From: an uncultured Chloroflexota bacterium
Lineage (GTDB): Bacteria > Chloroflexota > Dehalococcoidia > Lucifugimonadales > UBA826
Length of the DNA stretch: 39,120 nucleotides
Direction of reading: 5' to 3'
Assembly: GCA_913045625.1 (NCBI GenBank)
Contig: CAJWPE010000009.1
Location: 1 to 39,120, forward strand
Below, piece by piece: positions 1 to 39,120 of this stretch (position 1 is its first letter; every line of letters starts with the position of its first letter). The position numbers and the translations under genes are program-made. Under the pieces are notes generated by a model. It searched no databases, was not told the DNA's origin, and was given only the letters and a program-made list of their open reading frames with translations.

Positions 1-45
1 TAACTTAGTAGGAGTTTTCTGGAACATTAGATTATTAATGATCGG

Positions 46-138
46 TCAAATTGATCCCAAAAGTAGGAATGCTTTCATTTCTGGCTCACGGATAACTTCC
101 CACAAAATTTCTCTAAAATTTTCTATAAATTCTTTTAA
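46..138 (-). pseudogene. Possible decayed 5' remnant of a membrane protein gene
   Basis: On the minus strand a 30-codon stretch between stops reads like real protein: an amphipathic acidic/aromatic segment (ENFREILWEVIREPE) followed by hydrophobic residues (MKAFLLLGSI) and then a stop. The pattern recalls the N-terminus of two-TM potassium-channel-like proteins, from memory only. An SD-like AGGA lies six bases before a TTA codon, where a TTG start would fit. No start codon is present and the frame ends after 30 codons. It could equally be chance. The opposite strand is also open over 2-166 and could be the 3' end of a gene that begins outside the window. Confidence 0.2.
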
Positions 139-189
139 TTATTTTCCTGTTACACAAGTGCTTTAAAGGTGGTGAAGAGGTGACATATT

Positions 190-1815
190 ATGGCTAAATT
201 TGTGTTTGTTACAGGAGGAGTAGTTAGTTCTGTAGGTAAAGGTGTGACTGTAGGTTCTATTGGCAAAATTCTGAAGAATCAAGGATTTGAAGTTTCTTTA
301 TTAAAGCTTGACCCTTATCTAAATGTTGACCCTGGAACTATGTCGCCATATCAACATGGAGAAGTTTTTGTTACTACTGATGGTGGAGAGACTGACCTTG
401 ATTTAGGTCATTATGAGCGCTTTGTAGATGTTGATCTCACTCGATCTTCTAATCTGACAGCGGGTCAGGTTTACAGTGAAGTGATTTCAAGAGAAAGGAA
501 AGGAGAATTTTTGGGAGGAACTATTCAAGTTGTTCCTCATCTGACAGATCGTATCAAGCAGCATATGCACGACTTAGCTGAAGAGAGTGATGCTGATGTG
601 ATAGTCGTTGAAGTAGGTGGGACTGTAGGAGATATAGAAGGATTGCCTTTTCTGGAAGCTATTAGGCAGATGAGAAATGAAGTGGGTCGTGATAATGTTT
701 TTTATATTCACCTAACTTTTCTCCCAAGTATTTCATCTACAGGTGAACTAAAAACAAAACCCACGCAACACAGTGTCAGAGAACTTAGAGGTATAGGTAT
801 TCACCCTGATGCAATAGTTTGTCGTAGCGACACTCCAGTGCCTGAAAGCCTAAGGCAAAAAATTGTGGTTCATTGTGATGTCCCATTAGAAGGTGTTTTT
901 ACTATCCCTACTGTTTCTAGTATTTATGAAGTGCCTCTTTTGTTAGAAAAACAAGGGATTCCTCAGCTGATTACGAATAGCTTGAATTTAATTTCTGATG
1001 ACAAATCAATACCTTTAACCTTGAATGGTTGGGGTAAATTAGTTGAGAGAATTAAGACTCCCAAAGAGAATTTGAAGATAGGTTTAGTAGGGAAATATGT
1101 AGATTTACATGATGCTTATATGTCTGTCAAAGAAGCGTTGATTCACGCTGGGCTATTTCATTCATTAAATATTGATATTGATTGGATAGCTGCAGAAGAA
1201 ATTGAAAAAAATAGTCCTGATCACTTTTTGAGTGACTTGCAAGGTATTGTTATTCCTGGAGGGTTTGGTGATAGAGGTGTAGAAGGAATGATTTCTGCTG
1301 TCGAATATGCTAGAGAAAATAAGATTCCTTATTTAGGGTTATGTTTAGGAATGCAAGTGATGGTAATTGAAGCAGCTAGGAATTTACTGGGGAAAAAGTC
1401 TGCAAATTCCCAAGAGTTTGATGTTAATACTCCTGATCCCGTTATTCACTTGATGGAAGACCAAGTTGATGTTACCCAAAAAGGTGGGACCATGAGGTTA
1501 GGAGTGTATCCATGTGTTATTCAGCCAGATTCTTTAACTGCTATAGCTTATGATGAATCCTTGGTTATGGAACGTCATAGGCATAGATATGAGGTTAATA
1601 ACAATTATCGTGAAGATTTACTGAAAGTAGGATTGAAGCCTACTGGTCTTTCCCCTGATGGAAGTCTGGTTGAAATAATGGAAATTGAAGATCATCCGTT
1701 TATGGCTGGCACGCAATTTCATCCAGAATTTTTGTCTAGACCCGTTCGCCCTCATCCTATGTTTAGAGAATTTGTCGCAAAATCATACGAGGTATCCAAA
1801 AACCCCAAATTGTAG
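190..1815 (+). CDS. pyrG: CTP synthase (glutamine-hydrolysing)
   Basis: Converts UTP, ATP and glutamine to CTP, the last step of pyrimidine ribonucleotide synthesis, in the cytoplasm. The 541 residues match the usual length. Residues 1 to about 266 form the synthetase domain, with the SSVGKG phosphate-binding loop at 13-18. From about 290 to the end is a class I glutamine amidotransferase domain with nucleophile Cys385 in GLCLGMQ and His511/Glu513 in QFHPEF, so both halves look active. The ATG at 190 is preceded by GAGGTGA at 176-182, a good Shine-Dalgarno site. No intrinsic terminator is seen before rho; a short inverted repeat at 1844-1861 lacks a T-run. Identification is secure. Confidence 0.98.
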
Positions 1816-1980
1816 ACTCTCTAATTTAATAGTGTTATTATTGTGTTGTTCCAAAACAACATATCATTCTAATGATTGCGGTTGTTTCCCTTAATTTTAA
1901 TTCCAAATAATTCTGTGATTTCAGAAACTATTTGAAACCCCTAATTTTTATTTACAGTAAAAAATAATACAGAGGTACAT

Positions 1981-3252
1981 ATGCAACTTGCCGAGCTTCA
2001 AGCGAAAACAGACCAAGAATTGTTTGATTTTGCTTTGGAAGAAGAATTAGTAGAAGAAGGTCCGCTTCCTAGGCGGATGGATATTTTAAGAAAACTTTTT
2101 AAGTTCTACACAGATAAAGACGAAGATGTAGACGCTTGTGGGGTTTTATCCATACTCAATGACGGGTATGGTTTTTTGAGACAGAATAGCGATCAGAGAG
2201 GTGCTGGAGATGTCTATGTGTCTCAGTCTCAGATCCGAAGGTTTAGTTTAAGAACTGGAGATTTTGTTTTAGGAAATGTAAGACCACCAAAAGATGGAGA
2301 GAAATATTTTGGATTAGTTAAAGTTGCAGAAGTTAACGAGACTGATCCTGAAAGTTCTAAAAAAAGAAGACGATTTGAAGATTTGACTCCAATATTTCCT
2401 GAAGAAATGATTATTATGGAGACTGGTCAAAAGCAATTAGCTACACGATTGATTGATATGATGTCACCAGTTGGGCGCGGCCAAAGGGGACTGATAGTTG
2501 CTCCCCCGAAAGCAGGTAAGACTACATTGTTGAAACAAATAGCTAATGGTATTTCTGAAAATTCACCTGATATTCACATTATGGTAGCTCTGATTGGTGA
2601 AAGGCCTGAAGAGGTAACTGATATGAAACGATCAATTAAAGGAGAAGTTTTTAGTTCTACTTTTGATGAACCGGTAGAAGATCATTGTCGAGTTGCTGAT
2701 TTAGTGTTGGAGCGATCAAAAAGATTGGTGGAATCTGGAGAACATGTTTGTATTCTATTGGATTCAATTACCAGGATGACTCGAGCATATAACCTTGCTG
2801 TTCCAAGTAGTGGAAGGACTTTGTCTGGAGGTATGGATCCTGTAGCTTTGTATCCACCGAAGAAATTTTTTGGTGCTGCTCGGAATACTGAAGAAGGTGG
2901 TAGCTTAACTGTACTTGCTGCATGTCTTGTAGATACTGGTAGCAGGATGGATGATGTGGTTTATGAAGAATTTAAAGGAACCGGTAATATGGAAGTTCAT
3001 TTGGATAGACGAATGTCTGAAAGACGAATTTTCCCCGCAATAGATATAACAAAGAGCGGAACAAGAAGAGAAGAAATATTACTAGGCGATGATAATTTAA
3101 GTAAAATTTGGACTGTACGTAGAATGTTGACCATGAGAGAAGATACTCAAATGTCTGAAAAAGATTGGTCCGAGGGAGTAGAGACGTTTTATAAGAGCAT
3201 TCTTGCAACAAAAAATAACGCAGAGTTCTTATCGAAGCTAAAAGATTTTTAA
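1981..3252 (+). CDS. rho: Transcription termination factor Rho
   Basis: Hexameric RNA-dependent ATPase that terminates transcription. The 423 residues follow the standard plan: a Rho N-terminal helical domain (about 5-47), a cold-shock-like RNA-binding domain (about 50-125, with the GYGFLR motif) and a RecA-like ATPase. Walker A is APPKAGKTT at 174-182 and the Walker B aspartate is at 261 in ILLDSITR. No large insertion is present, unlike some high-GC Rho proteins. AGAGGT lies seven bases before the ATG. Rho may matter unusually here because several convergent gene pairs in the window have no room for intrinsic terminators. Confidence 0.98.
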   Translation: MQLAELQAKTDQELFDFALEEELVEEGPLPRRMDILRKLFKFYTDKDEDVDACGVLSILNDGYGFLRQNSDQRGAGDVYVSQSQIRRFSLRTGDFVLGNVRPPKDGEKYFGLVKVAEVNETDPESSKKRRRFEDLTPIFPEEMIIMETGQKQLATRLIDMMSPVGRGQRGLIVAPPKAGKTTLLKQIANGISENSPDIHIMVALIGERPEEVTDMKRSIKGEVFSSTFDEPVEDHCRVADLVLERSKRLVESGEHVCILLDSITRMTRAYNLAVPSSGRTLSGGMDPVALYPPKKFFGAARNTEEGGSLTVLAACLVDTGSRMDDVVYEEFKGTGNMEVHLDRRMSERRIFPAIDITKSGTRREEILLGDDNLSKIWTVRRMLTMREDTQMSEKDWSEGVETFYKSILATKNNAEFLSKLKDF

Positions 3253-3272
3253 AATATCTGCAATTTTTTTAA

Positions 3273-3301
3273 TTGACAGTATTATTTAATCCCCATAGAA
3301 T
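3273..3301 (+). promoter_or_regulatory. Upstream promoter P1 of the surface-protein gene
   Basis: Perfect -35 TTGACA (3273-3278), a 17-base spacer and -10 TAGAAT (3296-3301, five of six consensus bases). Transcription would start near 3308. It lies just after rho, in the 313-base gap 3253-3565. That gap otherwise holds a second promoter, a short leader ORF and two hairpins, listed separately. Confidence 0.6.
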
Positions 3302-3399
3302 TTTATTTGTTGATAAATAGACCTTGGGTTAAATCATTTTTTAATGGCTTTAACAAAAAAATAAGTTTTTATAAAAGATAAAAAACAGGGTTATTTCTC

Positions 3400-3428
3400 T
3401 TGACAACAGAGTGGTGGTGATGTACAAA
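3400..3428 (+). promoter_or_regulatory. Proximal promoter P2 of the surface-protein gene
   Basis: Perfect -35 TTGACA (3400-3405), 17-base spacer and -10-like TACAAA (3423-3428, four of six). The predicted start near 3435 would place the leader-ORF ribosome site (GGAGG, 3439-3443) at the very 5' end of the transcript. Together with P1 this gives tandem promoters, consistent with a highly expressed envelope protein. Confidence 0.5.
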
Positions 3429-3447
3429 TTCATAGGTCGGAGGCGTA

Positions 3448-3486
3448 ATGCCTTGGACACGATTACTATTAGCTGTAATGCTGTAG
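3448..3486 (+). CDS. Putative 12-residue leader peptide upstream of the surface protein
   Basis: ATG at 3448 follows a perfect GGAGG (3439-3443) at four bases spacing. The frame reads MPWTRLLLAVML and stops with TAG at 3484-3486. The peptide resembles the start of a signal sequence (Arg, then seven hydrophobic residues). Its last codons overlap a terminator-like hairpin (3465-3487), the arrangement expected if ribosome movement on the leader decides whether transcription continues into the large gene. A chance 12-codon ORF is possible; the strong SD site and position argue for it. No family is recognised. Confidence 0.4.
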   Translation: MPWTRLLLAVML

Positions 3487-3492
3487 TTTTTT
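3465..3492 (+). terminator. Attenuator-like hairpin in the surface-protein leader
   Basis: ACTA (3465-3468) pairs with TAGT (3484-3487), and TAGC (3470-3473) pairs with GCTG (3480-3483) using one G-T pair. One T is bulged and the loop is TGTAAT. A run of six T ends at 3492. The stem is AT-rich and weak, so it would be a conditional rather than a strong terminator. It lies inside and just after the leader ORF. Confidence 0.4.
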
Positions 3493-3503
3493 AGACATAT
3501 AAC

Positions 3504-3521
3504 TTCCTCCTTGGGGAGGAA
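3504..3521 (+). promoter_or_regulatory. Anti-Shine-Dalgarno hairpin in the surface-protein leader
   Basis: TTCCTCC (3504-3510), loop TTGG, GGAGGAA (3515-3521): a perfect seven-pair stem. The 5' arm TCCTCC (3505-3510) can instead pair with GGGGGA (3552-3557), the ribosome site of the surface-protein gene, or with GGAGG of the leader ORF. This mutually exclusive pairing is what a translational switch needs. No known riboswitch consensus was recognised. Confidence 0.45.
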
Positions 3522-3565
3522 ATTTAGGGAACCGCAAAAAATAACCCAAAAGGGGGACAGAGAAA

Positions 3566-6500
3566 GTGAAGAATTTACTTAAGTTTATAGGCATAGGATT
3601 AGTGCTCGTAATGGCTGTATATTCTCAAGGTGTTTCGACAGATACGCCTGTAGAAGCAGCAGCAGCAGCGATTGCTAATAATGACATTGAGTTTCTTGAA
3701 AACGACTCAAGCAATGAGGGCCAAGTAGTTAAGCACTACCCAGCAACTTCAGCTGGTGGTACTAACGCTCAAACTCATGATGTTCGTTTTTTCATAAACG
3801 ACTCTGACCTCAACAAGGTTCAGGACGGACTTACTACCATTAGAGGTAATAACGGTAATGCCAACGTGAACACAATTCAGCATGAGTCAACTATTGAGTT
3901 GGATGCTGATGATAAAGGTACTATTGACGCATCTGATGCTGGATCTGATGATGATCCTTTGGGTACAATGACTGACACTGATGGTTATGACTCAGCAGGA
4001 TCTCCTAAAACAGCTCTTGTAGCAAATACACTTGCTGTTAAGTTAGGTGCTGCGGTTAAGACTTTCCAGATTGACGCTCAGGATGACGTAAACGGAACAT
4101 TCAGTTTGTCTGCAGACGCTATCATTTCAGATACAGTTTTCTTGACTGCAACTTATAAGTTCAACTCTGTACAGACATATAGTGCTGTACCAACTGGAAC
4201 TACTGGTGCAGGTGTTGACATTAATACACGAAGAGCAAAAGTAACTAGTACTTCTGACTCTGGTGGAGAATGGGTAGCGATTGGTGAGAAATCAGGAATT
4301 AGCTTGACTCATGCCAACCTTGCTGCTTCAACTGCTATTGATTCTAAGTACTTCGGTGGTACTGTAAAAATTGGGTCAGATGCTTCTTATGCCGCATCAG
4401 GTGACTCAACTATTTGGGTACAAGACGGAGACACATTGACAGTTACTTACTACGGCGCAGGTACTGATAGCGACGGAAGTGGTGCTATTGAATCTGACGA
4501 AATTGGATCAGTAGTGGCTTCTACTACAGCTACTATTGACGACTCTGCTCCATCTATTGGAAATGTAAGTCCAGAAGATGGAACACTTACTAAAGATACT
4601 TCTCCAGATCTTTCATTCACAATGACTGATACAGGATCTGGATTTGGTAGTTCAGTTACTACTTTCGGTAGTTACGTAGCCGTTTTCATTAACGGTTGTA
4701 TCGTTACAGATGCAGAATTGGGTGTAAGCTCATTTGCTAAGGATTCGATTACAGTAACTTATACAGCTCCTGTTGGAACTGCATATTCTGCCGATGCTAC
4801 CGCTGGTGGACCAGACATCAACTGTACTACGCTTACTACTGGTCAATCCAACACAGAAGCTGAAGACAGAACTGGTGGTGGATTCGAAATTAATACAACA
4901 TCTGCTAATGCTGATGCAACATTGAAGCGTACTACTGATGGTAATGCTTTCCCTATTTCAATTGTTGCTACTGACGCAGCTGGTAACTCCAAGACTCTTG
5001 GTGCCAGAACTGGTGGTGGATCAACTGACTTAGATGTATTAGTTGACTCAGTAGCTCCTGCTGCAACTGGTGTTACTGGTGCTAAAGCATGGAGTAGTGC
5101 TGACAAGAAAGATGTAGACGACAACAGCTCAATCAAGATTGTATTTGATGAGAGTATAGATATTGATTCTGTTACAGCATCTGACTTCTCAATCAGTGGA
5201 ACAGGTGTAACAAGTACAGAGATTGTTTCTATCACTTCAGGTGGTGGTACAGCAGCAGCTCCTGCATTAGCTGGAACCGCTGTATATTTGGACTTAGGTG
5301 CTGATCTAGGGCCTAACGCTAAACCTAAAGTTAAGTTGGTGAGTTCAGTTTCGGACTTGGCAGGTAATGAGTACAAGCCTACTTCTTCACAGATGACTAA
5401 TAATGGTGGAATTACATTAGGTACTGCCGCTGATGGTGTTAAACCAACACTATCTGGTATGGCTATTGGTGATAACTTATTAGACTCTAAAGAAACTACA
5501 TCAATTTCATTGACTTCAAATGAAAACTTAACAAAGACTAATGAAACACTAGCTAATGGTTGTACTTGTGGATCTGTTACAGGATCTATTGATGCAACTG
5601 TTGACTTGAAAGCAGCTAACAATGCTACTGATCCAGGTGGAGTTGGACTTGATACAGAGAAACTATCTGTAACATTGTCAACACCAACAACAGGTAGTGC
5701 TTCTATCAAAGAGATTAATGCACCGTTTAGTGATCCTACAGGAACACCTTCTGCAGGTATTTTCGGAATCACAATGGTCGGTAAAGATGCTGGTAACAAC
5801 AAGGGTATTGGTGGAATTGTTAAAGTAACTGACGAAGATATTTCTAAGTACTTTACTGCTGCTGGTGCACTTGCAGGTGATGGTGCCCTAAACGCTGATG
5901 GTGAAGAACTTTCATTCAAAGTAAAGAATGGACCTTTGGCTGACAGTGATGGAGACGGGGAATTGTCTGATGAACTTATTGGAATGTCAGTTGGTGGTAC
6001 AGCTAAAACAGCCGTTCAAATTGCTGGTGTTCACATTGAGCACATCGACTTAGGTGAAGCAGAAACTATTACATTACAAGTTCCTACTATTGCTACTTTA
6101 GGTGCTATAGCTGCTGATTCAACAGTTAAAGTTACTTACTACTATGTTGCTGATGCAAACGTAGTTGAAGTTGACAAAGACGCTCCTACAGCTACATTTA
6201 GCCCAGCAGATGGTGCAACAACTACTGACACAACACCTTCAATTAGTGTTACTTGGGACGATGATGAGTATGGATGGGACTCTTTCACAACTGTTACTTT
6301 GACTAAAGCAGAAATGAAAGATCCTGATGGAACTGTTCTTGATATCAGTGCTGATATGACTTCTACTGATAATAAGTCTTTCTACTACAAGCCTTTGACA
6401 GCTTTGGCATTAGGTGAGTACAAGATGACATTTAAAGCTAAAGATGCTACTGATAACGAGAGCTCTGACAAGAGTTTCAAGTTCACAGTTAAAGCTAGAA

Positions 6501-7027
6501 GTAAGACTGAAATAGCTATGTCTCCAGGATGGAACTTGGTTTCAATACCAGGTGAACCTGCTGACAATGACATAAATGCAGTTATTACTAACTCACAGAT
6601 AACTACTGTTTTGACATACGATCCATCAACACCAGGTGGATGGTTAACTGCAGTGAGAGATGGTGACCTATTGACTGGTACATTAACTACTATCGATGCT
6701 AGCCACGCTTACTGGGTATTATCAAATAACAGTGACAAGATTAAAGTTGATATTCCTGGATACACAGGTGGAGTTGCAGCAGTTCCTCCAGCCATTAACA
6801 TTGTTGTTGGTTGGAACTTGATACCTGCTGTTTCACTATCAGGTGCAGCTTCATGGGACATTGACCTATACTTGGCTGGTCTTACATGGGTAAAAGCTAA
6901 GTCTTGGAATGCAGCTTCAGAAGCATGGATCGAATTAGATTCAATAACTGATAACAATGCTACTAGTATGACTAGTGGTAAGGGTTACTGGTTGTATGCT
7001 ACTAAAGCAGGTACATTAGTGCCTTAA
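3566..7027 (+). CDS. Large secreted Ig-like surface (S-layer-like) protein
   Basis: A 1153-residue exported protein, probably a major cell-surface component. GTG start at 3566, with AGGGGGA (3551-3557) eight bases before it. A signal peptide is clear (Lys-rich start, then hydrophobic to about residue 20, with likely cleavage near VEAAAAA or slightly earlier). The body is Thr/Ser/Asp/Gly-rich beta structure. Ig-like segments begin near residues 325, 495 and 870 with the recurring phrase 'D-x-x-AP'; the middle one resembles SbsA-type Ig-like domains. The C-terminus has two modules starting GWNLVS (from 988) and GWNLIP (from 1082), each ending in a 'YW' phrase (AYWVLS, GYWLYA). No LPxTG, SLH domain or C-terminal membrane helix is seen, so the attachment mode is unknown. 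Codons ending in C (GAC, TAC, AAC, TTC) are more frequent than in neighbours, as expected for very high expression. Exact function not recognised. Confidence 0.85.
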   Translation: MKNLLKFIGIGLVLVMAVYSQGVSTDTPVEAAAAAIANNDIEFLENDSSNEGQVVKHYPATSAGGTNAQTHDVRFFINDSDLNKVQDGLTTIRGNNGNANVNTIQHESTIELDADDKGTIDASDAGSDDDPLGTMTDTDGYDSAGSPKTALVANTLAVKLGAAVKTFQIDAQDDVNGTFSLSADAIISDTVFLTATYKFNSVQTYSAVPTGTTGAGVDINTRRAKVTSTSDSGGEWVAIGEKSGISLTHANLAASTAIDSKYFGGTVKIGSDASYAASGDSTIWVQDGDTLTVTYYGAGTDSDGSGAIESDEIGSVVASTTATIDDSAPSIGNVSPEDGTLTKDTSPDLSFTMTDTGSGFGSSVTTFGSYVAVFINGCIVTDAELGVSSFAKDSITVTYTAPVGTAYSADATAGGPDINCTTLTTGQSNTEAEDRTGGGFEINTTSANADATLKRTTDGNAFPISIVATDAAGNSKTLGARTGGGSTDLDVLVDSVAPAATGVTGAKAWSSADKKDVDDNSSIKIVFDESIDIDSVTASDFSISGTGVTSTEIVSITSGGGTAAAPALAGTAVYLDLGADLGPNAKPKVKLVSSVSDLAGNEYKPTSSQMTNNGGITLGTAADGVKPTLSGMAIGDNLLDSKETTSISLTSNENLTKTNETLANGCTCGSVTGSIDATVDLKAANNATDPGGVGLDTEKLSVTLSTPTTGSASIKEINAPFSDPTGTPSAGIFGITMVGKDAGNNKGIGGIVKVTDEDISKYFTAAGALAGDGALNADGEELSFKVKNGPLADSDGDGELSDELIGMSVGGTAKTAVQIAGVHIEHIDLGEAETITLQVPTIATLGAIAADSTVKVTYYYVADANVVEVDKDAPTATFSPADGATTTDTTPSISVTWDDDEYGWDSFTTVTLTKAEMKDPDGTVLDISADMTSTDNKSFYYKPLTALALGEYKMTFKAKDATDNESSDKSFKFTVKARSKTEIAMSPGWNLVSIPGEPADNDINAVITNSQITTVLTYDPSTPGGWLTAVRDGDLLTGTLTTIDASHAYWVLSNNSDKIKVDIPGYTGGVAAVPPAINIVVGWNLIPAVSLSGAASWDIDLYLAGLTWVKAKSWNAASEAWIELDSITDNNATSMTSGKGYWLYATKAGTLVP

Positions 7028-7066
7028 AGTGAATTTGCTTATAACTGAAGTTTAACTTCGGTATGG

Positions 7067-7100
7067 AGGCTCCTCTCTTATGAGAGGGGCCTTTTTTTTT
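7067..7100 (+). terminator. Strong intrinsic terminator after the surface-protein gene
   Basis: AGGCTCCTCTC (7067-7077) pairs with GAGAGGGGCCT (7082-7092) around the loop TTAT, followed by T to 7100. The stem has eleven pairs, one of them G-T. It separates the surface-protein transcript from the next gene. Confidence 0.95.
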
Positions 7101-7125
7101 CTTTTAATTTATACAGACGATCATG

Positions 7126-7131
7126 TATAAT
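7126..7131 (+). promoter_or_regulatory. -10 box of a leaderless promoter
   Basis: Perfect TATAAT at 7126-7131, between the terminator (ends 7100) and the ATG at 7141. Nine bases separate box and ATG, so transcription would start at or just before the start codon. There is no SD sequence and no clear -35. Confidence 0.55.
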
Positions 7132-7140
7132 TGCATCATT

Positions 7141-8247
7141 ATGTTGATAAAAAATAAAATACAGTTTTATGTGTTTTTTACACTATTGGTAACTCTTTTT
7201 TATTCCCAAACTTTTTCATCAGTTCATGCTGTTGGACCTGCTGGAATTCCCCCTTGGCCCTCTATATTTTCTGGAGACGTTACAGTTGATGGTGTTCCTG
7301 CTGAAGATGGATTAAAAGTTGTAGGTACTATTGATGATTACGTTTCAAATCCTGTTTATACCAAAAATGGTCGTATTTCAGGTTTAACAGTAGGTGGGCC
7401 TACGTCTGCATACTTTGGCAAAGATATACGTTTCTTACTTGAAGATGTTGTTTATGCTGATCAAGTTCCTAGATATTTGAATGTTGCTGTTCCAAGTAAC
7501 ACTCCTATTACATTAACTTTCCCTGCTATCCCATTACCTACTGCAACCCCTCTCCCTACATCTACCCCATTACCCACTGCTGTTCCTGCTGTTATCGCAC
7601 CTGTTGTGCCTACTCCAGTACTTCCGACTCCCATACCCACAACAGTACCGATTGGACCTACTGATATTGGTCCATTAATTTTTAGTGGAAATGTTATTGT
7701 TTCTGGGGGTGCAAATGTTGAAGGTTTTGAGATTTCAGCTTCTTTTTCTGACTTTCCCACTACTTATCCTTCTGTCATTGATGCTGACTTGAAATATCAC
7801 AATTTAGTTATAGATACTGATGATGATGATAGATTACATGACGGTGCTGAGATTACATTTTATTTAAATGGACCTGGTATTGATCCTGTGAATTCACTTA
7901 AATCTAATATCACAGCTACGTATTCACAAACTAGTGATGTCATCAGTATTCTGGATTTAGTTTTTGTTCCATCTTCTCCTTTGAAAATTCCGGAACCTGC
8001 AAAAGAAGAAGAGGTCTTTTTAAAATTTACACCTACACCTACAAATATACCCATACCACCGACTGCAACAGTTGTGACTTTGCCTACAGCTGAACCTGTT
8101 GAAGATGAACAAAATGAATCTTCTGCAGCATGTAATAAACCTGTTGGTAATGTCTCGCTTTTCACAGGAATGGGCAATATTATGACTATGGTTGGACCAT
8201 TACTTTTCTTTATTGCTTATCGTAGAGTCAGGAAATTTTGGGATTAG
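7141..8247 (+). CDS. Secreted, membrane-anchored two-domain protein with Pro/Thr linkers
   Basis: Not a recognised family. With the ATG at 7141 the product has 368 residues; an in-frame ATG at 7123 overlaps the -10 box and is unlikely. A signal peptide (about 1-30, ending SSVHA) leads into a first beta-rich domain (about 31-125), a Pro/Thr linker of about 45 residues with PLPTATPLPT-type repeats, a second domain (about 175-285), a second Pro/Thr linker, and a C-terminal membrane helix (about 340-358) with a basic tail (RRVRKFWD). The two domains look like distant repeats: both start with 'IFSG(D/N)V' and end with a 'G-x-(D/E)-I-x-F' strand. The topology puts both domains outside the cell. Position right after the large surface protein suggests a role in anchoring or assembling it; that is inference. 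Confidence 0.85.
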   Translation: MLIKNKIQFYVFFTLLVTLFYSQTFSSVHAVGPAGIPPWPSIFSGDVTVDGVPAEDGLKVVGTIDDYVSNPVYTKNGRISGLTVGGPTSAYFGKDIRFLLEDVVYADQVPRYLNVAVPSNTPITLTFPAIPLPTATPLPTSTPLPTAVPAVIAPVVPTPVLPTPIPTTVPIGPTDIGPLIFSGNVIVSGGANVEGFEISASFSDFPTTYPSVIDADLKYHNLVIDTDDDDRLHDGAEITFYLNGPGIDPVNSLKSNITATYSQTSDVISILDLVFVPSSPLKIPEPAKEEEVFLKFTPTPTNIPIPPTATVVTLPTAEPVEDEQNESSAACNKPVGNVSLFTGMGNIMTMVGPLLFFIAYRRVRKFWD

Positions 8248-8252
8248 TTGAT

Positions 8253-8894
8253 CTAGATTTTATTTAGCAATATAACTTTTCTTTCAGGTGGCAAATTAGT
8301 ATCTGTTACATTTAGCCTGTTCTGAGGTTGAATTTCACTACCGCCCAGTTCTGATATAAAGGCTTCTTTTGTGGTTCCAGATTCTTCAGAGCTTATATAA
8401 TCATTAGTGGTAATAGGAATAATAATTCTAGGTTGAAGAGAAGTAATTAATTCTTGCAAATTGGAATTATTAAATGGGATTTGATCAGGCATAGGTAATA
8501 ATAAAACATGAGGTTTACCTATTTGGTCAAATTGTGCAGGAGTTAATTTTTGTTTTAAGTTTCCTATATGACAAATAAGTAATCCTTCTACTTTAATACT
8601 GTAAATTGTGTTGAGGGCCTCATTTTGCGTATTATCTTCAGATTGTACCCCTGAACCTATCCCAGTTATGTAAAAATGCTTAATTTCGTACTCACCAGGA
8701 CCTGAAATAATTTTAGGTGTTCCTTTTACTACAGAAACATTTGAATGTTTAGAATCTTCATTACTTACAGTGACAATATCTGCTTTGGGGGAATTAAAAA
8801 ATTCTCCATCTGAGTTATCGAAAGGGTCTGTAATTAGAATGATGTCTCTGCTGTTGATTGAAATAGAAGAGTGTCCGAGCCAGTTAATTTCCAT
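8253..8894 (-). CDS. Metallo-beta-lactamase-fold protein with degenerate metal site
   Basis: The 213 residues match the UlaG-like MBL fold family (COG2220, Lactamase_B_3): MEINWLGHSSI at the N-terminus, 'TDPF', 'ISGPGEYEIKHFYITGI' in the middle and a 'CHIGNL' strand. The usual HxHxDH metal motif is replaced by SNEDSKH (44-50), keeping only the last His, and the later Asp position is Asn in HIGN. The enzyme may be inactive or bind metal differently. Start ATG at 8894 has only a weak GGA upstream. A TATACT box about 25 bases before it could be its promoter, divergent from ffh. Its stop lies five bases from that of the convergent membrane-anchored protein gene. Function unknown. Confidence 0.8.
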   Translation of the reverse strand: MEINWLGHSSISINSRDIILITDPFDNSDGEFFNSPKADIVTVSNEDSKHSNVSVVKGTPKIISGPGEYEIKHFYITGIGSGVQSEDNTQNEALNTIYSIKVEGLLICHIGNLKQKLTPAQFDQIGKPHVLLLPMPDQIPFNNSNLQELITSLQPRIIIPITTNDYISSEESGTTKEAFISELGGSEIQPQNRLNVTDTNLPPERKVILLNKI

Positions 8895-9010
8895 ATTAAA
8901 TCCGTTTTTTTAAGTAATTCGAGTATACCAATCACTTCTATGAATCTACAAGCTAATTATTACGCATTTAATGTAGAAGGTAATAAAGATTAATAGTATT
9001 CTATTTAATT

Positions 9011-10366
9011 ATGTTTGAATCACTTACAGAAAAATTAAATTCGACTTTTGAGAAACTAAGAAATAAAGGTAAATTAACAGAAAAAGATGTTGATGATGCT
9101 TTAAGAGAAATTAGATTAGCGTTATTGGAAGCTGATGTAAATTTTAAAGTTGCTAGGTCTTTTGTTTCTACTATTAAAGAAAAAGTAATAGGTGATGAAG
9201 TATTATCTACTATTTCAGCTGGTCAACATGTGATCAAAACTGCACATGAAGAACTCATACACACATTAGGTGAAACATCTTCCAAATTATTAATTTCTGA
9301 TACTAAGCCATCAGTTGTAATGATGGTAGGTTTGAATGGCTCTGGAAAAACTACAACATCCTCTAAATTAGCGGCGTATTTGAAAAAATCAGGTCATTTA
9401 ACGACTTTAGTAGGTGCTGACATTCATCGACCTGCAGCAATTGATCAATTACGGACTTTATCTGCTCAGATTGACGTTCCAATGTTTGAATATGGAACAT
9501 CAATTTCTGCTCCTGAAGTAGCTGAAAAAGGTGTACATGATAGTAAAAATCTTAATGCTAGCTACACAATTGTAGATACTGCGGGTAGATTTCAAATTGA
9601 TCAGACTCTAATGACTGAAATCAAAGAAATTTATCAACGAATTGATCCTGTTGAAGTCTTATTAGTAGTAGATGCTATGACTGGACAAGAGGCAGTGAAT
9701 GTAGCTACAGAATTTAATGAATACATTGGTATTACAGGGCTGGTGCTTACAAAAATGGATGGTGATGCTAGAGGAGGTGCAGCCTTATCTATTACTTCTG
9801 TAACTGGAATTCCGGTGAAATATATTGGGATGGGTGAATCTTATGATGCATTGGAAATTTTTTATCCAGAAAGATTAGCTGATCGGATTTTAGGAATGGG
9901 TGATGTTGTTACACTTGTTGAGAAAGCTAAATCTCAATTTGATGAAACGCAAACAGCAGAATTAGAAAAAAAAATAAGAAATGAAACATTTGATTTACAA
10001 GATTTTTTATCACAGATGCAAGCCGTTCAGAATATGGGTCCAATGGGACAAATGTTGGATATGATTCCAGGTTTTTCACAAATGAAGGGTAAATTGAATT
10101 CTGATCAATTGGATGGTTCTCATTTGACTAAATCTGAAGCAATTATTCTTTCTATGACTCCAATAGAGAGACAAAAACCAGAACTAATTGGAGGAAGTAG
10201 ACGCAAAAGAATTGCACAAGGAAGCGGTACTACTGCTCAAGATGTAAATCAGTTATTGAATCAATTTAAGCAAGTGAAAAAAATGATGAAAGCTATGGCT
10301 TCTCCTGGTGGACAGAAAAAAATGATGAGAATGATGTCTCAAAAAGGAAATAAGATCGGCTTTTAA
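9011..10366 (+). CDS. ffh: Signal recognition particle protein Ffh
   Basis: GTPase that, with SRP RNA, targets nascent membrane proteins to FtsY and the translocon. The 451 residues contain the N helical domain (1 to about 90), the GTPase domain with GLNGSGKTTT (G1, from about 107), DTAGRF (G3) and TKMDGDARGG (G4 and after), and the Met-rich M domain (about 325-451) with GPMGQMLDMIPG and a KKMMKAM / KKMMRMM tail. No SD precedes the ATG. TATTCT eight bases upstream could be the -10 of a leaderless promoter. The SRP RNA gene is not in the window. Confidence 0.97.
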   Translation: MFESLTEKLNSTFEKLRNKGKLTEKDVDDALREIRLALLEADVNFKVARSFVSTIKEKVIGDEVLSTISAGQHVIKTAHEELIHTLGETSSKLLISDTKPSVVMMVGLNGSGKTTTSSKLAAYLKKSGHLTTLVGADIHRPAAIDQLRTLSAQIDVPMFEYGTSISAPEVAEKGVHDSKNLNASYTIVDTAGRFQIDQTLMTEIKEIYQRIDPVEVLLVVDAMTGQEAVNVATEFNEYIGITGLVLTKMDGDARGGAALSITSVTGIPVKYIGMGESYDALEIFYPERLADRILGMGDVVTLVEKAKSQFDETQTAELEKKIRNETFDLQDFLSQMQAVQNMGPMGQMLDMIPGFSQMKGKLNSDQLDGSHLTKSEAIILSMTPIERQKPELIGGSRRKRIAQGSGTTAQDVNQLLNQFKQVKKMMKAMASPGGQKKMMRMMSQKGNKIGF

Positions 10367-10385
10367 GTAGCGAAAATAGTCGCTG

Positions 10386-10394
10386 TGATATAAT
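10386..10394 (+). promoter_or_regulatory. Extended -10 promoter of rny
   Basis: TG-A-TATAAT (10386-10394) is a perfect extended -10 element in the 85-base gap between ffh and rny, with no good -35. Transcription would start near 10401, giving a leader of about 50 bases. A small inverted repeat, AGCGA/TCGCT (10369-10384), sits just upstream without a T-run, so it is not a convincing terminator. Confidence 0.55.
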
Positions 10395-10451
10395 GAAGAA
10401 AATTTTTTCATATTTTTGAAATTATTAACAACTGAATATTGGAGGAATCGC

Positions 10452-11978
10452 GTGGATATTTTATTTTTAGCGATAGCCGTCCTAATCAGTTTAATTGTTG
10501 GCTTAAGTTTAGGTTTATTAATCAAGCGTCTGATTACACTTCGTAACAATTCTGTAGCTCAGACACAAGCTGAAAAGATTTTAGAAGAAGCTAAGGAGAA
10601 ACAAAGGGCTATAATTCTTGAAGCAAAAGAAGAATCTCTTCAAAATAGAAGAGAAACTGAAAATGAGCTTAAGGAAAGAAGATCAGAAGTTAGGCGTAAT
10701 GAGAGAAGAATAGCTAGAAGAGATGAAAATTCAGATAAAAGGTCTGTTAACTTAGAAAAACGTGAAAAACGAGTAAATGAACGTGAATCTGAGATTGATT
10801 CCCTTAAGACGGATTTAGATAACTTAGCTGAAAAGCAAAATCAACAATTAGAAACTGTAGCTGAACTATCCATGGATGAGGCAAAAGACATCATCATGAA
10901 TAGAGCAGAGGACGATATCAAACATGATCTCGCAGTAAGATATAAAGACTTTGAAGATACTGCAAAAAGTGAAGCCAATGATAAGGCTCGAATGGTTTTG
11001 GGTCAGGCAATGCAAAGGTTAGCTTCAGATGTTGTGTCTGAGTCTACTGTTAGTACTGTCGAAATCCCCAGTGATGATATGAAAGGTAGATTGATAGGTA
11101 GAGAAGGACGAAACATTCGATCTATTGAAAAAGCTACAGGTGTAGATTTAATTATTGATGACACACCTCAGGCTATTACTATTTCATGTTTTGATCCTGT
11201 TAGAAGAGAGATTGCAAAATTAGCTCTTACTAAATTGGTCGCTGATGGCCGAATACATCCTGCCAGAATAGAAGAAATGGTAAACAAGTCTACTGAAGAA
11301 ATAGATGAAATCATTTGGAAAAGTGGCGAATCGGCTGTTTTAGAGGCTGATGTAAGAGGATTACATCCTGAACTCATTAAATTACTTGGAAGATTAAAGT
11401 ATAGATATAGTTATGGAAGTAATGTGTTGATGCATTCATTAGAAACATCTCACTTGGCAGGAATGCTTGCAGCTGAAATTGGTGCAAATGTGAAAACAGC
11501 AAAATTAGGTGGTTTATTACATGACGTTGGAAAAGCAATGACTCATGAAATAGAGGGGCCTCATGCTGAAATTGGTGCTGATTTTGCTAAGAAGTACAAA
11601 ATTTCTCATCGTGTAATTACTTGTATTGCTGAGCATCATGATGATGAGATGAGTAGTACTGAGTCTTTTGTGGTTGCTGCAGCTGATGCACTAAGTGCAG
11701 CTAGACCAGGTTCAAGAAGAGATACTGTTGAAAATTATGCTAAACGAATGGAAGAATTAGAAGAAGTAGCAGGAAGTTTTGAAGGTGTGGACAAGTGTTT
11801 TGCTATTCAAGCTGGTAGAGAAGTGAGAATTATGGTTGAACCAGATTCTATGGATGATGTTAAATCTGCTGGATTAGCTAGAGATATAGTGAAAAATATT
11901 GAAGATAAGCTTGCATATCCTGGTCAAATAAAGGTAGTGGTTATTAGAGAAAAACGATCTGTAGAATACGCAAGATAA
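10452..11978 (+). CDS. rny: Ribonuclease Y
   Basis: Membrane-anchored endoribonuclease that starts mRNA decay. I place the start at GTG 10452 because GGAGGA (10441-10446) lies five bases before it; an in-frame TTG at 10416 has no such site. The product is then 508 residues, typical for the family. It has an N-terminal membrane helix (about 3-26), a long charged coiled coil (about 35-185), a KH domain with GRLIGREGRNIRSIE near 212-226, and an HD domain with the HD pair at 357-358 (GGLLHDVGKA) and a second AEHHDD motif. The C-terminal domain is complete. plsY follows after 24 bases. Confidence 0.97.
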   Translation: MDILFLAIAVLISLIVGLSLGLLIKRLITLRNNSVAQTQAEKILEEAKEKQRAIILEAKEESLQNRRETENELKERRSEVRRNERRIARRDENSDKRSVNLEKREKRVNERESEIDSLKTDLDNLAEKQNQQLETVAELSMDEAKDIIMNRAEDDIKHDLAVRYKDFEDTAKSEANDKARMVLGQAMQRLASDVVSESTVSTVEIPSDDMKGRLIGREGRNIRSIEKATGVDLIIDDTPQAITISCFDPVRREIAKLALTKLVADGRIHPARIEEMVNKSTEEIDEIIWKSGESAVLEADVRGLHPELIKLLGRLKYRYSYGSNVLMHSLETSHLAGMLAAEIGANVKTAKLGGLLHDVGKAMTHEIEGPHAEIGADFAKKYKISHRVITCIAEHHDDEMSSTESFVVAAADALSAARPGSRRDTVENYAKRMEELEEVAGSFEGVDKCFAIQAGREVRIMVEPDSMDDVKSAGLARDIVKNIEDKLAYPGQIKVVVIREKRSVEYAR

Positions 11979-12002
11979 TATAGATAATTCAAATTAAATA
12001 TT

Positions 12003-12656
12003 ATGACATTTGTAGTTATATTGGTTTACTTGTTTGCTTCTATACCAGTAGGGTACATTTTTTCAAAATGGTTTAACAAAATTGATATTTTGAAAACTGG
12101 GTCCAAAAATTCTGGGGCAGCTAATGTTATTTCTAATGTTGGGTCATTATGGGGATATAGTGTTGGAATAATTGATCTTATAATTAAGGGATATTTTTGT
12201 ACATTATTGTTCCAGAGACTCGATTTTTCTGAGATATATTTTTATTTTTCTGTTATAGCACTGATTCTTGGTCATAACTGGTCTGTGTTCCTTATTTTTA
12301 AGGGAGGACGAGGAGTATTAACATCAATCGGTGTGTTTTGTGGATTAGGTTTATATTTTGAGGTATTAATTCTATTTTTTTTATTAGCTTTAGTGGGCAG
12401 ACTTCTTATTTATAAAGACAGCGCATTTTGGACATTAATTGCTATTATTACTTTGCCAGTTTTAATGATAGGTTTTGAGAGAGAATTAAATGTATTTTTT
12501 ATAGTTATAACTATTCTGTTTCTTGTGATCCTAAAAAGGATTTTATCTAATTCCCCTTTATCTATGCTGTCACATTTCCCTTATACTTTTATTAATAGAA
12601 TTATTTGGGATCGTGACATTTTCAATAAAGAAAAATGGCTAGAACAGAAACTTTAG
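12003..12656 (+). CDS. plsY: Glycerol-3-phosphate acyltransferase PlsY-like
   Basis: Integral membrane enzyme that transfers an acyl group from acyl phosphate to glycerol 3-phosphate, the first step of phospholipid synthesis. The 217 residues contain the three PlsY loops: TGSKNSGAANV (32-42, a variant of the GSGNxGATN motif), DLIIKG (58-63) and GHNWSVFLIFKGGRG (90-104). About five hydrophobic segments match the fold. The changes in the first loop (Ser-Gly to Ser-Lys, Thr to Ala) make it a divergent member but the pattern is clear. No SD precedes the ATG 24 bases after rny, so it probably depends on the rny transcript. Confidence 0.88.
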   Translation: MTFVVILVYLFASIPVGYIFSKWFNKIDILKTGSKNSGAANVISNVGSLWGYSVGIIDLIIKGYFCTLLFQRLDFSEIYFYFSVIALILGHNWSVFLIFKGGRGVLTSIGVFCGLGLYFEVLILFFLLALVGRLLIYKDSAFWTLIAIITLPVLMIGFERELNVFFIVITILFLVILKRILSNSPLSMLSHFPYTFINRIIWDRDIFNKEKWLEQKL

Positions 12657-12659
12657 CAC

Positions 12660-12665
12660 TATAAT
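12660..12665 (+). promoter_or_regulatory. Possible -10 box for aspS
   Basis: TATAAT at 12660-12665, directly after the plsY stop and about 35 bases before the aspS start. No convincing -35 was found. aspS could also be read through from rny-plsY. Confidence 0.35.
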
Positions 12666-12699
12666 AATTTATCGAAAATGATCATATGGAGAGTTTGAT

Positions 12700-14496
12700 T
12701 TGTTAAAGACAATAAATTGTGGAGAAATTAGATCTAGTAATGTATCCCAACTAATTTCAGTTGCTGGATGGGTTCACCGCAGACGTGACCATGGGAATTT
12801 AATTTTTATTGATTTAAGAGATCGATCTGGAGTGGTTCAAATTGTTTTTAATCCTGAAATTTCTCATGGGGCTCATGCAATAGCTGAATCCCTACGAAAT
12901 GAATGGGTAATTCAAGTAAAAGGGACTGTATTGTCTCGTGATAATCAGGCAGTGAACCCAGAATTGTCTACTGGTGAAATTGAAATTTTTGCTGATGAAA
13001 TCACAGTACTTAATGAATCTTTTACACCGCCATTTTATGTAAATGAAGAAAGTGATGTAGATGAAAATTTACGTTTGAAATTTCGATATGTTGATTTACG
13101 TAGGGAAGGAATGAAAAATGCATTAATCATTCGCCACAAAGTAGTTAAATATATTCGAGACTTTTTGGACTCAGAGGAATTTATAGAAATTGAAACCCCG
13201 ATTCTAATCAAAAGTACTCCGGAAGGAGCACGAGATCATGTTGTGCCTAGTCGATTGTATCCAGGAACTTTTTATGCACTTCCTCAATCACCCCAACAAT
13301 TAAAACAGTTGCTAATGGTTGGTGGAATAGAAAAATATTTCCAAATAGCTAGATGTTTTCGAGATGAAGATTCCCGATCTGACAGGCAACCAGAATTTAC
13401 TCAACTTGACTTAGAAATGAGTTTTGTTTCTCAGGAAGATGTATTGAGATTAACTGAAAAGTTATTTTCTCAAATGATTAATGAAATTTTACCTGAAAAG
13501 AATATTCCTTCTCCTTTTCCTCGAATCACTCATAAAGAAGCTATGGATTCATATGGGATAGATAGACCTGATTTGCGATTTGGTATGAAAATGCATGATT
13601 TATCAGACACTTTTAAAACTCTAGATTTTCAAGTTTTTCAAAATGTAATTTCGTCTAATGGGATCATCAAAGGATTTAGTGTTCCCCAAGCTTTTGAATT
13701 TACAAGAAAGGAAATTGACGATTTGACTGAATTTGTTAAATCTAGGGGCGCAAGTGGATTGATTTCTATAGCTATTGATCCTAAATCTGAATCGATTGCA
13801 GATTTTGAAATGGATCAAATTAAATCTAATATTTTAAGATTTTTAGATAAAGATCATATTCAATCAGTATTACATATCACTGATTCTAATCCTGGAGATC
13901 TAGTGTTTATTATTGCGGGAGATGTTGACTCAACTAATGCTTCATTGGCAGCATTAAGACATCTGATGGGCGAGAAAATGAATTTAATTGATCCTAATGA
14001 TCTAGCTTTGGCATTTGTAACAGATTTTCCTCTTTTTGACTGGGATAAAGAAGAAAAAAGATGGAAAGCATCTCATCATGCGTTTTGTTTGCCTAAAGAT
14101 GGTTATTCAGAGTTTCTAGATTCAGATCCGGGCAAAGTCATAGCCCAATCTTATGATTTGATTTGTAATGGGCTAGAAATGGCTAGTGGATCGATTAGAG
14201 TACATCATAGAAGCCTTCAAGAGAAGATTTTTCAAGTATTGGGATACTCTATTGAAGACGTCTCTGAAAGATTCTCACAATTACTTGATGCTTTAGAATA
14301 TGGAGCTCCACCACATGGTGGAATTGCACCAGGAATAGACAGATTGGTTATGGTACTGTTGGGGAAAGATTCGATTAGAGATGTAATTGCTTTTCCAAAG
14401 ACTCAAAGCCAAATGGACCCATTGTTTGGTGCGCCTTCAAAAATTGAAGACGATCAACTTAGAGAATTAAATATAGCTTTAATTAATGAAGATTAA
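12700..14496 (+). CDS. aspS: Aspartyl-tRNA synthetase
   Basis: Charges tRNA-Asp. The 598 residues are the bacterial form: N-terminal OB-fold anticodon-binding domain ([19 protein letters not shown]), class II catalytic core with motif 2 [14 protein letters not shown] near residue 220, the bacterial GAD insertion (about 290-420) and motif 3 [10 protein letters not shown] near 540-550. The start is TTG at 12700, supported by GGAGAG (12688-12693) six bases upstream and by the fit of the N-terminus to the family. Its stop codon overlaps that of the convergent clpX (14493-14496), with no space for a terminator. Whether it also charges tRNA-Asn cannot be told from here. Confidence 0.97.
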
Positions 14497-15788
14497 GAAG
14501 CTGATTTGATTTGTATATTTTGAATATCTACTATCTCACCGTTATTTAATTCAACAATTTTAATAGGTTCATTTCCTAAAATTGAATCAGCATCTACTAA
14601 GCATGAAAATTTGCCTTTTAGGCTAGGAAGTTCATACATAGTGTCTAGTAATGTTTTTTCTAGAATTGATCTTAATCCTCTTGCGCCTGTATTTTGTTCG
14701 ATCGCTTTTTCTGCAGCAGCTTCTAATGCTGAAGATGTGAATTCTAAAGAAACCTCATCCATTTCAAAAAGTGCTTGATATTGTTTGATAAATGCGTTTT
14801 TAGGTTCAGTTAACACTTTAATTAGATCATCTTTTAGTAATTCATCTAATGTTACGGGGACTGGCAGTCTTCCCACAAATTCTGGTATGAACCCATATTC
14901 GACTAGATCGTCAGAATTAATGTGGTGCCTGATGTCATTTTTATTATTTGATGAATTGGTATGATGTTCAGGTGATTTAAATCCTAATGTGAAATTGTCT
15001 TGTCGGACTCTTCGTTCAATTATTTCTGTCATTCCCTCAAATGCGCCGCCTACCATAAATAAAATATCATCAGTTTTGATTTGCATAAACTCTTGATGAG
15101 GATGTTTTCGTCCCCCTTGTGGAGGGACATTAGCTACACAACCTTCTATGATTTTTAATAATCCTTGTTGAACACCCTCTCCTGAAACATCTCTAGTGAT
15201 TGAGGGGTTAGGATTCTTTCTAGCTATTTTATCAATTTCATCTATATAAATAATTCCATGTTCTGCACGTTTTATGTCATTATCAGCAGATTGAATTAAT
15301 CTGAGTAAAATATTTTCTACATCTTCTCCAACATATCCTGCCTCTGTTAAAGAAGTAGCATCGGCTATTGCAAAAGGAACATCTAATATTTTTGCAAGTG
15401 TTTGTGCTAAGTGAGTTTTTCCTGATCCGGATGGGCCAAACATTAATATGTTAGCCTTTTGTAATTCAATTTCTGCATGATTTTGATTGTTTGACCATAC
15501 TCTTTTGTAATGGTTATACACTGCAACACTTAAAGTTTTCTTAGCTGCAGGTTGACCTATTACATATTCTTCAAGTCTTTCAAAGATATATTTTGGTGTA
15601 ATTCCTCTATCAAGAGGATTTAAAATAGTGTTGGGTTTTTCAGGATTTTCCTCTGAAATTATCTGTTCACATAATGTGACACATTCATCACATATGAATA
15701 CCTGGTCAGGGCCAGCTATTAATCTTTTTACTTGAGCCTGAGGTTTGTTACAAAAGGAACAGAAATAATCCGCATTGTGATTTGACAT
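14493..15788 (-). CDS. clpX: ATP-dependent Clp protease ATP-binding subunit ClpX
   Basis: AAA+ unfoldase that feeds substrates to ClpP. The 431 residues have the N-terminal C4 zinc-binding domain (Cys10, 13, 33 and 36), Walker A GPSGSGKT (118-125), Walker [11 protein letters not shown] (179-188) and the sensor 2 region [11 protein letters not shown] near the C-terminus. AGGA lies about eight bases before the ATG. The gene starts eight bases after the clpP stop and is the last gene of the tig-clpP-clpX operon. Confidence 0.98.
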
Positions 15789-15796
15789 TGAAAATC

Positions 15797-16411
15797 CTAT
15801 TTTGAATCTGCATTGTGAGAGGACATCACAACGTCTATTAATCCATATTCTTGAGCTTGATCTGCACTCATATAGAAGTCTCTGTCAGAGTCTCTAGCAA
15901 TCTTTTCATAAGGTTGTTCTGTATGTTCAGACATGATTGTTCGAATTTTGTCTTGCATTCGAATTATTTCTCGAGCGGCAATTTCTATGTCTGATGCCTG
16001 TCCTTGGGCCCCTCCCAAGGCTTGGTGCATGTGAATGGTGGAGTTAGGTAGTGCAAATCTTTTTCCTGCTGCACCTCCGCAAAGCAAAACAGTTCCCATA
16101 CTTGCTGCCATTCCTACACATATAGTAGACACATTAGGCCTTATTAATTGCATTGTGTCATAAATAGCTAGTCCGGCAGTAATTACTCCTCCTGGAGAGT
16201 TAATATACAAATTAATATCTCGTTCAGGGTCTTCTCTGTCCAAAAATAACAATTGAGCAATTATAGCGTTGGCAACTTGATCATTTATTCCAGTACCTAA
16301 GAAGATGATTCTTTCTTTTAATAAAAGAGAGTAAATATCATATGTTCTTTCTCCTCGTGGATCTCTTTCAACCACGTAAGGGATGATGTTTTCAAAATTA
16401 TTGTCTATCAA
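15797..16411 (-). CDS. clpP: ATP-dependent Clp protease proteolytic subunit ClpP
   Basis: Serine protease subunit of ClpXP. I choose the TTG at 16411, one base after the tig stop, because AAGGAGA in the last tig codons lies at the right distance and the resulting 204 residues match the family; upstream in-frame ATG codons would overlap tig. The catalytic triad is intact: Ser104 in GMAASMG, His129 in HMHQALGG and Asp178 in DRDFYMS, with the family spacing of 25 between Ser and His. Translation is probably coupled to tig. Confidence 0.96.
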
Positions 16412-16412
16412 A

Positions 16413-17729
16413 TTATTCTCCTTCTGTTTCATCAATCGTTTCATCAGGTAAATCGGATTCTTTTCCTGATGCAATTTTTTCGAGCCTCTCAATTGTTTTA
16501 TCTGTTAATAGTGTTCTGAAAAGGTAGTTTCTCATTTCTTCACTTTGTGTTGAATCTGGAATTTCCCCATCTGAGTTTGAGAAAATTTCTTGCATTTTGA
16601 TCTCAATATCTTCGTCAGAAACTTCTATATTTTCTTCTTCAGCAATTTTAGATATTAAAAATGATCTTTTTATACGGCCTTCTGCTTCTTCTTGAGCTTC
16701 ATTTTGTAACTCTTCTTCAGTTTTACCTATTGATTGAAGATAATCTTGTAAAGCCATATTGGCCTGGGTAACCATTTGGGTGTGTTGTTGGATGATATTT
16801 TCAGATTCGTTTTGAATTAACAATGGTGGAACTGAGATATTAGCTTCATTGATTACAGATTCTATTATTTTTTCTCTAAAATCAAAATTACTTTGTTGTT
16901 CAGATTCTGTTTGTATTCCTGTTTGAATTTCTTCTTTTAATTCCTCTAATGTTTCGTACCCTTCACCAATTCCCTTTGCAAATTCATCATTTAGTTCTGG
17001 AAGAACTCTATGCTTAACATCTTTGACCAATACTTCACAAGAGATTGTTTGTCCTGCTAATTTGGAGTCGTTGAAATCATCATTAATTTCTAAGTTGAAG
17101 GAATTCTGAGTATCTACTTTTAATCCTATTAATTTAGTAGAAAATCCTGGAAAAGGCCTACCTATTTCTTCATTGACTAAATATACAGCGTCAGACTCTT
17201 CAATTAGGATTTCTTCTGATAGAGAACATTTTATTTGAGCAGTAATCATATTTCCTTCTTCAATTTCTGATTCAAACGGTTCCCATGTAGCAATACTCAA
17301 TCTTAATTGTTCTAACCTTTCATCAATAGATTCTTCAGAAACTTCAATTTCTTCTTTTTCTATTCTTATATCTTTATATGAATTTAATTGGATTTCTGGT
17401 CTCAATGGAATAGTTGCATCAAACTTAATTGGATTAATTCCTTGTAGATCAATACTTGGTAATCCCACAGCATCTAATTCATTTTCTTGAATAGCTTTGA
17501 ATGTCATTTCAGGTAGCATTGAATCTATAATTTCATTAAGCAAGTAATCTTTGCCGTAAAATTGTTCTATTACAGATCTTGGTGCTTTTCCTTTCCTGAA
17601 ACCAGGAATGTTAGCTTTTTGAACTACTCGTTGATATGCACGATTTATGAAAGGGTCAATATCATTATCATCGAGTTCAACGTGTAAAATTGTTTGTCTT
17701 TCTTGAATTTCATCTTGTGAAATTTTCAA
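16413..17729 (-). CDS. tig: Trigger factor
   Basis: Ribosome-bound chaperone and peptidyl-prolyl isomerase. The 438 residues comprise the N-terminal ribosome-docking domain with the GFRKGKAP signature at 43-50, a degenerate FKBP-like domain (about 155-245, with [12 protein letters not shown]) and the helical C-terminal chaperone domain. It ends in an acidic tail. The start is TTG at 17729, preceded by AGGTGA. It heads the tig-clpP-clpX operon. A TGATATAAT extended -10 lies about 40 bases upstream (minus strand, 17767-17775). Confidence 0.96.
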
Positions 17730-17766
17730 TTTATCACCTAGCGATTATAAATTTAGAGCATTATCA

Positions 17767-17775
17767 ATTATATCA
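17767..17775 (-). promoter_or_regulatory. Extended -10 promoter of the tig-clpP-clpX operon
   Basis: Read on the minus strand, TG-A-TATAAT occupies 17775 to 17767, giving a predicted start near 17760 and a leader of about 30 bases before the tig TTG. A second TATAAT (17749-17744) lies closer, but its start point would cut the SD site. Confidence 0.5.
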
Positions 17776-17799
17776 TTAACAAATGATTTATTAAATTTC

Positions 17800-17829
17800 T
17801 TGACACTAATTGTTTTTTTACTTTACGAT
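17800..17829 (+). promoter_or_regulatory. Promoter of the small membrane protein / ccdA unit
   Basis: TTGACA (17800-17805), 18-base spacer and TACGAT (17824-17829). The start would be near 17836, 29 bases before the ATG at 17865. It is divergent from the tig promoter. Confidence 0.5.
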
Positions 17830-17864
17830 CAATCTATAGGTTTTTAAATCCATGTAGGTTACAT

Positions 17865-18224
17865 ATGCCTGAGAAATTTGAAGAAGAAATTGAAGAAATA
17901 TTAGGAAAAAATCAAGAAATTCCTTCAAAATTGTCTCGTAGCAACAAATCCTCACAAAAAAGTTTTATGGAAGAAATTAGCTTTTGGTTTCTAGATGCAA
18001 CCACCCGTAGATTGGGTCCATTTACTTTTATGCGACTAATTATAGGTATTGTTTTATCTGTCTTGTTTACTTTTATCACTCGAATATATTTGTTTAGCGT
18101 TTTAACTTTATTCTTTGCAACTATGATTTTTATTTTAGTTTCTGTTCCTAGAGTCAGAACAAATAGAATTGATAATCCCATTTCAATTAAATCTATATTA
18201 AAAATTTTTCGTTTTCAAAAATAG
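17865..18224 (+). CDS. Small two-helix membrane protein, unknown function
   Basis: Not recognised. The 119 residues start with an acidic, coiled segment (PEKFEEEIEEIL) and a basic/Ser-rich stretch, then two adjacent hydrophobic helices at about 55-72 and 75-95, and end in a basic tail. This suggests an inner-membrane protein with both ends in the cytoplasm. The ATG at 17865 has only a weak AGGT upstream. The stop is three bases before the CcdA-like gene, so the two are almost certainly co-transcribed and probably translationally coupled. A role in redox or cytochrome assembly is guilt by association only. Confidence 0.7.
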   Translation: MPEKFEEEIEEILGKNQEIPSKLSRSNKSSQKSFMEEISFWFLDATTRRLGPFTFMRLIIGIVLSVLFTFITRIYLFSVLTLFFATMIFILVSVPRVRTNRIDNPISIKSILKIFRFQK

Positions 18225-18227
18225 ATT

Positions 18228-18956
18228 ATGGAATTAACTTTATTTTTTGCATTTAGTGCAGGGTCAGTTGCAGCATTTAATCCATGTGGAATTGCTATGT
18301 TTCCTGCTTATATAGGATTCCAATTAGATCAAAAAATATCTCATGAATCTTTTTCCTCTCTTTTATATCGCGGAATTATGTTAGGCATTTTAATGACTAT
18401 GGGTTTTTTGTTGGTGTTTGCTGTTGTATCTGTTGTATTGATTTTAGGAGGAACTTTTGTTGCATCTTTTCTTCCTTTCATTTCTATAATCATTGGTTTT
18501 TTAATCATGATTTTTGGGATTTATTTGTTGGTAAGTAATAAGAAAATTTCTTCTGGATTATTTTCATCTATACAATTTGGAAATGTTAGTACGAATTTCC
18601 AAACTTTTTTGTTTGGAATAGCCTACGCATTGATTTCAATAAGTTGTGCTCTACCTGTATTTTTAGCTGCACTTGGGATAATAATTGGTGTAGGTGTTTC
18701 TTCGGAAAATTTTATAAATATTTTTTTGGGAATGATTTTTTATAGCTTGGGAATGGGCACAATTATTACAGGTGTTACTTTAGGTGTTCTGTTTTTTGAT
18801 GAAGCTATACAGAAAATTGTAAACGGACTTACTCCAATAATTTCTTCATTAGGAAAATTTGCAATGATAATTTCTGGAATTTACATTATCTATTATTGGG
18901 TTTTGGGAACTGGAAAAGATTTGTTCTTTTTGAGATTAGAAAACTTTTTTCTTTAA
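18228..18956 (+). CDS. CcdA/DsbD-family thiol-disulfide membrane transporter
   Basis: Predicted to carry reducing equivalents from cytoplasmic thioredoxin across the membrane, for example for cytochrome c maturation. The 242 residues are nearly all hydrophobic, about six helices. The N-terminal FNPCGIAMFPAY motif carries Cys20, and Cys140 (SISCALPVF) sits in the matching position of the fourth helix; this Cys pair is the hallmark of CcdA. It follows the small membrane protein by three bases without its own SD. Its stop overlaps that of the convergent FAH-family gene at 18953-18956. The heme-exporter genes about 1.3 kb away support the cytochrome c link. Confidence 0.85.
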   Translation: MELTLFFAFSAGSVAAFNPCGIAMFPAYIGFQLDQKISHESFSSLLYRGIMLGILMTMGFLLVFAVVSVVLILGGTFVASFLPFISIIIGFLIMIFGIYLLVSNKKISSGLFSSIQFGNVSTNFQTFLFGIAYALISISCALPVFLAALGIIIGVGVSSENFINIFLGMIFYSLGMGTIITGVTLGVLFFDEAIQKIVNGLTPIISSLGKFAMIISGIYIIYYWVLGTGKDLFFLRLENFFL

Positions 18957-19723
18957 TTTTCTGCTACTACAGGATTAGAAAGAACTCCCACTCCACTAAT
19001 ATCAACTTCCACTACATCTCCTGGGAATATGTCACCTGGAGTACCAGGTGTTCCAGTCATAATTACGTCACCAGGCAATAAAGTAACTACAGCACTGACA
19101 TATTCAATAATTTTAGTAAGAGGATGTAATAAGTCAGAAGTGTTTTGGTTTTGTTTTTCTTCTCCATTCACCCTACAAATTACTTGAATGTTTGTTGGGT
19201 CAAGATTGGTTGTCATCCAAGGACCTATCGGTGCAAATGTATCTGACGATTTAGCTCGGGTCCATTGAAGATCATTTCTTTGCCAATCTCTGCCTGAAAC
19301 GTCGTTTCCACAAGTGTAGGCAAAAACGTAATCTAATGCATTACTCTGAGTCGCACTTTTGCATTCTTTTCCAATTACTACAGCCAATTCAGCTTCAGGT
19401 TGAATTTTGACTTTCTCTTCAAGGGCAATTTTGGGAATAATTATTTCATCGCCATGTCCAATTACAGAGTTTGGTGCTTTGATAAAAGGTTCAGGAGATT
19501 TAGGACCGGGTCTATCCCCTAGATGACTTTTGTAATTTAGGCCGATCGCAATAATTTTACTAGGTTCTACTGGCGATAGAAGCTTAACGTCATTTAAGTT
19601 ATGAGTTTCTTTTAATACGCTATACGCTTCTAATGGGGAATTAGATATTTCAGTTATTTGTTCACCTTCTACAATTCCGTATGCAATTTTGTTTTTGTTG
19701 GAAAATCTTGCGTAATTAGTCAT
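18953..19723 (-). CDS. Fumarylacetoacetate hydrolase family protein
   Basis: A member of the FAH superfamily of Mg2+-dependent C-C hydrolases, decarboxylases and isomerases; the substrate cannot be told. The 256 residues have the family core: IAIGLNYKSHLGD near 58, PNSVIGHGDEI, the metal-binding pair Glu110/Glu112 in PEAELAVVIG, Asp141 in GNDVSGRDWQ, and TGTPG near the C-terminus. AGAGGA lies seven bases before the ATG. It follows queF by 59 bases on the same strand, with no functional link evident. Family assignment is firm, exact reaction unknown. Confidence 0.9.
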   Translation of the reverse strand: MTNYARFSNKNKIAYGIVEGEQITEISNSPLEAYSVLKETHNLNDVKLLSPVEPSKIIAIGLNYKSHLGDRPGPKSPEPFIKAPNSVIGHGDEIIIPKIALEEKVKIQPEAELAVVIGKECKSATQSNALDYVFAYTCGNDVSGRDWQRNDLQWTRAKSSDTFAPIGPWMTTNLDPTNIQVICRVNGEEKQNQNTSDLLHPLTKIIEYVSAVVTLLPGDVIMTGTPGTPGDIFPGDVVEVDISGVGVLSNPVVAEN

Positions 19724-19782
19724 GATGTCCTCTGGTTTGATGTTTGGAGCAGTTTACATTATCCGATCAAATAAATCTTCAT

Positions 19783-20196
19783 TTAATTTGAAACACTTAC
19801 AACTGTATGAAGGCCCCCTCGAATTTTGTAATCTAACTTTATAGTGATTGATACAGGATCATATTTTTCAGTCAAATCATTTAATATTTTGTTGGCAGCA
19901 TGTTCTTGGACGATACCTACGTTCGTATATGATAGTAGGTAATATTTTAGTGATTTTAATTCAATCAAGAGATTTTTAGGCACATATTTTATAACTAATG
20001 TTCCAAAATCTGGTAATCCTGTTAGTGGACACACTGCCGTAAATTCATCACTGTCAATTATCACTTCAGCTCCCGATTGAGAATATTCATAGTCAAATCC
20101 TAGTAAAAGATCACTCCTGATACTTTTTTCAGATTTTATTTCAACCTCTACGTCTAAATTGTTGTATTCTTGGCTTATGTCTTCAAATGATGGCAT
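19783..20196 (-). CDS. queF: NADPH-dependent 7-cyano-7-deazaguanine reductase QueF
   Basis: Reduces preQ0 to preQ1 in queuosine synthesis. The 137 residues are the short, single-domain form. Cys56 in the VCPLTGLPDFG motif forms the covalent adduct with preQ0, Asp63 follows, the ExKSxK motif is ELKSLKYY (79-86), and Glu98/His99 lie in the QEHAANKIL substrate loop. AAGGAT lies about eight bases before the ATG. Only 28 bases separate it from the divergent ABC transporter gene, so promoters must overlap coding sequence. No other queuosine genes are in the window. Confidence 0.95.
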   Translation of the reverse strand: MPSFEDISQEYNNLDVEVEIKSEKSIRSDLLLGFDYEYSQSGAEVIIDSDEFTAVCPLTGLPDFGTLVIKYVPKNLLIELKSLKYYLLSYTNVGIVQEHAANKILNDLTEKYDPVSITIKLDYKIRGGLHTVVSVSN

Positions 20197-20224
20197 TAAT
20201 ATATCCTTATTAAATTTATAAACA

Positions 20225-20881
20225 ATGATTGATACAAAACAACCATATCTTCAAGTAGATTCTATAAATAAATCTTTTGGTAGGTCTAGAGTATTACACG
20301 ATATATCTTTTTCTGTAATGCAAAGTCAAGTAGCTATAGTTCGTGGGATGAATGGTTCTGGTAAATCCACGTTGTTGTCAATTTTGTCTACACATATGAG
20401 TGCAGATTCTGGAACAATCTTTTATAAAGGTCTAAATACTAAGAAAAATTTGCCGGATTTTAGAAAATCATTAGGGGTTTTAGATCATCTTCCTATGTTG
20501 TATGACCGCCTGACGGTACAAGAAAACCTCTATTTTTTTGCAAAAGTTTATTCAATTCCAGATTTTGGAAATAAAATTGATTATTGGGTTGATAAACTTG
20601 AGCTGAATAAATATATAAATCACAAAATTCATAACTTGTCTCATGGGTTTCAGAAAAGGGTGGGATTGGCACGCTCGTTAATGCATAATCCGCAAATTTT
20701 ATTACTAGATGAACCAGAAACAGGCTTGGATCAAAAATCTTTAGAGATATTTTTTTCGATTTTGGGTGATTTTTTAACCGCTGGCGGATGTGCCATTGTC
20801 GCTACGCATAATGATTTCAAAATGTTAGAAAAATTTTCACTAAATTTTTTGATAGAAAAAAACAGGTTAACTCAACAATGA
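20225..20881 (+). CDS. ccmA: ABC transporter ATP-binding protein, CcmA-like heme exporter subunit
   Basis: ATPase subunit of the exporter implicated in heme delivery or recycling during cytochrome c maturation. The 218 residues have Walker A GMNGSGKST (41-49), the signature LSHGFQKRVGLARSL, Walker B ILLLDEPETGLD and the switch His in VATHND. The gene overlaps the next by four bases (ATGA), and that partner is a clear CcmB-like permease, which gives the specific assignment. No SD precedes the ATG; TTAAAT nine bases upstream is a weak leaderless candidate. Confidence 0.85.
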   Translation: MIDTKQPYLQVDSINKSFGRSRVLHDISFSVMQSQVAIVRGMNGSGKSTLLSILSTHMSADSGTIFYKGLNTKKNLPDFRKSLGVLDHLPMLYDRLTVQENLYFFAKVYSIPDFGNKIDYWVDKLELNKYINHKIHNLSHGFQKRVGLARSLMHNPQILLLDEPETGLDQKSLEIFFSILGDFLTAGGCAIVATHNDFKMLEKFSLNFLIEKNRLTQQ

Positions 20882-21552
20882 AATCCTTAATTCATCATAT
20901 TTGGATTGTTTTATTTAAAGATTTTTTATTAGAAATTCGTTCAAAAGAAATATTTACGTCGGTATTAATTTTTACTATTTTGGAAATTTTGATTTTCAAT
21001 TTTGCTTTTAATCCTTCTCCCGATATGGTTTACATTGTTGTGCCAGCAATATTATGGGTGGCTATTACATTTTCTGGAGTAATAATTATTAATAGAACAA
21101 TGCAACTAGAGATGCAGAATGGAATGATGAAAGCTCTTTTAACTTCTCCAATGAGTAGAGAAGCTATTTTTTGGGGAAAATCTTTTGCAACAGCTATATA
21201 TCTGATTACGATCGAATTAATTTTGTTGATTCTTTTAACAGTTTTGTATGATTTGAATTCGCCTTTAATATCTGTTTTTTTAATTTCAGTTCCTTGTATT
21301 TTAGGATTTTCATTAGTTGGAACAGTTTTTTCAGTAATGTCAGTTAACTCTCGTGCTCAAGAAATCTTGTTGCCTATATTGTTTTTACCTGTGGTCATTC
21401 CTATAATTTTATGTGCTGTGAATATTACTTCTAATTTGTTACTTGAATTACCTCTTGCAGATAGCATTCATTGGATCAATTTAGTCATATTTTTTGATTT
21501 GATTTATTTTATTATTGGACCTTTTTGTTTTTATGCTATTACTTCTGATTGA
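20878..21552 (+). CDS. ccmB: CcmB-like heme exporter permease
   Basis: Membrane subunit of the CcmAB exporter. The 224 residues form about six hydrophobic helices. The N-terminus 'LFKDFLLEIRSKE' and the middle 'LEMQNGMMKALLTSPMSREAIFWGK' (as separate phrases) match the CcmB pattern in which a cytoplasmic loop meets the ATPase. Start ATG at 20878 lies within the end of ccmA. No ccmC, ccmE or ccmF follows; korA comes next after a 198-base gap with its own promoter. The CcdA-like gene upstream supports a role in cytochrome c biogenesis. Confidence 0.87.
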   Translation: MKSLIHHIWIVLFKDFLLEIRSKEIFTSVLIFTILEILIFNFAFNPSPDMVYIVVPAILWVAITFSGVIIINRTMQLEMQNGMMKALLTSPMSREAIFWGKSFATAIYLITIELILLILLTVLYDLNSPLISVFLISVPCILGFSLVGTVFSVMSVNSRAQEILLPILFLPVVIPIILCAVNITSNLLLELPLADSIHWINLVIFFDLIYFIIGPFCFYAITSD

Positions 21553-21559
21553 TTGAGTA

Positions 21560-21589
21560 TTGACATCCAAAAAAAAAGGTTGATATATT
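21560..21589 (+). promoter_or_regulatory. Promoter of korAB
   Basis: Perfect TTGACA (21560-21565), 18-base spacer and an extended -10 TG-A-TATATT (21581-21589). The start near 21596 gives a leader of about 155 bases before korA, long for this compact genome. Confidence 0.65.
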
Positions 21590-21718
21590 CTGTTTCGATA
21601 AATGTGTTTGTGAGGTAAAATTGCACACGAAATAGAAATATAGAGTGTCGCGATTTATTTAGTCATATATATATTGTCGTTATTTGGCTTTGATTAAAAA
21701 TTCTAAGGCATAAATTTA

Positions 21719-21736
21719 TATCTGATTGATCAGATA
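21719..21736 (+). promoter_or_regulatory. Palindrome immediately upstream of the korA ribosome site
   Basis: TATCTGAT-TG-ATCAGATA, a perfect inverted repeat with eight-base arms. As RNA it forms a seven-pair stem with a TTGA loop one base before AGGGAG (21739-21744). It may be a repressor operator or a translational control hairpin. Confidence 0.45.
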
Positions 21737-21750
21737 CAAGGGAGTTGATT

Positions 21751-23460
21751 TTGAAGAAGCAAGACTTTGTTGTTAGGTTTGCAGGAGAAGGTGGACAGGG
21801 TGTTGTGACATCTGCTGAAGGACTAGCGCAAGCTATGGCACAATCAGGTTATTATGTTCAAACATTTTCTACTTTTCCCTCTCAAATTCGTGGAGGACCT
21901 ACTTGGACTCAAACAAGAATTTCAACTACTACAGTATTAAGTTCAGGTGATGATTTAGATGTTTTGGTAGCTTTTAATGAAGATGCTTATAACAACCATA
22001 AAGATGATGTAGGAGATGATGGTGTAATTGTATATAACTCAGGTGACTTCTCTGTTGAAAATTCAGATCAAGCACTGGGATTGGATTTTGCAGAATTAGC
22101 CAAACAAACTGGAAATAATAGAGCCGCTAACTTTGTTGTGATGGGTGCATTGGCGCAATTAGTTGATCTACCCATTAATATTTTAGAAGATTTTAATCGC
22201 GAAAAATATACCAGAGGTCGCCCAAGCGATGACCAGATAATCGATTCCAATAATATGGCATTGGGCTTAGGTTTTGAAGAAGCAAAAACTAGTGGCTTTA
22301 ATTTAGGTGAATTGGCTGATGCTATAAGACCTGAAGGTGATCAAATATTAATCAATGGCAACCAAGCTATTAGCTTAGGTGCTGTCGCTGCAGGATTAGA
22401 AGTATTTATTGGTTATCCTATATCACCCGCTACTCCTATTTTGTTATGGATGGAAGCCAACTTGGTGGGAGAAGGGAAGTTTGTATATCAATCTTCTTCA
22501 GAAATTGAGTCTATTACTAGTCTTGTAGGCGCCGGGTATGCTGGTAAAAAAGCTATGACTAGTACTGCTGGTCCTGGTTTTTCATTAATGGGTGAAGGTA
22601 TAGGTTTAGCTTGGATGGCTGAAATCCCATGTGTGGTTGTGAATGTACAAAGAGGTGGACCGTCAACAGGTTTACCTACAAAAACCGAACAATCAGATTT
22701 GTTAACAGCTCTTTATCCGGGACATGGAGACTTGAAGATGCCTGTTATAGCCCCAGGAACTGTAGAAGAATGTTTTTATGCAGGTTTAATGTCTGTTAAT
22801 TGGGCTGAACGATATCAGGGACCAGTAGTTTTACTAAGTGAAATGGCATTATCAGAAAGAAATCAGAATATACCTAAGCCAGATCTTTCAACTGATTTAG
22901 GAGAGAATCGTCAGGTTTACCAAGGTAATAATGGTTACTTGCGGTATGATGGATTCGAATTATCTCCTATGCCTATTCCAGGTCAATCTGGTAGTTACGT
23001 AGCTAATGGTAGTGAGCACGATGCCATGGGTGACACAACTCACTTGCCTTCCAGGCACATTCAAATGACTGAAAGACGATTTAGTAAATTAGATTTACTT
23101 AAAGATGGAAGCTTTGAATCTCAAAATTCTGATGCTTCTATTGCTTTAGTGCCATGGGGAGGTACTAAAGGTCCCGCTTTAGATGCATATAATCAATTGG
23201 TAGCAGATGGAGTAGATTTATCTTGGTATTACACTATGTTTATTCATCCTATGCCTCCTGAAATGATCGAAGCGTTGCGGCAAAAAGATTTAGTTATAGT
23301 TCCTGAATTGAATTATATGGGGCAATATGCTTCCTATTTACGATCTGAAGGAATTAATGCTACGGCAATCACTCAGTATACTGGATTACCATTCAAGGTA
23401 AGACGTTTAGTGACTGAAATTAAGAACTTAGTTAGTAATCAGATTAAAGTTGGAGTATAG
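21751..23460 (+). CDS. korA: 2-oxoacid:ferredoxin oxidoreductase, fused gamma-alpha subunit
   Basis: With the next gene it oxidatively decarboxylates a 2-oxoacid (2-oxoglutarate or pyruvate type) to acyl-CoA, reducing ferredoxin. I place the start at TTG 21751, six bases after GGGAG; an in-frame TTG at 21745 would touch the SD site. The 569 residues have a gamma domain (1 to about 190, RFAGEGGQGVV and PSQIRGGPT) fused to the alpha domain (about 195 onward, NGNQAISLGAVAAGLEVFIG, YPISPATP, QSSSEIES, then AGPGFSLMGEG). This two-gene layout is common among korAB enzymes. Substrate choice cannot be fixed from sequence alone. Confidence 0.9.
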   Translation: MKKQDFVVRFAGEGGQGVVTSAEGLAQAMAQSGYYVQTFSTFPSQIRGGPTWTQTRISTTTVLSSGDDLDVLVAFNEDAYNNHKDDVGDDGVIVYNSGDFSVENSDQALGLDFAELAKQTGNNRAANFVVMGALAQLVDLPINILEDFNREKYTRGRPSDDQIIDSNNMALGLGFEEAKTSGFNLGELADAIRPEGDQILINGNQAISLGAVAAGLEVFIGYPISPATPILLWMEANLVGEGKFVYQSSSEIESITSLVGAGYAGKKAMTSTAGPGFSLMGEGIGLAWMAEIPCVVVNVQRGGPSTGLPTKTEQSDLLTALYPGHGDLKMPVIAPGTVEECFYAGLMSVNWAERYQGPVVLLSEMALSERNQNIPKPDLSTDLGENRQVYQGNNGYLRYDGFELSPMPIPGQSGSYVANGSEHDAMGDTTHLPSRHIQMTERRFSKLDLLKDGSFESQNSDASIALVPWGGTKGPALDAYNQLVADGVDLSWYYTMFIHPMPPEMIEALRQKDLVIVPELNYMGQYASYLRSEGINATAITQYTGLPFKVRRLVTEIKNLVSNQIKVGV

Positions 23461-23462
23461 AT

Positions 23463-24329
23463 ATGACCTCAAAAAATCCTGAATATGATTTTAAATGGTG
23501 TCCTGGTTGTGGTGATTTTGGAGTTCGTAGAGGTATAGAGGGTGCACTTGTACAACATGTTACTGAAAATGAACAACCTGTTAACAAAACCGTTGTTGTA
23601 GCTGGAATCGGATGTTCAGGCAATATGGTTCATATGTTAGAGAAAGAACAACCATTTGGTATTCATGGGATTCATGGCAGATCTTTGCCTTTAGCATTTG
23701 GAATTAAAATGTCTAATCCTGAACTAAATGTTCTTACAGTAGCCGGAGATGGAGATTTTCTAGGAATTGGAATGGAACATATAGGTCCTCAGGCTCAAAG
23801 AAACTTAAATATCACTTCTGTAGTAATGGATAATGGTGTTTATGGTTTGACCAAAGGACAGAGTTCTCCAACTAGTGAGTTGGGTGCTATTACAACTTCT
23901 ACTCCTTATGGGAAAATTGAAGGGAAATTAAACCCCCTTCGAACTTACTTGTCATTTGGAGTTTCATATATTGCATCTATGATGTCTAGCAAAGTAAAGG
24001 ACTTATCTTCTCTAGTATATGATGCAATGAATCACCCTGGTTTTGCAATTGTTCATGTTCAATCACCATGTACCGAATATAACAACACTTACGAAGCTTT
24101 AAAAGGTAATCCAACCAAAGGTATAGCACCTTTGGCTTATGATATTCCAGAAGGGCATGATCCTACAGATATTCTAGCAGCCCAAGAACTGTTAAATGCA
24201 GATGGAATTCCTTTGGGGTTGATCTACAAAGATGATACTAGAGAAACTTTTGACGATAGATCGCACAAGACTATAGGAGTAAAAGAAATGAAGTCTATAG
24301 ACTCCTTGGTAAATGGGTTTTCAATTTAA
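23463..24329 (+). CDS. korB: 2-oxoacid:ferredoxin oxidoreductase, beta subunit
   Basis: Thiamine-diphosphate-binding subunit of the same enzyme. The 288 residues carry the four cysteines expected to bind a [4Fe-4S] cluster: Cys13 and Cys16 (WCPGCG), Cys51 (GIGC) and Cys203 (QSPCTEY). The thiamine motif starts with GDGD (95-98) and continues to MDNGVYGLTKGQ. It starts two bases after the korA stop, with GGAG inside the end of korA. A strong terminator follows the gene. Confidence 0.93.
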   Translation: MTSKNPEYDFKWCPGCGDFGVRRGIEGALVQHVTENEQPVNKTVVVAGIGCSGNMVHMLEKEQPFGIHGIHGRSLPLAFGIKMSNPELNVLTVAGDGDFLGIGMEHIGPQAQRNLNITSVVMDNGVYGLTKGQSSPTSELGAITTSTPYGKIEGKLNPLRTYLSFGVSYIASMMSSKVKDLSSLVYDAMNHPGFAIVHVQSPCTEYNNTYEALKGNPTKGIAPLAYDIPEGHDPTDILAAQELLNADGIPLGLIYKDDTRETFDDRSHKTIGVKEMKSIDSLVNGFSI

Positions 24330-24348
24330 ATATTAATTATTTTGGCAT

Positions 24349-24380
24349 AAAAAAAGGGGCTGATTTCAGCCCCTTTTTTT
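24349..24380. terminator. Bidirectional intrinsic terminator between korB and the hot-dog gene pair
   Basis: Seven A (24349-24355), GGGGCTGA (24356-24363), TT, TCAGCCCC (24366-24373), seven T (24374-24380). It is a near-perfect symmetric structure that would stop transcripts arriving from both strands: korAB from the left and the dehydratase pair from the right. Confidence 0.95.
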
Positions 24381-24394
24381 GTAGCAATTAAAAC

Positions 24395-24823
24395 CTAATT
24401 CCTTTCAGGTAAAGAAACTATTGCAGATCCTGGAGTAGTTTTCTGGCCTTCGTGATTTTCTAGCCAAATCTCGCATTCTACAAGATTTTCACCGTTTTCA
24501 ACGTATTTTTTTACTACAGTACCTTTTGCAAAAACAGGGTTACCTGGCACGTCCATACCTCTGTATTGGCAAGTTAATTTTTTTAGAGATCCTTGATGTC
24601 CAATATAATCTGTCATTAATTGACCAAGAAAAGCATTTTTTAATGCACCATGCAGAATGATTCCAGGTAATCCATTATTGTTAGCATATTCTACATCGTA
24701 GTGGATTTGATAAAAGTCTCCTGATGCTCCCGCATACTTAACTAATTGTTGAGGAGTGGGATCCTTTCGGAGGGTTGGGACTTCTGATCCTATTTCTACA
24801 TCTTCAAAATATGTTTGATTCAT
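24395..24823 (-). CDS. MaoC-like hot-dog dehydratase, catalytic subunit (HadB-like)
   Basis: Predicted (R)-hydroxyacyl dehydratase/hydratase subunit. The 142 residues show the MaoC pattern: YFEDVEIGSEVP at the start, then YAGASGDFYQIHYD with the catalytic Asp36-x4-His41 dyad, and LPGIILHGALKNAFLGQ. AAGGAG lies six bases before the ATG. The upstream partner is a FAS1-type hot-dog protein without the His, the arrangement of HadA-HadB heterodimers of mycobacterial fatty acid synthesis. In this genome the pair could act in acyl-CoA turnover instead; substrate unknown. Confidence 0.88.
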   Translation of the reverse strand: MNQTYFEDVEIGSEVPTLRKDPTPQQLVKYAGASGDFYQIHYDVEYANNNGLPGIILHGALKNAFLGQLMTDYIGHQGSLKKLTCQYRGMDVPGNPVFAKGTVVKKYVENGENLVECEIWLENHEGQKTTPGSAIVSLPERN

Positions 24824-24833
24824 AATTTACTCC

Positions 24834-25313
24834 TTAGTCTTGCGGTTGGTAGCTTATTCCTGTGGTTCTTTGTAAAGCTACAGTTTTTTTAGATTGATTT
24901 ACATATTTGGTTTCTCTAATAATTATTAGCATATTTCCAAATTTACCACCTTGGCGTTCGTGAATGTCTGCTAAATAAGTAGTAGAAGTGATTGTGTCTC
25001 CTACTCTAATTGGTTCAAAATACTCCCATTCACTTCCCCCATCTACATTTGCAGGGTATGGAGACTTAATTCTATCTTCATTATCTCCACTTGCTACATG
25101 TTGCATAGATCTTAAAAAAGTTGGTGGAGCTACCATACCTTTGTATGGAGTTTTACTAGCTTCCTCTTCATCTGTGAAAATGGGATTTGTATCACCAATA
25201 GCTTGAGCAAAACGCATCACTGCATTTTTTTCTACCGAATAAATTGTTGGTGTTGATTCAATCCCAATAGCATCTTTCATTTCTTGGGTAATTACTGATT
25301 CTGATTCTGCCAT
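24834..25313 (-). CDS. FAS1-type hot-dog dehydratase partner (HadA-like)
   Basis: The 159 residues match the N-terminal MaoC/FAS1 dehydratase domain: YSVEKNAVMRFAQAIGDTNP near 24-43, then VAPPTFLRSM and a second half with WEYFEPIRVGDTI. At the catalytic dyad position the sequence is GDTNPIFTD: Asp is kept but His is Phe, as in the substrate-binding, non-catalytic subunit of HadAB-type pairs. AGAGGA precedes the ATG. The gene begins the two-gene operon, 10 bases before the catalytic subunit, and its promoter contains a palindrome. Confidence 0.87.
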   Translation of the reverse strand: MAESESVITQEMKDAIGIESTPTIYSVEKNAVMRFAQAIGDTNPIFTDEEEASKTPYKGMVAPPTFLRSMQHVASGDNEDRIKSPYPANVDGGSEWEYFEPIRVGDTITSTTYLADIHERQGGKFGNMLIIIRETKYVNQSKKTVALQRTTGISYQPQD

Positions 25314-25344
25314 TGAATTCCTCTGTTACTTTGTTTATACGTGA

Positions 25345-25373
25345 AGTTTATGAACACATTTGTAATGTGTCAA
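25345..25373 (-). promoter_or_regulatory. Promoter with embedded palindrome for the dehydratase pair
   Basis: On the minus strand: TTGACA (25373-25368), 17-base spacer, TAAACT (25350-25345). The perfect inverted repeat ACACATT-TGT-AATGTGT (plus strand 25354-25370) overlaps the last bases of the -35 box and most of the spacer, exactly where a repressor would block RNA polymerase. The repeat also follows the pcrA stop but has no T-run, so a terminator role is unlikely. Confidence 0.5.
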
Positions 25374-25376
25374 CAT

Positions 25377-27581
25377 TTATACTTTTGATAGATTTGCTAG
25401 GCTAGCTAACAGTTTTTTTATTCCCCCAGAGTTTTTAAATGCAATGGTGAGTTCGTAGTCATTCGAGACTTGTTTTGAGTTAGTGATAATCCCTTCCCCA
25501 AAAGTTTGATGAATTACTTTATCTCCCAGAGAAAAAGTAATATTTGAGGGTTTAAGTTTATTAGATAGAGATTGAGAATCAACATGGATCTTTGTTTTTC
25601 TAATAGGTTGATTTTCTGATAAATAGTTAAATTTAGATGTGCTACCAAAAACAATGTTTTCTTTTGGCAGATCAGCTAAAAATCTTGAAGGTAAACTAGG
25701 TTCAGAAGAACCTTGGAAAGCTCTTCTGAAACATTTCAACATGAATAATTTGTCTTTTGCTCTTGTCATTCCTACATAGCATAATCTTCTTTCTTCTTCT
25801 AATTCATGAGGGTCACCTGATTCAATAGCGCGTCTGTGCGGTAAAAGATTTTCTTCCATTCCAATCATAAATACTATGGGGAATTCTAGTCCCTTTGATT
25901 GATGAAGAGTGATTAATGTTAAAGCATGTTCTTCAGCATCAAAATTATCAATATCTGCAACTAAACTTATACTTTCAAGGAACTCGTTTAAAGCTTCGAC
26001 TGTAGAAAGATCCTCATAGGCACTTGCCGAAGTTTTGAATTCGTCAATATTTTCAAATCGTTCTTCCATTTGCTCGTCATTGAGTAGGAATTTTTCATAG
26101 CCTGTTACATCTAAGATTTCATCTATTAAATTTAGCAGGTTAGTTTTTTTAGACACTACAGCTAAGTTTTCTATAATATCGTTGAAATTTTTTATAGCTG
26201 TGAGTCCTCTTTTTCCGATTTGAGGTTGAGGGTTGCTAGATCCATCGGAAATATTCACAATAGTTTGATATAAACTTTGATTCTGTAAGATCGCAATTCT
26301 ACTGATTTCATCTAGGCTTTTTTTACCTATTCCTCTAGTTGGTGTATTTATAACTCTAGCTAAGCTAATATCATCATTAGGATTCAAAACTATCCTCAAG
26401 TATGCAATTAAGTCTTTAATTTCTTTTCTATGGTAAAACTTTATACCGCCGATTAATTGATATGGGATAGAGTTTCTTTGGCATGCCATTTCTAAAGCTC
26501 TAGATTGAGCATTTACTCTATACATTACTGCAATGTCTGATAGAGAATATTTTTTTGATTGAATCAGAGTTTTGATTTCAGATAATGTTATTTGAGCCTC
26601 TTCATCTTGATCATATCCTTCTAAAATAGAAATCATTGAGCCTTGATCATTAGATGTCCATAATTTTTTATCAACTCTTTGATCATTTTTTTCAATTATT
26701 TTTTGTGCAGCATTTAGAATAGTTTTAGTAGATCTGTAATTTTGCTCTAAAGAGATAATTTTGGTTTTTGGGTAATCTTTTTGAAAACTTAAAATATTTC
26801 TTATATCTGCATTGCGCCATGAGTAGATAGATTGGTCTGGATCTCCTACTACGCATAAGTTTTGTTTTTTATTACATATGAGTTTTGTTATTTGATATTG
26901 GGCTATATTAGTATCTTGAAATTCATCTACCATAAAATAATCAAATCTGTTGTCATATTTTTCAGAAATTTGAGGTTGAGAATCAAATAACATATGAGTA
27001 TTCATCAAAAGATCATCAAAATCTAGAGCTGAGCTATTGTGTAATATTTCTGAATATCTTTCGTAGACTTGTCCAACTTTTTCATCAAAATAGTTTGTTT
27101 TGTTAAGCTGAAAAGTCTCATAATTTTTTAGTTCACTTTTTGCATTAGAGATTATGGATAACATGACTCTAGGTGAAAATTGTTTTGGATCTAGCTCTAA
27201 TTCTAATAAGCTTCTTTTGATCGCGTCTACTTGGTCTCCATCATCAAAAATCACAAAGTTGTTTGGGATTCCAATTATTGAACCGTGCTGTCTTAGTACC
27301 TTTGAGCAAAATGAATGGAATGTTCCGGTTGTAAGGTGATGAGAGTCTAGATGGAATTCATTTTCTAGCCTTTCTTTAATTTCCTTAGCCGCTTTATTTG
27401 TGAAAGTCAAAACTCCTATATTAAAAGGATTAATCCCATTGTTGATTAGATATGAGACTCTCGTTGTTATTACACGAGTTTTACCACTTCCAGGTCCTGC
27501 TATAACCAATACTGGTCCTTCAGTAGTTTCTACTGCTAATTTTTGTTCAGAATTTAAGGATGTAATTAAAGGATTATTCAT
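25377..27581 (-). CDS. pcrA: ATP-dependent DNA helicase PcrA/UvrD
   Basis: Superfamily 1 3'-5' helicase for repair and clearing of replication conflicts. The 734 residues have all SF1 motifs: AGPGSGKTRV (Walker A, near 30), DEFQDTN, VVGDPDQSIYSWR, EQNYRST, LHQSKGLEFPIVF and YVGMTRAKDKLF. The C-terminus ends in the tudor-like PcrA region (GDKVIHQTFGEGII). It follows speE by nine bases. No SD precedes the ATG; TAATTT six bases upstream could be a leaderless promoter, although such a match is weak in AT-rich DNA. Confidence 0.96.
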   Translation of the reverse strand: MNNPLITSLNSEQKLAVETTEGPVLVIAGPGSGKTRVITTRVSYLINNGINPFNIGVLTFTNKAAKEIKERLENEFHLDSHHLTTGTFHSFCSKVLRQHGSIIGIPNNFVIFDDGDQVDAIKRSLLELELDPKQFSPRVMLSIISNAKSELKNYETFQLNKTNYFDEKVGQVYERYSEILHNSSALDFDDLLMNTHMLFDSQPQISEKYDNRFDYFMVDEFQDTNIAQYQITKLICNKKQNLCVVGDPDQSIYSWRNADIRNILSFQKDYPKTKIISLEQNYRSTKTILNAAQKIIEKNDQRVDKKLWTSNDQGSMISILEGYDQDEEAQITLSEIKTLIQSKKYSLSDIAVMYRVNAQSRALEMACQRNSIPYQLIGGIKFYHRKEIKDLIAYLRIVLNPNDDISLARVINTPTRGIGKKSLDEISRIAILQNQSLYQTIVNISDGSSNPQPQIGKRGLTAIKNFNDIIENLAVVSKKTNLLNLIDEILDVTGYEKFLLNDEQMEERFENIDEFKTSASAYEDLSTVEALNEFLESISLVADIDNFDAEEHALTLITLHQSKGLEFPIVFMIGMEENLLPHRRAIESGDPHELEEERRLCYVGMTRAKDKLFMLKCFRRAFQGSSEPSLPSRFLADLPKENIVFGSTSKFNYLSENQPIRKTKIHVDSQSLSNKLKPSNITFSLGDKVIHQTFGEGIITNSKQVSNDYELTIAFKNSGGIKKLLASLANLSKV

Positions 27582-27590
27582 TCAGTCAAA

Positions 27591-28517
27591 TTAAGTTTCA
27601 AAATTTACAAATAAAGGATTGGACATAGTTATGATTCGTTCATCTTCTTTCAGGCTATCTCTTACGTATTTAGGTAAATTAAACAAACTCAGATGTGTTT
27701 CGCCGTCATAAAAATTAAGTTTGCTTATTTTTCTGGTTTTGATCATTTGATTGATTTGAGATTTTTCTTTTTGATCAAATATTGCTGATTTGATAGAAAG
27801 TCCAAATCCCCAAGTAGTTCCGAATGAGGGTATAAATGTATGGAATCCTTTTGTGTCACAGAAAATTTTAGACATAGTATTTAATACTGCAGTAAAAGAT
27901 TGATGAATAAATGAAAGCCCAGTTGCTCCTGCTTGAACGCAAAGAATCCCTTTATTTTGTAGAATTGTATTAATTTTTTCATAGAATTCTAATGTGAAAA
28001 GATGATGCGCAGGGCCAAATTCTAAAGGGTCTGGAACATCGACAATTATCACGTCAAATTTTTGGGAGGTGTTTTCAACAAATTTGAATGCATCTTCTAT
28101 AACTATACTTACTCTAGAATCATCAAAAGATCCTTGATGATGATTGGGTAGATATTCTTTACATATATCAATTAATTTTTGATCGATGTCCACCATGACG
28201 ATTGATTCTACAGATGGATGTTTAAGTATTTCTCTCAAAGTTGCCCCTTCACCGCCGCCAATAATTAGGATTTTTTTTGGCAATTGGTGGCATATCATGG
28301 CTGGGTGTACTAGAGATTCGTGATAAATATATTCGTCTAATTCAGTTGATTGTGTTTTTCCATCAAGAATTAGAGATTTTCCAAAACATGATCCTTCAAT
28401 TATTTTTACTTCTTGAAAATCAGTTTTTATTTCTATGAGTGTTGAAAGTACTTTTTCAGCTTGTATTAGGTCATTTGATATAGGTTCTATAATCCATTCA
28501 CCATCTGGGAAATTCAT
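27591..28517 (-). CDS. speE: Spermidine synthase-like polyamine aminopropyltransferase
   Basis: Transfers the aminopropyl group from decarboxylated SAM to a polyamine acceptor. The 308 residues contain GGGEGATLREILKH (SAM site), VMVDIDQKLIDI, and the catalytic DVPDPLEFGPAHHLF. This last motif is 'DVPDP' rather than the common D-S/T-x-DP-x-GPA and has two extra residues before GPA; the two Asp are kept. The start overlaps the end of speD by four bases (28514-28517), so decarboxylated SAM supply and use are coupled. Acceptor preference cannot be deduced. Confidence 0.93.
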   Translation of the reverse strand: MNFPDGEWIIEPISNDLIQAEKVLSTLIEIKTDFQEVKIIEGSCFGKSLILDGKTQSTELDEYIYHESLVHPAMICHQLPKKILIIGGGEGATLREILKHPSVESIVMVDIDQKLIDICKEYLPNHHQGSFDDSRVSIVIEDAFKFVENTSQKFDVIIVDVPDPLEFGPAHHLFTLEFYEKINTILQNKGILCVQAGATGLSFIHQSFTAVLNTMSKIFCDTKGFHTFIPSFGTTWGFGLSIKSAIFDQKEKSQINQMIKTRKISKLNFYDGETHLSLFNLPKYVRDSLKEDERIITMSNPLFVNFET

Positions 28518-28888
28518 GATATTTCCTGATTTGAAAACTTATTGTCTATTCCTCTATCAATTTTCATTTTAGAAACTTTTGTTGATTGAAATCCTCGTAT
28601 GATTTTTTGTGCGCATTCATTTAGATTAAAATTATCTCCACAAGAAAAAATATCTACTGATGCATATGATAATTCTGGCCATGTATGTACTGCGAGATGA
28701 GATTCTGAAATTGAAACTACTCCTGTTACTCCTATAGGAATAAATTTATGAAATGTTGATCCAATAATTTGAGCTCCCGATTCACTAGCTGCATTTGTTA
28801 AAATTGTTTCAATCAAAACCTTGTCATCTAGAATGTTTTGATTGCATTTTTCTAGTTCTATGATTAAGTGTGTTCCTAGAGAATGCAA
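28514..28888 (-). CDS. speD: S-adenosylmethionine decarboxylase proenzyme
   Basis: Pyruvoyl enzyme making decarboxylated SAM. The 124 residues are the short bacterial/archaeal class. Self-cleavage is predicted between Glu62 and Ser63 in ISESHLAVHTWPE, with Ser63 becoming the pyruvoyl group; His68 and Cys83 (FSCGD) are the conserved processing and proton-donor residues. The start is TTG at 28888, with GGAG seven bases upstream. It is the first gene of speD-speE-pcrA and divergent from the MDR reductase gene. metK, which makes SAM, lies at the far end of the window. Confidence 0.95.
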   Translation of the reverse strand: MHSLGTHLIIELEKCNQNILDDKVLIETILTNAASESGAQIIGSTFHKFIPIGVTGVVSISESHLAVHTWPELSYASVDIFSCGDNFNLNECAQKIIRGFQSTKVSKMKIDRGIDNKFSNQEIS

Positions 28889-28966
28889 TATAAAGCTCCA
28901 ATTTGAAAAAGTGATTTTATAAGTTGGAATTATATCTTAGAATGATTTCAATTTAGTGAGGTAAAA

Positions 28967-29980
28967 ATGATTAATGAACAAAATATAAGAATTTTATTGA
29001 AAAATAGGCCTAATGGTTGGCCTACTGAGGATGATTTTGAAATTGAAGTTTCACAAATACCTTCAATTAAGGAAGGGGAGATATTGTTAGAGACTATGTG
29101 GTTGTCTCTTGATCCATATATGAGAGGCCGTATGAACGATGCAAAATCATATGCTGATCCTGTCCAAATTGGTGCTCCAATGGTAGGTGGAGCTGTGGCA
29201 AAAGTTGTAGAATCTCGTAGTCCAATGTTTGTAAAAAATGACATTGTTGAAGGACGAATTGGATGGCAAAAATATGCGGTTTCCTCAGGAATAGAGTTGC
29301 GAACTGTGGATAAGTCTTTGGGGCCAATACAGACTGCCATTGGGGTTTTAGGCATGCCCGGATTAACAGCTTATTTCGGATTTTTAGATGTTTGTGAACC
29401 TAGACCTGGGGATATCGTAGTAGTTTCTGCTGCTTCGGGTGCAGTAGGTCAAGTGGTAGGTCAAATTGCTAAGATAATGGGGTGTACTGTTATAGGTACT
29501 GCCGGATCAGATGAAAAAATAAAATTTATTTTAGATGAATTAGGTTTTGATTATGGAATTAATTATAAGTCTGAAGATATTTGTGAATCTCTAGATAAAT
29601 TTTGTCCGGACGGCATCGATATATATTTTGATAATGTAGGTGGTGAATTGACTGATGCTGTAATGGACCGATTAAGAGTAGGTGCTAGAATTTCAGTGTG
29701 TGGTCAAATTTCACAATATAATAATTCTCAACTCCAGTTAGGCCCACGAAATATAGGGTCTCTCGTAAGGTCTCAAGCTAAAATGGAAGGATTTCTAGTC
29801 CATGCATATTCTAATAAGTATCCTGAAGGATTAGATAAAATGTCAAAATGGATAAAAGAAGGAAAGCTCAAATATAAGGAAGATATAGTGAAAGGAATTG
29901 AGAATGCTCCAAAAACATTCATTGGGATGCTAAATGGAGAGAATTTTGGAAAAACATTGATTAAGGTTTCAGATGACTGA
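28967..29980 (+). CDS. Zinc-independent MDR-family NADP-dependent oxidoreductase
   Basis: Medium-chain dehydrogenase/reductase of the prostaglandin-reductase / CurA-like group that reduces alpha,beta-unsaturated carbonyls. The 337 residues have LKNRPNGWP at the start, SLDPYMRGRM, and the nucleotide-binding AASGAVGQVVGQIAKIMG (about 155-172) with VIGTAGSDEK after it. No zinc-binding Cys cluster is present. GAGGT lies six bases before the ATG. Its last eight bases overlap the start of the acyl-CoA dehydrogenase-like gene, which suggests successive steps on an acyl or enoyl substrate; the substrate is unknown. Confidence 0.92.
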   Translation: MINEQNIRILLKNRPNGWPTEDDFEIEVSQIPSIKEGEILLETMWLSLDPYMRGRMNDAKSYADPVQIGAPMVGGAVAKVVESRSPMFVKNDIVEGRIGWQKYAVSSGIELRTVDKSLGPIQTAIGVLGMPGLTAYFGFLDVCEPRPGDIVVVSAASGAVGQVVGQIAKIMGCTVIGTAGSDEKIKFILDELGFDYGINYKSEDICESLDKFCPDGIDIYFDNVGGELTDAVMDRLRVGARISVCGQISQYNNSQLQLGPRNIGSLVRSQAKMEGFLVHAYSNKYPEGLDKMSKWIKEGKLKYKEDIVKGIENAPKTFIGMLNGENFGKTLIKVSDD

Positions 29981-31046
29981 ATTTTTAAGCACTGAATTCA
30001 AAGAGTTTCAACATAAATTACAATTTTTTTTAAATGAAAATATTAATTTGTCTTCAGAAGAAATGAGATCAAAATCTCTAGATAAAGGATTTTATTCTAT
30101 TTCCCATCAAAGTTTTATACACGACGGTCCAGCTACTCCATTGGAAATGGTAATAGCTAGAGAATCAGTTGCTTCTTTAGGGATTTTAGATCATTCGAAC
30201 ATTATCGGACCAGATCCTGGTGCATTAATCAATTGTTCAGAAGAGATAAAATCAACATATTTAGATCCAATGTTGAAAGGTGAAAAGAAGGCAAGTTTTG
30301 CTTTTACAGAAAATGATTTTCAGAATCCAACAACAGGTGAATTGAATGATTCAAGTGTGATAATAAATGGAAATAAATCTTATGTTTCTAGAGCAATAGA
30401 ATCAGATTTTATGCTAGTTGTTTTGAATTTTAAACCTGAAAATTCTAGATTTGTAGCTATAGTAGATTCTAATTCTGAAGGAATTAGTTTTAAAAAAACA
30501 TTTGAATCTTTAGATGGAAGTAACCATTCAGAAGTTACTTTTGAAAATGTAAAGATTCCCGAAATGTTTTTGTTGAAAAATGTTCAAGCTGCTACTCAAA
30601 ATATTCTTCAGGAAAGATTGGAAATGAGTGCAATTTCAGTAGGGTTAGCCATATTTACTGTCAATGAATTATCTCGGAAATTACTTGAAATTCATCGCTC
30701 AGGGGGTTCTTTATCTGATCGAGAAGGAATTAGATTGAAATATTCAGACTTAAGAATTAATACTTATGCTGCTAGAGCTATGCTTTACAGAACCGTGGCA
30801 CTATTGGAGAAATCAGAAAATGCAATTAATGAAGTTTCAGCTACCAAGGTGTTTTGTACTGAGACTGCCTTCAATGTCGTAGATAGTGCAATTCAATTGA
30901 CTGGAGGACAATCTTTAATAATAGGTAATAATTTAGAAGCAATATTCAGAAAAACTAGATCCATGAAATTAGCTGGTGGATCTAATGAAATTCTTAGACT
31001 TAATATTTCTAAGGGAGTTTTTGAATTTGATTCAGGAATTCTGTAA
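29973..31046 (+). CDS. Divergent acyl-CoA dehydrogenase-like flavoprotein
   Basis: The 357 residues follow the acyl-CoA dehydrogenase fold: helical N-terminus, a beta domain with FAFTEND and INGNKSYVSRAI, the EVTFENVKIP strand, and a helical C-terminal domain ending LAGGSNEILRLNIS. The Glu used by short- and medium-chain enzymes in the 'YEGT' motif is Gly here. A Glu in QERLEMSA (214) sits where isovaleryl- and long-chain enzymes place their base. The usual R-x-x-FG motif of the next helix is missing (HRSGGSLSDREG), and the N-terminus is short. It may be a non-standard member. Start ATG 29973 overlaps the previous gene by eight bases; its end overlaps the convergent metallopeptidase gene by 15. 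Confidence 0.85.
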   Translation: MTEFLSTEFKEFQHKLQFFLNENINLSSEEMRSKSLDKGFYSISHQSFIHDGPATPLEMVIARESVASLGILDHSNIIGPDPGALINCSEEIKSTYLDPMLKGEKKASFAFTENDFQNPTTGELNDSSVIINGNKSYVSRAIESDFMLVVLNFKPENSRFVAIVDSNSEGISFKKTFESLDGSNHSEVTFENVKIPEMFLLKNVQAATQNILQERLEMSAISVGLAIFTVNELSRKLLEIHRSGGSLSDREGIRLKYSDLRINTYAARAMLYRTVALLEKSENAINEVSATKVFCTETAFNVVDSAIQLTGGQSLIIGNNLEAIFRKTRSMKLAGGSNEILRLNISKGVFEFDSGIL

Positions 31047-32210
31047 TTCTTTCATTTGTTTTTGAAAATGTTCGTAAGATGAAATTTTACTAATTTTAGT
31101 GATGAATTCTCCTACGGTTAGGCAATTCCCTCTCAATTCTACTAGTTGAGAGTATATAGGAGTATTTGAAGCTGGGGAGTCCCCGTATTTCCCTCTAAAA
31201 GCAAAATATGCTTGATTGATTTTTCTAATATCGTATCCATTAGAATTAATTAAAATTCTTTGTTTTTCCATATAATCTTCTGCTTCAGAAATTTTGCCAG
31301 ATTTTAATAATTTTTCGGTTTGAATCCTAGTTTCTTTCATTGTTTGGAAGAATAAATCATGTTTTGTTAAGGGTATATTTTTTGTTTCTAAAATTTCTCC
31401 AAATAGTAATTCATAAGCTTTAAGCCCTATTTCATCTCCTGCAATATTTGCTGCAGTTTCATTAATTGTGTACATTTCTGTGGATTTCCACATATTTCTA
31501 CCTAATGGATGAAATAGCCAGTAGTTATGTAACCATTCATGTGCAGCTGTGTTGAATATTTCTTTTAAACTATTTTGATCAGAGACAATTGCGGGATAAG
31601 TTCCTAATCCGGCAATGTTATCTACCAGAGCTGAACTAGATTCTAGACTTTCAAATTTTTGCTCTATTACATTTCTTTGAGCATTTGTTAATTGACCATC
31701 AACAATTTTTGAATTTGTTAGTTTAAGCTCATCTTTGGGTGATGTAACAATTATTCCTGGAGGAAATCCTAACTTGATGTCTACAGGTGGAAATATGAAT
31801 CCCCACATTATGTCTAGATTTTCATTCAAAGCAGTTTCTGAAATGGCAGTTTCTATAGATTGTTCCACTCTTGCTCTTAAAAGTTCTTTGTCATAATTTA
31901 ATTTTTTGGGGGTATGATTTTGTTGATACATTACATTTATTGATTGGGTTAATTCAAAATATTCATCAATAAATGTTATTTTTTCTTCTAACGTTGGTTT
32001 ATTACCCGGAATTTGTGCCCAAATTTTGTGAATCCATTTTTCCGGGAAGTGTTTCAATTCCCATCCAATAATTGAAAATGAATGTTGTCCTGCAGCTAAG
32101 TTGATATTTGTAAATTGTTTAACATCAGGAGTTTGAGTCACAAAAATTATAAATATTAAAAATACGGAGTTTTTGAGTATATTTTTATTAAATAAATCGT
32201 GTAATTTCAT
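31032..32210 (-). CDS. Secreted or membrane-anchored gluzincin-like zinc metallopeptidase
   Basis: Family not recognised. I place the start at ATG 32210 (392 residues), which puts a basic n-region and a hydrophobic helix (about 13-25) at the N-terminus; a longer frame to 32270 would bury them. Near the middle, AAHEWLHNYW supplies HExxH (His224, Glu225, His228), and 23 residues later NETAANIAGDE gives Glu251 as likely third zinc ligand, the gluzincin pattern. The helix places the catalytic domain outside the cytoplasm. The gene overlaps the end of the DCC-protein gene by 23 bases and the end of the opposite acyl-CoA dehydrogenase-like gene by 15. Substrate unknown. Confidence 0.75.
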   Translation of the reverse strand: MKLHDLFNKNILKNSVFLIFIIFVTQTPDVKQFTNINLAAGQHSFSIIGWELKHFPEKWIHKIWAQIPGNKPTLEEKITFIDEYFELTQSINVMYQQNHTPKKLNYDKELLRARVEQSIETAISETALNENLDIMWGFIFPPVDIKLGFPPGIIVTSPKDELKLTNSKIVDGQLTNAQRNVIEQKFESLESSSALVDNIAGLGTYPAIVSDQNSLKEIFNTAAHEWLHNYWLFHPLGRNMWKSTEMYTINETAANIAGDEIGLKAYELLFGEILETKNIPLTKHDLFFQTMKETRIQTEKLLKSGKISEAEDYMEKQRILINSNGYDIRKINQAYFAFRGKYGDSPASNTPIYSQLVELRGNCLTVGEFITKISKISSYEHFQKQMKELQNS

Positions 32211-32601
32211 TTTTATTTGGAACTCTACAAATTGATTTCTTTCCGAATACTTTGTACCTGTTTTGTGCAATGAAGCTATATATGAAATCTCGGAAAAATT
32301 TGGGGATAAATTTTAAAAAAAATAACAACTTATATGCCCCACTTAATTCTCGGCAAATCTCCAAAATTGCATCAGATTTTACAAAAATATTGTTTTGTTT
32401 CAATAGAACAATATTGTCTAAATCAGAAATTTCATTTTTGTTAAAACCTTTTGTCGAAAGTATATTTGTGGCTGATTCTGATTGTAGAGAGCAAAAAATA
32501 AAAAAGGAATTTGTATCCAATTTTAAAAGTAGGTTCACTCCCCAATTACACAGATTGCAGTAACCATCAAAAAAAATTATGTTTCGATCTTTAGATAACA
32601 T
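32188..32601 (-). CDS. DCC-family (DUF393) thiol-disulfide oxidoreductase-like protein
   Basis: The 137 residues match the DCC family, named after its FFDGYCNLCN-type motif: Asp12, Cys15 and Cys18 here. The later region 'FLKFIPKFFRDFIYSFIAQNRY' (two phrases) is also typical. The biochemical role of the family is poorly known; a thioredoxin-like redox activity is proposed. No SD precedes the ATG; instead a perfect TATAAT (minus 32613-32608) ends six bases before it, the best leaderless-start candidate in the window. The overlap with the metallopeptidase gene implies one transcript. Confidence 0.88.
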   Translation of the reverse strand: MLSKDRNIIFFDGYCNLCNWGVNLLLKLDTNSFFIFCSLQSESATNILSTKGFNKNEISDLDNIVLLKQNNIFVKSDAILEICRELSGAYKLLFFLKFIPKFFRDFIYSFIAQNRYKVFGKKSICRVPNKNEITRFI

Positions 32602-32607
32602 AATTTA

Positions 32608-32613
32608 ATTATA
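32608..32613 (-). promoter_or_regulatory. -10 box of a leaderless promoter for the DCC-protein gene
   Basis: TATAAT on the minus strand, six bases before the ATG at 32601, so the transcript should begin at the A of ATG. No SD and no clear -35. Confidence 0.55.
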
Positions 32614-32680
32614 TATTGGGATAAATTTGTATGTGATTTTTGAAACAGATAATAAAACGAGTTTTTAAAATTATTGGAAG

Positions 32681-33091
32681 TTAGCTAAAATCGTGAAGTT
32701 CCCATGTAGCTGTACCTTCTGGGTCTACGTTCCAGTAAAACACTATACACTTCCCATTTAGTTCTGATAATGATGGAGCAGAAGTTTGAAAATAAGAAGA
32801 ACCTTTCCATGCACTCCCTCCATCTTCTGTGTTAACTCCAACTCCAGTAGCAGAAAATGTAGCCCATCCATCAGCAACAAAAACAATACCTGAATCTGGA
32901 CACTCTCCTTGCCAATGTCCATCAGGTTTTAGGACACCTTGAAAAGTAGTCATAGACTGAAGTACTTCAGTTCCTAAAATATTTCCTCCAAGTGAAAGTG
33001 CAGATACTTCTATTCTTGGGTACCCATCTACAGAAGGTAAAGCTTTAGGAGTCGTAGCATATTTTATTGTTCCAATTTTATTTAATGGCAT
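32681..33091 (-). CDS. Orphan 136-residue beta-rich protein
   Basis: Not recognised. The sequence alternates short hydrophobic strands and turns (VFVADGWATFSATGVG, then CIVFYWNVDPEGTATWELHDF as separate phrases), which suggests a small beta-barrel, perhaps lipocalin- or DUF-like. There is no signal peptide or membrane helix, so it is likely cytoplasmic. AAGGAG is placed seven bases before the ATG, so it is well translated. It lies 48 bases after tRNA-Gly on the same strand and may share its transcript. A 79-base gap separates it from the DCC-protein gene. Confidence 0.7.
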   Translation of the reverse strand: MPLNKIGTIKYATTPKALPSVDGYPRIEVSALSLGGNILGTEVLQSMTTFQGVLKPDGHWQGECPDSGIVFVADGWATFSATGVGVNTEDGGSAWKGSSYFQTSAPSLSELNGKCIVFYWNVDPEGTATWELHDFS

Positions 33092-33139
33092 TTAGACTCC
33101 TTAATTTTGATCTTATAATTTCAAAACACATCATAAATG

Positions 33140-33214
33140 TGGAGCGGGAGACCGGATTCGAACCGGCGACAGCCTGCTTGGAAGGCAGGAACTCTACCGC
33201 TGAGTTACTCCCGC
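33140..33214 (-). tRNA. tRNA-Gly (anticodon TCC), CCA encoded
   Basis: On the minus strand, acceptor arm GCGGGAG pairs with CTCCCGC, D stem ACTC/GAGT, anticodon stem CCTGC/GCAGG with loop CTTCCAA (anticodon TCC), and T stem CCGG/CCGG with loop starting TTCGAAT. The discriminator is T, usual for bacterial tRNA-Gly, and CCA is encoded (33142-33140). Confidence 0.97.
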
Positions 33215-33224
33215 GAGAAAGGTA

Positions 33225-33253
33225 ATTCTAATTTTAAATTTTATGATTTGCAA
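33225..33253 (-). promoter_or_regulatory. Promoter of tRNA-Gly
   Basis: On the minus strand: TTGCAA (33253-33248), 17-base spacer, TAGAAT (33230-33225). The start near 33218 is just before the mature tRNA 5' end at 33214. The divergent MFS gene shares this 85-base region. Confidence 0.55.
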
Positions 33254-33299
33254 CTTATCTTCATTTGATTTTAATAAATATTTTATTTAGTCTGTTTGA

Positions 33300-34511
33300 A
33301 TGTTTGGAAATTTGAAAATCAAAATTACGTATAAATGGATTATGTTGTTAGGCGTTTGGTTTGCTTATTTTGCATTTGGTATTGTTCAAGGAGGTATTCC
33401 TCCAATTATTGGTCCTGTTAGTAGTGATTTAGATTTATCTAGATCATCAATGGGCACAATTTTGGGAGCATGGCCACTTGTCTACATCATTACAGCAATC
33501 CCAGCAGGAGCTTTAATTGATCGTTTTAGTCTGAAATATACAATAGCAATCGGTATTTTTTTGGTAGCTGTTTCGGGATTAAGTCGAGTTTTTGCTGACA
33601 ACTACTTCACAATGGTTTTGTCTGTAATGATTTTTGGAATTGGGGGTCCTTTTATTTCAATTGGAGCACCAAAATTAATTAGTTTATGGTTCCCTGAAAA
33701 TCTACGAGGAAGAGCTATGGGAATTTATTTAACGGCCCCAGCTTTTGGTCGAGTTTTAGTGCTGTCTATCACTAATAGTGTATTAATGCCTCTATTTAAT
33801 TCAAACTGGAGACTAACTCTTTTGATGTACGCATTAGTTGCATTTTTGATTACATTTATTTGGATTCTTATATCTAGAGAAAATACTTATGATCAAAGTG
33901 ATACTGAATCAAAAAATCTGTTAAAAAGTATGAAAACCTTTCCTGAATTGATTTCTATTGGTCAAGTTAGAATGATTCTATTCATAGTTTTAGGCATGTT
34001 TTTATTTAATCATGGTACTAATAATTGGATTCCTGAAATATTCATAGATTTAGGAAATACTCAGGCGACTGCAGGATTTCTATCCGCGATTCCAGTTGTA
34101 ACTGGTGCACTGGGATCTATTGTTTTGCCACAATATATTAAAAAACAAAACTACCAACTTGTTTTACTTATTTGTTTTTTTGTTGCAGGTATATCAACCC
34201 TAGGAATTTTATTTTCTGATGGATTAGTTCTTTATATAATTCTAGGAATATTAGGGTTTAGTTCTCGTTCTCTTATGCCAATTATTATGTTGATTTTGAT
34301 TTCAGCTGTTGGTTCAAAAAAAACTGGTGCCGCGGGAGGACTTTATTTTACATTTGGAGAAATTGGTGGAGTTTTAGGGCCTGTATTACTAGGAGTGTCA
34401 GCAGATATTTTTAATGGATTTAATGCGGGTATTTTTTTATTCTCAGGCATATGTTTTATTCTAGGAATTTTTTCATTAAAAATTAACTATATGAAATTAA
34501 CAAGTGACTAA
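33300..34511 (+). CDS. Major facilitator superfamily transporter
   Basis: The 403 residues form about 12 hydrophobic helices in two halves. The loop after helix 2 (AGALIDRFSLKY) matches the MFS G-x-x-x-D-R motif, and GRAMGIYLTAPAFGR follows helix 4. The overall pattern resembles the NNP/CynX-like carriers of anions and small organic molecules, but the substrate cannot be told. No SD precedes the ATG; TAGTCT six bases upstream is a leaderless -10 candidate. Its stop overlaps that of convergent polA by four bases. Confidence 0.88.
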   Translation: MFGNLKIKITYKWIMLLGVWFAYFAFGIVQGGIPPIIGPVSSDLDLSRSSMGTILGAWPLVYIITAIPAGALIDRFSLKYTIAIGIFLVAVSGLSRVFADNYFTMVLSVMIFGIGGPFISIGAPKLISLWFPENLRGRAMGIYLTAPAFGRVLVLSITNSVLMPLFNSNWRLTLLMYALVAFLITFIWILISRENTYDQSDTESKNLLKSMKTFPELISIGQVRMILFIVLGMFLFNHGTNNWIPEIFIDLGNTQATAGFLSAIPVVTGALGSIVLPQYIKKQNYQLVLLICFFVAGISTLGILFSDGLVLYIILGILGFSSRSLMPIIMLILISAVGSKKTGAAGGLYFTFGEIGGVLGPVLLGVSADIFNGFNAGIFLFSGICFILGIFSLKINYMKLTSD

Positions 34512-37249
34512 GATAATGTTCCCCATGAATTCCCTTTTTTCATTTCTATTCCTAGAGGCACATTTAAAGATATAGAATATGGCATTATTTCTTCTAAAAT
34601 AGATTCCATTACTTCAATTTCATTGTTTGGGACTTCAAAAATTAGTTCATCATGAACTTGTAGAATCATTTTTGAGTTAAGGTGTGTTTCTTCTATTTTT
34701 TTTTGAATTTGAATCATTGCAACTTTGATTATATCGGCAGCAGTACCTTGTATAGGCATATTGATCGCCGCTCTTTCTGCCTGACTTCTCACTCTGAAAT
34801 TACTTGAATTTACGTCTGGGAAATACCTTCTTCTGCCTAAAATTGTCTCAACATATCCTGTTTCGCGACATTTTGCTTTGATATCTTCTAGATAATTTAG
34901 AATTCCGGGGTATTTTTCAAAATAAATATCTATAAATTCTTTTCCTTCTTTTTGATTTAGGTCTGTTTGTCGTGAAATTCCGTGAGCACTTAAACCGTAA
35001 ATTACCCCAAAATTTAGTATTTTTGCTATTCGTCTCATGTCTTTGGTTACATCTGATGTATGTACGTTATATACAAGAGCTGCAGTAGCATTATGAATAT
35101 CTTCTCCATTTTTGAAAGCTTGCAATAATCCTGTGTCATTAGAAAAATGAGCAAGAACTCTAAGTTCGATTTGTGAATAATCAGCTGCCAGTAATATGCT
35201 TAGAGGGTTTTGGGGAATAAATGCTTCTCTCACTTTTCTGCCCAATTCAGTTCGAACAGGAATGTTTTGAACATTTGGATCATTACTGGAAATTCTTCCT
35301 GTGCTTGTTCCAGCTTGACGATAATTAGTGTGAATTCTATGAGTATTATGATTTACTAATGAAGGTAAAGCGTCTACGTAAGTAGATTTAATTTTTGAAA
35401 TTTCTCTGAATTCTAAAATTCTACTAAGTACTTCATAAGATCTTGGGTCTGCTTGAAGAGCATTTCCAAAGTCTAAAGTTGTTTTTAAGTCATCTAGTGA
35501 TTGTGCGTCAGTAGAAAAACCACTTTTGATTTTTCTAGTTGGAGGTAAGTTTAATTCATTGAAAAGTAATTCACTTAATTGTTTCGGAGAATTTAAGTTG
35601 AATTCATGTCCTATTAATTCATACATTTCACTTTGAATTTGATCAAGTTGATTCCCTAAAACTTCTGACATTGAATTTAACAATTCTGTATCAATAGAAA
35701 CCCCATTCAGTTGCATTTGATTTAAAATTCTAATTAATGGGAATTCTAAATTTGAAGTAAGTTGACTAATATTTGCATCAAGAATTTCTTGATTTAATTT
35801 TTCGTACAATTGCTGTGTAAAATCTGCATCACTAATTGCATATTGTGAAGCTTCTTTAATTTCTACTTCAGCCATTGTAATTTGATTTCTACCAGAACCT
35901 ATTAAAGTTTCGATTTTTGTCATTTCAAAACCAAAATTTTCTAGAACCAAATCTTTAAGCCCTAAGTTTCTTTTTCCTAAAACATGAGCAGCTATCATGG
36001 TGTCGAATTCTAAACCATTCACTTTGACCCCAATATTTTCTAATACTGTAATGTCAAAGATGGCATTGTGAGCCCTTTTAGGAATTTGGATATTTGAGAA
36101 TGCTGGAGATAATTTTTCTACAATAATATTTTGAGGTATTTGATTACCTTTGTTGTGCCCTACTGGAATATACCAACCTGAGTTTTTTGATGTTGATAAA
36201 GATATTCCCACGATGTTAGTCTCCATAGCATCAGTAGATGTAGTTTCTGTATCAAATGAAAACCCATGAATGAGATTGGGTATTAATAAATCTAATTCAG
36301 ATTCGTTTTCAATGATTTTGTAATTAAGAATTTCATCAAAGTTTTGGTTTGGTTGATTTGAATTGGAGTCAAATAGATTAGGAATTCTTGGGATGATTGA
36401 ATGGAATTCAAGATTTGCTAGAAAATTTACTACATTATCTCTATCAAAATTTCCAAATTCTGCCTGACTTAAGTCAAGAGTGACTGGGACAGATTTGATT
36501 ATCTGAGTTAGTTCATAGCTAGAATATGCTAGTTGTTTAAATTCTTTGAGATTGGATTGAGCTTTTGGGGGTTTAACTAATTCAATGTTATTGAAAATTT
36601 CATCAATTGATCCAAACTGAAGTAATAAATTTATTGCAGTTTTAATTCCAATTCCGGGAACACCTGGTATATTGTCTGAGCTGTCTCCTTGTAATGCTTT
36701 AATCTGAGCTACATATTCTGGACCTAATCCACCATATCGACCTTTCACGCCATCGATGTCATATGTAGTTTGTTTCTGCGTTCCTGAGTTCATTATTACT
36801 TGAACGTTTGGGGTTACTAGTTGGAGTGTGTCAGAATCTCCAGTAAGAATTAGACTTTTGATACCTGTTTTTTCTGCTTGATCGGATAAAGTCCCTAATA
36901 AATCGTCTGCTTCATATCCTTCTAATTCAAAAATTGGTACTTTAAACTCCTTCATTAAATTTCTTACGATATCGAATTGCCCTCTTAGTTCAGGAGGAGA
37001 TGGCTTTCTATGAGCTTTATATTCTTTAAATAATTTATGCCTAAAAGTGGGTTTGGGTAAATCAAATGTGACCACAATATGAGATGGATTCATTTCCTCA
37101 AGGCATTTTAAAAATGCATTTGTAAATCCATATACTGCTCTTACGTCTTGTCCAGTAGTACTTACAGTTAAAGGATTTTGAATTGCGTGGAATGCTCTAT
37201 GAATAAGTGCATGACCATCTATTAATACCAGTGTTTGATCATGTTCCAA
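34508..37249 (-). CDS. polA: DNA polymerase I
   Basis: Gap-filling polymerase for repair and Okazaki-fragment processing. The 913 residues contain all three domains. The 5' nuclease (about 1-300) has LVLIDGHALIHRAFHAI and EGYEADDLLGTL. The 3'-5' exonuclease (about 310-510) has FDTETTS near 329, HNAIFD and YAISDAD, so proofreading looks intact. The polymerase has DYSQIELRVLAHF near 687, KILNFGVIYG in the O helix with the Phe typical of this family, and LQVHDELIFEV near 861. Start TTG at 37249 with GGAG about 10 bases upstream. It is 16 bases after the phosphohexomutase gene. Confidence 0.97.
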   Translation of the reverse strand: MEHDQTLVLIDGHALIHRAFHAIQNPLTVSTTGQDVRAVYGFTNAFLKCLEEMNPSHIVVTFDLPKPTFRHKLFKEYKAHRKPSPPELRGQFDIVRNLMKEFKVPIFELEGYEADDLLGTLSDQAEKTGIKSLILTGDSDTLQLVTPNVQVIMNSGTQKQTTYDIDGVKGRYGGLGPEYVAQIKALQGDSSDNIPGVPGIGIKTAINLLLQFGSIDEIFNNIELVKPPKAQSNLKEFKQLAYSSYELTQIIKSVPVTLDLSQAEFGNFDRDNVVNFLANLEFHSIIPRIPNLFDSNSNQPNQNFDEILNYKIIENESELDLLIPNLIHGFSFDTETTSTDAMETNIVGISLSTSKNSGWYIPVGHNKGNQIPQNIIVEKLSPAFSNIQIPKRAHNAIFDITVLENIGVKVNGLEFDTMIAAHVLGKRNLGLKDLVLENFGFEMTKIETLIGSGRNQITMAEVEIKEASQYAISDADFTQQLYEKLNQEILDANISQLTSNLEFPLIRILNQMQLNGVSIDTELLNSMSEVLGNQLDQIQSEMYELIGHEFNLNSPKQLSELLFNELNLPPTRKIKSGFSTDAQSLDDLKTTLDFGNALQADPRSYEVLSRILEFREISKIKSTYVDALPSLVNHNTHRIHTNYRQAGTSTGRISSNDPNVQNIPVRTELGRKVREAFIPQNPLSILLAADYSQIELRVLAHFSNDTGLLQAFKNGEDIHNATAALVYNVHTSDVTKDMRRIAKILNFGVIYGLSAHGISRQTDLNQKEGKEFIDIYFEKYPGILNYLEDIKAKCRETGYVETILGRRRYFPDVNSSNFRVRSQAERAAINMPIQGTAADIIKVAMIQIQKKIEETHLNSKMILQVHDELIFEVPNNEIEVMESILEEIMPYSISLNVPLGIEMKKGNSWGTLS

Positions 37250-37265
37250 AATAAAAATACTCCTA

Positions 37266-38687
37266 CTACAATTTCAGATTTTTTTTGATGTCTTTTACTA
37301 AAGATTCTACTTGATCTAGAGAATTTGATTCAGCATGTAATCTCAATAATGGTTCTGTTCCGGAAAACCTAACTAATACCCAAGAATTATCTTGCAGGTA
37401 AAATTTGAACCCGTCTTCGTCATTTACATTATTGATGTTGATTCCTGCTATAGAATTAAAAGACCTAGTACTTAATATAGTGTCAATTTCTTTTCTTTTT
37501 GAACTTTCAAATGGAATATCTTCTCTAATGTAGAAATGTTCTCCAACTTTATTGGTTAGATTTTCAATTAATTCGCTTAGAGGACTTTGAGTTTTAATCA
37601 TCATGTCTAAAATCAAGAGTCCAGATAAAATACCGTCTCTTTCAGGAATATGGCCTTGAAATGCATACCCTCCACTTTCTTCTCCGGCTGCTAGTCCCTC
37701 TTGTTCCATAAAAACAGGTCCTAAATTTTTAAATCCTACGGGTGTTTCCACGACCTCTACACTATTTAGTTCGGCTAATTTATCTACCATATTTGTCATG
37801 GTGATGGACTTTACAATAGTGCCTGTCATAGATAGGTTTTCGAGGAGATGTTGGCATAGTAAAGAGAAACTAATTAGTGTACTGACATAATTCCCATTTT
37901 CATCGATAATACCTAATCTGTCTGCATCTCCGTCAGTCGCGAGTCCTACATCAGCATTAAAATCTATAACTTCATTCATTAATGGTTCTAGGTTAGCCTC
38001 AATAGGTTCAGGTTGTATTAATCCTGGAAATGTTGGAGAGAACTCTGATCTGATTTCTTTGATTTTATTGTTACCCCCAGACAGTAATTCTGAAAAATAG
38101 CCTGCTCCTGCCCCATACATTGAATCTATTACTATATTGAGACCTGACTCACGAATAGAGTGCAAATTTACTAATTCAGCCAAACGATTTAAATAAGTTG
38201 TTTTTGGGTCTATTAATTCTATTAACCCACTTAGTTGACCTTCTTCAAAAGTAATACTGTTCACAATGTTAGATTGTTCAACTTGATGTAAATGTTTTTC
38301 AAGATTAGATATGATTTCTGGTGAAGCACTTCCCCCGTATCCGGGTTTAAATTTGAATCCATTCCAATCTGCAGAATTGTGACTAGCAGTAATTACGACT
38401 CCTGCACCACATTCCCTTAACACTAAGTTATAGCTTACAACGGGAGTTGGGCAAGAATTGTCACATAAAATTGCTGGGATATTGTTCCCTGCAGCAACTT
38501 CAGCTACTGATTTAGCAAAACTTTGTGAAGATTCTCTAGTGTCATATCCAATAATTAAACCGGCATGATTTATGTCATTACTGATCATGTAATCACATAC
38601 TGCCTGAGCACAAATTCTTACGTTCTCATCAGTAAAATCCTGATTAACTAAAGCTCGCCATCCGTCTGTTCCAAATTTTATAGCCAA
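37266..38687 (-). CDS. Phosphoglucomutase / phosphomannomutase family enzyme
   Basis: Interconverts hexose 1- and 6-phosphates for glycan and sugar-nucleotide synthesis. The 473 residues have FGTDGWRA at the start, the phosphoserine Ser102 in VITASHNSADWNGFK, the metal loop DGDADRLG (252-259), GEESGGY for sugar recognition and RFSGTEPLLR for phosphate binding. Start TTG at 38687 with AGGA five bases upstream. It lies seven bases after metK and before polA, in an operon of housekeeping genes. Glucose, mannose or glucosamine specificity cannot be decided from sequence. Confidence 0.93.
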   Translation of the reverse strand: MAIKFGTDGWRALVNQDFTDENVRICAQAVCDYMISNDINHAGLIIGYDTRESSQSFAKSVAEVAAGNNIPAILCDNSCPTPVVSYNLVLRECGAGVVITASHNSADWNGFKFKPGYGGSASPEIISNLEKHLHQVEQSNIVNSITFEEGQLSGLIELIDPKTTYLNRLAELVNLHSIRESGLNIVIDSMYGAGAGYFSELLSGGNNKIKEIRSEFSPTFPGLIQPEPIEANLEPLMNEVIDFNADVGLATDGDADRLGIIDENGNYVSTLISFSLLCQHLLENLSMTGTIVKSITMTNMVDKLAELNSVEVVETPVGFKNLGPVFMEQEGLAAGEESGGYAFQGHIPERDGILSGLLILDMMIKTQSPLSELIENLTNKVGEHFYIREDIPFESSKRKEIDTILSTRSFNSIAGININNVNDEDGFKFYLQDNSWVLVRFSGTEPLLRLHAESNSLDQVESLVKDIKKNLKL

Positions 38688-38694
38688 ACCATTC

Positions 38695-39120
38695 CTATAA
38701 TCCGGACTCTTTTCTTAAAATTTCAGATTTATTAGTTCTTTCCCATGGTAGATCTAGATCAGGTCTGCCAAAATGACCGTATGCAGCTGTTTGTTGGTAA
38801 ATCGGATTTCTTAACTCAAGATCTCTAATAATAGCACCGGGTCTTAGGTCAAAATGTTTAGAAACAAGTTCATCAATTTTTGATATAGAAATTTGATTAG
38901 TACCAAATGTTTCAGTAGATACTGAAATAGGAGAAGCAACTCCTATGGCATATGAAATTTGCACTTCGGCTCTGGAAGCAATCCCTGCTGCCACTAAATT
39001 TTTTGCTACCCATCTAGCAGCATAAGCTGCAGATCTATCTACTTTAGTAGGATCTTTTCCTGAAAATGCTCCTCCACCATGTCTTGCCATTCCACCATAA
39101 GTATCTACTAAAATTTTTCT
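38695..39120 (-). CDS. metK: S-adenosylmethionine synthetase, C-terminal part (runs off the window)
   Basis: Makes SAM from methionine and ATP. Only the last 141 residues are in the window; the frame continues beyond 39120 with [10 protein letters not shown]. The sequence [20 protein letters not shown] is the strongly conserved loop of the C-terminal domain, and the end ([13 protein letters not shown]) is complete. The enzyme supplies the substrate of SpeD, encoded about 10 kb away. It is upstream of the phosphohexomutase and polA genes on the same strand. Confidence 0.96.

Follow-up and report, generated by a model that had tools for sequence, protein, structure and literature searches.

In the window, by which we mean the whole 39,120-nucleotide stretch of DNA that was analyzed, the region from 3400 to 3566 comprises the promoter and ~130-nt 5′ leader that belong to the principal S-layer-like gene of a member of SAR202, an order of the Chloroflexota (Dehalococcoidia). 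The 12-codon open reading frame (ORF) inside this leader is best read as incidental, either a chance occurrence or a decayed relic, and it lies at a site that in ten other families of SAR202 codes for a peptide with the motif RA(D/G/S)P. At the level of the order, the sequences strongly suggest a regulatory leader peptide, but a different one from that of the window. For the window's own genus we propose that the leader acts as RNA and has no functional leader peptide, with a hairpin that would protect the 5′ end and a two-state switch that would occlude the Shine-Dalgarno (SD) sequence of the gene, a proposal on which our own judgment is evenly balanced.

The surface gene and its upstream region

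The window belongs to a 1.42-Mb draft genome (G000), which we compared with the congeners G001 and G002. The genes and the promoter that concern us are as follows.

190-1815: CTP synthase gene, first in the local gene order
1981-3252: rho, between the CTP synthase and surface-protein genes
3400-3428, + strand: promoter P2, TTGACA (3400-3405), 17 nt, and TACAAA preceded by TG (3423-3428), read from the sequence, with a predicted start site
3566-7027, + strand: gene for a 1,153-amino-acid secreted S-layer-like protein, with a GTG start

The only Pfam match of the surface protein was one Big_5 domain, and searches found no match among PDB sequences and none above the NCBIfam cut-off. We call it S-layer-like on the basis of its size, its signal peptide, its conservation, and the wall reported for SAR202 cells, which are described as peptidoglycan-free with S-layer walls (PMC11994032). 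Between 1981 and 3566, rho is followed by the surface gene, and the region before the gene also reads into rho in G035 (L043) and G051 (L049), so this gene order is old within SAR202.

Promoter P2 was located where the first-pass annotation had placed it, as were the SD and 12-codon ORF downstream, the hairpin at 3504-3521, and its TCCTCC arm. The exact promoter pattern occurs at one place in the window genome, P2 itself, and TTGACA-17/18-TG-TA(C/A)AA(A/C) is seen again before homologous genes across the order. A second promoter-like site (TTGACA-17-TAGAAT) lies upstream at 3273-3301 and is present in all three congeneric genomes, and several other families also have tandem promoters before the gene, 100-130 nt apart and with a -10 element that often reads TATAGT. 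An inverted repeat, GGGTTATTT (3389-3397) and AAATAACCC (3540-3548), would be present only in a transcript from the upstream promoter and has two mismatches in G001.

We collected homologous genes through their C-terminal domain and compared the regions before them, with families f29 and f41 poorly covered; the genomes are mostly drafts, and we predicted the start sites, the RNA folds, and the role of the protein in an S-layer. Among the leaders, 58 have a promoter-like site of the P2 type, at a predicted distance from -10 element to start codon of mostly 94-235 nt, and most of these leaders have the SD AAGGGGG(T/A/C) and a GTG start. A long pattern consisting of the promoter, 100-130 nt, and GGGGG was matched exactly in 7 of 250 genomes, and the reversed-pattern control gave none. 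Given the promoter-leader-SD architecture of the 58 leaders and the absence of the long pattern from the control, the leader is thus an old companion of the surface gene with a fast-changing middle. Windows at about -140 and -100 from the start folded somewhat better than shuffles (mean z of -1.0 and -1.2, respectively), and a single structure shared by the whole order was rejected because no fold window stands out enough.

The 5′ hairpin and the 12-codon ORF

Two features overlap at the beginning of the predicted transcript.

3439-3486, + strand: SD GGAGG (3439-3443) and the ORF MPWTRLLLAVML, from ATG at 3448 to TAG at 3486, read from the sequence
3436-3458, + strand: 5′-terminal hairpin GUC-G-GAGGC/GUAAU/GCCUU-G-GAC, a predicted fold at or near the predicted 5′ end of the transcript

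The hairpin has a predicted energy of -11.9 kcal/mol (z of -4.06), with none of 300 shuffles folding as well, and the leader as a whole also folds more stably than its shuffles (z of -2.25). It buries both the SD and the ATG of the 12-codon ORF, ~15 nt or less from the predicted 5′ end, a point that the first-pass annotation had overlooked. The pairing is preserved in G002 via G-C/G-U exchanges, G001 has a hairpin of different build, and G004 and G007, from the window's family, likewise have 5′-end hairpins.

5′ hairpins and ribosome road-blocks are established mRNA stabilizers (review PMC3997798), and the predicted hairpin is strong, although it is placed at the 5′ terminus by a start site that is itself predicted. 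In having a hairpin at the predicted 5′ end, the window's genus resembles transcripts with ompA-type 5′-terminal hairpins, and the relatives, with an early SD and ORF near the 5′ end, resemble the ermA/ermC leader and the STAB-SD road-blocks. Unlike in these stabilizers, the SAR202 hairpin is not uniform across the order, where the enrichment of 5′-end hairpins is weak (mean z of -0.47, standard error of 0.23).

The first-pass annotation had proposed that MPWTRLLLAVML is a leader peptide which, through being translated or through stalling, controls the hairpins downstream. This is now very unlikely, even though the ORF has a good SD and an ATG, G002 retains its reading frame, and a real leader peptide sits at a comparable 5′ position in other families. 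The ORF is absent from G001, and G002 reads TTG-TCT-CGG-ACG where G000 reads ATG-CCT-TGG-ACA, that is, one synonymous change against three others that affect the start codon, now TTG, and two residues (pS of 0.10 and pN of 0.12); these same four changes leave the 5′ hairpin paired. Identity between G000 and G001 reaches the minimum of the leader over the ORF (0.47-0.50 for 3444-3493), and the SD and ATG are held in the stable hairpin. Conservation in close relatives, as expected of an arrest peptide, was not seen for MPWTRLLLAVML in G001 and G002, and the peptide lacks a RAPP-like core (RAPP, RAGP, RADP, RASP, RGPP, and the like). The further suggestion that it begins like a signal sequence and reports on secretion concerns 12 unconserved residues. 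In secretion monitors the arrest site comes after a localization signal and >30 residues of spacer (PMC10987492), and the window ORF has 12 residues in all.

Overlapping the end of the ORF is a second candidate element.

3465-3492: stem before six T, bulged and A+T-rich, -6.4 to -7.0 kcal/mol

The stem with its six T exists as described, and it could be imagined to work as a transcription attenuator that terminates under some condition. We find this scarcely credible given that the stem is weak and not terminator-like, a terminator scan of 3200-3700 found no terminator-like site and left this stem unflagged, and G001 lacks the T-run. Over the whole region no Rfam family reached its gathering score and a permissive search gave a best E-value of 1.1, so the earlier statement that no known riboswitch class is present holds.

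Predicted alternative pairing of the SD and the conserved 3′ leader

The downstream half of the leader contains three features that bear on initiation at the surface gene.

3504-3521, + strand: hairpin of TTCCTCC (3504-3510), TTGG, and GGAGGAA (3515-3521), 7 bp, -10.3 kcal/mol, whose 5′ arm is an anti-SD
3526-3565, + strand: near-invariant 3′ leader AGGGAACCG(C/A)AAAAAATAACCCAAAAGGGGGACAGAGAAA, which includes the SD GGGGGA, defined by congener identity
3552-3557, + strand: SD GGGGGA of the surface gene, with the GTG at 3566

The hairpin and the capacity of its arm to pair with the SD of the gene were confirmed, in three of three species of the genus. Comparison with relatives, which had been proposed as a check, went against the ORF and the T6 stem but not against this hairpin and its alternative pairing. 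The hairpin reads TTCCTCC/GGAGGAA in G000, and the corresponding sequences are TTCCCCC/GGGGGAA (G002) and TTCCCC/GGGGAA (G001), both of which have C-G in place of U-A as the middle pair, a compensatory change. Since this form of hairpin and anti-SD occurs in three closely related genomes only, with one compensatory pair, the covariation amounts to one or two events. Pairing between the TCCTCC arm and the SD was equaled by 1 of 100 leader shuffles in G000 (z of -2.7), and the complementarity is retained in G002 (z of -3.6) and G001 (z of -1.45).

With the hairpin forced, the calculated energy was -39.9 kcal/mol in G000, -40.1 kcal/mol in G002, and -41.4 kcal/mol in G001; with the arm-SD pairing forced, it was -40.3, -40.6, and -37.2 kcal/mol, respectively. 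From these energies a switch appears feasible in two species, whose folds are no more than 0.5 kcal/mol apart, with a bias toward the SD-free fold in the third, and because G001 prefers the SD-free fold by about 4 kcal/mol, the case for bistability does not extend to all three. Mutually exclusive pairings, one of which hides the SD, are thus found in G000 and G002 and are possible but disfavored in G001, within a set of three species. These predicted folds support the view that the leader is structured and that one of two competing pairings can hide the SD of the gene. The arrangement is like that of SD-sequestering switches, riboswitch-like or protein-bound, in that the arm pairs with either its own hairpin partner or the SD; it differs from them in having neither an Rfam match nor a known ligand and in being restricted to one genus. 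The anti-SD is absent in the other genera of the window's family, and an order-wide anti-SD was rejected (mean genus z of 0.04 against shuffles).

The 3′ leader is far better conserved than the middle, with identities of 0.90-1.0 (30-nt blocks; G000, G001, and G002) against about 0.5 mid-leader, and from 3553 to 3612, which takes in the SD and the beginning of the coding region, the identity between G000 and G001 is 0.97-1.0. From 3553 to 3630, covering the SD and the first ~20 codons, these two genomes differ by one change in about 75 nt, third positions included; in later codons of the surface gene, about a third of third positions differ. Within the 3′ leader, CCC at 3545-3547 can pair with the SD GGGGGA, and this CCC/GGG pairing is present in the predicted folds of the window's family (f1).

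A plainer account of the window leader is that it regulates nothing, and that its length, its 5′ hairpin, and its strong SD only give mRNA stability and high constitutive expression, as with the messages of other abundant surface proteins. We regard this as a real contender, if one we would rather bet against. High output needs no more than a strong promoter, a 5′ hairpin, a strong SD, and a long leader, C/U-rich hairpin arms readily pair with a G5 SD, and the anti-SD is unconserved outside the genus. However, the genus has retained complementarity to the SD despite sequence changes, and conservation of the 3′ leader and of the first codons goes beyond what an SD needs.

In the RNA-level mechanism that we prefer for the window's genus, the hairpin at the 5′ end would protect an abundant messenger. 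In one state the UCCUCC arm would be held in its own hairpin, and in the other it would pair with the SD, hide it, and limit initiation; both folds are calculated, and the cell may use them in this manner. The simplest guess for what shifts the balance is the surface protein, or else the ribosome or a protein, binding to the invariant 3′ leader.

An RA(D/G/S)P leader peptide in related families

In many leaders of the order, an ORF with its own SD lies some 130-150 nt upstream of the surface gene. This uORF encodes RA(D/G/S)P in 15 of 73 leaders, from 10 of 47 genera and ten families, against a chance expectation of 0.068 and a maximum of 1 in 500 dinucleotide shuffles. The peptides are listed here by genome.

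G027: MDLSSIFLVPPRADPSRASP
G176: MDLSAIFLVPPRADPSRASP
G052: MDLSSFVRILARADPSRVPRR
G091: MDSSSYFLIPARADPSLLPRSGP
G092: MYSSSGFSVPPRADPSLVPRSGP
G090: MYSSSCYVPSRADPSLVPRSGP
G192: MDLSRHLSRADPARVPGR
G039: MHSSPYLSRADPSRTHR
G086: MDSIVLHLPRADPSLVPRS*
G247-249: MASPASAPRAGPVPAGSR
G087: MFLASYHSRAGPKR
G022: MKSAIRSVVSPSRAGPRRRK
G025: MACPHAAPRASPSD

The uATG lies 21-35 nt downstream of the predicted transcription start, and the third residue of the motif is at codon 11-15, 91-116 nt before the start of the surface gene and exactly 104 nt in seven cases. Substitutions point to constraint on the peptide at the protein level. Over codons 1-21, G027 and G176 have a pS of 0.65 and a pN of 0.04, and beyond them a pS of 0.05 and a pN of 0.26. 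Similarly, G248 and G249 differ by three synonymous and no amino acid changes over codons 1-20 and by one and nine, respectively, beyond.

RAGP is the core of SecM, uORFs clustering with Escherichia coli SecM include some with RADP or RASP (PMC10987492), and RAPP-like peptides act at the peptidyl-transferase center (PMC10951233, PMC12992588). Like SecM and the RAPP-like peptides (ApdA, ApdP, ApcA, YwcI, and CruR), the ten SAR202 families have their RA(G/D/S)P uORF close upstream of the gene, and the ribosome is likely to arrest at this motif. The relatives differ from these systems in that the downstream gene encodes a structural protein of the cell surface, not sec or yidC, and in that the peptides have no localization signal and are conserved beyond the proline; RAxP is absent from the ORF of the window itself. 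We found no Chloroflexi or S-layer case in the literature on RAPP-like arrest peptides that we examined, although such cases may exist elsewhere.

The putative arrest residue, at codon 11-15, is preceded by 10-14 residues and no signal sequence. With neither an export signal nor a spacer of >30 residues before the motif, a secretion sensor is unlikely. When the accessibility of the SD was predicted with and without a stalled ribosome (considering the stretch after RAxP and a stall-controlled SD hairpin), no consistent direction emerged.

The peptide may instead be translated with no arrest, for example, to couple ribosomes onto the surface gene or to guard the 5′ end. This deserves serious attention, though we doubt it. 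Residues remain conserved 6-8 positions past RAxP (RADPSRxP, RADPSLVPRSGP), which would be superfluous if ribosomes stopped there permanently, and the uORF ends between -6 and +13 nt from the surface-gene start in 11 of 16 cases. Against it, R, A, and P around a variable G, D, or S is the very variation recorded among SecM homologues (PMC10987492).

A genome-wide pattern of SD, ATG, and RA(D/G)P gave 19 matches in 247 genomes, near the reversed-pattern control, so this uORF is not a general genomic feature. Four short in-frame RAxP ORFs were present among the loci inspected, three of them the leader of the surface gene, and a short-peptide search of the class returned only noise. The leader of G180 (L062:1500-1703) contains MQAYVRIVARAGNSPWIGD, with the variant RAGN, and also an anti-SD, CTCCCCTTGG, whose match to the SD beats all 100 shuffles (z of -3.6). 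Near-minimal SD-driven ORFs occupy the uORF position in G075 (L117; GTG-AGG-CTT-TAA) and G050 (L044; ATG-TGA).

No RAxP ORF was found in family f1 (G000, G001, G002, G004, G007, G010, and G014), which groups in the C-terminal-domain tree with f34, also RAxP-free. On this tree RAxP requires at least seven changes, compared to a shuffled mean of 12.4, and is thus scattered yet clustered. The f1 line may have lost RAxP, or the motif may have been gained repeatedly elsewhere, as the tree points to no single clean gain and to no single clean loss. Given the RA(D/G/S)P uORFs of the relatives and the unsupported MPWTRLLLAVML, a leader-peptide switch seems to fit the gene family and not the peptide of the window species.

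Implications for SAR202

For the order as a whole, we tentatively propose, with confidence just short of even, that the S-layer-like gene is controlled by a SecM-type RA(D/G/S)P peptide acting 11-15 codons from its start with no export signal, and that the window lineage, having lost this peptide, depends only on RNA structure. The regulatory or protective part would fall, in the relatives, to a ribosome that slows at codon 11-15. The S-layer genes slpA of Thermus and slpA of Lactobacillus have long leaders and strong promoters, and post-transcriptional control has been proposed for them. The SAR202 gene likewise combines a long leader and a strong promoter on an S-layer-like gene.

For the window the outcome is a correction, since the RNA parts of the leader merit attention and the small ORF does not. 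The RAxP leaders of the relatives provide concrete sequences for testing. SAR202 bacteria are among the commonest cells of the dark ocean, and if our proposal is true, SecM-type arrest would reach beyond monitors of the export machinery, to a structural gene of the cell surface and to very short nascent chains.
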